A stretch of 64,000 bases of DNA from Ancylobacter moscoviensis (lineage in GTDB: Bacteria > Pseudomonadota > Alphaproteobacteria > Rhizobiales > Xanthobacteraceae). The stretch's first letter is position 1. Each line of letters begins with the position of its first letter. Below, one piece after another: positions 1-64,000 of the stretch. Made by a program: the position numbers and the translations under genes. The notes below the pieces were generated by a model. It did not search any database and had not been told where the DNA came from. It saw only the letters and a program-made list of their open reading frames with translations. Location: the NCBI RefSeq assembly GCF_007559435.1, contig NZ_VMBP01000002.1, positions 620,001 to 684,000 of the forward strand, read 5' to 3'.

Positions 1-1275
1 CGGCAATTCGTCGAGGGCGACGTCCAGCACTGGTGGCTGCCGCAATCGGGCCAGGGCGTGCGCACCCGCATCTCCGACGATCATGTGTGGCTCGCCTTCG
101 CCACTGCCACCTATATCGACAGCTCGGGCGACGCCGCGATCCTCGACGAGCCTGTGCCCTATCTCGACGGACCGCAGCTGCTGCCGGAGGAGCACGAGCA
201 TTTCTTCCAGCCGATGCCGGCGGACGAGACCTCCTCGCTGTTCGAGCACTGCGCCCGCGGCCTCGACCATGCGCTTTCCCTCACCGGCGAGCTTGGCCTG
301 CCGCTGATGGGGACGGGCGACTGGAACGATGGCATGAACCGCGTCGGCGAGGGCGGTAAGGGCGGGAGCGTCTGGCTCGGCTGGCTGCTGATCCGCACCA
401 TCGAGTTGTTCGTACCGCTGGCGGAAGCGCGCGATCCCGAGCGCGCCCGGCGCTGGCGCGCGCATGCGGCGTCAGTGCGGCGGGCGCTGGAGCGCTCGGC
501 CTGGGACGGGGAATGGTATCGGCGCGCGACCTTCGACGACGGCACCTGGCTCGGCTCGAAGGATAGCGGCGAGTGCCGCATCGATTCCATCGCGCAATCC
601 TGGGCGGTGCTGTCGGGCGCTGCCGATTCTCTGCGTGCCGCCACCGCGATGGCCTCGCTGGAACGCCATCTGATCCGCACTGAGGAGCAGCTCGCCCTGC
701 TGTTCACGCCGCCCTTCGACCGGACGCCGCTTGAGCCCGGCTACATCAAGGGCTATCCGCCGGGCCTGCGCGAGAATGGCGGGCAATACAGCCACGCCGC
801 CATGTGGGCGGTTCTCGCCTTCGCCAAGCTGCGTGCGGGAGACAAGGCGCATGATCTCTTCGCCCTGCTCAACCCGATCAACCATGCCCGCACGCCCGAT
901 GAGGTCGAGCGCTACAAGGTCGAGCCCTACGTCGTCGCCGCCGACATCTATTCCGTCGCTCCGCATGTGGGGCGCGGCGGCTGGACCTGGTACACCGGCT
1001 CGGCGGGCTGGATGCACCGCGCCGGCGTAGAGGGCATTCTCGGCATCCGGCGGGAGGGTGATTTCCTCATCGTCGCTCCCTGTATGCCAGCGGCGTGGCC
1101 GGGCTTCGCGGCAACGGTGACACTAGGTGGGGTAGTCTGCAGGATCGAGGTTCGAGTCGTCGGCGAAAATCAAGAGCCATACTCGGTGCTCGACGGCATC
1201 CACATCCCGTCACCGGACAGATCCGCTCGTATTCCCTTCGACGGCGAGAATCACGATCTCCTGATGTCCATCTGA
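1..1275 (+). CDS. Cyclic beta-1,2-glucan synthase (GH94/GT84 family), C-terminal part
   Basis: The gene is open from the first base and ends at TGA 1273-1275, so only the last 424 residues are in the window. The residues match the C-terminal glycoside phosphorylase (GH94-like) domain of NdvB/ChvB proteins: DVQHWWLP near the start, RTRISDDHVWLAF, GTGDWNDGMNRVG (which carries the family's acidic catalytic residue), PYVVAADIY and GGWTWYTGSAGWM. In NdvB/ChvB this domain controls the chain length of cyclic beta-1,2-glucans, periplasmic osmoprotectants needed for host interaction in rhizobia and brucellae. The full protein is normally about 2800 residues, so the glycosyltransferase part must lie upstream. 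A cellobiose-phosphorylase-like GH94 enzyme is the alternative; the upstream part would decide. Confidence 0.88.
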   Translation, partial: RQFVEGDVQHWWLPQSGQGVRTRISDDHVWLAFATATYIDSSGDAAILDEPVPYLDGPQLLPEEHEHFFQPMPADETSSLFEHCARGLDHALSLTGELGLPLMGTGDWNDGMNRVGEGGKGGSVWLGWLLIRTIELFVPLAEARDPERARRWRAHAASVRRALERSAWDGEWYRRATFDDGTWLGSKDSGECRIDSIAQSWAVLSGAADSLRAATAMASLERHLIRTEEQLALLFTPPFDRTPLEPGYIKGYPPGLRENGGQYSHAAMWAVLAFAKLRAGDKAHDLFALLNPINHARTPDEVERYKVEPYVVAADIYSVAPHVGRGGWTWYTGSAGWMHRAGVEGILGIRREGDFLIVAPCMPAAWPGFAATVTLGGVVCRIEVRVVGENQEPYSVLDGIHIPSPDRSARIPFDGENHDLLMSI

Positions 1276-1645
1276 CGAGACAAACACATGAAAGCACCGT
1301 CTCGCCGACCCCGATAACGACGGTCGTGTTGGCCGACGACTTCGCAGGATTCGTCACTTTCATTCGCATGAATAGGCTCACCCTCAACCGATCGCCACAT
1401 CATCGAACGGCTGCATAAAGGTGAAGGAAATTTGCTCTTAAATCAGCCGGTCTGCGCGCTTCATGCCAATGCTGCCGGACAATAGTTCGAGCATAAGTCA
1501 GCCAACGCACAGGAAGAGGACATTCTCAACTTTGGCGTCCGCTGCCGACGCGCTGAGCTGCCCGACAGCGGACGCTTCCAATGTCTGCAATGGGTCAACT
1601 CGAGGCATTGCGCCTGATACACCCACGATTGCCGGGGCTCGGCCG
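1276..1645. other. Intergenic gap of 370 bases, no gene seen
   Basis: No reading frame here has recognisable protein features. The short frames on both strands look like noise. The stretch separates the glucan synthase, which reads rightward, from the leftward DUF3883 gene, so it should hold the convergent ends of both. I saw no clear terminator hairpin. Composition is less GC-rich than the flanking core genes and continues into the accessory patch to the right. Confidence 0.4.
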
Positions 1646-2485
1646 CTACAACAAGCTCGCCTGGAAGTTGGTCGCCATCAGCGATACATGTGCCTCCAAC
1701 GGCTGCCGCAGCTCGAACGCCTTCGGCTCGCGGGCAAAATTCCACAATCGCACTAGCCGCCAATCCTCGCGCCGCTCACTCGCTAAGGCCAGCTCATTGC
1801 GCGTGATGTGAAACGGCGTGCGCTCCCAGCCATTGGTCGTCTTCACCTCGATCAGCCGATCGCTGCCATTGGTGTCGAAGCTCAGGATGTCATAGCCAGC
1901 GCCATCACCATCGACATGCGACACCCAGCGGATGCGCTCGGCGAGATCGGTCCGGCCGGCGGCAAGCAGGCTGGCACGCTCATGGGCGAGAACGCGTTCC
2001 TCGCCGGCGCGGCCTAACGCACGATTGCGGGCATCACGCTCAGCCACGTCGTACTTCCGGGCGATGAGGGTCATCTGCTCGAGCTCGTCGGGCAGCGGCG
2101 CATTGCTGTGCGTCGGTGGCGGGCCGATCCACAACATTGCTTCCTCGCGAAGCGCTGACGGCGACGACCCCATTGCCATCCGCGTGGCTGGTGCGAGCCA
2201 ATCCGGATGACGGTTGAGCCAGCGCACCACCGCATCGACGAGCGAGGCCTGGAAATTGAAGGCCGGTTTGTAACCCGAGATCCAGTCCTCCCCGAGCCCC
2301 TTGAGCACGGCGCTGATGTTCTGGTGCTTATATTCGATCGAACCGCGAGGGCGGTTAATCACCGCCTGTAGGAGGCGGTTATGTTCAGCCTTGCTGTAGG
2401 GCCGCTCGGCGATGTCATCGCCAAGCATCGCGAAATAATCCGCCACGATCGCGTCATTCTGCTCGTCGGACCAGTCACCGGCCAT
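1646..2485 (-). CDS. DUF3883 domain protein (nuclease-like)
   Basis: This 279-residue protein carries a C-terminal DUF3883-type domain (about residues 145-265). The core GYDILSF followed by DRLIEVKTT has the D...ExK arrangement of PD-(D/E)XK nucleases, and ITRNELALA plus LVRLWNF follow as in the family. The N-terminal 130 residues form a separate conserved-looking region of unknown role. DUF3883 proteins are often linked to restriction or defence genes, but this one has no methyltransferase or helicase beside it. It lies just downstream of, and on the same strand as, the vapBC-like pair, with about 40 bases between. A stand-alone DNA-targeting role is inference. Confidence 0.72.
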   Translation of the reverse strand: MAGDWSDEQNDAIVADYFAMLGDDIAERPYSKAEHNRLLQAVINRPRGSIEYKHQNISAVLKGLGEDWISGYKPAFNFQASLVDAVVRWLNRHPDWLAPATRMAMGSSPSALREEAMLWIGPPPTHSNAPLPDELEQMTLIARKYDVAERDARNRALGRAGEERVLAHERASLLAAGRTDLAERIRWVSHVDGDGAGYDILSFDTNGSDRLIEVKTTNGWERTPFHITRNELALASERREDWRLVRLWNFAREPKAFELRQPLEAHVSLMATNFQASLL

Positions 2486-2527
2486 GGTAGCTCCCGTGCG
2501 AGCCGGCCAAGCTGGAAGAGGCCCGGA

Positions 2528-2952
2528 TCATGCCAGCAATTGCACCGGCACACCGAGCGCCGGTCCGGCCTCGGCGAGCCGCTGGTCAAGCGTGTGCACC
2601 GTCGCGCCATGCTCCGACGCGACGGCAAGATGCAGAGCGTCACCCGCGCGAAGCCCCAAGCTATGCTGATCGGCAAACCGCGCCGCCGCCCGGAATTGCC
2701 CGCCCGTCACGGGCAACACTGTGAAGCTCTCGGCGACCAGCTTGTTGAACATGGCGAGCGCCGCCGCGCGTTGTTCCAGGCTGATCTGCCCGGTCCGCAG
2801 CTTGATCGCCATGGCCGACGACATCTCGGTGACGGTCCAGTCACTGATCAGAAGCTGGGCCGGGTCCTGCTCTGACAGCCACGCCTGAACACGCGGCGTC
2901 ATCGCTTCGTTGGAGAGCGCCGCGACGATCAGCGACGTATCGAGATAGAGCA

Positions 2953-2953
<1 letters not shown>
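2528..2953 (-). CDS. vapC: VapC-type PIN-domain toxin
   Basis: This is a 141-residue PIN-domain protein, the usual size for VapC. Acidic residues expected at the metal-binding active site are visible: Asp5 in [10 protein letters not shown], the TEMSSA glutamate near residue 43, and Asp in RAGDALHLA and TLDQRLAE near the end. PIN toxins are Mg-dependent RNases that cut tRNA or other RNA and are blocked by a cognate antitoxin. The ATG overlaps the TGA of the upstream antitoxin gene in an ATGA junction, so the two are translationally coupled. Identification as a toxin rests on family and arrangement. Confidence 0.88.
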
Positions 2954-3285
<332 letters not shown>

Positions 3286-3325
3286 TCAACCGGAAAGGCT
3301 ACTTGGCCACGTCGGTTCAGGAAGC

Positions 3326-3955
3326 TCATTTCGGCCCATCCTCAGGCCCGACGGCCGTGATCTCCAACAGCGCCGGCCGCATCCAGGCCGGCGCCTGACG
3401 AACCGACGCGGCAAGCCGCTTCTTGTCGGTCACAGACAATGATCGAGCGGCGATCTGAGCGACATCATCAGCTCGTGTCGGACCGAGATGGCGAAGGGCT
3501 TGAACGATGGTACCTGCTGCATTTCCCGGAAGGATCAGGTGCTTGGGCGACGCATGACGTAGGTCGACCACACGCTTCCCGAGGGCAACCCGCCGAGACG
3601 GTCCGTCGGTTAGATAATTGGTCTGAGCTGGCACCTGGGTCGTCAGCCCGAGCAGATGGGCTGCGCGGGCGCCGGCGACCTGCACCTTCGAACCCGTCTC
3701 CCGCGCCAAAGCGCGTGCTACATCGTCCGGGTCCGGGGAAAGCTGTCCGAGCCTGAGATGGAGCTTGGGCAGATCGTAGAGGCCTCGCGACAGGCGGCGC
3801 AGCTTGCCGCTGCTTGCAAGGCGAGAGAGGGCCTGGTCGACAGTGGGGCGCTCGGCGAGATCGAGGAAGTCGCTAGGCGTGAACACGCTTCCTCGTCCGC
3901 TGGCCAAGGCTCGGGCCAAGATCCTGTTGGGCGTTGAGGAGCTCGGCCGATCCAT
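3326..3955 (-). CDS. DUF6088 / AbiEi-like winged-helix antitoxin, orphan
   Basis: This 209-residue protein resembles the DUF6088 family, related to AbiEi antitoxins. The N-terminal segment SGRGSVFTPSDFLDL, TVDQALSRLASSGKLRR and LSRGLYDLP matches the winged-helix DNA-binding part. The remainder (LLPGNAAG, RHLGPTRADDVAQIA) matches the C-terminal region. AbiEi-type proteins normally pair with a nucleotidyltransferase toxin, but the next gene downstream is the vapB-like antitoxin and no nucleotidyltransferase is present. An in-frame stop lies two codons above the ATG, so the start is fixed within a few codons. An inverted repeat runs into the start codon, which suggests a leaderless, self-repressed transcript. 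Confidence 0.75.
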   Translation of the reverse strand: MDRPSSSTPNRILARALASGRGSVFTPSDFLDLAERPTVDQALSRLASSGKLRRLSRGLYDLPKLHLRLGQLSPDPDDVARALARETGSKVQVAGARAAHLLGLTTQVPAQTNYLTDGPSRRVALGKRVVDLRHASPKHLILPGNAAGTIVQALRHLGPTRADDVAQIAARSLSVTDKKRLAASVRQAPAWMRPALLEITAVGPEDGPK

Positions 3956-3988
3956 ATGTCAGAAAATATACCTATTTTTTCTGACATA
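3955..3988 (-). promoter_or_regulatory. Inverted repeat and promoter overlapping the DUF6088 start
   Basis: TATGTCAGAAAA (3955-3966) and its exact complement TTTTCTGACATA (3977-3988) flank a 10-base AT-rich spacer. The left arm includes the first base of the ATG. Read on the minus strand the element contains a TATATT-like -10 about ten bases before the start, so transcription would begin at or near the ATG. The 12-base perfect arms suggest an operator for the DUF6088 protein itself. Confidence 0.65.
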
Positions 3989-4062
3989 CAACGACGTCGC
4001 GGTCCCGCCTCCCAACGGAGGCGGATGGAACCACCGCACCTTGAGATGCGGTGGTTCCCGTT

Positions 4063-4434
4063 TCAGTCCGCAGAGCCGTCAGTAGGCTTTACCGGCCGGG
4101 TCTTGCGCTGATTGACATCCGGTCCGGGCGCGATCTTCGCCCGGCCCTCAAAACAGGCCTGGCGGCGTGCCTCCAGCCACGTTTCGACCTCCTCCAGGTC
4201 CCAAACGATGCATCGCGGCGAGAGATTGAAGCGGCGCGGGAATTCTCCGCGTTTCTCCATCTCGTAGATCGTGCTGTCAGCGAGCGGTACGATCAGCCGG
4301 AGCTCATGGCGCCGGATCGTTCGTGGTAGCCCGGTCAGCACGGTGGCGGGACCGGCGTATCCCGTCGGGTCTTGGTCGTCGTCGTCCTGATAGGGCATCA
4401 TCAGGATGCGTACGCGGCTTGGCTTCTTGGTCAT
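4063..4434 (-). CDS. AlpA-family helix-turn-helix regulator
   Basis: The 123-residue protein contains an AlpA/excisionase-type DNA-binding domain at about residues 45-92: LRLIVPLADSTIYEMEKRGEFP, given here as LADSTIYEMEKRGEFPRRF, followed by WDLEEVETWLEAR. AlpA proteins are small prophage or integrative-element regulators that activate integrase or excisionase genes. No integrase is nearby, so this may be the remnant of an element. The first 40 residues are poorly conserved, and a start at the later MMPYQDDD is possible. Confidence 0.75.
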   Translation of the reverse strand: MTKKPSRVRILMMPYQDDDDQDPTGYAGPATVLTGLPRTIRRHELRLIVPLADSTIYEMEKRGEFPRRFNLSPRCIVWDLEEVETWLEARRQACFEGRAKIAPGPDVNQRKTRPVKPTDGSAD

Positions 4435-5012
4435 GTCTATCCTCCTGTGGTTGGAGGAGGTTTGATGCAGGTTTGGTTTTCTCCGGTCGCGTAGCTATCG
4501 TTGGATCGAGGCCTGACGGTACTTTTTGAGCGCGCTCGCGCTTCGAACGTCAGACCTGGAGAGGCATGCCGAGAGCCGATAGTAGTCGATAGATAGCTCG
4601 CGGAGGTCGGTCGAAATCCGTCAACGAAATCAAGACTGTAGAATTCTGACGGGCCTTGGGGCGGTAGTATTTGGGCGAGAAAATATTTTCTCTAACAAAT
4701 TCAAGTTGTTGACATGGCCCTGAACAATCGAGTGGGAGTGACGGATACGAACGGCGGCGGTTCTCGCTGCCGTGTCGCTACCGCCCCTGCCTGTTTCAAT
4801 TCCGGATGCGTCGGCCGCCGGAGCGTTGACAGCGGGTCGGGAAGCGGGTTCATAGCGCGCGTTGCGCCATAGAATGCCGCTGAATTCGCCGAGGCGAGCT
4901 CCGGCTTGTCAGTCGAGGCCCGTGCCGGCAATCTCAGTCCAGCAGGATGCTTGATGGGCAATATGCTGGGCATTGTCGCGTCGGGCTGCAGGACACAGGA
5001 AGTTCCGAAATC
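4435..5012. other. Intergenic region of 578 bases with AT-rich core
   Basis: No gene is supported here. One minus-strand frame of 124 codons lacks family features and is judged spurious. The segment from about 4600 to 4720 is notably AT-rich for this genome and contains a perfect 16-base palindrome. It separates the leftward AlpA-like gene from the rightward L,D-transpeptidase gene, so promoters for both are expected. An AGGAAG ribosome site at 4997-5002 serves the latter. Confidence 0.45.
4677..4692. promoter_or_regulatory. Perfect 16-base palindrome
   Basis: GAGAAAATATTTTCTC is self-complementary with no spacer and sits in the AT-rich part of the gap upstream of the AlpA-like gene. It has the form of a dimeric regulator site; the regulator is unknown. 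The AlpA-like protein or a host factor could be tested. Confidence 0.4.
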
Positions 5013-5723
5013 ATGAACATGGATGTTGAGGGCGCCGATACCGGCAATGGTGGCGACATCGCTCTGGCCGGGCATCGGGCCGCGCTTCTCAGCCGCCGGT
5101 CGTTTCTGGTCGGCTCGGCCGTCGGTCTCGGCGCTTTCGGACTGGCCGGATGCGCGACGCCCGATGGCATGAGCCTCGCCGAGGCCGAGAAAGTCTACGG
5201 GCCGGTGCCCAGTGAGAAGTTCCCGATACCGGCGGTCGATGTCAGCAAGGTCGACCGGAAATATTACCGCCGGACCGTTCGCTACGAGACGAAGGAAGAG
5301 CCCGGGACGATCATCGTCGACCCCAGCAAATACTACGTTTATCGCATTGAAGGTGACGGGATGGCCACCCGCTACGGCGCCAATGTCGGCCGCGACGGGT
5401 TCCGGTGGAGCGGTGACGCCTATGTCGGGCGCAAGGGCGAATGGGCGGTCTGGACCCCGCCCAAGGAGATGATCCAGCGCCAGCCGGAAGCGGCGAAATA
5501 CGCCCGCGGCATGCCGGGTGGCCTCGACAATCCGCTCGGTGCGCGCACACTCTATCTCTATCAGAACGGCGCCTACACGCTCTACACCATCTACGCCACC
5601 AGCGCCCCCGAGACGATCGGCTCGGGGATCACCAGCGGCTGCGTGGGCCTGCTCAGCCAGGACATGATCGACCTGTACGACCGCACGCCGGTGAAGACGA
5701 AGGTGGTCGTCCTGCCGGCATAG
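5013..5723 (+). CDS. Secreted L,D-transpeptidase-like (YkuD) lipoprotein with altered active site
   Basis: The protein is 236 residues from the ATG with AGGAAG ten bases upstream; a longer start at 4947 has no such site. Residues 26-50 hold a twin-arginine-like SRRSFLVG motif followed by a hydrophobic stretch and LAGC lipobox, so it is probably an exported lipoprotein. The YkuD domain follows, with VGRDGFRWSG, PPKEMI, NPLGARTLYLYQNG and GSGITSGCVG. These enzymes form 3-3 cross-links in peptidoglycan or attach proteins to it. The nucleophile Cys210 is present, but the usual His-Gly before it is Tyr194-Ala195 and the usual Arg after the Cys is Gly212. Activity is therefore doubtful. Confidence 0.85.
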   Translation: MNMDVEGADTGNGGDIALAGHRAALLSRRSFLVGSAVGLGAFGLAGCATPDGMSLAEAEKVYGPVPSEKFPIPAVDVSKVDRKYYRRTVRYETKEEPGTIIVDPSKYYVYRIEGDGMATRYGANVGRDGFRWSGDAYVGRKGEWAVWTPPKEMIQRQPEAAKYARGMPGGLDNPLGARTLYLYQNGAYTLYTIYATSAPETIGSGITSGCVGLLSQDMIDLYDRTPVKTKVVVLPA

Positions 5724-5816
5724 CCGCGTTCGCCTCGGCCCGCCGATTTTACCTTGGAACGGCCGGCATTCTGACCCGTTGACCTCCCGGGGCTAAAACC
5801 TGAACGGAGAGTCGAA

Positions 5817-6041
5817 ATGGCGAACACGCAGCATCGCGGCGGCTCCGGCAATTTTGCCGAAGATCGTGAACGCGCCAGCGAAGCCGGCCGCAAGGGCGGG
5901 GAACACTCCCGCAGCGGCCAGCAGCACAGCCAGTCCGGCGACGAACAGCGCCAGCAGGGCGGGCAGCACGGCAAACCCGGCAATCTCACCAATGACCGGG
6001 AGCGTGCACGCGACGCCGGGCACAAGGGCGGCCAGCACTGA
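5817..6041 (+). CDS. KGG-repeat stress protein (con-10 / GsiB-like)
   Basis: This very hydrophilic 74-residue protein has Gly-, Gln- and His-rich sequence and two copies of the KGG signature: NFAEDRERASEAGRKGGEH and NLTNDRERARDAGHKGGQH. Such proteins resemble hydrophilins and bacterial general stress protein GsiB, induced by desiccation or starvation. A GGAGAG ribosome site lies 7 bases before the ATG. It appears to be a single-gene unit between the transpeptidase-like gene and a convergent small gene. Confidence 0.85.
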   Translation: MANTQHRGGSGNFAEDRERASEAGRKGGEHSRSGQQHSQSGDEQRQQGGQHGKPGNLTNDRERARDAGHKGGQH

Positions 6042-6150
6042 CCGTCGCAGCAAAGCCTTTCCATCACAGGCTTTCAGGGGTCGTCCCGGCATGTGCCGGG
6101 CGACCCTTTGACATTCGATCGCTCGGGCGTGGTGGCGGTCCTGTCCCGAA

Positions 6151-6408
6151 CTACGTCAGGGACGACCAGGGAATACCGCCGGAATCCTCCTCGGCGAACG
6201 CCCTTTCGCCCGGCCGCGATGCCGGCACGAGAATGACGATCTCATGCCCCTCGCGCATGGCCGTTGAGGCGGCCGCGACGACGCCTTCGAAGGCGGCCTG
6301 CTTGCTGGCATAGCTCCTGTCGATCTGTCCGTTGAGCTCGACCTGCCAGTCCGTCTCATTGCCGCGGATACGATAAATGTCCTGCGGGATTCGCCGTGCC
6401 GTCCGCAT
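6151..6408 (-). CDS. Small DUF2188-like hypothetical protein
   Basis: I chose the ATG at 6408 because AGGAGG sits five bases upstream; a longer frame to 6522 has no such site. The resulting 85-residue protein has RIRGNETDWQVELNGQ, then ASKQAAFEGVVAAASTA and GHEIVILVPA. This beta-turn-beta followed by a helix is the layout of DUF2188 proteins, whose function is unknown. The gene lies between the KGG protein and the NHEJ locus and may be part of a stress gene group. Confidence 0.6.
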   Translation of the reverse strand: MRTARRIPQDIYRIRGNETDWQVELNGQIDRSYASKQAAFEGVVAAASTAMREGHEIVILVPASRPGERAFAEEDSGGIPWSSLT

Positions 6409-6599
6409 CGCTTCCTCCTGCACCTCGAACATGAAACGGCCCGGCACCCTCGGCGGTTCCGGGCCGTGGCCGGTGCCACGCATCTGCCGTTTGCCGTGGT
6501 TCGCGCAAAGCGGTGGGAACATCGCGACGGCTTCGCGCCTTATCGGTCGACGAAGGCTCCGGCGTCCGGTCCGTCCCCGGGGCTCGAAGGGAGGAGTGC

Positions 6600-7517
6600 G
6601 TGTCCCTGCGCGCGACCTGGAAAGGCTATCTCAAGCTCGGCGAAGTGGTCTGCGCGGTGGCGCTCTACACCGCCGTCTCGACCAGCGAGCGCGTGCGCCT
6701 GCACATGGTGAACCGCCGCACGGGCCACGCGCTGAACCGTCGCTTCATCGACCCCGAGACGCGGAAGGAGGTCGAGCGGGCGGATCAGGTGAAGGGCTAC
6801 GAGATCGCCTCGGACGAGTATGTGACGCTCGATCCCGAGGAGATCGCCGCCGTGGTGCCGGCAGGCGACAAGACCCTGTCCGTGGAGGGCTTCATCCCCT
6901 GTGGCGAGGTCGACGATCTCTATTTCGACCGCCCGTATTATCTGCGCCCGGCGGATGAGGTCTCGCGCACGGGCTTCGCCGTCATCCGCGAGGGGCTGCG
7001 CCGCAAGCAGGTCGCGGCGCTGGCGAGGGGAGTGCTGTTCCGGCGCCCGCGTTCGCTGCTGATCCGGGCCTATGATCAGGGCATCGTCGCCACCACGCTG
7101 AACTATGACTACGAGGTCCGCTCGGTGGCCGAGGCCTTCGAGGATATTCCCGACGTGAAGATCGAGGGCGAAATGCTCGATCTCGCCCGGCACATCATCG
7201 ACACCAGGATGGGGACCTTCCAGCCGGAAACCTTCGTCGACCGTTACGACGACGCGCTCGCCGAACTTGTCCGCGCCAAGATCGAGGGGCGGAAGATCGC
7301 CGTGCCGAAGGAGCCGGCACGCGGCAAGGTGGTGGACCTGATGGACGCGCTCCGGCGCAGCGCCGGGCTTTCCGGCAAGGAGGGCGCGAAGGGAGAGGCG
7401 GCGACGCGCGCCGGCAAGTCTTCCGCCGGCAAGTCTTCCGCCGGCAAATCGTCCACGCGCAAGACAGCCGCGCGCAAGACGGTCGCGCGCAAGGCTCTGG
7501 CCCGCAGGGCAGGATAG
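6600..7517 (+). CDS. ku: Ku DNA-end-binding protein (first copy)
   Basis: The GTG at 6600 follows AGGGAGGAG and gives a 305-residue protein starting VSLRATWKGYLKLGEV, the typical bacterial Ku N-terminus. Bacterial Ku homodimers ring broken DNA ends and recruit LigD for non-homologous end joining. The core domain runs to about residue 245. The C-terminal tail is Lys-, Ser- and Ala-rich, with three direct AGKSS units followed by RKTA/RKTV-type units, and probably contacts DNA. The gene is followed three bases later by ligD. A second ku lies beyond ligD on the other strand. Confidence 0.93.
   Translation: MSLRATWKGYLKLGEVVCAVALYTAVSTSERVRLHMVNRRTGHALNRRFIDPETRKEVERADQVKGYEIASDEYVTLDPEEIAAVVPAGDKTLSVEGFIPCGEVDDLYFDRPYYLRPADEVSRTGFAVIREGLRRKQVAALARGVLFRRPRSLLIRAYDQGIVATTLNYDYEVRSVAEAFEDIPDVKIEGEMLDLARHIIDTRMGTFQPETFVDRYDDALAELVRAKIEGRKIAVPKEPARGKVVDLMDALRRSAGLSGKEGAKGEAATRAGKSSAGKSSAGKSSTRKTAARKTVARKALARRAG
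7410..7454 (+). repeat. Three tandem 15-base units in the ku tail
   Basis: GCCGGCAAGTCTTCC occurs twice exactly and a third time with three changes, encoding AGKSS repeats in the basic Ku tail. Such a tract could vary in copy number between strains. Confidence 0.8.
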
Positions 7518-7520
7518 GCC

Positions 7521-10055
7521 ATGCCGCTCGACGTCTACCGCCGCAAGCGCGACTTTTCCCTCACCTCCGAGCCTCGCGGCGCGCCCGCTTCCCGCGCGGG
7601 ACACGCCTATCTGATCCAGAAGCACGCCGCCCGCCGCCTGCATTACGATCTGCGGCTGGAGATGGATGGCGTGCTCAAGAGCTGGGCGGTGACGCGCGGC
7701 CCCAGCCTCGTCCCCGGCGAGAAGCGCCTCGCCGTCCACGTCGAGGATCACCCGCTGGACTATGGAAGCTTCGAGGGCACGATCCCCAAGGGCCAGTATG
7801 GCGGCGGCACGGTGATGCTGTGGGACACCGGCCGCTGGACGCCGGTCGGCGATCCGCATGCCGGCTACGCCAAGGGCCATCTGGAATTCGAGCTGCACGG
7901 AAAGAAACTCGGCGGCCGCTGGCATCTCGTGCGCATGCATCCCCGGCGCGGCGAGAAGGCGGACAATTGGCTGCTGATCAAGGGCGAGGACGAGGCGGCC
8001 CGGCCGGAAGGCGCGGCCGACATTCTCGACGAGCGGCCGGAATCGGTGAAGACCGGCCGCAGCATGGACGAGATCGCGCAGGGCGCGCCCGCCCATCGCG
8101 GCGGCCGGGCGCGGAAACGCGCCGCCGCGCGGCCCGGCGTCATCGGCAAGGCTGCCTCGATCACCGCCGCCTCAATCCCCGCCGCCCCGATGCCGGATTT
8201 CGTCGAGCCGGAGCTGGCGACGCTGGTCGCCGCGACTCCCGGCGGCAAGGGCTGGCTGCACGAGATCAAGTTTGACGGCTATCGCCTGGAAGCCCGCATC
8301 GACGCCTCTGCCTCCCCGGGAAAGCGGGTCCGGCTGCTCACCCGGTCCGGTCTCGACTGGACCGGGCGCTTCGGGTCTGCGCTCGTCGCTGCCCTGGGAA
8401 AGCTGCCCGTCGAGACGGCGCTGATCGACGGCGAGCTGGTGGTGGAGACCGAGGCCGGCGCCTCGAACTTCTCCCTTCTGCAGCAGGACCTTGCCGAAGG
8501 TCGGCGCGACCGCTTCGTCTTCTACGTCTTCGACCTCCTCTTTCTCGACGGCCGCGACCTGCGCGACAGCCCGCTGCGGGTCCGCAAGGAGGCTCTGGCG
8601 AAGGTGATGGAAAGCGCGCCGCCGCCGCTGAGGCTGAGCGAGCCCTTCGAGGTCGACGGCCCCACCATGCTGCGCCACGCCTGCCGCCTCAGCCTCGAGG
8701 GGCTGGTGTCCAAGCGCATGGCCTCGCCCTACCGTTCCGGCCGGGGCAAGGACTGGCTGAAGTCCAAATGCGCCTTCCGGCAGGAATTCGTCATCGGCGG
8801 CTTCGTGCCCTCGACCGCGCAGAAGGGCGCCGTCGGCTCGCTGGTGCTGGGCGTGTACGAGGATGGCCGGCTGCGCCATGTGGGCCGCGTGGGCACCGGC
8901 TTCTCCCAGCGCGTGGCGCGCGAGCTGCGCGAGCGCCTGTCCACCTTGGAGCGCGACCGCAGCCCCTTTGCCGGGTCGCTCTCGGCGGAGGAGCGGCGCG
9001 GCGTCGCCTATGTCACGCCCGAGCTGGTCGCGGAGATCGAGTTCCGCGGCTGGACCGGCGAGCAGCATCTGCGCCACGCGGCCTTCCGGGGCTTGCGCGA
9101 GGACAAGCCGGCGCGTGAGATCGTGCGCGAGGATGGGCCTGCGGCGCAGGGGGCGCCTGCCAGGGAGGGGAAGATGCCGCGCAGCGGGGTGAAGCTCACC
9201 CATCCGGATCGCATCTACTGGCCGGAAGACGGCGTCACCAAGCAGGGCCTCGCGGATTACTACGCGCAGGTCTGGTCTTTCATCGCCCCCTTCATCGTCG
9301 CGCGCCCGCTGGCCCTGTTGCGCTGTCCGGACGGCATTGCCCAGGCCTGCTTCTTCCAGAAGCACTCCTGGCGCGGCATCAATCGCGCGATCAAGGTGAA
9401 GAAGGACACGGACGGCGAGGAACTGCTCGTCATCGACGATTTCGACGGCCTGACGGCGCTGGTGCAGGCCGGCGCGCTGGAAATCCATCCCTGGGGCGCG
9501 CCGCTGGCGGATATCGAGCGGCCGGACACGATGATCTTCGATCTCGATCCCGGCGAGGATGTCGCGTGGTCCGACGTCGTTGCCGGTGCGCGCGAGGTGC
9601 GCGCCCGGCTGGAGGCGGTGGGACTGCCGACCTTCGTCAAGACGTCCGGCGGCAAGGGCCTGCACGTCGTCGTGCCGCTGGAGCCGAAGGCCGGGTGGAA
9701 CGCGGTGAAGGACTTCGCCAAAGGCATCGCCGAGGCGATGGAGGCGGACGATCCGCAGCGCTACATCGCCGTGGCCACCAAGGCCCGGCGCAAGGGCCGC
9801 ATCTTCGTGGATTATCTGCGCAATGCGCGCGGCGCGACGGCGATTGCCCCCTATGGCGTGCGGGCCCGGCCCGGTGCGGCGGTCGCCATGCCGGTGGCGT
9901 GGGAAGAGCTCGATCAACTGACGGGCGCGGCGCAGTTCACGCTCGACACCGCGCCGTCGCGCCTCGCCAACCTGTCGTCCGATCCGTGGAGCGGCTTCCG
10001 CAGGGCCGCCGCGCCGCTGCCCTCCGCTGCCGGCGGCAAGCGGCGCACGCCCTGA
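7521..10055 (+). CDS. ligD: Multifunctional DNA ligase D
   Basis: The 844-residue LigD has the order phosphoesterase, ligase, polymerase. The 3'-phosphoesterase domain (about 25-160) shows QKHAARRLHYDLR with His35, His41, Asp43 and Arg45, and a downstream HVEDHPLDY. The ATP-dependent ligase (about 220-530) has the nucleotidyl-lysine motif EIKFDGYR with Lys250, and a VSKRM motif. The primase-polymerase domain (about 555-835) has KLTHPDRIYWPEDG, the metal-binding pair in MIFDLDPGE and KTSGGKGLHVVVPL. It repairs double-strand breaks with Ku by end processing, gap filling and sealing. A linker of basic and Ala-rich residues separates the first two domains. It is cotranscribed with the upstream ku. 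Confidence 0.95.
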   Translation: MPLDVYRRKRDFSLTSEPRGAPASRAGHAYLIQKHAARRLHYDLRLEMDGVLKSWAVTRGPSLVPGEKRLAVHVEDHPLDYGSFEGTIPKGQYGGGTVMLWDTGRWTPVGDPHAGYAKGHLEFELHGKKLGGRWHLVRMHPRRGEKADNWLLIKGEDEAARPEGAADILDERPESVKTGRSMDEIAQGAPAHRGGRARKRAAARPGVIGKAASITAASIPAAPMPDFVEPELATLVAATPGGKGWLHEIKFDGYRLEARIDASASPGKRVRLLTRSGLDWTGRFGSALVAALGKLPVETALIDGELVVETEAGASNFSLLQQDLAEGRRDRFVFYVFDLLFLDGRDLRDSPLRVRKEALAKVMESAPPPLRLSEPFEVDGPTMLRHACRLSLEGLVSKRMASPYRSGRGKDWLKSKCAFRQEFVIGGFVPSTAQKGAVGSLVLGVYEDGRLRHVGRVGTGFSQRVARELRERLSTLERDRSPFAGSLSAEERRGVAYVTPELVAEIEFRGWTGEQHLRHAAFRGLREDKPAREIVREDGPAAQGAPAREGKMPRSGVKLTHPDRIYWPEDGVTKQGLADYYAQVWSFIAPFIVARPLALLRCPDGIAQACFFQKHSWRGINRAIKVKKDTDGEELLVIDDFDGLTALVQAGALEIHPWGAPLADIERPDTMIFDLDPGEDVAWSDVVAGAREVRARLEAVGLPTFVKTSGGKGLHVVVPLEPKAGWNAVKDFAKGIAEAMEADDPQRYIAVATKARRKGRIFVDYLRNARGATAIAPYGVRARPGAAVAMPVAWEELDQLTGAAQFTLDTAPSRLANLSSDPWSGFRRAAAPLPSAAGGKRRTP

Positions 10056-10085
10056 CGCCGTCGGCGCGCGGGTGGGGCATGCGGG

Positions 10086-10898
10086 TCACTTGCCGGGGCG
10101 TTTGCGCGCTTCTTCGGCCGCGAGGCTCTTCTTCAGCGCCGCCGTGATGTCCACGACGTTGGTGGGCGTCTCGCCGCCGCCGCGCCCGCGCCGTGCCTTG
10201 GTGGGACGCCGGCGCTTCTTCTTGTCCTCGATCAGCGCCCGCAGGTTCTCCTGCAGGGGATCGTGCACGAGCGTCCTGTCCCAGTCGCGGGTGCGCCGGT
10301 CGATCAGCCGGGAGACGAGGCCGACGAGATCCGGGTCCGCCTTGCCGTCGATGTCCTCGAAATAGCCCTCCGGCGCGCGCAGCTCGTCCGCATAGTGCAG
10401 GGTCCACAGCACGATGCCCCGCTCGCGCGGCTCCAGCATCACCGGGCGCTCGCGCCGGTACATCACCAGCCGGGAAAGGCCGACCGTGCCGGTCAGGGCC
10501 ATCGCCTCGCGGATGACGGCGAAGGCTTCCTCGCCGACGGGATCGTCCGGCATGAGGAAGTGCGGCTTGTCGTACCAGAGCCATTCGATGCTGTCGGCGC
10601 GCACGAAGGTCTCGATGTCGATGGTGCGCGTGCTTTCCAGCGCAACGGCATCGAGTTCGTCGTCCTCGATGACAACGTAGTTTCCCGGTTCGCGCTCGTA
10701 GCCGCGCGCCTGGTCGTCGTCATCGACCCGCCTGCCGCTTTCGGCGTCGATATAGATGCCCTCGACCCGGTTTCCGGTCGCCTTGTTCAGCGTATGGAAC
10801 CGGATCTTCTCCGCCTCGCCGGTCGCCGGCGTCATGGCCACCGGGCAGGTGACGAGCGAGAGCTTGAGATAGCCCTTCCAGAAGCCGCGTGATGCCAT
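10086..10898 (-). CDS. ku: Ku DNA-end-binding protein (second copy)
   Basis: This 270-residue Ku starts with ASRGFWKGYLKLSLVTCPVA after a GGAAGG ribosome site. It includes FVRADSIEWLWYDKPHFLMP and the conserved LVMYRRERPVMLEPRE core. The tail is basic (KKKRRRPTKARRGRGG) but lacks the AGKSS repeats of the first copy. It converges on ligD with about 30 bases between the stops. Two Ku types in one genome can form separate homodimers or heterodimers, as reported in rhizobia. Divergence between the two copies suggests different expression or partner use. Confidence 0.93.
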   Translation of the reverse strand: MASRGFWKGYLKLSLVTCPVAMTPATGEAEKIRFHTLNKATGNRVEGIYIDAESGRRVDDDDQARGYEREPGNYVVIEDDELDAVALESTRTIDIETFVRADSIEWLWYDKPHFLMPDDPVGEEAFAVIREAMALTGTVGLSRLVMYRRERPVMLEPRERGIVLWTLHYADELRAPEGYFEDIDGKADPDLVGLVSRLIDRRTRDWDRTLVHDPLQENLRALIEDKKKRRRPTKARRGRGGGETPTNVVDITAALKKSLAAEEARKRPGK

Positions 10899-10960
10899 GG
10901 GCGCTGCCCTTCCGCGACACGTTCATGCGTGTTGGGGGAACAAGCGGCGAGGCCGGCGGA

Positions 10961-10980
10961 GGTTCCCGAATTCGGGAACC
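10961..10980. promoter_or_regulatory. Perfect 20-base palindrome upstream of second ku
   Basis: GGTTCCCGAATTCGGGAACC is fully self-complementary with no loop. It lies 63 bases above the ku start and just after the stop of the leftward HAD gene. Lack of a loop and of a T-run argues for a dimeric protein site over a terminator. It could control the second ku gene. Confidence 0.5.
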
Positions 10981-10983
10981 GCG

Positions 10984-11682
10984 TCAGAGCCGGCCGCCCA
11001 CCTCGTCGAGATGGCCCAGCAGGTCGGCGGGGTCCTCGAAGACGCGATAGGCGCCGGCGCCCCGCAGCTCGGCGTCGCCATAGCCGCCCGACAGCAGGCC
11101 GATCCCGAGCGCGCCGCACCGCACCGCCGCCAGCATGTCCCATATGCTGTCGCCGACGACCGCCGTCGTGCGGATGTCGACGCCCAGCCGCTCGGCCGCC
11201 GCGAGGAACAGGTCGGGGTCCGGCTTGGCGTAGCGGACCTGATCGCGGGTGACGATAGGCACGGCGCTCGGGTCGATGCCGAGCGCGGCGATGTTGGGCG
11301 CCGCGGTCTCCATCCGGCCGCTGGTCGCGATCGCCCAGTCGATGCCGTTGGCCGTCAGCGTCGACAGCAGCGCGCGTGCTCCCGGCAGCGGGCGGACCGT
11401 GCCCGACAGCCGGTTGTAGGCTTCCGCATGCCGGCGGCGAAGGCGGTCGATCCGCTCGTCGCTGATCTCCACCTGCGTCTCGCGCAGCAGCTGGTTGGTG
11501 AAGAGGCCGCCGCTCATGCCGATCTTGCGGTGGATGCGCCAGAAGGACAGCTCGATGCCCTCCTGGTCCAGAGCTTCCTTCCACGCGGCGACGTGCTGGT
11601 AGACGCTGTCGACCAGCGTCCCGTCGAGGTCGAAAAGAAAGCTCGTCTTCACATGCATCTCGACACCTCGCGATTGAGACAT
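10984..11682 (-). CDS. HAD-superfamily hydrolase (beta-phosphoglucomutase/phosphatase-like)
   Basis: The 232-residue protein has HAD motif I FLFDLDGTLVDS with the nucleophile and acid Asp residues, motif II AIATSGR, the KPDPD lysine motif and motif III VVGDSIWDM. The helical cap after motif I puts it in HAD subfamily I with sugar and glycolate phosphatases. Substrate is unknown. The start could also be MHVKTS eight codons later, which has a GAGG upstream. It reads toward the second ku gene but is separated from it by the 20-base palindrome. Confidence 0.82.
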   Translation of the reverse strand: MSQSRGVEMHVKTSFLFDLDGTLVDSVYQHVAAWKEALDQEGIELSFWRIHRKIGMSGGLFTNQLLRETQVEISDERIDRLRRRHAEAYNRLSGTVRPLPGARALLSTLTANGIDWAIATSGRMETAAPNIAALGIDPSAVPIVTRDQVRYAKPDPDLFLAAAERLGVDIRTTAVVGDSIWDMLAAVRCGALGIGLLSGGYGDAELRGAGAYRVFEDPADLLGHLDEVGGRL

Positions 11683-11727
11683 CCCGGCCTTCGCCGGGCC
11701 GGGCCCGATGAGGGGAGGTAGGGCGGG

Positions 11728-12678
11728 CTACGGCTTTTTCATCCGGCGCTCGACCGCCGGCGCCACCATGCCGGGAATATACGCGTCGGAGATGAAGGAA
11801 CGGCAATGGGTCTCGAACGCCTGCAGCAGGCGGGATTTCTTGAACTGCGAGACCGTGGCGGTGCCGATCACCATCGGCCGGTGGTCGCCGGCGAGGCGCA
11901 CCTTCACCACCCGCCGGCCGTCGAGCGCGAGGTCCGAGCGGGGGCGCACATTGGCGAGGGTGTAGCCGTAGCCGTTGGCCACCATGGTCCGCACCACCTC
12001 CTGATGGGCGGAGCGCGAATGGATCTTCGGCTGCAGGCCTTCCTTCAGGAACAGCGCGAGGAAATATTCGGAGCTGAGCGGCAGGTCGAGGAGGATGAGC
12101 GGCTGCTCGGCCAGTTCCTGCAGGCTGACGGCGGAGAGCCGCGCGAAGGGATGCGCCTCGCTCACCACCACATGCGCCGGCAGGCTGGCCAGCGGCGTGA
12201 AGGCGATGCCGTCGGGAATCTGCAGGTCGTAGGTGACGGCGATGTCGATCTCGGCCCGCCGCAGCCCTTCGAGCAGCCATTCCTGGTTCGCTTCCACATG
12301 GCGGATCTGCGTGCCGGGAAAAGCCGACATGAAGCCGTGGGACAGCTCCGGGATGATCATCGGCGCCAGCGTCACCATGCAGCCGACCGAGAGCTGCCCG
12401 CGTACCTGATCGGTAGCCTCCGAGGCGACGGCGTAAAGGCCCTCCGCCTGCTCGATCAGATGCTTGGCCTCGGCCAGCAGCTTGCGCCCCACGGGCGTCA
12501 GCGACAGGCCCTGAGCGTGATGGCGGACGAAGAGCTGGACCCCGAGCTCCTGCTCCAGATGGCTGATCGCCGTGGAGATGGACGGCTGGGAAATGCTGAT
12601 GCGCTCGGAAGCGAGCGTGATCGAGCCGGTCTCGCCGGCGGCGATGAAATATTCGAGCTGCCTCAGCGTGTAGCGCAT
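11728..12678 (-). CDS. LysR-family transcriptional regulator
   Basis: Starting at MRYTLRQLEYF the protein has 316 residues. The N-terminal winged helix (GSITLASERISISQPSIS, HLEQELGVQLFVR, LTPVGRKLL) is typical of LysR regulators. The effector domain follows from about residue 90. An MEPS start four codons earlier is possible. The gene lies at the distal end of the liv-hpaB-ridA-DUF1028 operon on the same strand, beyond a strong hairpin, so it probably has its own promoter. It is the obvious candidate regulator of that cluster, with the transported compound or a metabolite as inducer (inference). Confidence 0.88.
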   Translation of the reverse strand: MRYTLRQLEYFIAAGETGSITLASERISISQPSISTAISHLEQELGVQLFVRHHAQGLSLTPVGRKLLAEAKHLIEQAEGLYAVASEATDQVRGQLSVGCMVTLAPMIIPELSHGFMSAFPGTQIRHVEANQEWLLEGLRRAEIDIAVTYDLQIPDGIAFTPLASLPAHVVVSEAHPFARLSAVSLQELAEQPLILLDLPLSSEYFLALFLKEGLQPKIHSRSAHQEVVRTMVANGYGYTLANVRPRSDLALDGRRVVKVRLAGDHRPMVIGTATVSQFKKSRLLQAFETHCRSFISDAYIPGMVAPAVERRMKKP

Positions 12679-12740
12679 GGAGGGTTCCATACCCTGTTCC
12701 GAGGCGCCGCGCGAGTTGTCCCCGCGCGGGGAGCTTGCGC

Positions 12741-12772
12741 GAAGCCGGGCCCGCCGAAGGGAGCCCGGCTTC
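12741..12772 (-). terminator. Hairpin between the DUF1028 gene and lysR
   Basis: GAAGCCGGGC (12741-12750) and GCCCGGCTTC (12763-12772) form a perfect 10-base stem with a 12-base loop just after the end of the leftward operon. No T-run follows, so termination would be weak or factor-assisted. Confidence 0.5.
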
Positions 12773-12787
12773 GGCCGTCGGAGGGAA

Positions 12788-13462
12788 CTACTCGTCGCCG
12801 GGAACGCCGTAGCTCGGTGCCGCCACCGGCTCCAGCGCCCGCTGCACATAGGCCTCCATCTGCGGCTTGTAGAGTTCCCACAGCGCCGCGAGACGGCCGA
12901 TCGGGTCGGTCTCGTCCCAGTCCACGCGCAGGTCGGCGATGGGCCAGGCTTCCTCTCCCGCCATCAGCAGGCCGGCGGAGTGGACGGGCCCGGCTTCGCC
13001 CCCGGAGGCAAGGCCGGCCTGAAGGGCGGCGATCAGCCGGTCGCCCAGCTCTCCTTCCGCCGCCTCGAACGCCGCCACCATCGCGGCGGGCACGGTGGGG
13101 GCGGCGAGCAGGTTGCCGGCGGCCACGCAATCGCGTCCCTCCGCCACGCCCCAGGTGCCGAGCGTACCGGAGCCGGAGAAGGTGGAGGTCCGGCCGGCGG
13201 CATCGACGGCGGTGAGCTGGCGGTGGTCGATATGGGCACGCGAGCTGGCCAGCGCCTCGAGTGCGGCCGGCGCGGAAGCGCCGAGCGCCATCAGGTCGAG
13301 CGCCGCGGGCCCCAGCCGCGGGTCGGTGATGTTCTGGGAACACACGGCGCCGACGCCCGCGCGCACATGGGCGCAGCGGGCGGCCACCGCCGGCGATGAG
13401 GAGGAGATGACGATGCCGAAGCGGCCCGTCTTCGCGCAGCGCGCGGCGATGGAGAAGGTCAT
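12788..13462 (-). CDS. DUF1028 protein (predicted Ntn hydrolase)
   Basis: The 224-residue protein starts MTFSIAARCAKTGRFGI and contains GAVCSQNITDPRLGP, GSGTLGTWG and ADLRVDWDE, all typical of DUF1028 (COG3342). The family is predicted to adopt the Ntn-hydrolase fold. Thr2, exposed after removal of Met, would be the nucleophile. DUF1028 genes often sit with RidA, amidase or transporter genes, as here, where a ridA gene lies 19 bases upstream. A role in hydrolysing an amide or lactam intermediate is inference. Confidence 0.85.
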   Translation of the reverse strand: MTFSIAARCAKTGRFGIVISSSSPAVAARCAHVRAGVGAVCSQNITDPRLGPAALDLMALGASAPAALEALASSRAHIDHRQLTAVDAAGRTSTFSGSGTLGTWGVAEGRDCVAAGNLLAAPTVPAAMVAAFEAAEGELGDRLIAALQAGLASGGEAGPVHSAGLLMAGEEAWPIADLRVDWDETDPIGRLAALWELYKPQMEAYVQRALEPVAAPSYGVPGDE

Positions 13463-13481
13463 GGCTTCGATCCAGACGCCA

Positions 13482-13895
13482 TCAATCCGGGATCACGGCC
13501 GTGGCGTCGATCTCGACCAGCCAGCTGGGGCGGGCGAGGGCGACCACGACGAGGCCGGTGCACACCGGGTGCACGCCTTTGATGTACTCGCCCATGGTGC
13601 GGTAGACCGCCTCGCGATGGCGCACATCGGTGAGATACACCACCAGCTTGCACACATGCTCCATCGTGCCGCCGGACTCCTGGACGAGCTGGCGGATGTT
13701 CTGCATCACCTTGTGGGTCTGGGCGACGGGGTCGCCGATGCCCACGTCTTCCGCCGTGTCGAGATCCTGCGGGCACTGGCCGCGCAGGAAGATGGTGGCG
13801 CCGCGCGCGACGACCGCCTGGGCGAGATCGTTGTCGAGGCGCTGCTCGGGATAGGTCTTGGCGGTGTTGAACGGGCGGATGCGGCGATGGATCAT
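13482..13895 (-). CDS. RidA-family enamine/imine deaminase
   Basis: This 137-residue YjgF/YER057c/UK114-family protein has the expected strand-helix pattern: IFLRGQCPQDLDT, THKVMQNIRQLVQESGG, VCKLVVYLTDV, and a late ALARPSWLVEIDATAV. RidA proteins hydrolyse reactive enamines and imines from PLP or oxidase chemistry. The arginine that binds the carboxylate in RidA proper appears at ALARP. In this cluster it may remove the amine after oxidation of the imported substrate. It sits between the hpaB-like and DUF1028 genes in the same operon. Confidence 0.88.
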   Translation of the reverse strand: MIHRRIRPFNTAKTYPEQRLDNDLAQAVVARGATIFLRGQCPQDLDTAEDVGIGDPVAQTHKVMQNIRQLVQESGGTMEHVCKLVVYLTDVRHREAVYRTMGEYIKGVHPVCTGLVVVALARPSWLVEIDATAVIPD

Positions 13896-13974
13896 TTCAT
13901 TACCTCGAAGTGACGTCAGGTCGTGGAAGGCAGTGTCGGGGCGGTCCGTCTTCAGTTCCGCGCTCGGGGGCGGC

Positions 13975-15495
13975 TCACTCGGCCGCCGCGCGGTTCATGG
14001 ACGGGTCGAACCATCGGGAAATGGCGCTGTCGCCGGCCGTTCGCGTCGCGGTTCCCAGCACCCGGTCGGAAAGGCCGGCGGACTTCTTCACCAGTTCCAG
14101 CGGGCCGTCCCAATCGAAGTTGCGGTAGACCGCGGCCAGATGGGCGAAGGGCGGGGACTGGGCGAAGAGCTGGAAGGTCAGGCGGTGGCCCGCATGGTCC
14201 GAGTTCAGGATGTCGCGGGCGAAGGCCAGCAGCTTGCGCCGGTCGTCCGCCACCCAGTCCTCGTTGACGGTATAGAACTTGTCGAGCCAGGGCTTGGTGT
14301 CCGGGTGGGCGAAAGCCGCCGCGTCCGGCGTCACGCAGATCTGGCCGCCGCACAGCTCGCGCGCGATGTGCATCATCTCGTGGAGTTGCGAGCAGGCCAG
14401 CACCCGCCCGGCATAGAGCAGCGACTGGTTCGGCATCAGCAGCCCGCCGGGCGAGCGCTCGGCGAGGGTGACGGCGGCGGTCAGGTGGGCGTTGATGCCC
14501 TCCCGGTAGACCGCGAGCTGGGAGAGCTTCTCCTGCACCGCCTGCTGCCGGTCGAGCCCGGTCTGGCGCACGTTGAACAGGGCCGCGCCGATGAGCATGT
14601 CGGCGAACATCAGGTTGCGCTGCACGAAGGCGAAGGCCGAATAGCGGTGCAGCGTCGCGCGGATGAACATCGCCGCCCGGGTGTGCCGGTAGAACAGCAC
14701 GTTCTCCCAGGGGATCAGCACGTCGTCGAAGATGACGAGGGCGTCCACCTCGTCGAAACGGTTGGAGACCGGATAGTCCTCGATGGGCTTCTGCCCGGCG
14801 AAGCCGGTGCGGCAGATGAACTTGATGCCCGGCGAGCCGAGATCGCAGATGAAGCCCACCGCATAGTCCGAATAGGCGCTGTCGCCCCAGTTCGCGATGG
14901 TGGGCTTGGTGAAGGCCTGGTTGGCGTAGGCGGCGGCGGTTTCGAACTTCGCCCCGCGCACGACGATCCCGGCATCCGTCTCCTTCACCACATGCAGCAG
15001 CATGTCCGGGTCCTGCTCCTGCGGGGGCTTGGAGCGGTCGCCCTTCGGGTCGGTGTTGGCCGAGACGTGGAACGGGTCGGTGTGCAGCACCTTGTCGATG
15101 TGGTTGCGGATGTTCTCGGAGAAGCGCGGGTCGACCTCGTTGAGCACGTCCTGCCCGTCGAACAGCGACCACATCTCCCCGACGGCCTCGTCCCCGACGC
15201 GGGTGACGACACCGCCGACGTCCTGCAGCACGCAGTCGGTGGCGCGGCGCTTGTCCCACCAGTCCTGCTGGGTGATGGGCAGTTTGTTGCCGATGCCGTT
15301 GACCTCGCCGTCCTGGGTGAAGGTCATCACGTCGCGGGTCTTGGCGTCCCACTGCATGTCGTAGATGCGCGCGCGGATATCGACCAGCGGCTTGAACATG
15401 GGGTGGGACGGCACGTCCTTCACCCGTTCGCCGTTGATGTAGACCTCGCGGCCGTCGCGGATCGACTCGAGATACTGCGCGCCCGTGCGGATCAT
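13975..15495 (-). CDS. 4-hydroxyphenylacetate 3-hydroxylase family oxygenase (HpaB-like)
   Basis: Starting at MIRTGAQYLESIRDGREVYINGE, given here as IRDGREVYINGERV, the protein has 506 residues, near the usual 480-520. It is a FADH2-dependent two-component monooxygenase of the HpaB/PvcC acyl-CoA dehydrogenase-like fold. Visible family blocks are HVVKETDAGIVVRGAK, FDEVDALVIFDDVLIPWENV (in part) and LCGGQI. HpaB enzymes hydroxylate phenols ortho to the OH group. No flavin reductase (HpaC) is adjacent, so reductant must come from elsewhere or from the FAD protein at 22246. The substrate is unknown; ArgE-like and RidA neighbours suggest a nitrogen-containing aromatic. Confidence 0.85.
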   Translation of the reverse strand: MIRTGAQYLESIRDGREVYINGERVKDVPSHPMFKPLVDIRARIYDMQWDAKTRDVMTFTQDGEVNGIGNKLPITQQDWWDKRRATDCVLQDVGGVVTRVGDEAVGEMWSLFDGQDVLNEVDPRFSENIRNHIDKVLHTDPFHVSANTDPKGDRSKPPQEQDPDMLLHVVKETDAGIVVRGAKFETAAAYANQAFTKPTIANWGDSAYSDYAVGFICDLGSPGIKFICRTGFAGQKPIEDYPVSNRFDEVDALVIFDDVLIPWENVLFYRHTRAAMFIRATLHRYSAFAFVQRNLMFADMLIGAALFNVRQTGLDRQQAVQEKLSQLAVYREGINAHLTAAVTLAERSPGGLLMPNQSLLYAGRVLACSQLHEMMHIARELCGGQICVTPDAAAFAHPDTKPWLDKFYTVNEDWVADDRRKLLAFARDILNSDHAGHRLTFQLFAQSPPFAHLAAVYRNFDWDGPLELVKKSAGLSDRVLGTATRTAGDSAISRWFDPSMNRAAAE

Positions 15496-15694
15496 GAGGT
15501 GACCTTTATGGAGTGGCAGGGATCCCGGGGCGGTCCGGCCGGCGACTGTGCGTCCATGGGCCCGATCTTGGCGCGGTGCCGGTACCAAGGGAAATATTCG
15601 TTTCCGGCCCCTTGCTTCGGAAAGGCCGAAGCATCCGGCCTTCGGTGCGACACTCTTCCTAGGCAGGCGGTGCCGTGGAAGAAGGCCGGCAGGC

Positions 15695-16843
15695 CTAGGC
15701 GGCCAGCCGGTCGAGCAGGCGGTCCATCATGCGGTCGCACGAGGCGAGCTGGTCGAGGCTGATGAACTCGTCCGGCTTGTGCCCCTGATCCATGGAGCCC
15801 GGCCCGCAAATGACGGTCGGGATGGAAAGGCGGCTATCGAACAGCCCGCCTTCCGTGCCGAAGGCCACCTTGAAGGTCGCGGGATCCTCGACCAGAAGCC
15901 GCACGAAATCGACGATCGGCGCGTCGGCCGGCGTGGCGAGGCCGGGATAGGTGTTCACCACGTCGACCACGATGTCGGCCTGCGGAAACGCGCCCTTGCG
16001 CTGCTCGACCAGCTTCGCGGCGCCGTCCATCAGCCGGTTCAGGATCTGCGAGGCGTCGTCCTGCGCGATATTGCGGATCTCGAAATCGACCGTGCAGCGG
16101 TTCGGTACGATGTTGAGCGCCGTGCCGCCGCCGATCACCCCGGCATGTACCGTCGTGTAGGGAATGTCGTAGTCGGGATCGCGCGCGCCCTCAGTGGCGA
16201 GACGGTCCTGCTGCTCGCGCAGCACGCCGACGAAGTCGCAGGCCAGATGGATCGCGTTGAGCGCCTTGGGGGCGAGCGCGGAATGGCCTTCCACGCCGCA
16301 GCAGGTGGCGCGCGCCGCCAGCTTGCCCTTGTGGCCCGTGGCGATGCGCAGCGCGGTCGGCTCGCCGACGATGCACATGTGCGGGCGCACCGGCGCCTGT
16401 TCCATGCGCTCGATCAGCGAGCGCACGCCGACGCAGCCGACTTCCTCGTCATGGCTGAGGGCGAGGTGCAGCGGCGTTGAAAGCTCGCGCCCCGCCGCCC
16501 GCTCGGCGAGAGCGAGCGCCGCGGCGACGAAGCCCTTCATGTCGGCGGTGCCGCGCCCATAGGCGCGCCCGTCCTCGACCCGCAGGCGGAACGGATCGCT
16601 GCTCCAGGATTGGCCTTCCACCGGCACGACGTCCGTATGGCCGGAGAGCATGATCCCGGGCCTGTCGGCCGGGCCGATCGTGGCGAAGAGGTTGGCCTTG
16701 CGCCCGTCCGGCGTCGCGACGATCTGCGCCTCGATGCCGCGCGCGGCGAGGAAATCATGCACGAAGGCGATCAGCTCGCGGTTGGGATCGCGGCTGACGG
16801 TCGGAAAGGCGATCAGCCGGTCGAGAAGCTCGAGCGTATTCAT
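15695..16843 (-). CDS. ArgE/DapE-type M20 deacylase
   Basis: The 382-residue protein is close to acetylornithine deacetylase. Metal-binding motifs of M20 peptidases are visible: LSGHTDVVPV (His, Asp), GTADMKGF (bridging Asp) and HDEEVGCVG (Glu pair), with EGHSALAPK and a C-terminal GPGSMDQGHKPDEF. It would remove an N-acyl group from an amino-acid-like compound. Placement inside a transporter and oxygenase operon suggests a catabolic rather than arginine-biosynthetic role. Its ATG overlaps the livF stop by four bases. A 200-base gap to the hpaB-like gene may hold an internal promoter. Confidence 0.85.
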   Translation of the reverse strand: MNTLELLDRLIAFPTVSRDPNRELIAFVHDFLAARGIEAQIVATPDGRKANLFATIGPADRPGIMLSGHTDVVPVEGQSWSSDPFRLRVEDGRAYGRGTADMKGFVAAALALAERAAGRELSTPLHLALSHDEEVGCVGVRSLIERMEQAPVRPHMCIVGEPTALRIATGHKGKLAARATCCGVEGHSALAPKALNAIHLACDFVGVLREQQDRLATEGARDPDYDIPYTTVHAGVIGGGTALNIVPNRCTVDFEIRNIAQDDASQILNRLMDGAAKLVEQRKGAFPQADIVVDVVNTYPGLATPADAPIVDFVRLLVEDPATFKVAFGTEGGLFDSRLSIPTVICGPGSMDQGHKPDEFISLDQLASCDRMMDRLLDRLAA

Positions 16844-17538
16844 AGGTACAGATGACGCACCGCGTCGTTCTCCAGCAGCTCGGAAGCCTTGCCGGAGGCG
16901 ACCACGCGCCCCTTTACCAGCATGATGCCGCGATGGGCGATCGACAGGGCGGTCTCGGCGTTCTGCTCGATGAGCAGCACCGTCGTGCCGCGCCGGTTGA
17001 TCTCCGCGACCGTGTCGAAATACTCGTCGATCAGCTTCGGCGAAAGCCCGAGCGAGGGCTCGTCCATGATGACGAGCTTCGGCGCACCGATCAGCGCGCG
17101 CGCCAGCGCCACCATCGCCTGCTCGCCGCCGGAGAGCGTGCCGGCGCGCTGGCTGATGCGCTCGCGCACCCGCGGGAACAGCTCCAGCATGGCCTCCAGC
17201 CGGTCGGCGAAGCGTCCCTCAGCCCGCTGCGCCTCGAAGCCGAGGCGGATATTGTCGCGCACGCTGATGTCGGCGAACAGGCGGCGGCCTTCCGGCACGA
17301 AGCCGATGCCGAGCGCACTCAGCGCTTCGGTCCGCGTCGCCGCGAGCTCCTGCCCCATGATGCGGATGCGGCCGCCGGCCAGCGGCAGCAGGCCGGAGAT
17401 GGCGCGGAAGGTCGTGGTCTTGCCGGCGCCGTTGGGGCCGAGAACGCAGACCACCTCGCCGGCCTCGACCTTGAAGGAGACGTCGCGCAACATGGCGACG
17501 ACGCCGTAATTGGTGTCGACCTTGTCAAGCTCCAGCAT
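16840..17538 (-). CDS. livF: Branched-chain amino acid type ABC transporter ATPase LivF
   Basis: From the ATG at 17538 the protein has 232 residues, the usual LivF size. It shows Walker A GPNGAGKTT, the Q-loop region GFVPEGRRLF, signature LSGGEQAMVALAR and Walker B LVIMDEPSLGLSP. LivF pairs with LivG to power import through LivH and LivM. It overlaps livG by 14 bases and the argE-like gene by 4, so the genes are tightly coupled. Family naming does not fix the substrate: HAAT transporters also take up aromatic acids and urea. Confidence 0.9.
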   Translation of the reverse strand: MLELDKVDTNYGVVAMLRDVSFKVEAGEVVCVLGPNGAGKTTTFRAISGLLPLAGGRIRIMGQELAATRTEALSALGIGFVPEGRRLFADISVRDNIRLGFEAQRAEGRFADRLEAMLELFPRVRERISQRAGTLSGGEQAMVALARALIGAPKLVIMDEPSLGLSPKLIDEYFDTVAEINRRGTTVLLIEQNAETALSIAHRGIMLVKGRVVASGKASELLENDAVRHLYL

Positions 17539-18337
17539 GCTGCGCCGCCTTGCGTCCGAGATAGGCTTCCTGAACCCGCGGTATCTTGCGGATCTCCTCA
17601 TAGGGCCCGTCGGCCAGCTTCTGCCCGTAATCGAGCACCATCACCCGGTGCGGCAGGCTCGCCACGAGCCGCATGTCGTGCTCGATGATCATGAGCGCGA
17701 GATCGGGCCGCTGGGCGCACACGGCGCGGATGTCGTCCATCAGCGCGTCGGTGTCGGCGTCGTCCATGCCGGAGGAGGGCTCGTCCAGCAGCAGCACCTT
17801 GGGATCGGTGGCGAGCGCCCGCGCGATTTCCAGGCGCCGACGGTCCGCCTGCGCCAGTTCGCCGGCCGGGCGGTGGCGCTGCTCGTGCAGGCCGCGCGAG
17901 ACGCTCTTCAGCAGCGTCTCGGCATGGGCGGCGGCGGCGTCCAGCTCCGCCTTGGCGCGCCCGCGCCGGAAGATGGCGTCGAACACGCCCGCCTTCGTGT
18001 GGGTGTGGCGGCCGATGATCACGTTGTCGAGCACGCTGAGGTCGCCGAACAGCCGGCTCGATTGGAAGGTGCGGGCGATGCCGCGCGCGACGATCTTGTG
18101 CGCGGGAACGCCGTTCAGGCGCTCGCCCTCCAGCCGCACCTCGCCCGAGGACGGGATGTAGATGCCGGTGATGATGTTCAGCAGCGTCGACTTGCCGGCG
18201 CCGTTCGGCCCGATGATGCCGAGGATTTCGCCGCGCTTCAGCGTGAAGGCGACTTCCGCCATGGCGACGAGGCCGCCGAAGCGCATGGTGAGGTTTTCGC
18301 CCTCGAGGACGACGGGGGAGGAGGCAGTAAGGCCCAT
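17525..18337 (-). CDS. livG: Branched-chain amino acid type ABC transporter ATPase LivG
   Basis: The start at 18337 (MGLTASSPVVLEGENLTMRF) lies three bases below the livM stop. The same frame stays open further upstream inside livM, but that part is a shadow. The 270-residue protein has Walker A GPNGAGKSTLLN, the LivG-type GIARTFQSSRLF, Walker B VLLLDEPSSGMD and IEHDMRLV. The signature region reads LAQADRRRLEIARAL, as expected for LivG. It forms the ATPase pair with LivF. Confidence 0.9.
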   Translation of the reverse strand: MGLTASSPVVLEGENLTMRFGGLVAMAEVAFTLKRGEILGIIGPNGAGKSTLLNIITGIYIPSSGEVRLEGERLNGVPAHKIVARGIARTFQSSRLFGDLSVLDNVIIGRHTHTKAGVFDAIFRRGRAKAELDAAAAHAETLLKSVSRGLHEQRHRPAGELAQADRRRLEIARALATDPKVLLLDEPSSGMDDADTDALMDDIRAVCAQRPDLALMIIEHDMRLVASLPHRVMVLDYGQKLADGPYEEIRKIPRVQEAYLGRKAAQHAGA

Positions 18338-18339
18338 GG

Positions 18340-19515
18340 TCAGTGTCCGTAGCGACGCAGGCGCTGAGGGAAGAGGCCCTGGGGACGGATCATCAGGAAG
18401 ACGATGACGGTCACGCCGAAGAACAGGATCCGGTAGTCGGAGAAGGCGCGCAGCTTCTCGGGCAGCAGCGTCAGCAGGAAGGCGCCGACGATGACGCCGA
18501 GAATGTTGTCCATGCCGCCGGCGATCACCATGGTCATGATGGTGACCGAGACCAAGAAGGTGAAGTTGTCCGGCGAGATGAAGCCCACATAGAAGGCGTA
18601 GATCGTGCCCGCGAAGCCGGCGAGGAAGGCGTCCACCGCGAAGGCGAGCACCTTGTACCAGGTGACGTTGATGCCCTGGCAGCGCGCCGCCAGCTCGTCG
18701 GTGCGCAGCGCGTTCCAGGCGAGGCCGACGCGGGAATCGTGCAGGCGTCGGGCGAAGACGATGGAGATCAGCACCAGCAGCGCCGAGAGGTAGTAAAAGT
18801 TCGCCTGCGACGGCAGTTCCTGGCCGAAGATCACCAGCGGGGAGGCGAAGGAGTGGCCGAACAGCTCGGGGGCGGGAATACCGACGAGGCCGTTCGGGCC
18901 GCCGGTGAATTCCAGATTGTTCAGGAGCTGGTGGATCACCACGCCGAAGGCGATGGTGACGAGGGCCAGGTAGCTGTCCCGCGTGCGCATCGAGGGGATG
19001 CCGAGCAGGAAGCCGAAGATAGTCGCCACGACCGCGGCTACCGGCAGCGCCAGCCAGAAGCTGACGCCGAAGTTCAGAGCCAGCAGCGCCGACGCATAGG
19101 CGCCGATGCCGTAGGAGGCGCCGGTGGCGAAGTTCGGGATGTTGGCGCTGCCGAGCTGGAAGTTCAGGGCCAGCGCGAGCACCGCGTAGAGCATCGAGAT
19201 GACGCACAGGTGCAGTGCATAGGTGTTCCCTTCGAGCACGAAGGGGAACGCCAGCACGATGGCGATGCCGAGCAGCAGCGCGAGGCGCGAATGGCGCGCG
19301 AAGGCGGCCTCCACGCGCGCTTCAAGCGACGGCACCCGTTCCATGAGCACGAGCGCCGCGCCGAACAGCAGCAGCAGGCCGATGACGAGGCGCCAGTCGT
19401 CGATCAGCAGGAACTGGCGCAGGAACAGGGCGCCGGCCAGCTGGACGGCGATCACCGTGAGGGCGCTGACGACCGGGTTGGACGTGTCGCGCGGCAGGGC
19501 CAGGCTCTCCGCCAT
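18340..19515 (-). CDS. livM: ABC transporter permease LivM
   Basis: This is a 391-residue integral membrane protein with about ten hydrophobic segments. The LivM hallmark ALALNFQLGSANIPNFATGA, seen as LNFQLGSANIPNFATG, and GIPSMRTRDSYLALVT and GGPNGLVGIP are present. It forms the channel with LivH. The N-terminal 80 residues are an extra membrane region common in LivM. Its ATG overlaps the livH stop (ATGA). Confidence 0.9.
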   Translation of the reverse strand: MAESLALPRDTSNPVVSALTVIAVQLAGALFLRQFLLIDDWRLVIGLLLLFGAALVLMERVPSLEARVEAAFARHSRLALLLGIAIVLAFPFVLEGNTYALHLCVISMLYAVLALALNFQLGSANIPNFATGASYGIGAYASALLALNFGVSFWLALPVAAVVATIFGFLLGIPSMRTRDSYLALVTIAFGVVIHQLLNNLEFTGGPNGLVGIPAPELFGHSFASPLVIFGQELPSQANFYYLSALLVLISIVFARRLHDSRVGLAWNALRTDELAARCQGINVTWYKVLAFAVDAFLAGFAGTIYAFYVGFISPDNFTFLVSVTIMTMVIAGGMDNILGVIVGAFLLTLLPEKLRAFSDYRILFFGVTVIVFLMIRPQGLFPQRLRRYGH

Positions 19516-20432
19516 CAGACTTTCTCCACAAGGCTGCGTCCCATCAGCCCGGACGGGCGGAACACCAGAACGCCGATGACGAGCAGGAAGACGAACACCA
19601 GGCGGTAGGAGGCGCCGTTCGGCACGGTGGCCTGGACCAGCGTGTCCAGCCCCGCGATCAGCAGGCTGCCGATGATGGCGCCCGGCATCGAGCCCAGCCC
19701 GCCGACCACCGCGGCCGAGAAGCCGATGAGGCCGACATCGATGCTGAAGTCGAAGCGGGCCATGCCGGCATAGCTGGAGAAGAACAGGCCGCCGATGGCG
19801 CCGATGGCCGAGGCGACGAAGAAGGTGGCGCGGAAGATGCGGCCGGGATTGATGGCCATCAGCCGGGCGGCGTCGCGATCCTGCGAAACCGCCTTGATGT
19901 GCAGGCCGAGGCGCGTGTTGTTGAGCATGAAGAACAGCGCGCAGACGGCGAGCACGGAAACGACGATCACCATCACGCTGAACAGGGGAATCGTGAAGCC
20001 GGCGATGGTCACGTCACCCTCGACGAGGCGAGGGAAGGCGTGCGGGTTGCTGCCGTTCGGGAAAAGGTGGCGGATCAGCTCGCGCAGCACGATGCCCAGC
20101 GCCACCGTCGCCACCAGCGCCATCATCGCGGGCGCCTGCCGGAATCTCTGTATCACCACGAGATCCAGCAGCACGCCGATCACCCCGGTGATGGCGATGG
20201 CGACCAGAAGCGCGAGGAGGAAGGTGCCCAGCGAGCCGGCATCCCCCAGCGCGGAGCCGATGGCGGAGATGACGGAGAGCGCGAGGAACGGCGCCAGCAG
20301 CGAGACGTCGCCATGCGAGAAATGGATGATGTTCAGCACGCCGAACAACAGGCTGAACCCGACGGCGATGAGCGCATAGATGCTCCCCAAGGTGATCCAG
20401 TTCAATAATTGCTGGAGGAAGAGCTCGCTCAT
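19515..20432 (-). CDS. livH: ABC transporter permease LivH
   Basis: The 305-residue permease is the first gene of the leftward operon. It has eight or so membrane segments and the LivH signatures GSIYALIAVGFSLLFGVLNI (N-terminus), HFSHGD and AAVVGGLGSMPGAIIG. It forms the translocation pore with LivM. Its promoter must lie in the 305-base gap shared with the divergent binding-protein gene. Confidence 0.9.
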   Translation of the reverse strand: MSELFLQQLLNWITLGSIYALIAVGFSLLFGVLNIIHFSHGDVSLLAPFLALSVISAIGSALGDAGSLGTFLLALLVAIAITGVIGVLLDLVVIQRFRQAPAMMALVATVALGIVLRELIRHLFPNGSNPHAFPRLVEGDVTIAGFTIPLFSVMVIVVSVLAVCALFFMLNNTRLGLHIKAVSQDRDAARLMAINPGRIFRATFFVASAIGAIGGLFFSSYAGMARFDFSIDVGLIGFSAAVVGGLGSMPGAIIGSLLIAGLDTLVQATVPNGASYRLVFVFLLVIGVLVFRPSGLMGRSLVEKV

Positions 20433-20737
20433 GGGTCGGCCTCTTGGGTGGCTCTGCTTAAGGTCGCGCGTGGCGCGGACACTGCCCCAAAGCAGCGCGG
20501 GATCAGAATAGTTTTTTCCAAATCAATGGGTCCGATGTTTTGAAGACCGGACGCCATGCCTTCGACTCTTCGCGCGCGCGAGAAGCCTGATTTAGAAAAT
20601 CCAAGGTCAAAGGTTCCAAAGTTCCGATTTTCTTTCCGACGGCGGCAAGTCCAGATTTCAGCACGTGGGAGGTCACGGGCCTCCCGGCAAACCGTGAATG
20701 GTCACGCCTACCGGCCGTTCCAGAGGAGAAAAAGATC
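20433..20737. promoter_or_regulatory. Divergent promoter region between livH and the binding-protein gene
   Basis: This 305-base gap is AT-richer than its surroundings and separates two divergent transcription units of one cluster. It holds an inverted repeat AGAAAATC (20594-20601) and GATTTTCT (20626-20633) with 24 bases between; the interval contains GGTCAAAGGTTCC-like direct repeats. This could be the LysR regulator's binding region. A GAGGAG ribosome site precedes the binding-protein ATG. Confidence 0.5.
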
Positions 20738-21901
20738 ATGGCCTTCGTGTCTGCCGAGCGCCCGAAGCGCTCCCATCATTCCCAGCGGCCCCTGCGTTTG
20801 GCCGCTCTCGCCGCCGTCCTTGCCTTCGCGGGCATTGGCGGGGCTGCTCCGCTGCAGGCTCAGGAGACCGTGAAGATCGGCTTCATCGGTCCGCTGAGCG
20901 GCGGCAACGCCCAGCAGGGCATCGCCGCCCGCAACGGCTTCCAGCTGGCGATCGACCAGGCCAACGCCGCCGGCGGCCTTCCTTTCAAGATCGAGCCGGT
21001 CATCCTCGATGACGCGGCCAATCCGCAGACCGGCGTCGCCGCCGCCCTGAAGCTCACCAACGATCCCAAGGTCGTCGCCGCGACCGGCCACTGGAACAGC
21101 GGCGTCGCGCTTGCCACCATCCCGGTGTTCAGCCGTGCCAACGTGCCCTTCGTGGTCTGGGGCGCGATCAGCCCGAAGATCACCGAGAAGAACAACCCGA
21201 TGGTCTCGCGCGTCGTGACGACGCTGGTGAACACCAATGCGCCGCTCGCCAAGTGGGCGGTGGGCAACATCGGCAAGCGCATCGCCATCGTCTCCGACAC
21301 CAGCGACTACGGCGCGGCCAATCTCGCCAACTTCAAGAAGTTCTTCGAGGCTGACGGCGGCACCATCGTCGCCGCCGAGAGCGCTCCGGTGGGCACCACC
21401 GATTTCCGCGCCCTGCTCACCAAGATCAAGGGCGAGAACCCGGACGCCATCTATTTCGGCGGCGTGGTGGCCGAAGCCGGGCTGGTGCGCCAGCAGATGG
21501 TGCAGCTCGGCATGAACCAGCCGATGATCGGCGTGGACGGCTTCTACGATCCCGAGTTCCTGAAGATCGCCGGCTCGGCCGCGAACGGCACGATCTCGGG
21601 CATCGCCAAGGAAGTCGGCAACGCCAAGCTCGACGCGATGACGGCCGCCTATCAGGCCGCCAACTTCGCCGAGCCGGTCGGTTCCTACACCAAGAATGCC
21701 TATGACGCCGCGAACATCATCATCGAGGCGCTCAAGACCGCCGGCATCAAGGACAAGGCGGCCATCGCCAAGGCCATTCGCGGCATCGAGTTCGATGGCG
21801 CCATGGGCCACACCAGCTTCGACGAGAACGGCCAGACCAAGCGCGAGGTCGTGCTCGAACTGCGCGAAGTGAAGGACGGCGTCTGGACCACCCGTCAGTG
21901 A
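20738..21901 (+). CDS. Periplasmic substrate-binding protein, LivJ/HAAT family
   Basis: The 387-residue protein has a Sec signal peptide (basic start RPKRSHH, hydrophobic LRLAALAAVLAFAGIGG, cleavage near LQAQE). The mature part begins TVKIGFIGPLSGGNA, the type I periplasmic binding fold of Leu/Ile/Val-binding proteins. GHWNSGVALATIPVF and VSDTSDYGAANL follow the family pattern. It would deliver the ligand to LivHM. It is transcribed divergently from the transporter, which is less common than a joint operon. The ligand is unknown and need not be an aliphatic amino acid. Confidence 0.9.
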   Translation: MAFVSAERPKRSHHSQRPLRLAALAAVLAFAGIGGAAPLQAQETVKIGFIGPLSGGNAQQGIAARNGFQLAIDQANAAGGLPFKIEPVILDDAANPQTGVAAALKLTNDPKVVAATGHWNSGVALATIPVFSRANVPFVVWGAISPKITEKNNPMVSRVVTTLVNTNAPLAKWAVGNIGKRIAIVSDTSDYGAANLANFKKFFEADGGTIVAAESAPVGTTDFRALLTKIKGENPDAIYFGGVVAEAGLVRQQMVQLGMNQPMIGVDGFYDPEFLKIAGSAANGTISGIAKEVGNAKLDAMTAAYQAANFAEPVGSYTKNAYDAANIIIEALKTAGIKDKAAIAKAIRGIEFDGAMGHTSFDENGQTKREVVLELREVKDGVWTTRQ

Positions 21902-22245
21902 CGTGCGGCAGCGGCGGAACGGAAAGGCTCCGTGTGCCGCCGCTGCTTCCAAAGCCTACGGGGAGGGTGCCGGCGGGGCCGGCACCCGATCTCCCGGCCC
22001 ATGATCGGGATGGCCCGTTCGCCGTCCTGTTCGTCCGCCCCTCGCACATCGCGATGTCTTCCGGTCCCCCGGCTCCGGCCGGGGAGCGGGGAGGCTCGAC
22101 CCGAGAGGGTTCGAAAACGTCAGGCGTGCCGGCGCATCGCAGCGTTCTGCGGGCCGCCAGGCCCCGTGATCCGAATTTGAAGCAAGTCGCCACTCAGATC
22201 TCCGCACTTCCCGCGCGAATTCTGGAAGGCCAGAAAGGACGGCAA
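21902..22245. other. Intergenic gap of 344 bases
   Basis: No gene or clear terminator is seen. An AAGGA ribosome site lies about ten bases before the FAD protein start at 22246. The gap may carry an internal promoter for that gene; the longer frame reading through it has no conserved sequence. Confidence 0.4.
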
Positions 22246-23532
22246 ATGTCAGTTGAGAAGATAGACACGCTGGTCATCGGCGCCGGACAGGCCGGGTTGG
22301 CCATGAGCGAGCACCTGGGCAAGAACGGCGTGCCTCATCTCGTCCTGGAACGGCACCGGATCGCCGAACGCTGGCGCTCGGAGCGGTGGGATTCGCTCGT
22401 GGCGAACGGCCCGGCGTGGCACGACCGCTTTCCGGGCCTCGAATTCTCGGCGGTCGACCCCAAGGTGGGTCCCGACGATTTCGCTCCCAAGGAGACCGTC
22501 GCCGACTATTTCGTCGCCTATGCCGACAAGATCGCGGCGCCCATCCGCTGCGGCGTCGAGGTGCTGAAGGTCGAGCGGAACGCCGGCCGTCCCGGCTTCC
22601 GCGTCGAGACCTCCACCGGGGTGATCGAGGCCGACCGGATCGTCGCCGCCACCGGCCCGTTCCAGCGTCCGATCATTCCTCCCGTCGTTCCCGCCGACAG
22701 CGGGATCCTGCAGATGCACTCGACCGGCTACCGCAACCCCGGCCAGCTTCCTGAGGGGGCCGTGCTGGTCGTCGGCGCGGGCTCGTCCGGCGTCCAGATC
22801 GCCGAGGAGCTCCTGCGGGCGGGCAAGCGCGTCTACCTGTCGGTCGGCCCGCACGACCGCCCGCCGCGCGCCTATCGCGGCCGCGACTTCTGCTGGTGGC
22901 TGGGCGTGCTCGGCAAGTGGGACGCCGCCGCCCAGGAGCCCGGCAAGGAGCACGTGACGATCGCCGTCAGCGGCGCGCGCGGCGGCCACACCATCGATTT
23001 CCGCCGCCTCGCCGCGGACGGCATGGTCCTCGTCGGCAAGACCGAGTCGTACAAGGACGGCGTGGTCCGCTTCGCCCCGGATCTGGTCGAGAATCTCTCG
23101 CAGGGCGACGCCAACAACCGCTCGCTGCTCGACGAGGCGGATGCCTATGTCGTGCGCAACGGCCTCGACCTGCCGCAGGACCCCGACGCCCGCGCCACCG
23201 TCCCGGACGCTCCGTGCGTGACCGATCCCGTCCTCTCGCTCGATCTGGCGGCGGCGGGGATCACCACCATCATCTGGGCCACCGGCTTCGCCGTCGACTA
23301 CAGCTGGATGAAGGTCGACGCCTTCGACGCGAGCGGCAAGCCGAGGCACCAGCGTGGCGTCTCCACCGAGCCGGGCATCTACTTCCTCGGGCTGCCCTGG
23401 CAGTCGCGGCGCGGCTCCAGCTTCATCTGGGGCGTATGGCACGACGCCAAGTATCTGGCGGACCAGATCGCGATCCAGCGCAGCTACATGGCCTATCACG
23501 ACGCCGCGCCGCGCGCGCCCGAAAAGGCATAG
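22246..23532 (+). CDS. FAD/NAD(P)-dependent monooxygenase-like protein (CzcO-like)
   Basis: The 428-residue flavoprotein starts after an AAGGA site. It has an N-terminal FAD-binding Rossmann motif VIGAGQAGLAMSEHL and a second dinucleotide motif VVGAGSSGVQIAEEL near residue 177. TGFAVDYSW and a late YFLGLPWQSRRGSSFIWG complete the pattern. This is the CzcO/TrkA-like flavoprotein group, related to flavin-containing and Baeyer-Villiger monooxygenases. The usual FMO signature FxGxxxHxxxW is not evident. It could oxidise the imported compound or a later intermediate. A strong hairpin follows the stop. Confidence 0.82.
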   Translation: MSVEKIDTLVIGAGQAGLAMSEHLGKNGVPHLVLERHRIAERWRSERWDSLVANGPAWHDRFPGLEFSAVDPKVGPDDFAPKETVADYFVAYADKIAAPIRCGVEVLKVERNAGRPGFRVETSTGVIEADRIVAATGPFQRPIIPPVVPADSGILQMHSTGYRNPGQLPEGAVLVVGAGSSGVQIAEELLRAGKRVYLSVGPHDRPPRAYRGRDFCWWLGVLGKWDAAAQEPGKEHVTIAVSGARGGHTIDFRRLAADGMVLVGKTESYKDGVVRFAPDLVENLSQGDANNRSLLDEADAYVVRNGLDLPQDPDARATVPDAPCVTDPVLSLDLAAAGITTIIWATGFAVDYSWMKVDAFDASGKPRHQRGVSTEPGIYFLGLPWQSRRGSSFIWGVWHDAKYLADQIAIQRSYMAYHDAAPRAPEKA

Positions 23533-23538
23533 TTCCCG

Positions 23539-23577
23539 AGCCCCCGGCCTCGCGAGCCTGTTGCGGGGCCGGGGGCT
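23539..23577 (+). terminator. Hairpin after the FAD protein gene
   Basis: AGCCCCCGGCC (23539-23549) pairs with GGCCGGGGGCT (23567-23577), an 11-base GC-rich stem with a 17-base loop, immediately after the stop at 23532. The following bases are only mildly T-rich. Confidence 0.6.
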
Positions 23578-23607
23578 TCGTCGTCACCTCACCGACCGCA
23601 CAAAAGC

Positions 23608-23637
23608 AAACGGCCCCGGAGATGTCCGGGGCCGTTT
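23608..23637. terminator. Bidirectional intrinsic terminator
   Basis: AAACGGCCCCGG (23608-23619), loop AGATGT, CCGGGGCCGTTT (23626-23637). The 12-base stem with A-run and T-run on its sides suits termination in both directions, between the rightward FAD protein gene and the leftward DUF1127 gene. Confidence 0.8.
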
Positions 23638-23682
23638 CATTCGTGTCGTGGACCGGACGCGACGTCCGGTCGATCCGTCGGT

Positions 23683-23856
23683 TCAGGCCGCAGCGGCAGC
23701 ACGGCGCGCAACATTCGCGATCTCGCCGCGCGAGACGTTGATGTCGGCGAGGGTGCGGTCGTCGAGCTGGGAAAGCTCAACGAGAGTGCGGCGGTAAGCC
23801 TGCCAGCGGCGGATCTGCTTGGCAACGAGGCCCCAGAGCAGCATGTCGATCTCCAT
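23683..23856 (-). CDS. DUF1127 small protein
   Basis: This 57-residue protein is basic and arginine-rich, with IRRWQAYRRTLVELSQL followed by DDRTLADINVSRGEI. That pattern is the DUF1127 domain, common in alphaproteobacteria and linked to small-RNA and phosphate or carbon-stress physiology in Agrobacterium and Rhodobacter. The Met at residue 5 (23844) is also a good start, since GGAG precedes it. The gene stands alone between a bidirectional terminator and the metY-like gene. It is too short for many gene callers. Confidence 0.88.
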   Translation of the reverse strand: MEIDMLLWGLVAKQIRRWQAYRRTLVELSQLDDRTLADINVSRGEIANVARRAAAAA

Positions 23857-24044
23857 CGGTTAGGAAACGGATCGCGGCATCCCGACGACCGGGGCGCTGC
23901 ACGTCCATTAATCATGTTGATGCCTAGATATTCGACATCCTGCCCATTTGGTAGGAAATATACCGCAGCCCAGCTTTGCGCGCCGCGCATGACGCGCTGC
24001 ACAATTCGTTCACAATCGGCAAGGCGGGCCGAAAGATGGCGGAA

Positions 24045-25337
24045 TCAGGCGCTTTTCAGCGCCTGCTCCAGATCGGCGATGATGTCCGCCGCGTCCTCGA
24101 TACCGACCGACAGCCGCACCACGTCCGGTCCCGCGCCGGCCAGCGTCTTCTGCTCGTCGGCGAGCTGGCGGTGGGTGGTCGATGCCGGGTGAATGATCAG
24201 CGAGCGGGTGTCGCCGATATTGGCGAGGTGCGAGAACAGCTTCACGCCCGACACCAACGCCACGCCCGCCTCGTAGCCGCCCTTCAGCCCGAAGGTGAAC
24301 ACCCCGCCGGCGCCCTTCGGCGCGTATTGCCGGGCGAGGTTGTAATAGCGGTCTCCCGGCAGGCCCGGATAGCTCACCCACGAGACCTTGGGGTGCTCGG
24401 CGAGGAATTGGGCGACGGCGAGGGCGTTGTCGCAATGGCGCTGGATGCGCAGCGGCAGCGTCTCGATGCCGGTCAGGATGAGGAAGGCGTTGAAGGGCGA
24501 GAGCGCCGGCCCGAGGTCGCGCAGGCCCAGCACGCGCGCGGCGATGGCGAAGGCGAAGTTGCCGAAGGTCTCGCCGATGACGATGCCCTCATATTCCGGG
24601 CGCGGCTGCGACAGGAACGGGTAGCGCCCCTCGCGCAGCCAGTCGAACGAGCCGCCGTCGACGATGACGCCGCCGATCGAGTTGCCGTGGCCGCCGAGGA
24701 ACTTGGTGGCCGAATGGATGACGATGTCGGCGCCGTGCTCGAAGGGGCGGATGAGGTAGGGCGTCGCCAGCGTGTTGTCGACGATCAGCGGCACGCCCGC
24801 GCGCTTGGCGATCTTCGCGATGGCCGCGATGTCGGTGACGATGCCGCCGGGATTGGCGATGGATTCGATGAAGATCGCCTTGGTGCGCGGCGAGACGGCG
24901 CGCTCGAAGGAGGCGAGATCGTCCGAATCGGCCCACACCACGTTCCAGCCGAAGCTCTTGAAGGCGTGGTTGAACTGGTTGATCGAGCCGCCATAGAGCT
25001 TGCGCGCGGCGATGAACTCGTCGCCCGGCGAGAGCAGCGTCTGGAAGGTGAGGAGCTGCGCGGCGTGGCCGGAGGCGACGGCGAGCGCGGCGGTGCCGCC
25101 TTCGAGCGCCGCGACGCGCTCTTCCAGCACGGCGTTGGTCGGGTTGCCGATGCGCGTATAGATGTTGCCGAAGGCCTTGAGCCCGAACAGCGAGGCCGCG
25201 TGGTCCACATCGTCGAAGACGAAGGACGTGGTCTGGTAGATCGGCGTCGCGCGTGCCTTGGTCGTCGGGTCCGGCTGGGCGCCGGCATGGACGGCGAGGG
25301 TGGCGAAGCCGGGGCTATGCTGGGGGGCGTCGGTCAT
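24045..25337 (-). CDS. metY: O-acetylhomoserine sulfhydrylase (PLP-dependent)
   Basis: This is a 430-residue Cys/Met-metabolism PLP enzyme. The start [14 protein letters not shown] and [10 protein letters not shown] are typical of O-acetylhomoserine aminocarboxypropyltransferases. The PLP lysine is in [11 protein letters not shown]. The insert [21 protein letters not shown] and length near 430 favour MetY over the shorter MetB/MetZ (about 390). The reaction joins O-acetylhomoserine and sulfide to give homocysteine. The 235-base upstream gap has no convincing SAM-II riboswitch. It has an imperfect inverted repeat, AAACAGCATG and CATGTTGTTT at 25448-25472, that may be an operator. Confidence 0.9.
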
Positions 25338-25447
25338 GGCGTTCTCCTGTCGGCGCGCGAAACGGCACTGTTGGACGGCTTCGGTCGAGCGGTCGAGGGC
25401 AGTCTCATTGCTTCGTTAAAAAACGCAATATCGGTGGCAAAATATTT

Positions 25448-25472
25448 AAACAGCATGCTCGTCATGTTGTTT
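25448..25472 (-). promoter_or_regulatory. Imperfect inverted repeat upstream of metY
   Basis: AAACAGCATG and CATGTTGTTT are 10-base arms with one mismatch around CTCGT, about 110 bases above the metY start in an AT-rich stretch. It could be a regulator site for metY or for the divergent phosphatase gene. Confidence 0.35.
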
Positions 25473-25572
25473 GCATCGCGCGCCCTGACAGCCGGCTGAC
25501 AGCTTCGTCGTCCTAGCGTGCCGCCGCCTCTCGAAGGGCAGGGGGCGTGCGAAGGGGCGTGCGGGGCGGAAC

Positions 25573-26172
25573 ATGCCGGCTGGAACATCGCGCGGGAGCG
25601 GCAGGAAGCCGGCACTCTGGAGACGCGGCCTCGCCGCGCTGGCCGGAGGCGGCCTGCTGCTGATCGGCCTCTATGCCGGCTGGTTCTACCTCAACGGCAA
25701 TCTGCACACGGTGGTGCCCGGCGAGCTTTATCGCTCGGGCACTCTCGCGCCGGACCGGCTGCGCGAGGTGATCGAGAGCCGGGGCATCCGCACCATCATC
25801 AATCTGCGGGGCCGTGCCGAGGCGCGCGACTGGTACCGCGAGGAGGCCCGCATCGCCGGCGAGGCGAATGTACGGCTGATCGACATGCGATGGTCGGCCC
25901 AGCGCGAGCTGACGGAGCAGCAGGTGGCGGAGTATTTCCGCGTGCTCGCCGATGTTCCGCGCCCGATTCTCATCCATTGCCGGTCCGGGTCGGACCGCAC
26001 CGGGCTCGCCGCCGCGCTCTATCTCGCCGCGGTCAAGAAGGCTGACGAGTTCACCGCCGAGCTTCAGCTCTCGCCGCTGTTCGGGCATATCGGTCTGCCC
26101 TTCGCCCCCTTCTACGCGATGGACGAGACGTTCGAGCGTCTGGAGCCGAGCCTCGGCTATCCCGACAGCTAA
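25573..26172 (+). CDS. Membrane-anchored protein tyrosine/dual-specificity phosphatase
   Basis: The 199-residue protein has one N-terminal membrane segment (about residues 18-40, GLAALAGGGLLLIGLYAGWF) and a cysteine-phosphatase domain. The signature HCRSGSDRTG contains Cys136 and Arg142 of the Cx5R loop. VPGELYRSG and GIRTIINLRG are typical of this DSP-like group. The general acid is probably Asp104 in RLIDMRWSA. The catalytic domain would face the periplasm or remain at the cytoplasmic face, depending on the orientation of the single helix. Substrate unknown. It diverges from metY. Confidence 0.83.
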   Translation: MPAGTSRGSGRKPALWRRGLAALAGGGLLLIGLYAGWFYLNGNLHTVVPGELYRSGTLAPDRLREVIESRGIRTIINLRGRAEARDWYREEARIAGEANVRLIDMRWSAQRELTEQQVAEYFRVLADVPRPILIHCRSGSDRTGLAAALYLAAVKKADEFTAELQLSPLFGHIGLPFAPFYAMDETFERLEPSLGYPDS

Positions 26173-26179
26173 GGCGCCG

Positions 26180-26620
26180 TCAGGCCACGCGCGGCAGGTG
26201 CAGGCGCGGGATCTCGATGGCCGGGCAGCGGTCCATGATGACCGCGACGCCGGCCGCTTCGGCCTTCGCGGCCGCGCTGTCGTCGCGCACGCCGAGTTGC
26301 GTCCAGATCAGCTTCGGGCGCGGCGAAAGGGCGAGGGCCTCGTCGACGACGGCCGCGAGATATTCCGGCGCGCGGAACACGTCGACCATGTCGATCGGCT
26401 CGGGCACATCGGCAAGCCGTCCATAGGTCGGCAGGCCCGCGATGTTCCGTCCGGCCTGGCCGGGATTGATCGCGAACACCTTGTAGCCGTGGAGCGCGAG
26501 GAAGCGGGCGACGCCGTGGCTCGGCCGTTCCGGCTTGGGGCTGGCGCCGACGACCGCGATGGTGCGGACCTTGCCGAGCCAGTCGGCGATATAGGCGTCG
26601 TCATAATGGTCGTGGTTCAT
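26180..26620 (-). CDS. CoA-binding domain protein (YccU-like)
   Basis: The 146-residue protein has a Rossmann-type CoA-binding domain: TIAVVGASPKPERPSHGVARFL near the start, seen as VVGASPKPERPSHGVA, then VFAINPGQAGR, VDVFRAPEYL and LIWTQLGVRDD. The late Asp-Arg-Cys-Pro-Ala segment (MDRCPAIEIPRL) matches the YccU/succinyl-CoA-synthetase-like family. Function unknown. It converges with the phosphatase gene, the stops being 7 bases apart. Confidence 0.85.
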   Translation of the reverse strand: MNHDHYDDAYIADWLGKVRTIAVVGASPKPERPSHGVARFLALHGYKVFAINPGQAGRNIAGLPTYGRLADVPEPIDMVDVFRAPEYLAAVVDEALALSPRPKLIWTQLGVRDDSAAAKAEAAGVAVIMDRCPAIEIPRLHLPRVA

Positions 26621-26768
26621 CTCGGCTTCCCGGAGGCGTTGATCGGCAGGGGCGGAATTCGCCGGAGGCGCCTTCTCATATGGTGTCGCCTCCCGTCCGG
26701 GGGAGGGCGGCCGGTGCCGGGAGCGGGGGGACGCGCCGTGGGGGTGCCCATTTCAAGGGGTTAGAGAG

Positions 26769-26784
26769 AGGTATAAAAATACCT
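26769..26784. promoter_or_regulatory. Palindrome in AT-rich region upstream of rplM
   Basis: AGGTAT-AAAA-ATACCT is a perfect inverted repeat in the AT-rich gap between the CoA-binding protein gene and rplM, about 50 bases upstream of the -35 box of the rplM promoter. It could be a regulator site or part of an upstream activating region. Confidence 0.35.
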
Positions 26785-26831
26785 ATCTTGCAACTCATTG
26801 ATTTTACGTATTTATTTCTCGTATCCCTGCA

Positions 26832-26860
26832 TTGACGTTGCGGGGGCTCTCGGCTAGAAG
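26832..26860 (+). promoter_or_regulatory. Sigma70-type promoter of rplM-rpsI
   Basis: TTGACG (26832-26837) and TAGAAG (26855-26860) are separated by exactly 17 bases, with an AT-rich segment upstream. The start point would be about 50 bases before the rplM ATG. Confidence 0.7.
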
Positions 26861-26915
26861 CACCGCCACGAGAGAAGTGCGGGGTGCTCCCGCGCCCTTG
26901 GCAATGGACAATCTC

Positions 26916-27377
26916 ATGAAGACCTACTCGGCAAAGCCGGCCGACATCGAGAAGAAGTGGGTCGTGATCGACGCTTCCGGCCTCGTGGTCGGCCGTCTCG
27001 CGACCGTCATCGCTACCCGCCTCAAGGGTAAGCACAAGCCCACCTACACCCCCCACGTCGATTGCGGCGACAATGTCGTCGTCATCAACGCCGAGAAGGT
27101 GGTGCTGACCGGTCGCAAGCGCGACGACAAGGTCTACTACCACCACACCGGCTTCCCGGGCGGCATCAAGGAGCGGACTGCGAAGTTCATCCTCGACGGT
27201 CGTTTCCCGGAGCGCGTGGTCGAGAAGGCGGTCGAGCGCATGCTGGCGCGCGGTCCGCTCGGCCGCAAGCTGATGGGCAATCTGCGCGTCTACAAGGGTG
27301 GCAGCCACCCGCATGAGGCCCAGCAGCCGGAGACGCTCGACGTCGCCGCGCTCAACCGCAAGAATGTGGGGAACTGA
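26916..27377 (+). CDS. rplM: Ribosomal protein L13
   Basis: The family start [15 protein letters not shown] at 26916 gives 153 residues. The conserved [19 protein letters not shown] and [12 protein letters not shown] segments confirm L13 of the 50S subunit. An upstream in-frame ATG at 26904 would add four residues but is not seen in the family. It is two bases upstream of rpsI, the universal rplM-rpsI pair. Confidence 0.97.
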
Positions 27378-27379
27378 TC

Positions 27380-27856
27380 ATGGCTGAGCTCATTCAGTCG
27401 CTCGACGGGCTCGAGGCCCTCAAGACCCAGGCCGCCGAGGCCCCCAAGCACGTCCAGAAGCTGGACAAGCAGGGCCGCGCCTATGCCACCGGCAAGCGCA
27501 AGAACGCGGTCGCCCGCGTGTGGGTGCGTCCGGGCACCGGCAAGATCCTCGTCAACGAGCGTGACGTCGAGACCTATTTCGCCCGCCCGGTGCTGCGCCT
27601 CATCATCCAGCAGCCCTTCACCACGGCGGCCCGCACCGGCCAGTACGACGTCGTCGCCACCGTTTCCGGCGGCGGTCTTTCCGGCCAGGCCGGCGCGCTG
27701 CGCCACGGCATCTCCCGCGCGCTCACCTATTATGAGCCCGAGCTGCGCAGCCCGCTGAAGAAGGGCGGCTTCCTGACCCGCGACAGCCGCGTGGTCGAGC
27801 GCAAGAAGTACGGCAAGGCCAAGGCCCGCCGCAGCTTCCAGTTCTCGAAGCGCTGA
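27380..27856 (+). CDS. rpsI: Ribosomal protein S9
   Basis: This 158-residue protein has the S9 pattern: [38 protein letters not shown] (in part) and the terminal [18 protein letters not shown], which reaches the ribosomal P site. The N-terminal extension of about 30 residues is common in alphaproteobacteria. It is cotranscribed with rplM and followed by an intrinsic terminator. Confidence 0.97.
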
Positions 27857-27879
27857 TATCGCCTTTACCGGCAATCTCG

Positions 27880-27906
27880 AAGGGCGGACCTCGGTCCGCC
27901 CTTTTT
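27880..27906 (+). terminator. Intrinsic terminator of rplM-rpsI
   Basis: AAGGGCGGACC (27880-27890) pairs with GGTCCGCCCTT (27893-27903) and a run of five T follows. It sits 24 bases after the rpsI stop. Confidence 0.88.
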
Positions 27907-28027
27907 GTTTGGCGGTCGCCGTGATGCCCTTTGTTCCCCGATACCTTTTCGCTTGGGCCTGCGGAAAGTTTCGCCGATAGTCGGGGCCGGGGGAGTTCAT
28001 CGCGGCGGGCAGTTCGCTCGGCATATC

Positions 28028-29206
28028 ATGTTGCTTGATCCCTGGACCTTGTGGCTTGTGGTCCTGGTCGTCGGCATGCTGCTGGCCGGGTCGATGCTCT
28101 TTGTCTGGCTGCTGACCCCGGAAGAGACGGCGCTCATCTATTGGGCGGCCTTCACCGGGTTTCTGGTGGCCGGTGTCTCCGCAGGCATGGCCCGCGGGCT
28201 GATCCCCGATTTCGTATCCATCGAGCTGGGCAACGCGGCGATTCTGTTCGCCTACGGGGTGATGTGGTGCGGCCTGCGCCGCTTCGACCGGCGGCGGCCG
28301 TGCCTTGGCTACGCGTTCGTCGCCCCCGTCCTCTGGATCGCGCTGTGCCAGTTGCCGGCATTCGGTGAGTCGGTCGGCAACCGCGTGATGCTGATCTCCG
28401 CCCTGATCGGCGTGCTGGTGACGCTTTCGCTGGTGCAGGCCTGGCGTGGCTGGGTGGTGCCGTCGCAGCCGCGGCTCGCCGTGTTCGTGCTGCTGGTCGT
28501 CGTTCTCGTGCTGAACCTCGCCCGTATCCCGCTGGCCTCGACGCAGGTGTCCGACAACCAGCTCGTCATCTTCACCCATCCCCGCAATGCCATCATCGGC
28601 CTCGTGGCGATCGGCATCACCATCTTCCTGAACTGCGCGCTGGTGCTGCTGGTGCGCGAGCGCGCCGAGCTGATCCATCGCAGCGCCGCGCGGCGCGACG
28701 AGCTGACGGGGCTTCTGAACCGGCGCGGCTTCGCGGAACTCGCCACGCTGTGCTGCATGGGCGCCGGGCCGATCTCGCTCATGCTGCTCGACCTCGACCA
28801 CTTCAAGCAGGTCAACGACCGCTTCGGCCATGCCACCGGCGACCGCGTGCTGGTGGCCTTCGCGCAGGCGCTGCGCCTCAATCTGCGCCAGGCCGACATC
28901 GTCGCCCGTATCGGCGGGGAGGAGTTCGCGGTTCTGCTACCCGGTGCGACGGAGACCGCCGCGCTACAGGCAGCGGAACGCATACGATCCGGATTCCAAA
29001 GTACGATCAATGAGTTGGGAGAAGAAGCGCTACGCTGCTCCTGTAGCATAGGAGTAGCCCACACCCCCCTCCCACCAGTCGAGGTGGATACGATGGCGCG
29101 GGCGCGGCTGGAAATGCTGCAGCGCCGAGCGGATGGGGCGTTGTATGAGGCGAAGTCCAACGGTCGCAATCGGGTAGCAGTGGCACCGTTCTCACTCGTG
29201 CACTGA
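28028..29206 (+). CDS. Membrane diguanylate cyclase with inhibitory site
   Basis: The start at 28028 ([12 protein letters not shown]) gives 392 residues; a longer frame runs over the terminator. About six membrane segments fill residues 1-215 in a sensor domain I do not recognise. The GGDEF domain follows: [33 protein letters not shown] and the active-site ARIGGEEF. The RxxD product-inhibition site is present as RQAD five residues before GGEEF. It should make cyclic di-GMP with feedback control. A close paralogue lies 108 bases downstream. C-terminal codons are less typical near TINELGEE. Confidence 0.88.
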
Positions 29207-29314
29207 CCCTCCGTCAATTCGGCCCGTGTGGCGAGCGGTTGCGGCCGGGTCACTTGCGTCCCGGCGCGTCTTGTTGCCAATAGTTACGTAGCGATTCAGC
29301 CGCGTTGCCGCCGC

Positions 29315-30511
29315 ATGATCTTCGATCCGTTGACGTTGTGGTCGGTCGTCCTGTTCGTGGGACTGATGCTGGCGGCTGCCATGGTGCTGGTCTGGCTGCT
29401 GACGCCGGAGGAACCGGCGCTGCTGCACTGGGCGGCGTTCTGCGCGCTGTTCGTGGCCGGAACCGCCGGCGTCATGGCGCGGGGGGTGATTCCCGACTTC
29501 CTGTCCATCGAGGTGGCCAACGGGTCGATGCTGCTCGGTTACGGGCTGCTCTGGACCGGATTGCGTGTCTTCGACCGCAAGCGTCCCGGCTTCGGCTGGA
29601 TTTTCATCGCGCCGGCGCTCTGGATCCTGCTCTGCCAGCTTCCGCCGTTCCGCGAGGGGATCGCGAGCCGCATCGTCCTGGGGGCGGGTCTTGCCAGCGC
29701 GCTGGCCTTGCTGTCGATCCGGCAGCTCTGGCGTGGCTGGGTCCTGCCGTCGCGTATACGCGGCGCCGCGCTGGGATTTCTGGCGGTCGCGTTCGTCGCG
29801 ATGCTGGCGCGCATTCCCGCGGCCTCCGCGCTGGGGGAGGGCAACCATGTCCGCCTGTTCACCGATCCCCGCTATGTCTGGGTCGGGGTCCTCGGCATCG
29901 CCGTCATGATACTGGCGACGTTCACGCTGGTGCTGATGGTGCGCGAGCGCTCGGAACTGCTCTACCGCAGCGCCGCCCAGCGCGACGCGCTGACGGGCCT
30001 GCTGAACCGGCGCGGCTTCATGGAGGAGGCGCTGCCCGTCTGCCGCAAGGGCGGGCCGATGGCGTTGATGATCCTCGATCTCGACCGCTTCAAGCAGGTC
30101 AACGACGCCTACGGACACGCCGCCGGCGACCGGGTGCTAGTGGCCTTCGCCGAGGTGTTGCGTTTTCGGTTGCAACCGGACGCTATCGTCGCGCGGATCG
30201 GTGGCGAGGAGTTCGTAGCATTGCTACCCGTAGCGCAACCGCTACCCGCCCGCCACGCGGCCGAGGAGGTGCGGCGCGGCTTCCGGGAGGAGCTTCAGGC
30301 GGACTGGTTCGGCAGCGGGCCGATCACCTGCTCGGCGAGCATCGGCCTCGCCGTCGGCGACGTCGTTCCCTCGCATACGGCGCTGCACGCCGAAGCCTCC
30401 CTCGCGGGCGTGATGGAGCGGGCCGACGCCGCGCTCTACGAGGCGAAGGCGAAGGGCAGGGACCGCGTGGAAGTGGTCTTCTTCGGCACGGCGCGCGCGC
30501 CCGCCGCCTGA
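29315..30511 (+). CDS. Membrane diguanylate cyclase, tandem paralogue without inhibitory site
   Basis: From MIFDPLTLWSVVLFVG the protein has 398 residues and matches the preceding gene throughout, including the membrane part (LLTPEE, ARGVIPDF) and the GGDEF domain ([35 protein letters not shown]). The residues at the I-site position read QPDA instead of RxxD, so it should lack product inhibition. The pair looks like a local duplication with divergence in control. A bidirectional terminator separates it from glnA. Confidence 0.88.
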   Translation: MIFDPLTLWSVVLFVGLMLAAAMVLVWLLTPEEPALLHWAAFCALFVAGTAGVMARGVIPDFLSIEVANGSMLLGYGLLWTGLRVFDRKRPGFGWIFIAPALWILLCQLPPFREGIASRIVLGAGLASALALLSIRQLWRGWVLPSRIRGAALGFLAVAFVAMLARIPAASALGEGNHVRLFTDPRYVWVGVLGIAVMILATFTLVLMVRERSELLYRSAAQRDALTGLLNRRGFMEEALPVCRKGGPMALMILDLDRFKQVNDAYGHAAGDRVLVAFAEVLRFRLQPDAIVARIGGEEFVALLPVAQPLPARHAAEEVRRGFREELQADWFGSGPITCSASIGLAVGDVVPSHTALHAEASLAGVMERADAALYEAKAKGRDRVEVVFFGTARAPAA

Positions 30512-30545
30512 GGCAAGCTTCGCGGGCGGCCGCCAACCCAAAAAG

Positions 30546-30572
30546 AAAGGGCGCCACCGGGGCGCCCTTTCC
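30546..30572. terminator. Bidirectional terminator between cyclase and glnA
   Basis: GAAAGGGCGCC and GGCGCCCTTTC form an 11-base stem around a 5-base loop. An A-run on the left provides the T-run for glnA transcripts coming from the right. Confidence 0.8.
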
Positions 30573-30595
30573 GTTTCCGATGAACGACCGGCCGA

Positions 30596-32005
30596 TCAGA
30601 CCGAGTAGTACATCTCGAACTCGACCGGGTGCGGCGTCATTTCGAAGCGCATGACCTCGGTCATCTTGAGCTCGATGTAGGAGTTGATGAAGTCGTCGTC
30701 GAAGACGCCGCCCTTCTTCAGGAACTCGCGATCCTTGTCGAGCGAGGACAGCGCCTCGCGCAGCGAGCCGCAGACGGTCGGGATCTTCTTGAGCTCCTTC
30801 GGGGGGAGATCATAGAGGTCCTTGTCCATCGCCGGACCGGGATCGATCTTGTTCAGGATGCCGTCGAGGCCGGCCATCAGCAGCGCGGCGAAGGCGAGGT
30901 AGGGGTTCGCGCCTGGGTCCGGGAAGCGGGTCTCGACGCGCTTCGCCTTCGGCGAGGTGGTGTAGGGGATGCGGCAGGAGGCCGAACGGTTGCGCGCCGA
31001 ATAGGCGAGCAGGACCGGCGCCTCATAGCCCGGGACCAGACGCTTGTAGGAGTTGGTCAGCGGGTTGGTGAAGGCGTTCAGCGCCTTGGCGTGCTTGATG
31101 ATGCCGCCGATGTACCACAGGCATTCCTGGCTGAGGTCGGCATATTTGTTGCCGGCGAAGAGCGGCTTGCCGTTCTTCCAGATCGACTGGTGCACGTGCA
31201 TGCCCGAGCCGTTGTCGCCGAAGACCGGCTTCGGCATGAAGGTCGCGCTCTTGCCGTAGACGTTCGCCACCTGATGGATGCAGTACTTGTAGACCTGTAG
31301 GTGGTCGGCCATCGTTACCAGGGTGTTGAACTTCAGGCCGAGCTCGTGCTGGGCCGAAGCCACCTCGTGGTGGTGCTTCTCGACCTTGGCGCCCATGCGG
31401 GCCATGGCCGCCAGCATCTCGCCGCGCAGGTCCTGGCAGCTGTCGACCGGCGGGACCGGGAAGTAGCCGCCCTTGGTCTTCACCCGGTGGCCGAGGTTGC
31501 CGCCTTCATATTCGGTGTCGCCATTGGTGGGCAGCTCGACGGAATCGAGCTTGAAGCCGGTGTTGTACGGATCCGCCTTGAAACGCACGTCGTCGAAGAT
31601 GAAGAATTCGGCCTCGGGACCGATGTAGACGGTGTCGCCGATGCCGGTCGACTTCAGATAGGCCTCGGCCTTCTTCGAGATGCCGCGCGGATCGCGCCCG
31701 TAGGGCTCGCCGGTGGTCGGCTCGAGCACGTCGCACACCACGACCAGCGTGGTCTCGGCGAAGAACGGATCGATGCAGGCGGAATCGAGGTCCGGCTGCA
31801 GGTGCATGTCGGACTCGTTGATCGCCTTCCAGCCGGCAATGGACGAACCGTCGAACGCCTGTCCTTCAGCGAAGAAGTCCTCATCGACCATCGAGATGTC
31901 GAAGGTCACATGCTGCCACTTGCCGCGCGGATCGGTGAAGCGCAGGTCGACATATTTTACGTCGTTATCCTTGATAAGCTTCAGTACATCCTTGGCCGTC
32001 GTCAT
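30596..32005 (-). CDS. glnA: Glutamine synthetase type I
   Basis: The start at 32005 ([20 protein letters not shown]) follows an AGAGG site and gives 469 residues. Signatures: [26 protein letters not shown]-like [30 protein letters not shown] and [13 protein letters not shown]. The adenylylation tyrosine is in [11 protein letters not shown], so activity can be switched off by GlnE in nitrogen excess. It makes glutamine from glutamate and ammonia. It is 134 bases below glnB in a shared unit. Confidence 0.97.
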
Positions 32006-32139
32006 ATTATTCGTACCTCTTTCGATACTGCCGTTTTTGTCATGGCAGATGGGTCCCAAGCGGATGGTCGAACAACGATGCGCGCCGCATCGGCCAGGAT
32101 GCGGCGCGCTCGATAGGCTCTAGCATCTTACGCTTGCTG

Positions 32140-32844
<705 letters not shown>

Positions 32845-34335
32845 ATGGAACTTCTCACCCCTGACGAGATGGGGCGGGCCGATGCCTTCACCATCGCCGC
32901 GGGCGTTCCCGGCGAGGTGCTGATGGAGCGGGCCGGCCTTGCCGTCGCCCGGGCGGCGGCGGGGATGGCCAGCGTCGGATCGCGGGTCCTGGTGCTGTGC
33001 GGGCCGGGCAACAATGGCGGCGACGGCTTCGTGGCGGCGCGCCATCTGGCGGGGGCGGGCTACGGTGTCCGGCTGGCCGTGCTCGGCGAGCGGGAGAGGT
33101 TGCGAGGCGACGCCGCCATCATGGCGGGGCGCTGGAGCGGTCCCGTGGAGGCCGCGCCCGAGGCGCCGCTGGAGGATGTCGATCTCATCGTCGACGCGCT
33201 GTTCGGCGCCGGGCTGGCGCGCGATCTCGACGGCGCGGCCCGCGCGCTGGTGGAGCGCGTGAACGCGAGCGGCCTGCCGGTGCTGGCGGTCGACCTGCCC
33301 TCCGGCATCGACGGGGCGACCGGGGCGGTGCGAGGGGCGGCCATCACGGCGCGCCGGAGCGTCACCTTCTTCCGGCCGAAGCCCGGTCATCTGCTGCTGC
33401 CGGGCCGGTTGCACGCCGGGCCGCTGACCGTCGCCGATATCGGCATCCGGCCCGAGGCGCTCGACGTCCTGCGGCCGCGCGCCTTCGAGAACGTGCCGGA
33501 GTTCTGGGCGGGGCATTTTCCGGTGCCGCGCCCGCAGGGGCACAAATATTCGCGCGGCCATCTGGTGGCGGTGTCCGGCCCGGCGCGGGCGACGGGCGCC
33601 ACCCGGCTCGCCGCGCGGGCGGCGCTGAGGGCGGGGGCGGGCCTCGTGACCGTGGCGTGCCCGGAGGCGGCGATGGTCATCCACGCGACGAATCTGTCGG
33701 CGGTGATGGTGCGTCCGGTGGAGGACGCGGCCGGGCTGGCGCATCTGCTGACCGACCGGCGGCTGTCGACGGTGGTGATCGGCCCCGGCGTGGGGCTGGG
33801 GCAGGGCGCCCGCGACCGGCTGCTGGCCTGTGCCGACCGGCGGCTGGTGCTCGACGCCGATCTCATCACCTCCTTCAAGGGCGATGTCGACACGCTGGCG
33901 GCGATCATCAAGGCGTCTCCCGCCGCCGTGGCGACGCCCCATGACGGCGAATTCGCCCGGCTCTTCGCGCGGTGCCCGGAGGTGCTGGAGGCGCCCTCGC
34001 GGCTGGAGCGGGCGCGGGCCGGCGCCGCGCGGCTCGGCGCGACGCTGCTGCTGAAGGGGCCGGACACCGTGGTCGCGAGCCCGGACGGGCGGGCGGCGAT
34101 CGCCGCCAACGCACCGCCCTGGCTGGCTACCGCCGGGGCGGGGGACGTGCTGTCGGGCATCGTCGGCGGGCTGCTCGCGCAGGGCATGCCGCCGCTGGAG
34201 GCCGCGGCGGCCGGCGTCTGGCTGCACGGCGAGGCGGCGCGGGAGGCCGGGCCGGGGCTGGTGGCGGACGACCTGATCGAGGCACTGCGGCCGGTCTATC
34301 GGCGGTTGTTTCTCGATCTCGGACTCTCCATATAG
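32845..34335 (+). CDS. nnr: Bifunctional NAD(P)H-hydrate epimerase / ADP-dependent dehydratase
   Basis: The family start MELLTPDEMGRADAFTIAAG gives 496 residues; an ATG eight codons earlier is possible. The N-terminal YjeF epimerase domain (1-215) has GPGNNGGDGFVAARHL and VDLPSGIDG. The C-terminal ribokinase-like dehydratase (220-490) has HKYSRGHLVAVSGP, TPHDGEFARLF and AGAGDVLSGIVGGLLAQG (catalytic Asp). Together they repair damaged NADHX and NADPHX. In rhizobia this gene is often next to glnB, as here. Confidence 0.93.
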   Translation: MELLTPDEMGRADAFTIAAGVPGEVLMERAGLAVARAAAGMASVGSRVLVLCGPGNNGGDGFVAARHLAGAGYGVRLAVLGERERLRGDAAIMAGRWSGPVEAAPEAPLEDVDLIVDALFGAGLARDLDGAARALVERVNASGLPVLAVDLPSGIDGATGAVRGAAITARRSVTFFRPKPGHLLLPGRLHAGPLTVADIGIRPEALDVLRPRAFENVPEFWAGHFPVPRPQGHKYSRGHLVAVSGPARATGATRLAARAALRAGAGLVTVACPEAAMVIHATNLSAVMVRPVEDAAGLAHLLTDRRLSTVVIGPGVGLGQGARDRLLACADRRLVLDADLITSFKGDVDTLAAIIKASPAAVATPHDGEFARLFARCPEVLEAPSRLERARAGAARLGATLLLKGPDTVVASPDGRAAIAANAPPWLATAGAGDVLSGIVGGLLAQGMPPLEAAAAGVWLHGEAAREAGPGLVADDLIEALRPVYRRLFLDLGLSI

Positions 34336-34387
34336 GAACAGGCCGGGACGGGCTTTCGGCAGGACGCGCGCCCGCGCATTTAGGGCT

Positions 34388-34404
34388 GGCGCTGCGGCAG
34401 CGCC
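34388..34404 (+). terminator. Short hairpin after nnr
   Basis: GGCGCTG-CGG-CAGCGCC lies about 50 bases after the nnr stop. It has a short loop and no T-run. A TTATAA sequence follows at 34409-34414 and may be the -10 box for tRNA-Leu. Confidence 0.4.
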
Positions 34405-34482
34405 GTGTTATAAGCCCGCACCCGGCAGGCGGCTCCCTCTCGGGTACGCGTTTGTGCGCCCTGCGGGGTGTTGGAACGCTAC

Positions 34483-34567
34483 GCGGGCGTGGCGGAACTG
34501 GTAGACGCGCTGGATTTAGGTTCCAGTGGCGAGAGTCGTGGGGGTTCGAGTCCCTCCGCCCGCACCA
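34483..34567 (+). tRNA. tRNA-Leu (UAG)
   Basis: The acceptor stem GCGGGCG pairs with CGCCCGC; CCA is encoded. The anticodon stem CTGGA/TCCAG encloses loop TTTAGGT, giving anticodon UAG at 34517-34519. A long variable arm and the T-arm GGGGGTTCGAGTCCCTC follow, as in class II tRNA-Leu. Confidence 0.95.
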
Positions 34568-34702
34568 GCTCTCGCCCTTGTCCGGCGCCGCCTCCCGACC
34601 GATGTGCACCGAAGCGAGGCTCATGGCGCCGAGGCGCCGTGCTCGCACCCAGAAATTCGAGAGCTCCGCGCAAGCGGCAAACAAGACGAAGGCCGATTGA
34701 AA

Positions 34703-36058
34703 ATGCAGGTCACCGAACTCCTCGCCGAAGGTCTCAAGCGCGAATATCGCGTGGTGCTGCCGGCCGCCGAACTCGACGCCAAGGCCAATGCGCGCCTGAA
34801 CGACCTCAAGGACAAGGTCCGTCTCAACGGCTTCCGCCCCGGCAAGGTGCCGGTCGCGCACCTCAAGCGCATGTACGGCAAGTCGGTGCTCGCCGAGGTG
34901 ATCGACCAGGCGGTGAACGAGGCCAACACCAAGATCGTCGAGGACAACGGCTTCAAGCTCGCCATGCAGCCGAAGGTCGAGCTGCCGCAGGACGAGGCGG
35001 CGGTCAACGAGGTGATCGAGGGCAAGGCCGACCTGTCCTACACGGTCGGCATCGAGGTGCTGCCGAAGATCGAGCTCGGCGACTTCAAGTCGATCGCGCT
35101 CGACAAGCCGGTGCTCGCGGTGAGCGACGAGGAGGTCGCGGAGACCGTCAACCGCATCGCCGAGGCCAACCGCCCCTACGCCGCCAAGCCGGACGCCGCC
35201 GCCGAGAACGGCGACCGCGTCACCGTCTCCTTCGTCGGCTCGATCGACGGCGAGAAGTTCGAGGGCGGCTCGGGCGAGGACGTCCCGGTGGTGCTGGGCT
35301 CCAACAGCTTCATCCCCGGCTTCGAGGAGCAGCTGGTCGGCATCAAGGAAGACGAGACCCGCACGGTCAACGTCACCTTCCCCGAGAACTACCAGGCCGC
35401 GCATCTCGCCGGTAAGGCCGCCTCCTTCGAGGTGACCGCCAAGATGATCGAGTCGCCCGCCGAGCTGACGATCGACGACGAATTCGCCAAGACGCTCGGC
35501 ATGGACAGCCTCGACGCGCTCAAGGAGCAGGTGAAGAGCCGCATCGCCCAGGAGCACAACGCGCAGAGCCGCAACAAGGTGAAGCGCCGCTTGCTCGATG
35601 CGCTGGACGGCCTGCACCAGTTCGAGGTGCCGCCGACGCTGGCCGAGCAGGAATTCCAGGGCATCTGGGATTCGGTGACCTCGGAGATGCAGGCGCAGAA
35701 CCGGACCTTCGCCGACGAGGGCACCACCGAGGAGGCCGCCCGCGCCGACTACGAGAAGATCGCCCAGCGCCGCGTGCGCCTCGGCCTGGTCCTTGCGGAA
35801 ATCGGTGAGAAGAACAACATCCAGGTCACCGACGACGAAGTGACCCGCGCCGTCGTCGAGCGTGCCCGCCAGTTCCCCGGGCAGGAACAGCAGGTCTGGG
35901 AATTCTATCGCAAGAACGCCCAGGCGCTCGCGAGCCTTCGCGCGCCGATCTTCGAGGAGAAGGTCGTCGACTTCCTGCTCGAACTCGCCAAGGTCAACGA
36001 GATCCCCGTTTCGCGCGAGGAACTCTACGCCGAGGACGAGGAAGACAAGGCGGCCTGA
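34703..36058 (+). CDS. tig: Trigger factor
   Basis: The start at 34703 ([20 protein letters not shown]) gives 451 residues. The ribosome-binding signature GFRPGKVP is at residues about 44-51. An FKBP-type prolyl isomerase domain (about 160-250) has [14 protein letters not shown] and [11 protein letters not shown]. The rest is the helical substrate-binding region. It folds nascent chains at the ribosome exit. It leads the tig-clpP-clpX-lon series conserved in alphaproteobacteria. Confidence 0.96.
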
Positions 36059-36074
36059 GGTCGCCGGTAGCCGG

Positions 36075-36103
36075 CGGAGCCGCGCCCCAAAGGCGTGGCT
36101 CCG
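36075..36103 (+). terminator. Terminator-like hairpin between tig and clpP
   Basis: CGGAGCCGCGCC (36075-36086) pairs with GGCGTGGCTCCG (36092-36103) with one G-U pair and a loop of five. TTG follows, so the T-run is weak. Confidence 0.6.
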
Positions 36104-36214
36104 TTGTCCGCGGCTTATTGGCCCTGCGGACTGGCGGGGACGCGCTTTCCCATTATTGTGGGTGGGGGTGGATTCGCGGGAGGCGTTCGCCGCCGGCCCG
36201 CTGAGGAACGGAAT

Positions 36215-36847
36215 ATGCGTGACCCGATTGATACTTACATGAATTATCTGGTCCCGATGGTGGTCGAACAGACCAACCGGGGCGAGCGTTCCTACGACAT
36301 TTATTCGCGCCTCCTGAAGGAGCGCATCATCTTCCTGACCGGCCCGGTCGAGGACAACATGTCGACCCTCATGGTCGCGCAGCTCCTGTTCCTCGAGGCG
36401 GAGAACCCGAAGAAGGAAATCTCGATGTACATCAACTCCCCGGGCGGAGTGGTGACGTCGGGTCTCGCCATCTACGACACGATGCAGTTCATCAAGCCGG
36501 CGGTGTCGACGCTGTGCATCGGCCAGGCGGCCTCGATGGGCTCGCTGCTGCTGACCGCGGGCGAGAAGGGCATGCGCTTCGCGCTGCCGAACGCGCGAAT
36601 CATGGTGCACCAGCCCTCGGGCGGCTTCCAGGGCCAGGTGACCGACATCATGCTGCACGCGCAGGAGATCCTGAGCCTCAAGAAGCGGCTCAACGAGATC
36701 TATGTGAAGCACACCGGGCAGGACCTGCAGGCGGTCGAGGACGCGCTGGAGCGCGACAACTTCATGACCTCGGATGTCGCCAAGTCCTTCGGACTTATCG
36801 ATAATGTGATCGACAAGCGCCCGGATGAGGCGCCGGCCAAGCCCTGA
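36215..36847 (+). CDS. clpP: ATP-dependent Clp protease proteolytic subunit
   Basis: From [20 protein letters not shown] the protein has 210 residues. The catalytic triad is Ser107 ([12 protein letters not shown]), His132 (IMVHQPSGG) and Asp181 ([11 protein letters not shown]). It assembles into tetradecamers with ClpX or ClpA. A GAGGAA ribosome site precedes the ATG. clpX follows after 378 bases. Confidence 0.97.
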
Positions 36848-36902
36848 CGGGCGTTGACGCCGTGTTTCCGAAGCCACGCCGGCTTCCTATATTGAGGTGC
36901 AG

Positions 36903-36927
36903 GTCCGCGCGGATGTGAAGCGCGGAC
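36903..36927 (+). terminator. Hairpin after clpP
   Basis: GTCCGCGC and GCGCGGAC form an 8-base stem with a 9-base loop, 56 bases after the clpP stop. TTG follows but no proper T-run. Confidence 0.45.
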
Positions 36928-37063
36928 TTGCGTGCATCGCGGTATCGCGCTTGCATGACATCTGGATGAAGTGTCGCCGGGAGGTGTGACAGGGGACGAC
37001 GGGGCAGGCGCCCTATCCGCGCTAAGTCGGGGATGGTTCGAATGCCTTCTTGATCGTGTCGAT

Positions 37064-37077
37064 CCAAGCATGCTTGG
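37064..37077. promoter_or_regulatory. Perfect 14-base palindrome upstream of clpX
   Basis: CCAAGCATGCTTGG overlaps the -35 box of the candidate heat-shock promoter at 37073. It has the form of an operator that would block that promoter. The binding protein is unknown. Confidence 0.4.
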
Positions 37078-37102
37078 CTAGGTCGATCGATTGGACCCTT
37101 TA
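37073..37102 (+). promoter_or_regulatory. Candidate RpoH (sigma32) promoter of clpX
   Basis: CTTGGC (37073-37078), 17 bases, CCCTTTA (37096-37102). The layout matches the alphaproteobacterial heat-shock consensus of CTTG at -35 and a C-rich -10, and resembles the one before lon. Confidence 0.45.
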
Positions 37103-37225
37103 GTCGCTTCCTTTTGACGGCCTTTTCGAGCCGTCGCGTTTCTCCCCCCTTGGAGGCCCGCGGCGGCCTGCGAGACTGGGGCGGTCCCGGGCGAAGCCTG
37201 GATCGCCGAGCGGACGGAGAGACGC

Positions 37226-38497
37226 ATGAGCAAGGTTGGCGGCGGCGACAGCAAGAACACTCTTTATTGCTCGTTCTGCGGCAAGAGCCAGCACGAGGTC
37301 CGCAAGCTTATTGCGGGACCGACCGTGTTCATCTGCGATGAATGCGTCGAGCTGTGCATGGACATCATCCGCGAGGAGAACAAGTCCTCGCTGGTGAAGT
37401 CACGCGACGGCATTCCGACCCCGAAGGAAATCTGCAAGGTCCTGGACGACTACGTGATCGGCCAGTTCCATGCCAAGCGCGTCCTCTCGGTGGCGGTGCA
37501 CAATCACTACAAGCGCCTGAACCACGCGACCAAGCACGCCGGTGACGTCGAGCTGGCCAAGTCCAACATCCTGCTGATCGGGCCGACCGGCTCGGGCAAG
37601 ACGCTGCTCGCGCAGACGCTCGCCCGCATCCTGGACGTGCCCTTCACCATGGCGGACGCGACCACGCTCACCGAGGCGGGCTATGTCGGCGAGGACGTCG
37701 AGAACATCATCCTCAAGCTGCTGCAATCGGCCGACTACAATGTCGAGCGGGCGCAGCGCGGCATCGTCTACATCGACGAGATCGACAAGATCAGCCGCAA
37801 GTCCGACAACCCCTCGATCACCCGCGACGTCTCGGGCGAGGGCGTGCAGCAGGCGCTGCTGAAGATCATGGAAGGCACGGTCGCCTCCGTGCCGCCGCAG
37901 GGCGGACGCAAGCATCCCCAGCAGGAGTTCCTGCAGGTGGATACGAGCAACATCCTGTTCATCTGCGGTGGCGCCTTCGCCGGCCTCGACAAGATCATCT
38001 CCTCGCGCGGCAAGGGCACCTCGATCGGCTTCGGGGCGGTGGTCGCCGCGCCCGAAGACCGCAAGCCGGGCGAAGTGTTCCGCGAGGTCGAGCCCGAGGA
38101 TCTGCTGAAGTACGGGCTGATCCCGGAATTCATCGGCCGTCTGCCGGTGATCGCCACCCTCGGCGATCTCGACGAGGAGGCTCTGAAGAAGATCCTCGCG
38201 GAGCCGAAGAACGCGCTGGTCAAGCAGTACCAGCGGCTGTTCGAGATGGAGAACGTCGAGCTGACCATTCACGAGGAAGCGCTGGGCGCCATCGCCCGCA
38301 AGGCCATCGAGCGCAAGACCGGCGCGCGCGGCCTGCGCTCGATCATGGAAGGCATCCTGCTCGACACGATGTTCGATTTGCCCGGCCTGGAAGGGGTCGA
38401 GGAGGTCGTCATCTCCAAGGAGGTCGTCGAGCAGAATGCGCGTCCGCTCTACATCTACGCGGACCGCGCGGCCGGCGATGCGGGCGCGAGTGCCTGA
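37226..38497 (+). CDS. clpX: ATP-dependent Clp protease ATPase ClpX
   Basis: The 423-residue unfoldase has the N-terminal C4 zinc finger CSFCGKSQ and CDECVELC. The AAA+ core has Walker [13 protein letters not shown], Walker B VYIDEIDK, the pore loop [13 protein letters not shown] and the [16 protein letters not shown] box near the end. It unfolds tagged proteins for ClpP and in alphaproteobacteria controls cell-cycle regulators such as CtrA. Confidence 0.97.
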
Positions 38498-38515
38498 GGG
38501 GCCGGCGGCGGGCAG

Positions 38516-38537
38516 GGCCGGGCGTATGCGCCCGGCC
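38516..38537 (+). terminator. Hairpin after clpX
   Basis: GGCCGGGCG-TATG-CGCCCGGCC has a perfect 9-base stem and tetraloop just after the clpX stop. No T-run follows. Confidence 0.5.
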
Positions 38538-38555
38538 AGGGACATGGGGGGCTCC

Positions 38556-38584
38556 CTTGACGGGCAGCCGGGCCATATCCATCT
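38556..38584 (+). promoter_or_regulatory. Candidate RpoH (sigma32) promoter of lon
   Basis: CTTGAC (38556-38561), 17 bases, CCATCT (38579-38584). Spacing equals that of the clpX candidate. TTGACG could also serve as a sigma70 -35. lon is a known heat-shock gene in this class. Confidence 0.5.
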
Positions 38585-38749
38585 GAGCCCTAACCACCGG
38601 TCCTCGACCGCATCGACGTGCTTCGCGCGCCTCACGCTGCTCCCGCACAGAGATCCACGTTCGCGTTCCGGCCGCATTGCGGCACGGTTCCGCCTCGCGA
38701 CGCCCGTCGCGGGGGCACGGCGCCGGCCGTCAACAGAAAGGAAAGAGCC

Positions 38750-41188
38750 ATGACGAGCCCCAAGCCTCGCACCGCGCTCACGCCCGGCGTCCCGCAGACC
38801 TTTCCCGTTCTTCCGCTGCGCGACATCGTTGTCTTCCCGCACATGATCGTGCCCCTGTTCGTCGGCCGCGAGAAGTCCATCCGCGCCCTCGAGGAGGTGA
38901 TGCGGAACGACACCTTCATCCTGCTGGCGACCCAGGAGAACGCGTCCGACGACGACCCGTCCACCAGCTCGATCTACAAGATCGGCACGCTGGCCTCGGT
39001 GCTGCAGCTGCTGAAGCTGCCTGACGGCACGGTGAAGGTGCTGGTCGAGGGCATCTCGCGCGCCAAGGTGAGCCACTACACCGACCGCACCGACCTCTAC
39101 GAGGCGGAGGCGATGGCGCTGGAAGAGGACACCGGCTCCAAGGTCGAGGCCGAGGCGCTGGGGCGTTCGGTGCTGGCCGAGTTCGACAGCTATGTGAAGC
39201 TGAACAAGAAGGTCTCGCCGGAGGTCGTCGGCGTCGTCACCCAGATCGAGGACCACTCGAAGCTGGCGGACACCGTGGCCTCGCATCTCGCGGTCAAGAT
39301 CCCCGAGAAGCAGGCGGTGCTGGAGATCCTCAAGGTCACGACGCGCCTTGAGAAGGTGCTCTCGCTGATGGAAAGCGAAATCTCGGTCCTTCAGGTCGAG
39401 AAGCGCATCCGCACGCGCGTCAAGCGCCAGATGGAGAAGACCCAGCGCGAGTACTACCTCAACGAGCAGATGAAGGCGATCCAGAAGGAGCTGGGCGACG
39501 GCGAGGACGGCCGCGACGAGCTGGCCGAACTGGAAGAGCGCATCAAGACCGTCAAGCTCACCAAGGAAGCCCGCGAGAAGGCGACGCACGAGCTGAAGAA
39601 GCTCCGCCAGATGTCGCCCATGTCGGCCGAGGCGACCGTGGTGCGCAACTATCTCGACTGGCTGCTGTCGATCCCGTGGGGCAACCGGAGCAAGGTCAAG
39701 AAGGACCTGCCCTTCGCCCAGAACGTGCTCGACACGGATCACTTCGGCCTCGACAAGGTGAAGGACCGCATCGTCGAGTATCTCGCCGTGCAGAGCCGCC
39801 AGAACAAGCTGACGGGCCCGATCCTGTGCCTCGTCGGCCCGCCCGGCGTCGGCAAGACCTCGCTCGCCAAGTCCATCGCCAAGGCGACGGGCCGCGAATA
39901 TGTGCGCGTCGCCCTCGGCGGCGTGCGCGACGAGGCGGAGATCCGCGGCCACCGCCGGACCTATATCGGCTCGATGCCCGGCAAGATCATCCAGTCGATG
40001 CGCAAGGCCAAGAAGTCCAACCCGCTCTTCCTGCTCGACGAGATCGACAAGATGGGTGCGGACTTCCGCGGCGATCCGTCCTCGGCGCTGCTGGAGGTCC
40101 TGGACCCCGAGCAGAACCACACCTTCAACGACCACTATCTCGAGGTCGACTACGACCTCTCGAACGTGATGTTCGTGACGACGGCGAACACGCTGAACAT
40201 CCCGCCGGCCCTTCTGGACCGCATGGAGGTGATCCGCATCGCCGGCTACACGGAGGACGAGAAGGTCGAGATCGCCCGCCGCCACCTCATCCCGCAGGCG
40301 CTGGCCAAGCACGGCCTGCAGCCCAAGGAGTGGTCGATCGACAACGAGGCCCTGCTCACGCTGGTCCGCCGCTACACGCGGGAGGCGGGCGTGCGCAACC
40401 TGGAGCGCGAGATCTCCAACCTCGCCCGCAAGGCGGTGAAGGACCTCATGCTCACCAAGAAGAAGGTGATCAAGGTCACGGCCAAGACGCTGGAGGACTA
40501 TCTCGGCGCGCCGAAGTTCCGCTACGGCGAGGCCGAGACCGAGGACCAGGTCGGCGTTGTCACCGGCCTCGCCTGGACCGAGGTCGGCGGCGAGATCCTG
40601 ACGATTGAAGGCGTCATGATGCCCGGCAAGGGCAAGATGACGGTCACCGGCAACCTGCGCGACGTGATGAAGGAATCGATCTCGGCGGCGGCTTCCTATG
40701 TCCGCTCGCGCGCCGTCGATTTCGGCATCGAGCCGCCGCTGTTCGACCGGCGCGACATCCACGTCCATGTGCCGGAGGGGGCGACCCCGAAGGACGGGCC
40801 CTCGGCCGGCGTCGCCATGGCGACGGTGCTCACCTCGGTGCTGACCGGCATCCCGATCCGCCGCGACGTCGCCATGACCGGCGAGGTCACGCTGCGCGGC
40901 CGGGTGCTGCCGATCGGCGGCCTCAAGGAGAAGCTGCTGGCGGCGCTGCGGGCCGGCATCAAGAAGGTGCTGATCCCCGAGGAGAACGCCAAGGATCTCG
41001 CCGAGATCCCGGACAACGTGAAGAACGCGCTGGAGATCGTGCCGGTGTCGCGGATGGACGAGGTGCTGCACCACGCCCTGACGCGCCAGCCCGAGCCGAT
41101 CGTCTGGGAGGAGAAGCCGATTGCCCCGGCCGCCGAGGTCGAACCCGTGATCGCCCGCGACGAGGCTGGCGGCCTCGCGGCGCACTGA
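38750..41188 (+). CDS. lon: ATP-dependent protease La
   Basis: The ATG at 38750 after GGAAAGAG gives 812 residues. The N-terminal LON substrate domain runs to about 310 ([20 protein letters not shown] in part). The AAA+ domain has Walker [14 protein letters not shown] and Walker B FLLDEIDK. The protease domain has Ser685 in [12 protein letters not shown] and, by position, Lys728 in [14 protein letters not shown]. It degrades misfolded and regulatory proteins. It is followed by a strong terminator and hupB. Confidence 0.97.
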
Positions 41189-41250
41189 GCTGAAGAAGGT
41201 CCGTCCCGGGTGGCGCCTCCGCGTCCCCGGGCCGGTTTCCCGCCCAACCG

Positions 41251-41290
41251 AGCGGCGGCGTCCCCAAAGGGTGCCGCCGCTTTTCTTTTC
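41251..41290 (+). terminator. Intrinsic terminator of lon
   Basis: AGCGGCGGC and GCCGCCGCT form a 9-base stem with an inner CCC/GGG extension, followed by TTTTCTTTT. Confidence 0.85.
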
Positions 41291-41518
41291 AAGGCCCGGC
41301 GGGCGAGGGACGAAAGGTCGTAGTCGCCCAAATTGCAGGCGATGGGACTTGCGCGGTTTTGAGGTGTTTCAATACCGCAGAATGTGCGGAAGTCGTGTAT
41401 TTGTGCGGGTTCCTGAGCCGGGACGCTTGCAATCGCCGCATTTTGGAGAAAGGGTGCCCGCCCGTCGTCGGTGCATGCGATCGACGATTCTTGTGCAATC
41501 AAGGGAAGGACCGGTCAA
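41291..41518. other. hupB upstream region
   Basis: From the lon terminator to the hupB ATG there is no gene. The segment 41340-41420 is AT-richer and should hold the hupB promoter; I could not single out one -35/-10 pair. AAGGGAAGGA before the ATG is a strong ribosome site. Confidence 0.45.
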
Positions 41519-41797
41519 ATGACCACGAAGAACGAACTCGTCGCCGCCGTGGCCGAGCAGGCCAAGCTGACGAAGGCCGCCGCCGCGGCTGCGGTCGACG
41601 CGACCTTCGACGCCATTGCCGCCTCGCTGAAGGCCGGCGAAGAAGTGAAGCTCATCGGCTTCGGCAGCTTCTCCGTCGTGACCCGCGCTGCGCGCGAGGG
41701 CCGTAACCCCCGCACCGGCAAGCCGGTCAAGATCGAAGCCTCGAAGGCTCCGAAGTTCACGCCCGGCAAGGGCCTGAAGGAAACCGTCAACGGTTGA
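41519..41797 (+). CDS. hupB: DNA-binding protein HU
   Basis: This 92-residue HU-type histone-like protein begins MTTKNELVAAVAEQAKLTKA. It contains KLIGFGSFSVVTRAAREGRNP and TGKPVKIEASKAPKFTPGK, the DNA-binding arm with the intercalating proline (RNPRTG). It shapes the nucleoid. The lon-hupB pairing is conserved through proteobacteria. Confidence 0.96.
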   Translation: MTTKNELVAAVAEQAKLTKAAAAAAVDATFDAIAASLKAGEEVKLIGFGSFSVVTRAAREGRNPRTGKPVKIEASKAPKFTPGKGLKETVNG

Positions 41798-41867
41798 TCC
41801 TTTCCGCGCTGAACGTCGCGCCCCCCGTGCAAGGCTGCCGGGGCGCGGTGCGGCGTCAGCGGCGCGC

Positions 41868-41891
41868 ATCCGCCGGCTACGGCCGGCGGAT
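41868..41891 (+). terminator. Strong hairpin downstream of hupB
   Basis: ATCCGCCGGC-TACG-GCCGGCGGAT has a perfect 10-base stem and tetraloop about 70 bases after hupB. A weaker hairpin, CGCGCCCC with GGGGCGCG (41817-41847), lies just before it. Neither has a T-run. Confidence 0.5.
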
Positions 41892-42082
41892 CGGCGTCCG
41901 GCCTGCAGGGCCGGGCCGCGACCCCTCCGGCCAGCTGCGCCATGCAATGCGGCACCGCGGGGTCTTGTCGCATCGCTTCACGGATGCTTAATGGCGGCTG
42001 GCTCGGCGCTGTGGCTGGAGCCGGCTACGGCAGGCAGGTTGGGAGCGGATCGCGCTTCCTGCGCCTGCCGGCGGGTTTCCGC

Positions 42083-42158
42083 GGGCGGTTAGCTCAGTTG
42101 GTAGAGCATCTCGTTTACACCGAGAGGGTCGGCGGTTCGAGCCCGTCACCGCCCACCA
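42083..42158 (+). tRNA. tRNA-Val (UAC)
   Basis: The acceptor stem GGGCGGT pairs with ACCGCCC, with encoded CCA. D-arm TAGCTCAGTTGGTAGAGC, anticodon stem TCTCG/CGAGA with loop TTTACAC (anticodon TAC at 42116-42118) and T-arm GGCGGTTCGAGCCCGTC are intact. Confidence 0.96.
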
Positions 42159-42204
42159 CCGGCCCCGGCGCCATCACCCTGTTGCCTTGCCGGAAGTCCG
42201 CGTC

Positions 42205-42876
42205 GTGAAACTTGTTCTCTTCGATTGTGACGGCACGCTGGTCGACAGCCAGCATGTGATCGTCGCCGCCATGACCCGCGCCTTTGCGCGCGCCGAGCTG
42301 GCGCTGCCGCCGCGCGAGGCGGTGCTGGGCATCGTCGGCCTGTCCCTCGTCGAGGCCATGCGCCGGCTCGGCGACGACGATCCGCATTTTCCGGCCGAGC
42401 GGCTGGCCGACCTCTACCGCGAGGCGTTCCGCGAGCTGCGCACCGAGCCGGGTTTCTTCGAGCCGCTGTTCCCCGGCGTGCGCGGCGTGCTGGACAAGCT
42501 CTCGGCGCGCGAGGACGTGCTGCTCGGCATCGCCACCGGCAAGTCGCAGCGCGGCGTGGCCGCCGTGCTCGGCCATCATGGCCTCGACGGCCGCTTCGTG
42601 ACCATCCAGACCGCCGACGACGCGCCTTCCAAGCCGCACCCGGCAATGGTGCTTCAGGCCATGGCCGCGACCGGCGTCCATGCCGAGGACACGGTGCTGA
42701 TCGGCGACACCAGTTTCGACATGGTGATGGCCCGCGCCGCCGGCGCCCGCGCCATCGGCGTCACCTGGGGCTATCATCCGCGCGAGACGCTCCGCCAGTC
42801 CGGCGCCGAGCGACTGGTGTCCGACGCCGACACGCTGGTCGGCGTCATCGACGAGATGTGGGAGCCCGTGGCGTGA
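42205..42876 (+). CDS. HAD-IA phosphatase (phosphoglycolate phosphatase-like)
   Basis: The GTG at 42205 follows CGGAAG and gives a 223-residue protein; TTG 42187 is an alternative. HAD motifs: VLFDCDGTLVDS, GIATGKSQRG, KPHPAMV and VLIGDTSFDMVMARAAG. The cap suits the Gph/PpaX group. The stop overlaps the GTG of the ATP12 gene (GTGA), so the two are coupled, an arrangement common in Rhizobiales. Confidence 0.88.
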   Translation: MKLVLFDCDGTLVDSQHVIVAAMTRAFARAELALPPREAVLGIVGLSLVEAMRRLGDDDPHFPAERLADLYREAFRELRTEPGFFEPLFPGVRGVLDKLSAREDVLLGIATGKSQRGVAAVLGHHGLDGRFVTIQTADDAPSKPHPAMVLQAMAATGVHAEDTVLIGDTSFDMVMARAAGARAIGVTWGYHPRETLRQSGAERLVSDADTLVGVIDEMWEPVA

Positions 42877-43631
42877 GCGAGGAACGCGACAAGGCCGCCG
42901 CGCTGCCACCGGGCTTCGGCGGCGAGCGCAAGCTGCCCAAGCGCTTCTACACGGCCGCCGAGGCGAACGCCGCCGGGGAGGGCCTGTTCCGCATCGAGCT
43001 GGACGGCCGCCCCGTCCGCACGCCGGGCCGTAATCCGGTGGCCGTGCCGAGCCGCGCACTGGCGGAGGCGCTGGCGGAGGAGTGGCGTGGGCAGGGCGAG
43101 TTCATCGACCCGATGCGCATGCCGATGACCCGCCTCGCCAATTCGGCTCTCGACGGCGTGGCCGGCGCCATGGGCGAGGTGGCCGGCGAGATCGTGCGCT
43201 ATGCCGGCAGCGACCTTCTCTGCTACCGGGCCGCCGCGCCGGAGAAGCTGGTGGCGCTGCAGGGCGAGCTGTGGGACCCGCTGCTCGACTGGGCGCGCGA
43301 GACCTTCGGCGCGGTGTTCATGCTCAGCGAGGGCATTCTCTATGTCGAGCAGCCGCCGCGCACGCTGGAACTGATCGGCGCCGCGCTGCCGACGGACCCG
43401 CTGCGCCTCGCCGCGCTCAATCTGATGACCACGCTGAGCGGATCGGCGGTGATCGCGCTGGCGGTCGCACGCGGACGGCTGACAGCGGAGGAGGGCTGGC
43501 GCGCCGCCCATGCCGACGAGGAGATACAGGAGCAGCTCTGGGGCGCCGACGCGGAGGCGCTGGAGCGCCGCGCGACGCGCTTCCGCGACTTCGAGGCCGC
43601 GGCGCGGCTCGTGGCGCTGCTGGAGGATTAG
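42873..43631 (+). CDS. ATP12-family F1-ATPase assembly chaperone
   Basis: From the overlapping GTG the protein has 252 residues. KLPKRFYTAAEA, LDGRPVRTPGRNP, EFIDPMRMPMTRLANSALDG (in part) and the late LTAEEGWRAAHADEEIQEQ mark the ATP12 family. ATP12 protects the alpha subunit of the F1 ATP synthase before assembly, and is found in mitochondria and alphaproteobacteria. Confidence 0.92.
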   Translation: MSEERDKAAALPPGFGGERKLPKRFYTAAEANAAGEGLFRIELDGRPVRTPGRNPVAVPSRALAEALAEEWRGQGEFIDPMRMPMTRLANSALDGVAGAMGEVAGEIVRYAGSDLLCYRAAAPEKLVALQGELWDPLLDWARETFGAVFMLSEGILYVEQPPRTLELIGAALPTDPLRLAALNLMTTLSGSAVIALAVARGRLTAEEGWRAAHADEEIQEQLWGADAEALERRATRFRDFEAAARLVALLED

Positions 43632-43655
43632 AGATCCGGCCGACAGGAGGGTTCC

Positions 43656-44132
43656 ATGAAGGAAGCACCCGCCGCCTCCGCCAGGAATGCGTCCGGCAAA
43701 TCCACGAAGGCCGACAAGGACGGGGCCGCTCCCCCGAAGCTGCTCTCCGGCGGTAATCCGCAGATCGCCAAGGGCTATGGCGACGCGCCCGTGCAGGCCT
43801 ATATCGCCGCCATGCCGGCCTGGAAGAGCGAGGCCGGACGCCGCCTCGACGCGCTGATCGAGCGCACGGTGCCCGGCGTGCAGAAGGCGGTGAAATGGAA
43901 TTCGCCGCTCTACGGCGTGGAGGGCCAGGGCTGGTTCCTCGGCGTCCACTGCTTCAACCGCTACATCAAGCTGACCTTCTTCCGCGGCGCGTCGCTGGAC
44001 CCGCTGCCGCCCGTCGAGTCCAAGGACGCGAACACGCGCTACCTCCACATCCGCGAGGGCGAGCCGATCGACGAGGAACGCGTGGCGCGCTGGGTCCGGC
44101 AGGCTGCGGTGCTTCCCGGCTGGGCGGGCTAG
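43656..44132 (+). CDS. DUF1801 protein, first of a tandem pair
   Basis: The 158-residue protein has a basic N-terminal extension (about 35 residues) and a DUF1801 / YdhG-like domain: RLDALIERTVPGVQKAVKWNSPLYGVEG (shown in part as VQKAVKWNSPLYG), IKLTFFRGASLDP and a closing DEERVARWVRQA. Function is unknown. The family resembles the frataxin-like YdhG fold. An AGGAGG site precedes the ATG. Confidence 0.85.
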   Translation: MKEAPAASARNASGKSTKADKDGAAPPKLLSGGNPQIAKGYGDAPVQAYIAAMPAWKSEAGRRLDALIERTVPGVQKAVKWNSPLYGVEGQGWFLGVHCFNRYIKLTFFRGASLDPLPPVESKDANTRYLHIREGEPIDEERVARWVRQAAVLPGWAG

Positions 44133-44146
44133 CGAGAGGGTCCCTC

Positions 44147-44554
44147 ATGATGAAAAACGAGCCGCAAGAGGGCAGACCTGCCTCCGATCTCATCGACGAA
44201 CGGATCGCCGAACTCGGCGGCTGGCGCGGCGAGACGCTCGCCCGCGTCCGCGCGCTCATCCGGCAGGCCGATCCCGAGGTGGTGGAGGAATGGAAGTGGC
44301 GCGTGCCGGTGTGGTCGCATGCCGGCATCCTCTGCACCGGCGAGGCCTATAAGAGCGTGGTGAAGCTGACCTTCGCCAAAGGCGCCTCGCTGGAGGACCC
44401 CGCCGGCCTGTTCAATTCCAGCCTCGAGGGCCATGTGCGGCGGGCCATCGACATCCGCGAGGGCGAGGCGATCGACGCGGACGCGCTGAAAGCGCTCATC
44501 CGTGCCGCCGTGTCTCTGAACAGCTCGACGCCCGCCGCCCGCCGCCGGAGCTGA
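44147..44554 (+). CDS. DUF1801 protein, second of a tandem pair
   Basis: This 135-residue protein has the same domain: LARVRALIRQADPEVVEEWKW, seen as QADPEVVEEWKWRVP, then VVKLTFAKGASLEDP and REGEAIDADALKALIRAAV. It starts 15 bases after the previous stop, so the two are cotranscribed. They are diverged paralogues from the same family (shared KLTF.KGASL and REGE motifs). Confidence 0.84.
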   Translation: MMKNEPQEGRPASDLIDERIAELGGWRGETLARVRALIRQADPEVVEEWKWRVPVWSHAGILCTGEAYKSVVKLTFAKGASLEDPAGLFNSSLEGHVRRAIDIREGEAIDADALKALIRAAVSLNSSTPAARRRS

Positions 44555-44580
44555 CTGGCGCTCATGGACCCCGGCCCATA

Positions 44581-44609
44581 GCTCCCCCGTCCCGTTGGGG
44601 AGAGGGAGC
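44581..44609. terminator. Hairpin between the DUF1801 pair and ackA
   Basis: GCTCCC (44581) and GGGAGC (44604) with partial inner pairing lie between two converging units. No clear T-run. Confidence 0.4.
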
Positions 44610-44642
44610 CCGGCCACTCCCGCGGCCGTGCGAGGTCGGTTT

Positions 44643-45830
44643 TCACGTCCCCGCGCGCAGCAGCCTCAGCGTGGCGAGGGCGATCATCCGCTCCTCGTCG
44701 GTCGGGATGACCAGCACGCTGGGACCCGGCCCGTCGGCGTCGATCCACGTTTCATTGGCGGCGTTGGCGACCTCGTCGAGCGACATGCCGAGCAGGCCGA
44801 GCCGGGCGCAGACGCGGGCGCGGACTTCCGGCGAGCGCTCGCCGATGCCGGCGGTGAAGACCAGGGCGTCGAGGCCGCCGAGGGTCACGGCCAGCTGGGC
44901 CACCGCCTGCGCGACGTGCAGGGTGAAATAGTCGATCGCCATGGCGGCGGCGGGCGCATCGCTCGCCAGCAGCTCGCGCATGTCGTTGCTGACGCCCGAG
45001 AGGCCCTTGAGACCGCTGTTGTTGTAGAGCAGGCGGCCGACTTCGGCGGTGCTCATGCCCTTCTGCTCGATGAGATGCAGCACCACGCCTGGATCGAGCG
45101 CGCCGCAGCGCGTGCCCATGGGCAGGCCGTCGAGGGCAGTGAAGCCCATCGTGCTTTCCATGCTGCGGCCGTCGAGCAGGCCGCAGGCGGAGGCGCCCGA
45201 GCCGAGATGGCAGATCACCACCCGCCTGCGCGCCAGCTCCGGCGCCAACTCGCGCAGCGCGCCGGACACGTATTCGTAGGAGAGGCCATGAAAGCCGTAG
45301 CGGCGCACGCCGTCCTCATAGAGGTCGTTCGGCAGGGCGAAGCGGTCGGCGATCTCCGGGTGGCCGCGATGGAAGGCGGTGTCGAAGCAGGCCACCTGCG
45401 GCAGGTCGGGCCGCCGCGCGCGGATGACGCGGATCGGGTCGAGATTGGTGAGCTGGTGCAGCGGCGCCAGCGGGATGAAGCTCTCCAGCGTGCGCAGCAC
45501 CTCGTCGTCCACCAGCTCCGGGTGGGAATAATGCGGCCCGCCATGCACGACGCGGTGGCCGACACCGATCAGCTCGTGCTCGGCGAGATAGGGCACGATC
45601 CAGTCGCCGATGGCGTGCTGGGCGTCGGAGGCCTTCGCGACCTCGTCCGGCGCGAAGCTGCGGTCGGTGAGGACATTGCCGGCCTCGTCCTTCGCGTGGA
45701 GGCGCGGGCGGGCGCCGATGCCGTCCAACGCGCCGCCGAGGATCAGCGCCACATCGTGGCCGACCGCGCGGTAGAGCTTGAACTTGATGCTGGAGCTGCC
45801 GGCGTTGACGACGAACAGGGCCTCGCTCAC
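44643..45830 (-). CDS. ackA: Acetate kinase
   Basis: The 395-residue enzyme starts MSEALFVVNAGSSSIKFKL, the ASKHA phosphate-binding signature. GHRVVHGGPHYSHP, FDTAFH, RRYGFHGLSYEYV and HLGSGASAC are present. It interconverts acetyl phosphate plus ADP and acetate plus ATP. It lies three bases below a phosphate acyltransferase gene, giving an acetyl-CoA to acetate module. In alphaproteobacteria the pair often works with phosphoketolase, which is absent here. Confidence 0.95.
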   Translation of the reverse strand: MSEALFVVNAGSSSIKFKLYRAVGHDVALILGGALDGIGARPRLHAKDEAGNVLTDRSFAPDEVAKASDAQHAIGDWIVPYLAEHELIGVGHRVVHGGPHYSHPELVDDEVLRTLESFIPLAPLHQLTNLDPIRVIRARRPDLPQVACFDTAFHRGHPEIADRFALPNDLYEDGVRRYGFHGLSYEYVSGALRELAPELARRRVVICHLGSGASACGLLDGRSMESTMGFTALDGLPMGTRCGALDPGVVLHLIEQKGMSTAEVGRLLYNNSGLKGLSGVSNDMRELLASDAPAAAMAIDYFTLHVAQAVAQLAVTLGGLDALVFTAGIGERSPEVRARVCARLGLLGMSLDEVANAANETWIDADGPGPSVLVIPTDEERMIALATLRLLRAGT

Positions 45831-45833
45831 CGC

Positions 45834-46790
45834 TCAGCCCCCCAGACCGGGCGCGGCCTGGCGGGCCTTGGCGTAGAGCACCGCCACGGCGCAGGAGGCG
45901 AGGCGGGTCTTCAGCGTGTCGGCGCGGCTGGTGAGGATGATCGGCACGCGCGCGCCGAGCACGATGCCGGCGGCATCGGCCCCGGCCATGAAGGTGAGGT
46001 TCTTTGCCAGCATGTTGCCGGCCTCGAGGTCCGGCGCGACGAGGATCTGCGCGCGGCCGGCGACGGTGGAGACGATGCCCTTGATGCGGGCGGCCTCCGG
46101 CGAGATGGCGTTGTCGAGCGCCAGCGGCCCGTCGAGATCGGCGCCGGTGATCTGGCCGCGGTCGGCCATCTTGCAGAGGGCCGCGGCCTCCAGCGTGCTG
46201 GGGATGCTGGTCGTCACCGTCTCCACCGCCGAGAGGATGGCGACGCGCGGCCGGCCGAGGCCGAGCCCGACATGCAGGTCGATGGCGTTCTGCACGATGT
46301 CGCGCTTGGCGTCGAGGTCCGGGAAGATGTTGACCGCGGCGTCGGTGACGAAGAGCGGCTCGGGATAGGACGGCACGTCCATGAGGAAGACGTGGCTGAC
46401 GCGCCGGCCGGTGCGCAGCCCGGTGTCGCGGGCGGTGACGGCGGCCAGCAGCTCGTCGCTGTGCAGGCTGCCCTTCATCAGGAAGGCGGCGCGGCCCTCC
46501 CGCACCAGCTCGACGGCGCGGGCGGCGGAGGCGACGGAGTGCGGCGTGTCCACGATCTCGGCGTCACCGATATCGATGCCCTCGCTCTCGGCGACGGCGC
46601 GGATGCGGGCGGTGGGACCGACGAGAATAGGGATGATGAAGCCCGCCTGCGCGGCATCCATCGCGCCGCGCAGCGAGGAGGCGTCGCAGGGATGCGCGAC
46701 GGCGGTGGGCAGCGGCTCGACCTCGCTGGCGCGGGCGATGAGCTCCTCGTAATTGCCGTGGCCGCGCGCCGGCCGGGTGGCGGTGTCCAT
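45834..46790 (-). CDS. Phosphate acetyl/butyryltransferase
   Basis: From the ATG at 46790 the protein has 318 residues. It belongs to the PTA/PTB family: GFIIPILVGPTARI, AAFLMKGSLHSDELL, RVSHVFLMDVP, VAILSAVETV and the late NMLAKNLTFMAGADAAGIVLGA (in part). It converts acyl-CoA and phosphate to acyl phosphate for AckA. Length and motifs fit the short type without the N-terminal regulatory domains of E. coli Pta. Confidence 0.9.
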   Translation of the reverse strand: MDTATRPARGHGNYEELIARASEVEPLPTAVAHPCDASSLRGAMDAAQAGFIIPILVGPTARIRAVAESEGIDIGDAEIVDTPHSVASAARAVELVREGRAAFLMKGSLHSDELLAAVTARDTGLRTGRRVSHVFLMDVPSYPEPLFVTDAAVNIFPDLDAKRDIVQNAIDLHVGLGLGRPRVAILSAVETVTTSIPSTLEAAALCKMADRGQITGADLDGPLALDNAISPEAARIKGIVSTVAGRAQILVAPDLEAGNMLAKNLTFMAGADAAGIVLGARVPIILTSRADTLKTRLASCAVAVLYAKARQAAPGLGG

Positions 46791-46956
46791 GTTTTCGTCT
46801 CCGCTCCTCGTCTTCGCGTTCGGGGCCAGTGTTGCGGTCGCCCTTGACGACAGGACGACACAGATCGCCGTCGGACGCCAGCGTCCTTGACCTCGCGCAA
46901 CGGGCGTGGAAATCCCGATGGGCGTCATATCCGCCGCCAACTCCGGGAAACCCGCC

Positions 46957-47658
46957 ATGAGCTCCTCCGCCGCTTCCGCCTATGTGATCGTGCCGCCCGG
47001 CATACCGGCGCTTCCGGTGGCGGGGACGGACCGGCTGTTCCCGATCCACCGCATCTACTGCGTCGGCCGTAACTATGCGGAGCACGCCATCGAGATGGGG
47101 CACGACCCGGACAAGGAGCCGCCCTTCTTCTTCCAGAAGAACCCGGACAATGTGATCGTCGACGGTACCTTCCCCTATCCGGGCCACTCGAACGACGTGC
47201 ATTACGAGCTGGAGATGCTGGTCGCCATCGGCCGGGGCGGGGTGGATATCCCGGTCGCCGAGGCGCTCGACCATGTGTGGGGCTACGGCGTCGGGCTCGA
47301 CATGACGCGGCGCGACCTGCAGGGCGAGGCCAAGAAGCTCGGTCGCCCGTGGGAAGTCGGCAAGGCGTTCGAGGCCTCGGCGCCGTGCTCGCCACTGGTG
47401 CCGGCGGCCGAGATCGGTCATCCCGACACGGGGAAGGTGTGGCTGACGGTGAATGGCGAGCTGCGCCAGCAGGGCGACCTCAACCAGATGATCTGGAAGG
47501 TGCCGGAGATGATCTCCTACCTCTCCGGCCTGTTCACGCTGCAACCGGGCGATCTGATCATGTCCGGCACGCCGGCGGGCGTCGGGCCCGTGGTGCGGGG
47601 CGACCATCTCAAGGGCGGCGTCGAGGGCGTGGGCACCCTCGACGTGCGGGTGATCTGA
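46957..47658 (+). CDS. Fumarylacetoacetate hydrolase family protein
   Basis: The start MSSSAASAY after GGGAAA gives 233 residues. FAH-fold motifs: RIYCVGRNYAEHAIEMG, PFFFQKNPDNVI, HYELEMLVAIG (metal-binding Glu residues), GYGVGLDMTRRDLQ and IMSGTPAGVGPV. Members include fumarylpyruvate hydrolase and acylpyruvases. YKEHAxEMG and MTRRDLQ features fit the fumarylpyruvate or maleylpyruvate group. The exact substrate is open. It is divergent from the phosphate acyltransferase gene. Confidence 0.87.
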   Translation: MSSSAASAYVIVPPGIPALPVAGTDRLFPIHRIYCVGRNYAEHAIEMGHDPDKEPPFFFQKNPDNVIVDGTFPYPGHSNDVHYELEMLVAIGRGGVDIPVAEALDHVWGYGVGLDMTRRDLQGEAKKLGRPWEVGKAFEASAPCSPLVPAAEIGHPDTGKVWLTVNGELRQQGDLNQMIWKVPEMISYLSGLFTLQPGDLIMSGTPAGVGPVVRGDHLKGGVEGVGTLDVRVI

Positions 47659-47664
47659 GGCGCG

Positions 47665-48057
47665 TCAGCCCGGCCGGTGGGCGATGAAGTCGATCTCGAC
47701 CAGCGCGTCGCGGGCGAGGCCGGTGACGCCCACGCAGGTGCGCGCCGGCCGCCGGTCCTGCGGGAAATAGGACGCATAGACGGCGTTCATCGCGGCGTAG
47801 TCGCGCTTGAACTCGGTGAGGAAGACGCGCGCCTGCACGACATGCGACAGGTCGAGGCCGATGCCGGCCAGCACGAGGACGAGGTTGTCCATCACCCGCC
47901 GCGTCTGCGCCTCCACGCCTTCCGGCAGGGCGCGGGCGTCGTCGTCCGGCCAGGTCGGCATCTGGCCGGTGACGAAGACCCAGCCGTCCGCTTCGACCGC
48001 ATGGCTGAAGGGAGCGACCGGCCGCGGCGCGTCGGGGATCATGTGGAACTGCGCCAT
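47665..48057 (-). CDS. RidA-family protein (second copy)
   Basis: From MAQFHMIPDAPRPVAPFSHAVEADGWVFVTGQMP (shown in part as APFSHAVEADGW and VFVTGQMP) the protein has 130 residues after an AGGAGA site. Arg105 in RTCVGVTGLARDALVEID is the carboxylate-binding residue of catalytic RidA proteins (PARTCVGV). It converges with the FAH gene, seven bases apart. It is more canonical than the copy at 13482. Confidence 0.9.
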   Translation of the reverse strand: MAQFHMIPDAPRPVAPFSHAVEADGWVFVTGQMPTWPDDDARALPEGVEAQTRRVMDNLVLVLAGIGLDLSHVVQARVFLTEFKRDYAAMNAVYASYFPQDRRPARTCVGVTGLARDALVEIDFIAHRPG

Positions 48058-48192
48058 CGGCGTCTCCTGAGGTTTGGCTGGGCGGGGATGATGCGGCGCA
48101 ATGTCGACGGCGGACGGCGTTCGGTCAACGTCGCAGCGCCGGCAAACCCCTGCGGGCAAGCGCTGCCGTTCTCCTTCCGGCATTGTTGAGTC

Positions 48193-48232
48193 CTAAGGTC
48201 ATAATCCCTTCAGGCAGGTTTCACTCTAAGGT
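48193..48232. promoter_or_regulatory. Paired CTAAGGT boxes upstream of the module-protein gene
   Basis: CTAAGGT occurs at 48193-48199 and 48226-48232, 33 bases apart (three helical turns). The same hexamer occurs twice upstream of the RTX gene at 44-base spacing. They may bind a regulator of this cluster. Inference from spacing and repetition only. Confidence 0.4.
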
Positions 48233-48312
48233 TTCATCGCCCTTTGCCGCCGTACCCCGCGCGCCCGGCAAGTAATATTAATGGTTGAGAACACCAGACG
48301 TGGGGAAGTGCG

Positions 48313-50106
48313 ATGGCGACCGACAGCTCTGCGGCAGTGCCCGATACGTCTTCTGGCGCAATGGGCAGCAATCCCGAACAGATCATCGCGGAGCTCCTGG
48401 CGAGCGTCGCGCTGCCGGATTTCTTCGAGGACCTGATCTCGAGCGTGTGCTGGGTTCCCGAGATCGGCGATTCCGGCCTGTCGGTCGGGGTGTCGCCCAT
48501 GGCGGTGGCCGTGGGGCAGGACACCAATGTCGACGTCTTCGCGATGCTGGAAATCACCTCCTTCAGCTGGGGCGCGCTGGCGCAGGGGCAGGCGAACCTG
48601 TCGTCCTTCGCCAGCGGTGGCTTCGACCAGGCCCTGCTGGCATCGGCCGACGCGGCGTTCGACACTTGTGGCGCCGACATCGTCCTGCAGATCCAGACCA
48701 CCACGACGATGGGCGGACAATGCGGTCTGATGGCGTGGACGGCGCAGGAGGTCGAGGTCGAGTATCTGGCCATCGACATTGCCGGCTATACGCCCGCCGG
48801 CGGGCCGCTGGTTCTCTCGATCGGCACCGACATCACGCTCTCCGGCAACGGCTGGAGCCCGCCGCTCACGATGTTCGGGAACCTTGCAACCTTCGAACTC
48901 GCCAACACCGCCTGGGGGGTGGACAGCTTCGTCGAGAGCGTGGTCGAAGCGCTGACGGTCGAGGACCAGATGTCGAGCGTGACCGCGAACCTGCTCGGCG
49001 CCGTCGATTTCAATCTGGCGGTGCCGACGGATCCTACCGATCCGACAGACCCCACGGATCCCACGGACCCAACCGATCCCACGGATCCGACCGACCCGAC
49101 GGACCCCACCGATCCGATCGATCCGGGCCAGCCCGGCGTGGTGCCGAAGCCGGGTGTCGTGTTGATCGACCCGCCGGGAGGCGGCGACGGGCCGGTCCAT
49201 GGCGGCGCTGGCGGCGGTCGCGGCTCCTCTCCCGATCCCGATGTCGGCGACCTGCTGGTGGTGCCGCGCGTGGGCGGCAGCTTCAGCTCCGGCGGTGGCG
49301 GCGGCGGCCTGAACCTGATCAGCGCGTCGGGGGATGGCGGCGACGTCAACCTGTTCGGCGTCGATCTTGAAGCCTGCGGCGCGGACCCCTCGATTTCGGT
49401 GACCTGCGGCAGTCCCTATGGGGGCGACGGCTCGGGAGAGGCGGCCGCCGCGGAAGGCGGCGGTGGCGGCGAAGAGGTCCAGGCCGCCGAGGCGGTGGAT
49501 GAGGAACTCGACGAGGAGATCGACGCCGGGGACGGCGCGCCGGACGATGCGTCCGTACAGGATGGCGATGCTGGCGAGATGGGCGACGGCGATGCCGGCA
49601 GCGGCGATTGCCCGTCCTGCGATGCGCTGACGCCGGCCAATTCCGAATATTCCTGTGACGATGCGGCCATGGTCTGCCAGACCGGCGCCGATGTGTACGA
49701 CCTGTCGGATCTCCAGGGATGCGGGACGGTGCAGGAATTCAACCTTCGCGAGGGCGACCGGCTTGTCGGCTTCAGCAACTGGTCGACGGACGCCTCGCTC
49801 GGCGCGGCGAATGGCGAGACGCTCTTCCTCGAGCGGGCCGACTGCGACCCGAACGACCTGATCATCACCTTCGTCAGCAACGGCTACGAGGTCAGCGTCC
49901 GGCTCGACGAGTTCTTTGTCATCAATCCCGAGTTCGACAGCGTTTCGGCCAGTGACGTGCTGCCGGATGCCGAGGCCGTACCCATCCTGCGGTCGGTCCT
50001 GCGGATGGGCAGCGAGATGCAGCAGATGGCATCCGCCAATGGCCATTCGGCACCGCTGCCGGACGCGGCCATGACCCTCGGCGGCGCCATCATGCTTCTG
50101 GCATAG
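48313..50106 (+). CDS. Large acidic module protein with Asp-Pro-Thr linker (unrecognised)
   Basis: I do not recognise this 597-residue acidic protein. It has no signal peptide or membrane segment. Residues 1-236 are beta-rich and low in charge, with two copies of an ED/QD-type motif (AVAVGQDTNVDVFAM near 63-78; a full 44-residue module at 189-232 with GNLATFELANTAWGVDSF and LTVEDQMSS). An Asp-Pro-Thr repeat linker spans 238-271. A Gly-rich and very acidic region follows (285-430). A C-terminal part has six Cys (CPSC, EYSC, MVC, QGC, ADC) and EFFVINPEFDS. The GGGGAAG site supports the ATG. The next two genes share the module. With RTX and type I secretion genes downstream it is probably a type I client (inference). 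Confidence 0.8.
   Translation: MATDSSAAVPDTSSGAMGSNPEQIIAELLASVALPDFFEDLISSVCWVPEIGDSGLSVGVSPMAVAVGQDTNVDVFAMLEITSFSWGALAQGQANLSSFASGGFDQALLASADAAFDTCGADIVLQIQTTTTMGGQCGLMAWTAQEVEVEYLAIDIAGYTPAGGPLVLSIGTDITLSGNGWSPPLTMFGNLATFELANTAWGVDSFVESVVEALTVEDQMSSVTANLLGAVDFNLAVPTDPTDPTDPTDPTDPTDPTDPTDPTDPTDPIDPGQPGVVPKPGVVLIDPPGGGDGPVHGGAGGGRGSSPDPDVGDLLVVPRVGGSFSSGGGGGGLNLISASGDGGDVNLFGVDLEACGADPSISVTCGSPYGGDGSGEAAAAEGGGGGEEVQAAEAVDEELDEEIDAGDGAPDDASVQDGDAGEMGDGDAGSGDCPSCDALTPANSEYSCDDAAMVCQTGADVYDLSDLQGCGTVQEFNLREGDRLVGFSNWSTDASLGAANGETLFLERADCDPNDLIITFVSNGYEVSVRLDEFFVINPEFDSVSASDVLPDAEAVPILRSVLRMGSEMQQMASANGHSAPLPDAAMTLGGAIMLLA
49024..49125 (+). repeat. 9-base minisatellite encoding Asp-Pro-Thr repeats
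   Basis: About eleven units of CCNACNGAY-type 9-mers encode PTD repeats and end in a degenerate IDP unit. The tract makes an extended, acidic linker between the module part and the Gly-rich part. It is prone to copy-number change. Confidence 0.9.
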
Positions 50107-50281
50107 GCGGCGAGCCCGCCCCGACCGGCAGCGGTCGCGGGCGGGTGCTGCGTGCCGGGGGATCGGACGGGGGGATGCGCAGCCGAGCGTTCATCGGGTG
50201 CCAGCCCCCTTCTTTATTGGACCGCCTGACGGGCAGCCCGGCGCGGCCGGACCCGCCACAGGCACGAGCACGGGTGGCGCC

Positions 50282-51013
50282 ATGTCATTCACCGTCAATT
50301 CCAGTGTCGGCCAGACTTTTGACTTCGCGGTTTCGGAGATCTCGGCGACGGAGGACGGCGAGACCGTCCACGCGCTGGAGATTGCCTCGGATGTGCAGTC
50401 GGGCCCCTCCAGCGGCGATGGCGGGACGGGCATGGCGATGGCCATCGGCGGAGAGGCGACGGCCGTAGGCGAGGACACGCTGGCGGTGGCCGAGGTGGAG
50501 GCCATCCTCGCGGGCGATGCCGACATGCAGATCGCCTTCGGCTCCGCCAGCTTCGTTGCCGCCGGCGAGGGCGACGGAGGCGCCTATGCGGGGGCCTTCT
50601 CCTATGCCGAGCTCACGGGCGATGCGGATCGCGGCGTGACGCTGAACACCTCGGTGACGGAATACGTGCAGGAGCCGGAAGGTGCGGCCTGGTACGCGAG
50701 CGCGCAAAGCGTGCTTTTCGCCCTCGACATCGATGGCATGCCGGGCAGCACCGACGCGGCCGGCGCGGTGGAGGACCCTCCCGATGCGGGCGAGCCGGCG
50801 CCGCTGGAGGAACTGCCGCCCGCCGCTGGCTATGACTGCGGGTGCGGCGGCGATGGAGATCCCGCTTTCACCATCGACGGCAATCTCGCCTGGTTCGATG
50901 TATCCGCCGCTGCGGTAGCCGAAGACAGCCTCGTGACCGTCGATGTGGTGGCTCTTGCGGTGGAGGATCAATTGTCGTCCGCGATTGTAAATGTCGTACT
51001 CGGGATCGATTGA
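50282..51013 (+). CDS. Module protein, 243 residues (unrecognised)
   Basis: This acidic protein without signal peptide begins MSFTVNSSVGQTFDFAV. Residues 59-75 (ATAVGEDTLAVAEVEAI) carry the short motif, and residues 200-243 are the same module that ends the neighbouring protein (NLAWFDVSAAAVAEDS, LAVEDQLSS). A Pro- and acid-rich linker (159-182) and a CGCGG cluster (186-190) precede the module. The protein ends two residues after the module. Only one His and few aromatic residues are present. I know no named domain for it. It is 175 bases below the 597-residue protein gene and 160 above the 102-residue one. Confidence 0.78.
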   Translation: MSFTVNSSVGQTFDFAVSEISATEDGETVHALEIASDVQSGPSSGDGGTGMAMAIGGEATAVGEDTLAVAEVEAILAGDADMQIAFGSASFVAAGEGDGGAYAGAFSYAELTGDADRGVTLNTSVTEYVQEPEGAAWYASAQSVLFALDIDGMPGSTDAAGAVEDPPDAGEPAPLEELPPAAGYDCGCGGDGDPAFTIDGNLAWFDVSAAAVAEDSLVTVDVVALAVEDQLSSAIVNVVLGID

Positions 51014-51100
51014 AGAAATAATTCCGATTACCGGATCGAATTATATTTTAACCGGCAAATACAATCCCATACCACTTCGGATCATACACCCATTGCCCTT

Positions 51101-51129
51101 TTGAATTGAGAATTTGAAGAACATACAGT
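51101..51129 (+). promoter_or_regulatory. Candidate promoter of the 102-residue module gene
   Basis: TTGAAT (51101-51106), 17 bases, TACAGT (51124-51129) in an AT-rich gap, 45 bases above the ATG at 51174. This suggests the small gene can be expressed independently of its upstream neighbours. Confidence 0.45.
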
Positions 51130-51173
51130 TTTGATCGTCGGCGATGTGCCGATCTTGGGAAATGGAGAGCGTC

Positions 51174-51482
51174 ATGACTTATCCGTACAATGGCGGCGGT
51201 GACCATGGTGGCAGCAGCGACTTCGATTGGGAACTCGACGTCAACTATGACTTCAATCTCGACGTTTACGTCGATTTCGAAACGGACGTGAACTACGACA
51301 GCGAGTACAACGCCGATCCCGAGGTCAATGTCTGCGTGGACATTGAAGGCAACTTCGCCGGCTTCGCGGTCGACGTGCAGGCGATCGGCGAGGATACGGC
51401 GACCGAAGTGAATCTCGCCGTGATCACCCTGGAGGATGAGTACTCCAGCATCACCCTGACGGGTTACTCGGCGGTCGGCTGA
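51174..51482 (+). CDS. Small module protein, 102 residues (unrecognised)
   Basis: The ATG at 51174 follows GGAGAG; an in-frame ATG at 51162 is possible. The N-terminal 55 residues alternate Asp/Asn with Val, Tyr and Phe (DVNYDFNLDVYVDFETDVN), suggesting a beta structure that binds cations. Residues 59-102 are the shared module (GNFAGFAVDVQAIGEDTATE, ITLEDEYSS). The protein ends at the module boundary like the 243-residue neighbour. No signal peptide. Function unknown; co-location with type I secretion genes suggests export. Confidence 0.75.
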   Translation: MTYPYNGGGDHGGSSDFDWELDVNYDFNLDVYVDFETDVNYDSEYNADPEVNVCVDIEGNFAGFAVDVQAIGEDTATEVNLAVITLEDEYSSITLTGYSAVG

Positions 51483-51528
51483 GCCGAGTGGAGCCGGAGA
51501 TCCGGTTCGATCCTTCGGTGGTCGAAAG

Positions 51529-51557
51529 AGCCCTGGGGCGGTCCACGCTCCAGGGCT
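51529..51557 (+). terminator. Hairpin after the module genes
   Basis: AGCCCTGG (51529-51536) pairs with CCAGGGCT (51550-51557); TTGT follows. It lies 46 bases after the stop of the 102-residue protein. Confidence 0.55.
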
Positions 51558-51634
51558 TGTCGTGTGTGTACGTCTATTGTCCAGTCATTGTTGCCGGATT
51601 GTTTGTTGGCATCGCATCTGCGCGCGGTGCGGAG

Positions 51635-51667
51635 GTAAAATTCGTTCGTACATATTTCGTATTTTAC
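51635..51667. promoter_or_regulatory. Imperfect inverted repeat upstream of the RTX gene
   Basis: GTAAAATTCG and CGTATTTTAC (nine of ten bases complementary) flank an AT-rich spacer of 13 bases. It may be an operator of the RTX-secretion operon. Confidence 0.4.
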
Positions 51668-51729
51668 AAGAGTTACTTAGCGCCTGTGCTGTCTAAGTGT
51701 TGGGCATGCCCCGATCTGGGCTCTACCCC

Positions 51730-51779
51730 CTAAGGTGTATCCAGCCAACTGCCTACAATGGCGCGTCATACCTCTAAGG
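51730..51779. promoter_or_regulatory. Paired CTAAGG boxes upstream of the RTX gene
   Basis: CTAAGG at 51730-51735 and 51774-51779 are 44 bases apart (four helical turns). With the pair at 48193 and 48226 they form a possible shared control element of the cluster. Confidence 0.4.
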
Positions 51780-51878
51780 GTGCTTCCACGACAGAGCCGT
51801 TGTTGCCCGCTCAAGCAAAGCATTAGCTTCAATTCATACAGCTATTGGCGGGTTTTTGTGCCGGCGGGAGGAAGGACT

Positions 51879-54830
51879 ATGGCGTCTATCAAGATAACCC
51901 GATCTTATTCGCCGACTTCATCTTTGAAGACGTCTTCGCCGCTCCTGGCGGCGGCCGGCAGCCTGACGGGTGGCTCGACCGGTGCGGAGTCGTCCTCGAC
52001 CCTGATGGGGCTCATGTCGACCACGTCGGCGCCCATCTATCAGCTCCGCACCCTGACGACGAACGGCGACTCGGTCGAGATCACCGCCTCGGGGCGCTTC
52101 GAGGTGCGGGGCCTTGCCGGCAACGACGTCATCGCGATTCGCCCCGGGACCACCGGCGGCGACCTGCTCGACGGCGGCGACGGCAACGACACGCTCAACG
52201 CGGCGGAAAGCGACGACGTGCTGATCGGCGGGGCCGGAACCGATCGCCTGAACGGCGGTGCCGGCAACGACGTGCTGAACGGCGGCGCGGGCGGCGACAC
52301 GCTCAATGGCGGGGACGGGATCGACACCGCCGTCTATTCGTCGTCGCCGGCCGCGGTCATCATCTCGCTCAATCTCGATCCGCTGAGGTCGACGCGCGGC
52401 GCCGGCGGCGAGGCCACCGGCGACACGCTGACGAGCATCGAGAACCTCACGGGCTCGTCCTACAACGACGTGCTCTCGGGCAACGCGCTCGACAACCAAC
52501 TCGTCGGCATGCTCGGCAACGACACGCTGCGCGGGGGCGACGGCAACGATCTGCTGATCGGCGACACGATCATCGACGTCGACGGCAACGGCGTGCCGGA
52601 CGACGACGATGGTGACGGCATCCCCGACGGCGTGAACGACACGATGGCGGGCGGCAACGACACGCTCGACGGCGGCGCTGGCAATGACCGGCTGTTCGGC
52701 GGGGGCGGCAACGACACGCTGGTCGGCGGCTTCGGCAATGACGAACTCTATGGCGGCTATGGCGACGACCTGCTGACCAGCGGCGATGGCGACGACCTGC
52801 TGGACGGCGGGGAGGGCGACGACCAGCTCATTGCCGGCTTCGGCAACGACACGCTGCGGGGCGGCGGCGGCAAGGACTGGCTGAACGCCTCGCTGGGCGA
52901 CGACCTGCTCTATGGCGGCGCCGGCGACGACGACCTCAACGCCGGCGACGGCCTCGACCAGCTCTATGGCGAGGAGGGCAACGACGTCCTGCTCGGCGGC
53001 GCGGGCGACGACCTGCTGTATGGCGGCGATGGCGACGACAGGCTCGACGGCGGTTCGGGCAACGATCTCCTCGATGGCGGAGCGGGCTTCGACACGGCCG
53101 ACTACTCGGCCGGCGGGGCGGTCGGCGTCGATCTCGGAGCGGGGGCGACCTCGGGGGCGGCGGCGGGCGACACGCTCGTCTCCATCGAGGCGGTGATAGG
53201 CTCCGGGTTCGACGACATTCTTGCGGGTGACGGCGGCAACAATAGCTTCCGCGGCGGCGGCGGCGCCGACACGCTGGTCGGCCAGGGCGGCATCGACACG
53301 GCGGACTACTCGACCTCGGACGAGGCGGTGACGATCCAGCTCAATTCCAGCGCCGCCGATCCGACCGCCGCGGGCACCGGGACGGGCGGGGACGCCGAGG
53401 GCGACACGCTGATCCTGATCGAGCGGATCATCGGCTCGGCCTTCGCCGACACGCTACTGGGCGGCGAGCTGGGAGACACCCTCGTCGGCGGGGCCGGCGC
53501 GGATGTGCTGAACGGCAATGGCGGGACGGACACGGCGGAATATTCGACCTCCGCCGCCGGCGTGAACGTCGCCATCGATGGGGGCCTGACGACAGTCGGC
53601 GTCGGCGGTGACGCCGAGGGCGACCAGCTCACCAACATCGAGAACCTCATCGGTTCGGCCTATGACGACGTGCTGAGGGCCGGAGCCGGCAACAACCGCC
53701 TCGATGGCGGGGCCGGCAACGACCGGCTGATCGGCGGGCTCGGCGCCGACACGCTGATCGGCGGCGACGGCGTGGATACCGTCGACTATTCGGAATCGAA
53801 CGCCGCCGTCGGCCTCGGCCTCACCGATGTGCCCGGTCAGGCGACGCAGGGCAACGGTGGCCACGCGCAGGGCGACATCATCGCCCAGATCGAGAACATC
53901 ATCGGCTCGGCCTTCAACGACACGCTGCAGGGCAGTGCCGGCGCCAACCGGCTGGAAGGCGGCGACGGCAACGACACGCTGCGCGGCCAGGGCGGCGCGG
54001 ATGTGCTGATCGGCGGGCTCGGCGTCGATACGGCGAGCTATTCGACCTCGGCGAGCGGCGTCAACGTGTCGATCAGTTCCACCGGGACCACGGTCGGCTC
54101 CGGCGGCGACGCGCAGGGCGACCAGCTCAGCGGCATCGAGAACCTGACCGGCTCCGCCTTCGCCGACGTCCTCACGGGCAGCGACGGCGACAACCGGCTG
54201 GAGGGCGGGGCGGGCGACGACCGGCTCGTCGGCGGGCTCGGCGCCGACACGCTGGTGGGCGGCGACGGGTTCGATACGGCCGACTACTCGGCCTCCAACG
54301 CCGGCGTGACCATACAGCTCTCCGCCAATCCGGCGGCGGGCACGCTCGGCTCGGGCGGGCACGCGGCCGGCGACGTGCTCAATACCATCGAGGCGGTGAT
54401 CGGCTCGGCCTTCACCGACACGCTGCTGGGCAGCACGGGCGCCAACAAGCTGGTTTCCGGCGCCGGCAACGACATCATGCGCGGGGGCAGCGGCGCCGAC
54501 CTTCTGGTCGCCACCGGCACGGGGTCGAAGACCCTGTACGGCGACGGCATCTCGGACGGCGGCACGGCCGGGATGGACATCTTCCAGATCATGGGCGGCA
54601 CCAATGTGATCGCCGACTACCAGACCGGGGAAGACATCTACGTCAACAGCCTGAGCAATGCCGCGCTGGTGCAGCTTTCCGGGGGCAACAACCTCGCTTT
54701 GCGCCTCACCGGCTCGACCCACACGACCTATGTGATTGTCGGTACGACCGCGGATCCGACTGCAGCCACCCAGGCCGCCAACACGATCCTCAGCACCGAT
54801 CTCTTCGTGAATCCGAACCTGATCGCCTGA
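51879..54830 (+). CDS. RTX (haemolysin-type calcium-binding) protein with supra-repeats
   Basis: The ATG at 51879 after AGGAAGG gives 983 residues. It has no signal peptide. RTX nonapeptides (GGxGxDxLx) begin near residue 90 and run in blocks, for example [10 protein letters not shown] and [11 protein letters not shown] longer unit of about 80 residues recurs seven times: DTADYS-type start, [17 protein letters not shown], then RTX nonamers. An Asp-rich loop (residues about 230-255) resembles a calcium loop. The C-terminus [12 protein letters not shown] includes an acidic-hydrophobic DLFV that suits type I export signals. No enzymatic domain is seen, so it is likely a surface or adhesive protein. 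The ABC exporter follows. Confidence 0.9.
53093..54430 (+). repeat. Tandem supra-repeats inside the RTX gene
   Basis: Units starting with DTADYS or similar (first bases near 53093, 53294, 53525, 53775, 54026 and 54272, plus a more distant one at 52322) are spaced by 200-250 bases. Each has a DTADYS strand, a GG(D/H)A.GD.L stretch, an IE..IGSAF box and RTX nonamers. This suggests growth by duplication. Confidence 0.8.
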
Positions 54831-54893
54831 CGGGAGGGGCGGGCCCGCGCGGCCCGCCCTCGGGCACCACGCTCACATGCAACGGGGGCTTCG

Positions 54894-56648
54894 ATGTCGA
54901 CGCGTGACAAATGGTTCCGCAACAACGAAACGGATCTCGAACTGGCCATGGCGCAGTGCCGGCAGGCGCTGGGGCCGCTTATCCTGTTCAGCCTGGCGAT
55001 CAACCTGCTGACCCTGGCCTCGCCGCTCTACATGCTGCAGGTCTACGACCGGGTCATGGTGACGGGCAATGTCGACACGCTGGTGATGCTCACCGTCATG
55101 GCCGCCGCGGCGTTGCTGCTGTTCGGCATGCTGGACAGCATCCGCTCGGTGCTGACGGTGCGGATGAGCACATGGCTGTCGGATCGGCTGGGGCCGGTCT
55201 ATCTGGCGCATTCCGTCCGTTCCCGGCTGCTGGGCGACGGCTCCGGCGCGCAGCCGCTGCGCGACCTGCAGCAGATCCAGAACTTCATCTCCTCGCCGGG
55301 GCTGGGCGTGTTCTTCGACGCGCCCTGGGCGCCGGTCTATCTCCTGCTCATCTGGATGCTGCATCCGGCGCTGGGAACGCTCGCCATCGCCTCGACCATC
55401 GTGCTGCTGCTGCTCGGCCTCGCCAACGAGGCGATCACCCGCCGGTCGACGCAGGTGGCCAGCCAGTCGCAGATCGTCGCGACGATGCAGGCCGAGACCA
55501 CGATCCGAAACGCCGAGGTCGTCTCCGCCATGGGCATGCTGCCGGCGCTGATCGACCATTGGCGCACGGCCAACAATGTCGGGCTGCAGGCGACGCAGAA
55601 GGCGAGCGAGCGCGGCGCCTTCCTGCTCGGCCTGACCAAGTTCGCGCGGCTCTTCATGCAGTCCGGCATTCTCGGGCTCGGCGCCTATCTGGTTCTGAAG
55701 GGGCAGGTGTCGGGCGGCGTCATGATCGCCTCGTCCATCCTGCTCGGCCGCGCGCTGGCGCCGGTCGAGATGGCCATGGCGACCTGGCGCAATTTCTCGG
55801 TGGCGCGCGTCGCCTATGCCCGGCTGAAGACGCGACTGGAAAGCCTGCCGGACGAGAGCCGCCGCATCAGCCTGCCGGAGCCGAAGGGGCAGGTGAACCT
55901 CCAGCATGTCAGCTTCGTGCCGCCGGGCTCGTCGGCGCCGGTGCTCCAGCAGGTGAGCTTCCAGGCGACGCCCGGCGAAGCGATCGCGGTGATCGGCCCT
56001 TCCGCCAGCGGAAAGAGTTCGCTGTGCCGGCTTCTGGTCGGCGTCGCCCGGCCGACCGGCGGGGTGGTGCGGCTCGACGGCTCGGACCTGAAGCACTGGA
56101 ACCCGGACGAGCTGGGCCGCCACATCGGCTATCTCCCGCAGGAGCCCGAGCTGTTCCCCGGCACGGTGCGCGACAACATCGCCCGCATGAACTGCACGGA
56201 CGAGGCCGCCGTGATCCAGGCCGCCATGCTGGCGCACGCCCATGAGATGATCCAGCTGCTGCCGAACGGCTACGACACGCCGATCGGCGACGGCGGGCTG
56301 CGGCTCTCCGGCGGGCAGCGCCAGCGCATCGGGCTGGCGCGGGCCATCTACGGCGTGCCGAAGCTGATCGTGCTCGACGAGCCCAACGCCAATCTCGACC
56401 AGGCGGGCGAGGCGGCGCTCTCGGCGGCGATCGAGGAAATGAAGGCCAAGGGGGCGACGCTGCTCATCGTCGGGCACCGGCCCTCGACCATCGCCCAGGC
56501 GGACAAGATCCTGCTGCTGCGGGAGGGGCGGGTGGAGGCGTTCGGCGTCCGCGACGAGATCCTCAAGCGGCTGCGCGTGGCGGCGACCGGGCCGCTGCCG
56601 GCCGAAAGGGAGCAACAGGAGCGTCTGACGGCGGAAGCCGCCGGATAG
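54894..56648 (+). CDS. Type I secretion ABC transporter (PrtD/HasD family)
   Basis: The 584-residue fusion of membrane and ATPase parts has the PrtD signature LASPLYMLQVYDRV in its first hydrophobic segments. Six membrane helices run to about 300. The ATPase has Walker A GPSASGKSSLCR, Q-loop GYLPQEPELFPGTVRDNIAR, signature LSGGQRQRIGLARA and Walker B LIVLDEPNANLD. It lacks the C39-peptidase-like domain of HlyB, as PrtD and HasD do. It drives export of RTX substrates through HlyD and TolC. It is 63 bases below the RTX gene and cotranscribed with the adaptor. Confidence 0.93.
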   Translation: MSTRDKWFRNNETDLELAMAQCRQALGPLILFSLAINLLTLASPLYMLQVYDRVMVTGNVDTLVMLTVMAAAALLLFGMLDSIRSVLTVRMSTWLSDRLGPVYLAHSVRSRLLGDGSGAQPLRDLQQIQNFISSPGLGVFFDAPWAPVYLLLIWMLHPALGTLAIASTIVLLLLGLANEAITRRSTQVASQSQIVATMQAETTIRNAEVVSAMGMLPALIDHWRTANNVGLQATQKASERGAFLLGLTKFARLFMQSGILGLGAYLVLKGQVSGGVMIASSILLGRALAPVEMAMATWRNFSVARVAYARLKTRLESLPDESRRISLPEPKGQVNLQHVSFVPPGSSAPVLQQVSFQATPGEAIAVIGPSASGKSSLCRLLVGVARPTGGVVRLDGSDLKHWNPDELGRHIGYLPQEPELFPGTVRDNIARMNCTDEAAVIQAAMLAHAHEMIQLLPNGYDTPIGDGGLRLSGGQRQRIGLARAIYGVPKLIVLDEPNANLDQAGEAALSAAIEEMKAKGATLLIVGHRPSTIAQADKILLLREGRVEAFGVRDEILKRLRVAATGPLPAEREQQERLTAEAAG

Positions 56649-56688
56649 TCAGATCAGCCGTCAGCACCCGCTTCACAGGGGTAATGCC

Positions 56689-58056
56689 ATGCGCTCCGAA
56701 TCCAAAGCTCTTGTCGTGCTGGACCGTTACGGCACGCCGCGCCTGTCGGCGGCCAGCGATGCGGCCTCCTTCCGTCGGGCCGTGCGCGGACCGAAATGGA
56801 TGGGCGGAATAATGATCCTCGCCTTTCTCGGCAGCTTTCTCGCCTGGGGCTTTCTCGCCCCGCTGGCGGGCGGCGCGGTCGCGGCCGGCATCATCAGCCC
56901 GGATGGCAGCCGGCGCGTCGTCCAGCACCTCGAAGGCGGCATCATTGCCCGCCTCAACGTGAAGGACGGCGACGAAGTGACCGCCGGCCAGCCTCTGGTC
57001 GTGCTGCAAAGCATCCAGCCGGAAACGGTGATGCGCACGCAGCTGAACCGCTACCTGACCCTCGTCGCCATGCGGGCCCGGCTCATCGCCGAACAGGAGG
57101 GGGCGAAGGAAATCAGGTTTCCCGACGAACTGCTGGCGGAGAAATCGCCCGAGCTGCCCACCATTCTCGATGGGCAGCGGACGATGTTCGAGACCCGCCG
57201 CAACTCGGACCAGCGCCAGCGCGAGATCCTGCGCCGGCGCATCGAGCAGTCGCAGCACCAGATCAAGGCGCTGGAGGCGCAGGCTTCCTCCGCCGTCCAG
57301 CAGCTCGAGCTGATCGCCGAGGAGCTGAAGGGCAAGCGCTACCTGCTGCAGAAGGACCTCATCCGCAAGGCGGAGGTGCTGAGCCTGGAGCGCGCGCGGG
57401 CCGAGATCGAAGGCCGGCGCGGCGAGTATCTGGGCATGATCTCGCGAGCGGAGCAGCAGATCGGCGAAACCGAGGTGCAGATCCTCGCGCTCGACGCCGA
57501 ACGCGCGGATGCGGTGTCCGAGCAGATGGACAAGGTGCGGGTCGAGCTCGCCGACGTGACCGAGCGCCTGCAGTCCAGCCGCGACATCTACGAGCGGACG
57601 ATCATCACGGCGCCGGTGAACGGCACCGTGGTCAATCTGCGCTTCAAGACGATAGGCGGCGTCATCAAGGCCGGCGAGCCGATCCTGGACATCGTGCCGG
57701 TCGAGGAAACGCTGCTGATCGAAGCGCGCATCTCGCCCGTCGATATCGACGTGGTGCATCCCGGACTGGCGGCGCAGGTGCACCTGACGGCCTTCTCGCG
57801 CTGGGCGCTGCCGCGGATCGACGGCGTGGTCCGGTCGGTTTCCGCCGACGCGATGGTCGACGAGACCACCGGCCAGACCTACTACATGGCGCGGGTCGAG
57901 GTGGACCCGAGCGAGCTGAAGCAGTTCAACGACCTGATCGAGCTCCAGCCGGGCATGCCCGCGGAGGTGTTGATCGTATCGAAAGAACGTACATTTCTGG
58001 ACTATCTGGCCGAGCCCTTCCGCAATGTCATGCGCAGGAGCTTCCGGGAAGCCTAG
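56689..58056 (+). CDS. HlyD-family type I secretion adaptor (PrtE/HasE)
   Basis: The 455-residue membrane fusion protein has one N-terminal membrane helix (about 38-65), the family motif RRVVQHLEGGIIARLNVKDG, a long coiled coil (about 130-290) and a lipoyl/beta-barrel part with TIITAPVNGTVVNLRF. The C-terminal YYMARVEVDPSEL and LQPGMPAEVLI are standard. It links the ABC protein to a TolC-type outer-membrane channel, which is not encoded in the window. Spacing of 40 bases suggests one operon with the ABC gene. Confidence 0.93.
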   Translation: MRSESKALVVLDRYGTPRLSAASDAASFRRAVRGPKWMGGIMILAFLGSFLAWGFLAPLAGGAVAAGIISPDGSRRVVQHLEGGIIARLNVKDGDEVTAGQPLVVLQSIQPETVMRTQLNRYLTLVAMRARLIAEQEGAKEIRFPDELLAEKSPELPTILDGQRTMFETRRNSDQRQREILRRRIEQSQHQIKALEAQASSAVQQLELIAEELKGKRYLLQKDLIRKAEVLSLERARAEIEGRRGEYLGMISRAEQQIGETEVQILALDAERADAVSEQMDKVRVELADVTERLQSSRDIYERTIITAPVNGTVVNLRFKTIGGVIKAGEPILDIVPVEETLLIEARISPVDIDVVHPGLAAQVHLTAFSRWALPRIDGVVRSVSADAMVDETTGQTYYMARVEVDPSELKQFNDLIELQPGMPAEVLIVSKERTFLDYLAEPFRNVMRRSFREA

Positions 58057-58312
58057 GCAATATATGCCGGGACGGTTCCGCGGGCGTTCAGGACTTAAGT
58101 ATTCGTGGATTTTAGATGGAAATGTGCGGGTGACTACAATGTCTTTTGCCTGTTTCCGGTGGCGAGTAGGGTGCGGCATTTAGCTGAACTTGCGGTGGCA
58201 AAACCGCTCGGGAGGCTATAATATGACATTTGGCGGGTTAACGTGCTTGAACTCTATCTTGCGGGGCCGGGATCATCTTCATGGTGAAGTTGGCCGGTGG
58301 AGGAAAAGTATC

Positions 58313-59143
58313 ATGACCGAAGAAGGTGTAGAGAAAGCGGGCTGCGTTAGTATAGTTTTGTTAGACGACCTACCTTTGAGACGCGCGAGCATCAAATCCC
58401 TGCTGCGGGATTGGGCTCTCGAAGAGCGAGTTTCATTGGATACAATCGAGGCGGACAGCTCCGACCGGCTAGATCATATCGAGCGTCGCCCGGAACTGCT
58501 CGTCTACAACTCAGGCTACGTCGCTACCGCCGTGGGCGAGTGGCGCGCGCGGATCGACCGGCTGCGGCAGGCTTTGCCGGATGTGCCGCTGGTCATCATC
58601 TCCGAAGGCGACAACGCGCATGAGGTGATCGAGGCGCTGAAGGCCGGGGTTCGCGGCTTCATCAGCGCGCAGATGCCGCCCGCCATCGTGTTTCAGGCGC
58701 TGCGGTTCATCCTCGGCGGGGGCGTGTACTTTCCGCCCAGCGCGCTGCTCCAGGCGCAGGCCGGTACCTACAGCGCCGAATGGCGACGTACCGGTCCCAC
58801 GACGGTCACGGCGCGATACCGCGTGCAGTGCTCCGGCCTGACTGAGCGCCAGGCGGCGGTGTGGCGGCTGCTCCAGCACGGTCACTCGAACAAGGTGATC
58901 GCGCGCGAGCTGTCGATGTGCGAGTCGACCGTGAAGGTCCACATGCGCCAGATCATGCGCAAGCTGGGCGCGACCAACCGGACGCAGGCGGCGCTGTGCA
59001 GCGTCGAGGCGGTCTCCGGGAACGAGGAAGCCGATGCCGCCGCCGGCGGCCTCGACGAGCCGGCGCGTCCCTGCGCGCTGGTCGGGGCGGAGCCGGACGG
59101 CGTACGCGCCGTGAACGGGCAGGTAGTCGGCTCGGTTCTCTAG
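58313..59143 (+). CDS. NarL/LuxR-type regulator with degenerate receiver
   Basis: The start MTEEGVEKAG after GGAGGAAAAG gives 276 residues. A start at 58223 after GGAGG, adding 30 residues, is also plausible. The receiver-like domain (12-145) has the acidic pair LLDDLPLRR, but the acceptor position reads LLVYNSGY (Asn66 for Asp) and the usual Lys is missing. So it is probably not phosphorylated. The LuxR HTH is at about 182-235: LTERQAAVWRLLQHGHSN, ELSMCESTVKVHM, LGATNRTQAAL. It lies beyond the secretion genes and is a likely regulator of them (inference). A paralogue follows. Confidence 0.82.
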   Translation: MTEEGVEKAGCVSIVLLDDLPLRRASIKSLLRDWALEERVSLDTIEADSSDRLDHIERRPELLVYNSGYVATAVGEWRARIDRLRQALPDVPLVIISEGDNAHEVIEALKAGVRGFISAQMPPAIVFQALRFILGGGVYFPPSALLQAQAGTYSAEWRRTGPTTVTARYRVQCSGLTERQAAVWRLLQHGHSNKVIARELSMCESTVKVHMRQIMRKLGATNRTQAALCSVEAVSGNEEADAAAGGLDEPARPCALVGAEPDGVRAVNGQVVGSVL

Positions 59144-59180
59144 GCGCCCGGCATTGTTCTGGTGTCCGATCCGGTACCGG

Positions 59181-59199
59181 AAGCGTTATTCCGCTTTTG
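59181..59199 (+). terminator. Weak terminator after the regulator gene
   Basis: AAGCG and CGCTT form a 5-base stem around a 6-base loop, followed by TTG, about 40 bases after the stop. Low strength. Confidence 0.35.
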
Positions 59200-59306
59200 T
59201 ATGAGAATGTCTTGCGTTCGGCGGATGTAGTTTCGGTTATACATCTTCTGATATATTTGTTTTTACTTAGTATTGCGCAATATTCGTTGTGTTCGTTCCC
59301 GATGGC

Positions 59307-60098
59307 ATGGACCGCTCGCCGGCACGGCGGCGGCCCTGCACGGGACGGGGATGCCAACGAATATTGGGTGCGGTCTTGCCGGAAGCGGTCATCAAGGAGC
59401 TCGAGCCGAGGGTGCTCATCGCCGATGTCCTCCCGCTTCGCGGGGTGGGCATCAAGGGGTTGCTGCGGGATTGGGCGCAGCTTCATGGGGTCGAGCTGGA
59501 CCTCATGGACCCCTCCGCGGCGGAAGAGGGCGAGCAGCCTTCCCACACTTATCGGATGGTCATCCTCAGCCTGGGGCACCTGTCGGTCGTCGACCGGCTG
59601 TCGCTGGGCTGGCTCGCCCGGCTGCAATATCTCTATCCCGACGCGCCGATGGTCATCTGGTCCGACCGGAACGGGCCGCAGGAGGCGTTGCAGGCGCTGC
59701 GGCACGGGGCGCAGGGCTTCGTGCCGACGATGACCACGCCGCAACTGGCGCTGCAGGCGCTGACCTTCATCATGAGCGGGGGAACTTTCTTCCCGCCGGA
59801 GGCCCTGACCGACCTGCGGCCTTCCGACGCCGAGGAGCGGGGGACGACCTTCATCGGCCGCTCGGAGCCCGAGGACGGGCCGAACGGCCATGGCCGGACG
59901 ATGATATTGCATCGCGTCCCGCCGCCGGCCGGGTCGACGGTAAGGCGCGGCCGGGCGCTTTTGCGCTGTACGATACGAACCCGCCGCCGTCCGTCCGGGA
60001 TCGGCGAGGGGAAGGGCGAGGGCGATCCGACGGCGCGCCCTGCAGCCGTCGGGGCGGTCCTGCGGTTGCGCCTGCGCGGGAGATGCCGGCCGGGGTAG
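59307..60098 (+). CDS. Pseudo-receiver protein without DNA-binding domain
   Basis: The 263-residue frame starts at an ATG, but family similarity begins only near VLPEAVIKELEPRVLIAD, so the true start may be near 59374. The receiver-like part closely parallels the preceding gene (LPLRGVGIKGLLRDWA, GGTFFPPEAL), with Ser at the acceptor position (VILSLGHL). After that domain the sequence is low-complexity and Arg-rich with no HTH in any frame. It may be a truncated duplicate, a dominant-negative partner of the preceding regulator, or a decaying gene. Confidence 0.6.
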   Translation: MDRSPARRRPCTGRGCQRILGAVLPEAVIKELEPRVLIADVLPLRGVGIKGLLRDWAQLHGVELDLMDPSAAEEGEQPSHTYRMVILSLGHLSVVDRLSLGWLARLQYLYPDAPMVIWSDRNGPQEALQALRHGAQGFVPTMTTPQLALQALTFIMSGGTFFPPEALTDLRPSDAEERGTTFIGRSEPEDGPNGHGRTMILHRVPPPAGSTVRRGRALLRCTIRTRRRPSGIGEGKGEGDPTARPAAVGAVLRLRLRGRCRPG

Positions 60099-60486
60099 GG
60101 GCGGGTGCCGGCGAGCGGCGCCGTATGCTCCCCGTCGTGTTCCGCGCGGATGGGAGAGAATCAGTCCGCTTTTCAGCTAAAGAGCATTTCTTGCGAATAG
60201 AACGCATCTCTGCCCGGAAATTGGGCATTGCCCATGCGCATGAGTATCGTTTATTCAGTTTATAATTATTACATATATGAATAATGGCCTTTTCTGGAGC
60301 GATTAAACCGATACAGATTTTAATCGTTCCAAGAGTTGGCTTGAAGTAGAATTCCTAAAAATCAAATATATACGTGATTTGACTCAAATATTTACTTTTA
60401 ATATCTGTCCCCGCTGAAACGGGCGCAGCGTAAGGCAGCGTCTTCATGGGAAGCGGGCGCCAGCGCGCCCTCGGGGACAGACGACG
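60099..60486. other. AT-rich upstream region of the haem receptor gene (388 bases)
   Basis: No gene is seen. The segment 60240-60410 is strongly AT-rich. It contains GATTAAA and TTTAATC (60301-60325, inverted, 11-base spacer) and TAGAATTCCTA (60347-60357), which vaguely resembles an iron-control element (TTTAGAA..TTCTAAA) bound by Irr. It should hold an iron-responsive promoter of the haem uptake genes, but the exact site is uncertain. Confidence 0.45.
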
Positions 60487-62754
60487 ATGCGAATGGCGAG
60501 CCGGCAGGGGCGTATTCTTTCCAACGGACACTCTCTTTCCGGCGTCGCCCGCGCGGCCGGCTGGGGCGTGTCGTGGCTGGCGCTCCTCGCCGCCGTACCC
60601 GCCGCCGCCCAGCAGGCGTCTTCCCCGGCCGGCGAGCCCGCCTCCACGGCGCAGGTGGTGCTCAGCGACGAGTTCATCGAACTCGACCCCGTGACGGTGG
60701 TGGCGACGCGCACGACGGAGAACTGGATCGACACGCTGGCGGGTGTCAGCGTGGTGCGCGAGGACCAGCTCGAGATGATCATGCCCTCCCGTACCGCGGA
60801 CCTGTTCCGCGGCATGCCGGGCGTGACCGCGATCCAGAACGGCAACTCGTCGCAGGCCTCCATCAACATTCGCGGCCTGCAGGATTTCGGCCGCGTCGCG
60901 GTGATCGTCGACGGCGCGCGGCAGAACTTCACCCAGCTCGGCCACGCCAACGGTGCCGGCTCCTTCTTCCTGGAGCCGGGCCTGATCGCCGACGTCGACG
61001 TGGTGCGCGGCCCGGTGTCGAACATCTACGGCTCGGGCGCCATCGGCGGTGTCGTCACCATGCGCACCAAGGATGCGGACGACATCATTGCCGAGGGCAA
61101 GAGCTGGGGCGTCGAGGCGGACGCCGAGGCCGGGAGCAACGGGCCGATGGGCTACGGCTCCGTGCTCGGCGCGGCGCGCGTGGGTGAGAATGTCGACCTG
61201 TTCGTCGGCGGCACCTACCGCAAGCAGGACGCCTATGACGACGGCAATGGCGACGTGGTGCCCGACACCGACTACGAAACCTGGACCGGCATCGCCAAGG
61301 CGACCTTCCGCCCGGCGGACTTCCACGAGATCAAGCTGACCGGCCTCAACTACGAGAGCCAGTACACCACCAGCAACGACGAGAGCGCCACGGCGACCCA
61401 ATACGGCACGGAAGTCGCCAACCGCTCGGTGACGGCGAGCTGGAACTACGAGAACCCCGACGACAACCTGTTCGACTGGCGCAGCACCGTCTACTGGAAC
61501 CAGGTCGAGCAGGACCAGGTGAAGGTTTCCGGCAGCTCCAACCCGATCACCGGCGCGGTCGGCGATCCGCGCAGCTTCACCATCGACACGGTCGGCTTCG
61601 ACGCCAACAACACCAGCCGCTTCAGCTGGGGCGACTGGAACAACGCCATCACCGTCGGCGGCGACTATTTCCACGACGACGTGGACAACATCGACGAGTA
61701 CGGCTTCGGCGAGGGCTACAACCCCTCGGGCGACCGCGGCGTCGGCGGCGCCTTCGTGCAGTGGAAGGGCAACTATTCCACCTGGCTGGAGGCGATCGCG
61801 GCCGTGCGCTACGATGCCTATTCGCTGAACGCGGAAGGCGGCGGCGGCACCAGCGGCGACCGCGTCTCGCCGAAGTTCACCCTCGGCGTCACGCCCTGGT
61901 CCTGGCTGACCGTCTACGGCACCTATGCGGAAGGCTACCGCGCCCCGTCCGTCACCGAGGCGCTGGTCAGCGGGCCGCATCCGCTGCCCTTCAACACGCC
62001 CGGTACGATGTTCTACTTCCTGCCCAATCCCGGCCTGCGGGCCGAAGTCGGCAAGAACAAGGAAGTCGGCGTCAACATCAAGCAGGACGACCTGTTCACC
62101 GCCGGCGACAAGCTGCGGATCAAGGCTAACTACTACCAGAACGACGTCGACGACTACATCGAGCTGGTCGAGTTCGGCGATCCCACCTCGACGATCTGCC
62201 CGATCCCGAGCCGGCCGAGCATGTGCTTCCCGCTCAACATGGGCGTGCCGGGATATGCCCAGTACCAGAACGTGCAGGAAGCGCGGCTGAAGGGCTTCGA
62301 GTTCGAGGGCGTCTATGATGCCCGCAAGTGGTTCCTCGGCCTCTCCGGCCAGGTCTCCGAAGGCGAGGTGTCGGCCGGGCCGGATGCCGGGCAGCCGCTT
62401 TCCACCATCCAGCCGGACCAGCTCACCACGACCCTCGGCTTCCGCTTCCTGGACGACAAGCTGACGCTCGCCGTGCGCTGGACCGCCGTCGCGGCGGTGA
62501 AGGCTTCCGACCTGCCGACCAATTCGGTCTATGAGCCGACCGACAGCTTCAACCTGGTGAGCCTCTATGCCGGCTACCAGCCGAACGAGAACACGCTGTG
62601 GCGGCTCTCGGTCGAGAACCTGCTGGATGAGCAGTACACCCAGTACCAGACGTTCCTGCCGAGCGCGGGCCTGACGGTCAAGGCCGGGCTGACCGTCCGC
62701 TTCGGTGGCGGCGAGGTGGCATCGGCGGCGCAGCCGGCCCGCTACGTCAAGTGA
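60487..62754 (+). CDS. hmuR: TonB-dependent haem receptor
   Basis: The 755-residue outer-membrane receptor has a signal sequence ending near AAAQQ. The TonB box region DPVTVVATRT precedes a plug domain (about 75-185) with MPGVTAIQNG and NIRGLQDFGRVAVIVDGARQ. The 22-strand barrel includes the haem-receptor markers YRAPSVTEAL (FRAP-like) and NPGL with His between. The final residues lack a terminal aromatic. It imports haem or haemoprotein iron. It is cotranscribed with the haem oxygenase gene 40 bases downstream. Confidence 0.9.
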   Translation: MRMASRQGRILSNGHSLSGVARAAGWGVSWLALLAAVPAAAQQASSPAGEPASTAQVVLSDEFIELDPVTVVATRTTENWIDTLAGVSVVREDQLEMIMPSRTADLFRGMPGVTAIQNGNSSQASINIRGLQDFGRVAVIVDGARQNFTQLGHANGAGSFFLEPGLIADVDVVRGPVSNIYGSGAIGGVVTMRTKDADDIIAEGKSWGVEADAEAGSNGPMGYGSVLGAARVGENVDLFVGGTYRKQDAYDDGNGDVVPDTDYETWTGIAKATFRPADFHEIKLTGLNYESQYTTSNDESATATQYGTEVANRSVTASWNYENPDDNLFDWRSTVYWNQVEQDQVKVSGSSNPITGAVGDPRSFTIDTVGFDANNTSRFSWGDWNNAITVGGDYFHDDVDNIDEYGFGEGYNPSGDRGVGGAFVQWKGNYSTWLEAIAAVRYDAYSLNAEGGGGTSGDRVSPKFTLGVTPWSWLTVYGTYAEGYRAPSVTEALVSGPHPLPFNTPGTMFYFLPNPGLRAEVGKNKEVGVNIKQDDLFTAGDKLRIKANYYQNDVDDYIELVEFGDPTSTICPIPSRPSMCFPLNMGVPGYAQYQNVQEARLKGFEFEGVYDARKWFLGLSGQVSEGEVSAGPDAGQPLSTIQPDQLTTTLGFRFLDDKLTLAVRWTAVAAVKASDLPTNSVYEPTDSFNLVSLYAGYQPNENTLWRLSVENLLDEQYTQYQTFLPSAGLTVKAGLTVRFGGGEVASAAQPARYVK

Positions 62755-62794
62755 TGCGCGCCTGCCCCGTTGGCAGGATGAGAGGGAGCCTACA

Positions 62795-63376
62795 ATGACG
62801 ATACATGCCGAAATCGAGACGCCGAGCCGGGCCAAGCGCCTCAAGGCGGTCTCCTCCGCCGCTCACGAGCGGGTGGATAACGGGGTCATGGCGGCCGCGC
62901 CCTTTGCGAGCCGCCAGGCCTATGAGCGCTTCCTGCGCTTCCAGTACCGCCTGCATCGCCGGGTCGAGACACTCTACGCCGACGCGGCGCTGCAGCCGCT
63001 GTTGCCGGACCTCGCGGCCCGTTCGCGGCTCGCGGCGCTGGAGCAGGACTTCGCCGATCTCGGCCTCGTGCTGCCGCCGGCCGAAATCGGCCCGGCGCTG
63101 GAGACCCCCGAAGCGCTGGGCTGGCTCTATGTGGTGGAAGGCTCGAACATGGGCGCGGCCTTCCTCGCCAAGGAAGCCGTGAAGCTCGGCTTCTCGGACG
63201 AGCTCGGCGCGCGCCATCTGGCGGGCCATCCCGACGGGCGCGGCCTGCACTGGCGGCGCTTCACCGCCGCGCTCGATGCGGTCGAGCTGACGCCGGCGGA
63301 GGACGCGCGCGTCGAGAGCGCGGCGACGGCGGCCTTCGACCATGTGGAGAAGCTGATCGGCGAAGAGTTCGCCTGA
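62795..63376 (+). CDS. Biliverdin-producing haem oxygenase
   Basis: The ATG after AGAGGGAG gives a 193-residue protein. The proximal haem His is in KAVSSAAHERVDN, and the distal helix reads YVVEGSNMGAAFLAK, the HemO/BphO pattern. Haem is opened to biliverdin, CO and iron. Position after the haem receptor supports use of imported haem as an iron source. Bacteriophytochrome-linked BphO is the other possible role, but no phytochrome gene is near. Confidence 0.88.
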   Translation: MTIHAEIETPSRAKRLKAVSSAAHERVDNGVMAAAPFASRQAYERFLRFQYRLHRRVETLYADAALQPLLPDLAARSRLAALEQDFADLGLVLPPAEIGPALETPEALGWLYVVEGSNMGAAFLAKEAVKLGFSDELGARHLAGHPDGRGLHWRRFTAALDAVELTPAEDARVESAATAAFDHVEKLIGEEFA

Positions 63377-63407
63377 GGCTGGACGACGACGCTGGCTGGT
63401 CCGCCGG

Positions 63408-64000
63408 TCAGCGCTGCGCCGATTGCGGCAGCAGGAACGGCGTGGACGGCGCCCAGCCGATCCGCGCCGTTATGCCGTAGAGCTCGGCGATGCGGGCGTT
63501 GGTGAGGACATCCGCCGGCGTGCCCCGCGCGGCGACGCGGCCGCCCTTCAGCGCGACGATCTCGTCGGCCGCCATGGCGGCGAGGTTGAGATCGTGCAGC
63601 ACGGCGAGGACGCCGACCCCTTCTTCCGCCAGCTCCCGCATCAGCCGTAGGACCAGAAGCTGCTGGGCGAGGTCGAGGCTCGCGGTCGGCTCGTCGAGCA
63701 GCAGGTAGCCCGGCCCATCCCCGGCTTCGAGCTGGACGAGGGTGCGGGCGAGCTGCACGCGCTGCTTTTCGCCGCCGGACAGGCGATCATAGGCGGCACC
63801 CATCAGCCCGGAGAGCTCGACCCGCGCCAGCGCGCGCTCCACGCGGGCCTGTCCATGGCGCCCGTCGGCGACGCCGATCCCCACCACTTCCGCGACGCTG
63901 AACGGAAAGGCGACGTGCACGCTCTGCGGCAGCACGGCCCGCAGCCGGGCGAGCCGGGCGGGCGGCACGCCGACGATGTCGGCGCCGGCCAGCGTGACGC
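63408..64000 (-). CDS. hmuV: Haem ABC transporter ATPase HmuV-like, truncated by the window edge
   Basis: Open from the right edge, the frame has 197 residues and lacks the start and Walker A. RLRAVLPQSVHVAFPFSV (Q-loop), DRLSGGEKQRVQLARTL (signature), YLLLDEPTASLD (Walker B) and VLAVLHDLNLAA are typical of HmuV, the ATPase of the haem importer HmuTUV. It is transcribed toward haem oxygenase, with 31 bases between the stops. The remaining hmu genes should lie to the right. Confidence 0.9.
   Translation of the reverse strand, partial: VTLAGADIVGVPPARLARLRAVLPQSVHVAFPFSVAEVVGIGVADGRHGQARVERALARVELSGLMGAAYDRLSGGEKQRVQLARTLVQLEAGDGPGYLLLDEPTASLDLAQQLLVLRLMRELAEEGVGVLAVLHDLNLAAMAADEIVALKGGRVAARGTPADVLTNARIAELYGITARIGWAPSTPFLLPQSAQR

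Follow-up and report, generated by a model that had tools for sequence, protein, structure and literature searches.

Three adjacent genes in the window, the whole 64,000-nucleotide stretch of Ancylobacter moscoviensis DNA analyzed here, encode proteins of 597, 243 and 102 residues (named P1, P2 and P3) that have a 44-residue module in common and, in our best reading, belong to one dedicated type I secretion locus. We propose, at a probability of about 0.5, that P1-P3 are exported together as subunits of an assembly that forms outside the cell and probably depends on calcium, and that the module serves as their shared assembly domain. If they are indeed secreted together, they would represent a new sort of surface material and would add a new, short type to the known type I substrates. 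An entire branch of type I exporters seems to be linked with this set of proteins, whose uniting module has no name in the searched libraries and whose carriers are scattered among soil and plant bacteria, partly on plasmids. An earlier note on this DNA knew no named family for the module, suggested an export or cation-binding tag and proposed recurrence beside type I genes as a test. The lack of a named family and the type I recurrence were borne out, while the export-tag part is weakened by the internal position of the module in P1.

A 44-residue module in three neighboring proteins

All features described below are on the + strand. P1 is encoded at 48313..50106, P2 at 50282..51013 (243 residues from its ATG; the GTG-started open frame begins at 50198) and P3 at 51174..51482. 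The module occupies residues 189-232 of P1 (48877..49008), 200-243 of P2 (50879..51010) and 59-102 of P3 (51348..51479), where the earlier note had placed it. The copies in P1 and P2 are matched by a P3-type profile, and that in P3 was found by searches with both a P3 segment and the profile. As the note had also stated, the module forms the exact C-terminus of P2 and P3 and precedes a repeat linker in P1, a (DPT)n stretch visible in the translation (49027..49128), and the shorter motifs AVGQDT (from P1 residue 66) and AVGEDT (from P2 residue 61) were found again. Its description of the extent of the module holds for the 44 residues shared by all three proteins, but in P1 and P2 they are only the C-terminal part of a longer common domain (P1 residues about 56-232, 48478..49008), as seen in alignments and in the match of P2 to P1 (E 0.0019). 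P1 consists of this shared domain with the module at its end, the linker and a C-terminal domain of the RTX-substrate type. This common domain matches itself over 29 columns (probability 74.8, E 2.6e-5), which is no more than suggestive of an internal duplication.

A 49-residue segment of P3, searched against the whole genome of the organism with E values up to 10, retrieved only P3, P2 (E 0.003) and P1 (E 0.22). A P3-type profile, which was built from 11 P3-type proteins including that of the window and excluding P1 and P2, likewise retrieved only P3, P2 (2.2e-6) and P1 (4.7e-6) from this genome at E up to 0.001, and a comparison of the P1/P2 profile with the P3 profile gave an E value of 4.4e-13 and a probability of 97.9. 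Judged on sequence, the resemblance of the three modules exceeds chance. The ratio dN/dS (NG86) was between 0.17 and 0.41 across six comparisons (each of P1, P2 and P3 between the window and locus L036, and between L036 and genome G010), values that indicate purifying selection on all three proteins. Convergence from an acidic, Ala/Val-rich composition would be an exceedingly improbable origin of the likeness: P1-P3 do have a biased composition, and Asp-rich chance matches did arise in the searches (as in genome G332), but specific profile matches are limited to these loci, the gene order is conserved and selection is purifying.

No named family for the module was obtained from Pfam, NCBIfam, PHROGs or PDB sequences, in agreement with the earlier note, and the module is not described in the titles and abstract beginnings of the literature searched. 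In a PDB profile search with the P1/P2 domain, the matches start at E 0.17, with copper-storage proteins, and were dismissed. Two Pfam matches below the cut-off were dismissed as well, PF25616 on the linker of P1 and PF09290 (E 0.01) in the N-terminal region of the P1 protein from locus L039.

Type I secretion genes and the branch of PrtD

The earlier note had placed the three genes ahead of an RTX protein and its exporter, and domain searches agree. P3 is followed by an RTX protein (51879..54830, with a likely ATG start in a GTG-started open frame from 51735; PF00353, E 2.5e-97), a PrtD-type type I secretion permease/ATPase (54894..56648; TIGR01842, 685.4 bits, cut-off 510.15) and a HlyD-type periplasmic adaptor (56689..58056; TIGR01843, 390.7 bits, cut-off 208.65). 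Then come a LuxR-family regulator (58190..59143; GerE, E 1.4e-16) with a weak receiver-domain match (Response_reg, 0.002, under cut-off) and a second regulator-like open frame (59289..60098), which has no Pfam match and by eye resembles the N-terminus of the first. Frames similar to the latter are present in genomes G007 and G010.

The C-terminal domain of P1 (residues 444-574, 49642..50034) has its homolog at the C-terminus of those P1 proteins that bear RTX repeats (E 1.4e-14, computed with a database size of 4000). RTX repeats are present in P1 of Mesorhizobium, Sinorhizobium and Microvirga; PF00353 matches P1 of L039 at 3.7e-26, and P1 of loci L056 and L057 is annotated as calcium-binding. 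The P1, P2 and P3 proteins of the window gave no Pfam match to the PF00353 nonapeptide repeats, and a P1-like protein in genome G022 has neither these repeats nor the C-terminal domain. Because its relatives carry RTX repeats and it retains their C-terminal domain, homology demonstrates the descent of window P1 from an RTX-type type I substrate.

The 14 genomes in which the module was found belong to two orders of Alphaproteobacteria. RTX and PrtD genes are near it in 12 of them, its contigs in the remaining two being short, and the order regulator-P1-P2-P3-RTX-PrtD-HlyD, or parts of it, is likewise seen in 12 of the 14. Together with comparisons of exporters from plasmids and congeners, these counts support the recurrence beside type I secretion genes that the earlier note had proposed as a test. 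Among 494 plasmid records with a PrtD homolog, only four exceed 60% identity (61.9-64.3%), and they coincide with the four that have P3; the record ranked next is at 47.0%. Among 15 chosen genomes, the best PrtD reaches 84, 84, 70 and 59% in the four with the module, and ten congeners without strong P1/P2 matches have best values of 39-45% (eight genomes) or no PrtD at 1e-90 (two genomes). The second PrtD of A. moscoviensis itself has 38-43% identity to the whole set and is not encoded near any of the three sites, the only ones in this genome, at which the module occurs. Genome G749 has a PrtD of 76% identity and an RTX gene with no P3 reported, its contig being cut and the genome 79% complete. 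Distances of P3 and PrtD in a mirror-tree comparison correlate at 0.85 overall and at 0.23 across eight distant loci. The branch is defined here by identity levels rather than by a tree, because in a small PrtD tree the single outgroup groups beside Microvirga (support 0.81). So defined, one branch of PrtD exporters is demonstrably accompanied by the module genes as far as sequence comparison goes, and the link of the module proteins to secretion is well supported.

Several weak matches were rejected or left out of these counts. Those in G506 (antisense to a long open frame), G663 (two internal stops) and G332 (a different Asp-rich protein) were rejected. Six weak matches with E values of 0.0026-0.049, weak matches in G008 (7.6e-4) and G051 (0.006), and seven P1 matches (E 2e-9 to 0.0054) within residues 202-426 were not counted; the last seven cover mainly the linker and low-complexity stretches, and two extend into the module end. 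No relative was found in viral contigs searched with P1, in phages searched with P3 or in plasmids searched with P2.

Proposed export and assembly of P1-P3

No Sec signal was seen by eye in P1, P2 or P3, in line with the earlier note, and no type I signal was recognised in P2 or P3. A common C-terminal ending (aliphatic plus Ala/Gly/Asp) was discarded as an export signal; it also occurs in four of 49 other window frames and, across nine loci, in 25 of 144 frames, module genes there included. The start of a P2-like protein in genome G804 resembles, by eye, a Sec-exported protein, which would imply another export route in G804. The module itself might be an export tag by which this PrtD branch recognises substrates that have no RTX repeats. 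It accompanies one exporter branch, forms the very C-terminus of P2 and P3 and, at 44 residues, comes close to the length of about 60 given for RTX secretion signals in PMC3034196. This role, possible for P2 and P3, is nevertheless unlikely because the module of P1 is internal, being followed by the linker or RTX repeats and in most P1 proteins by a separate C-terminal domain of the RTX-substrate type; moreover, the RTX protein encoded alongside P1-P3 gave no match to the module profile.

The proteins are very acidic and poor in Lys and Arg, P3 having none of either. P2, P3, P1 and the RTX protein have the four lowest Lys+Arg contents among 53 mechanically chosen candidate genes of the window; this feature is not universal, a Skermanella P2-type protein having 18 in 205 residues. 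Acidity is highest not in the module but in the N-terminal strand of P3 (51222..51308), where acidic and hydrophobic residues alternate; strict alternation is at an ordinary level in four of the 11 P3 proteins. Such a composition, with a CGC motif in five of the 14 proteins that have the domain and, in eight of 11 P3 proteins, a cysteine just ahead of the module, would also suit secreted proteins that bind calcium or metals, act as buffers or scavengers of cations and do not assemble. We consider this quite unlikely, as it leaves unexplained why one module occurs in three protein sizes that are coded together. A cytoplasmic role for P2 and P3, as chaperones or substrate adaptors assisting the exporter, is very unlikely: they have no recognised export signal and their genes adjoin that of the exporter, but the module is also in P1, the descendant of a secreted RTX protein, and the composition of P2 and P3 resembles that of the RTX protein.

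For the proposed assembly, we infer that all three proteins are exported and join. P1, P2 and P3, along with the RTX protein, would leave the cell via the PrtD/HlyD exporter and then fold extracellularly with the aid of calcium. The module would be a small, probably beta-rich assembly domain joining subunits of different sizes into one surface or matrix structure, with P1 as the large linker or anchor, P2 as the middle subunit and P3 as the small one; in the N-terminal strand of P3, the acidic face would probably bind calcium and the hydrophobic face would serve for packing. More tentatively, and with doubt, the locus may encode an alphaproteobacterial extracellular polymer of several subunits, not described so far, in which two to four, or even more, distinct proteins secreted by one type I exporter branch co-polymerise through the common module into a fiber or sheet. 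Calcium would then bridge the acidic faces of P3 strands, and P1 and the RTX protein would tie the structure to the cell.

Comparison with known type I systems

The Cdz proteins of Caulobacter are small type I-secreted proteins with glycine zippers and N-terminal leader-like regions that mediate contact-dependent inhibition, according to PMC5380434. An antibacterial surface system of this kind, aggregating at the surface and killing on contact, would share with the P1-P3 locus the small proteins coded beside a type I exporter, the proposed surface location and assembly, and a scattered distribution. It is highly improbable here, since the extended GxxxGxxxG zipper occurs in none of the 11 P3 proteins and P3 ends in the module instead; nor was an immunity gene noticed in passing.

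The RTX proteins of PrtD/HlyD type I systems are similar in that the window locus has an exporter, an adaptor and an RTX protein, and in that P1 of Mesorhizobium carries RTX repeats and window P1 retains the C-terminal domain. They differ in that P2, P3 and window P1 are without such repeats and have a module absent from the searched libraries. Type I systems also export RTX adhesins and S-layer proteins, which then form calcium-dependent surface or matrix material, the role proposed here for P1-P3. No sequence relation to them was seen, and in P1-P3, unlike in those proteins, one module is carried by several different proteins.

A 44-residue module common to three adjacent proteins

The earlier note had placed a common segment in three adjacent proteins, P1 (597 aa), P2 (243 aa) and P3 (102 aa), and both the proteins and the positions were borne out. 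The module is 44 residues long in each and starts at residues 189, 200 and 59, respectively; it forms the exact C-terminal end of P2 and P3, and in P1 a (DPT)n linker comes after it. When a 49-residue P3 segment was searched against the own genome, which comprises 13 contigs and 4.18 Mb, the P3, P2 and P1 places were the only matches with an E of 10 or less (4e-27, 0.003 and 0.22). Eleven P3-type proteins from 10 loci, with no P1 or P2 among them, were combined into a profile that confirmed the module in P3 (7.5e-43), P2 (2.2e-6) and P1 (4.7e-6) and matched no further place in this genome at E up to 0.001, and profile-profile comparison of P1/P2 with P3 gave E 4.4e-13 (probability 97.9, 49 columns). 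The dN/dS values were 0.17-0.41 across six comparisons of P1/P2/P3 genes; therefore, we regard these as real genes.

The common unit extends beyond the module. Residues 18-270 of the 271-residue P2 frame align with P1 (33%, E 0.0019), and alignment with relatives delimits one domain covering P1 residues ~56-232 and most of P2, which is composed of an AxAxGxDT part, a middle part and the module. P3 contains no part of this domain except the module, which follows an acidic strand. A probability of 74.8 only suggests that the first part of the domain and the module may be related as copies.

The earlier claim that the module has no named family also stands, since P1, P2 and P3 lack matches above the curated cut-offs in Pfam and NCBIfam. 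Among their relatives, the sole such match is to the RTX repeats in P1 of L039 (Mesorhizobium). PHROGs returned two matches to P3 (E 0.057 and 0.21), both families of unknown function; the P3 profile matched no PDB chain at E up to 10, and the best E of the P1/P2 domain profile against PDB chains was 0.17. P2 and P3 are labelled hypothetical proteins in the annotation of plasmid records. The module is filed as a new family.

Carriers and neighbouring genes

The family is rare, scattered and partly plasmid-borne. P1 searches gave matches at E 0.01 or better in 11 of 61 genomes, strong in four (the own genome, G007, G010 and G022), and P2 searches in six of 61, three of them strong. The P3 profile matched four of 248 genomes within the family (own, G777, G804 and G885). 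At the order level, three of 297 genomes were found (own, G283 and G300), and the module profile matched nine, strongly only these three. At the class level, the module profile A4 and the P3 profile matched three and two of 385 genomes, respectively; with both profiles, the matches besides the own genome were rejected on inspection. Among 216 pattern matches in named genomes, six were module loci, found in a Xanthobacteraceae MAG (G007), Xanthobacter sp. NM-59 (G885), a Beijerinckiaceae MAG and three Mesorhizobium, two of which are G283 and G300. P3 is also present in four plasmid records (Sinorhizobium numidicum twice, Microvirga sp. VF16 and Skermanella mucosa). P3 searches used one or two queries per collection, and therefore diverged relatives near other exporters could escape.

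Counting each genome or species once, there are 14 carriers: the own genome (G000), G007, G010, G022, G777, G804, G885, the Beijerinckiaceae MAG, the three Mesorhizobium, S. numidicum, Microvirga and Skermanella. Thirteen belong to Hyphomicrobiales (the order of the G genomes being taken from their kinship as shown) and Skermanella to Rhodospirillales. The weakest carrier is G804 (P3-like E 4.6e-5, P2-like module 7.4 bits). Its P2-like protein (L044:889-2145, minus strand) has an internal Met followed, by eye, by a Sec-signal-like stretch; perhaps the same domain takes another export route there.

The module recurs beside type I genes, an outcome that the earlier note had named as supporting: RTX, PrtD and HlyD-like genes lie within ~16 kb in 12 of the 14 carriers. 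PrtD of neighbour loci was assigned by profile; except in the window and the annotated plasmids, HlyD was identified from its size, place and C-terminus. One S. numidicum record has the order regulator, P1, P2, P3, RTX, permease/ATPase, HlyD. In G777, the P2-type gene adjoins the exporter, and P3 lies at another contig's end beside apparent RTX sequence. Skermanella has two P2-type genes, one of them 1.3 kb from the RTX gene, and two P3-type genes ~10 kb from it. The Beijerinckiaceae contig carries the RTX gene and stops where the exporter would come next; no exporter was seen on the 6.2 kb contig of G804.

A LuxR- or response-regulator-type gene was seen in 11 carriers (six by Pfam or annotation, five by eye), the remaining three being G022, G885 and one Mesorhizobium. 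In the window, two regulator-like genes lie 3' of the exporter (58190-60098): the first combines a LuxR helix-turn-helix with a receiver match that is no more than weak, and the second lacks a Pfam match; similar pairs occur in G007 and G010. Separately, the 64-kb window contains the pattern YCTAAGGK, picked after looking, at four places, a count equalled or exceeded in 3 of 100 shuffles: twice upstream of P1 (48192-48199 and 48225-48232, 33 bp apart) and twice upstream of the RTX gene (51729-51736 and 51773-51780, 44 bp apart). Twelve other loci contained six single CTAAGG only and no YCTAAGGK-like pair. The pairs are possible operators.

One exporter branch

That the module is tied to one exporter branch is well supported. 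The window PrtD matched 494 plasmid records (tblastn); among the best 40, four fell in the 60-80% band (61.9-64.3%), the next ranked at 47.0%, and these four are the records with P3. Among 15 chosen genomes, the best PrtD identities were 84% in G007 and G010, 70% in G022 and 59% in G777. In ten congeners without a strong P1 or P2 match, the best PrtD reached 39-45% in eight and none was found at 1e-90 in two; seven of the ten also lacked a P3 match in the family-level profile search. The own genome's second PrtD-type exporter (L071, G000:C11:120001-140000; 706 bits) is 38-43% identical to the PrtD set, and searches with the P3 segment and profile found no module gene there. With this protein as the single outgroup, the PrtD tree left the branch unresolved. 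P3 and PrtD distances correlated at 0.85 over 12 loci (reached by 0 of 2000 permutations), but at just 0.23 over the eight distant ones among them. G749 stands against a perfect PrtD-module match: the family-level profile found no P3 in it despite a 76% PrtD and an RTX end, in a genome that is 79% complete and a contig that starts inside the RTX frame.

P1 origin, composition and possible role

The descent of P1 from a type I substrate is well supported. RTX repeats come after the module in P1 of L039 (PF00353, E 3.7e-26) and, by eye, of L040, L041, L056 (S. numidicum) and L057 (Microvirga), the last two being annotated as calcium-binding proteins. A C-terminal-domain profile made from P1 of L039, L040, L056 and L057 matched residues 444-574 of window P1 with E 1.4e-14 (for a database size of 4000) and L036 P1 with 6.7e-15, and did not match G022 P1 or the window RTX protein. 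Pfam finds no RTX repeats in window P1, where the (DPT)n linker occupies the place that they have in its relatives, so this protein is not filed among the RTX proteins. This linker (49027-49128) is far longer in G010 P1 than in the window or G007, so its copy number varies between close relatives.

P2, P3, P1 and the RTX protein have the four lowest Lys+Arg fractions of 53 mechanically chosen window candidate genes (0.004, 0.009, 0.015 and 0.034 in the longest frames; next lowest 0.052, median 0.110). Counted from likely starts, P3 has 0/102, P2 1/243 and P1 9/597. This is not general, as a Skermanella P2-type protein (L058:2975-3589) has 18/205. A cysteine lies shortly N-terminal of the module in 8 of 11 P3 proteins, and a CGC motif occurs in 5 of 14 domain proteins examined (P2-type of the window, L036, L037, L056 and L057), being absent from those of L038 and Skermanella. 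In one stretch of the P3 alignment, picked after looking, 18 of 22 steps alternate. For seven of the 11 P3 proteins, 36 or fewer of 2000 shuffles attained the longest strictly alternating run of the protein; for the other four, 430-530 did. Mineral-associated proteins have a calcium-binding design in which aspartate occupies every other position of a strand.

A secretion-linked extracellular function, in whatever form, is probable. The module had been proposed as an export tag, which fits P2 and P3 but does not fit P1. We give a probability of 0.5 to P1-P3 being subunits of one extracellular assembly held by the module. They differ in size, have the module in common and are encoded alongside a substrate-like protein and an exporter branch of their own, as subunits of such an assembly might be. 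P2 and P3 would then be exported, and the module would join the subunits. We class the locus as a new variety of type I secretion locus.
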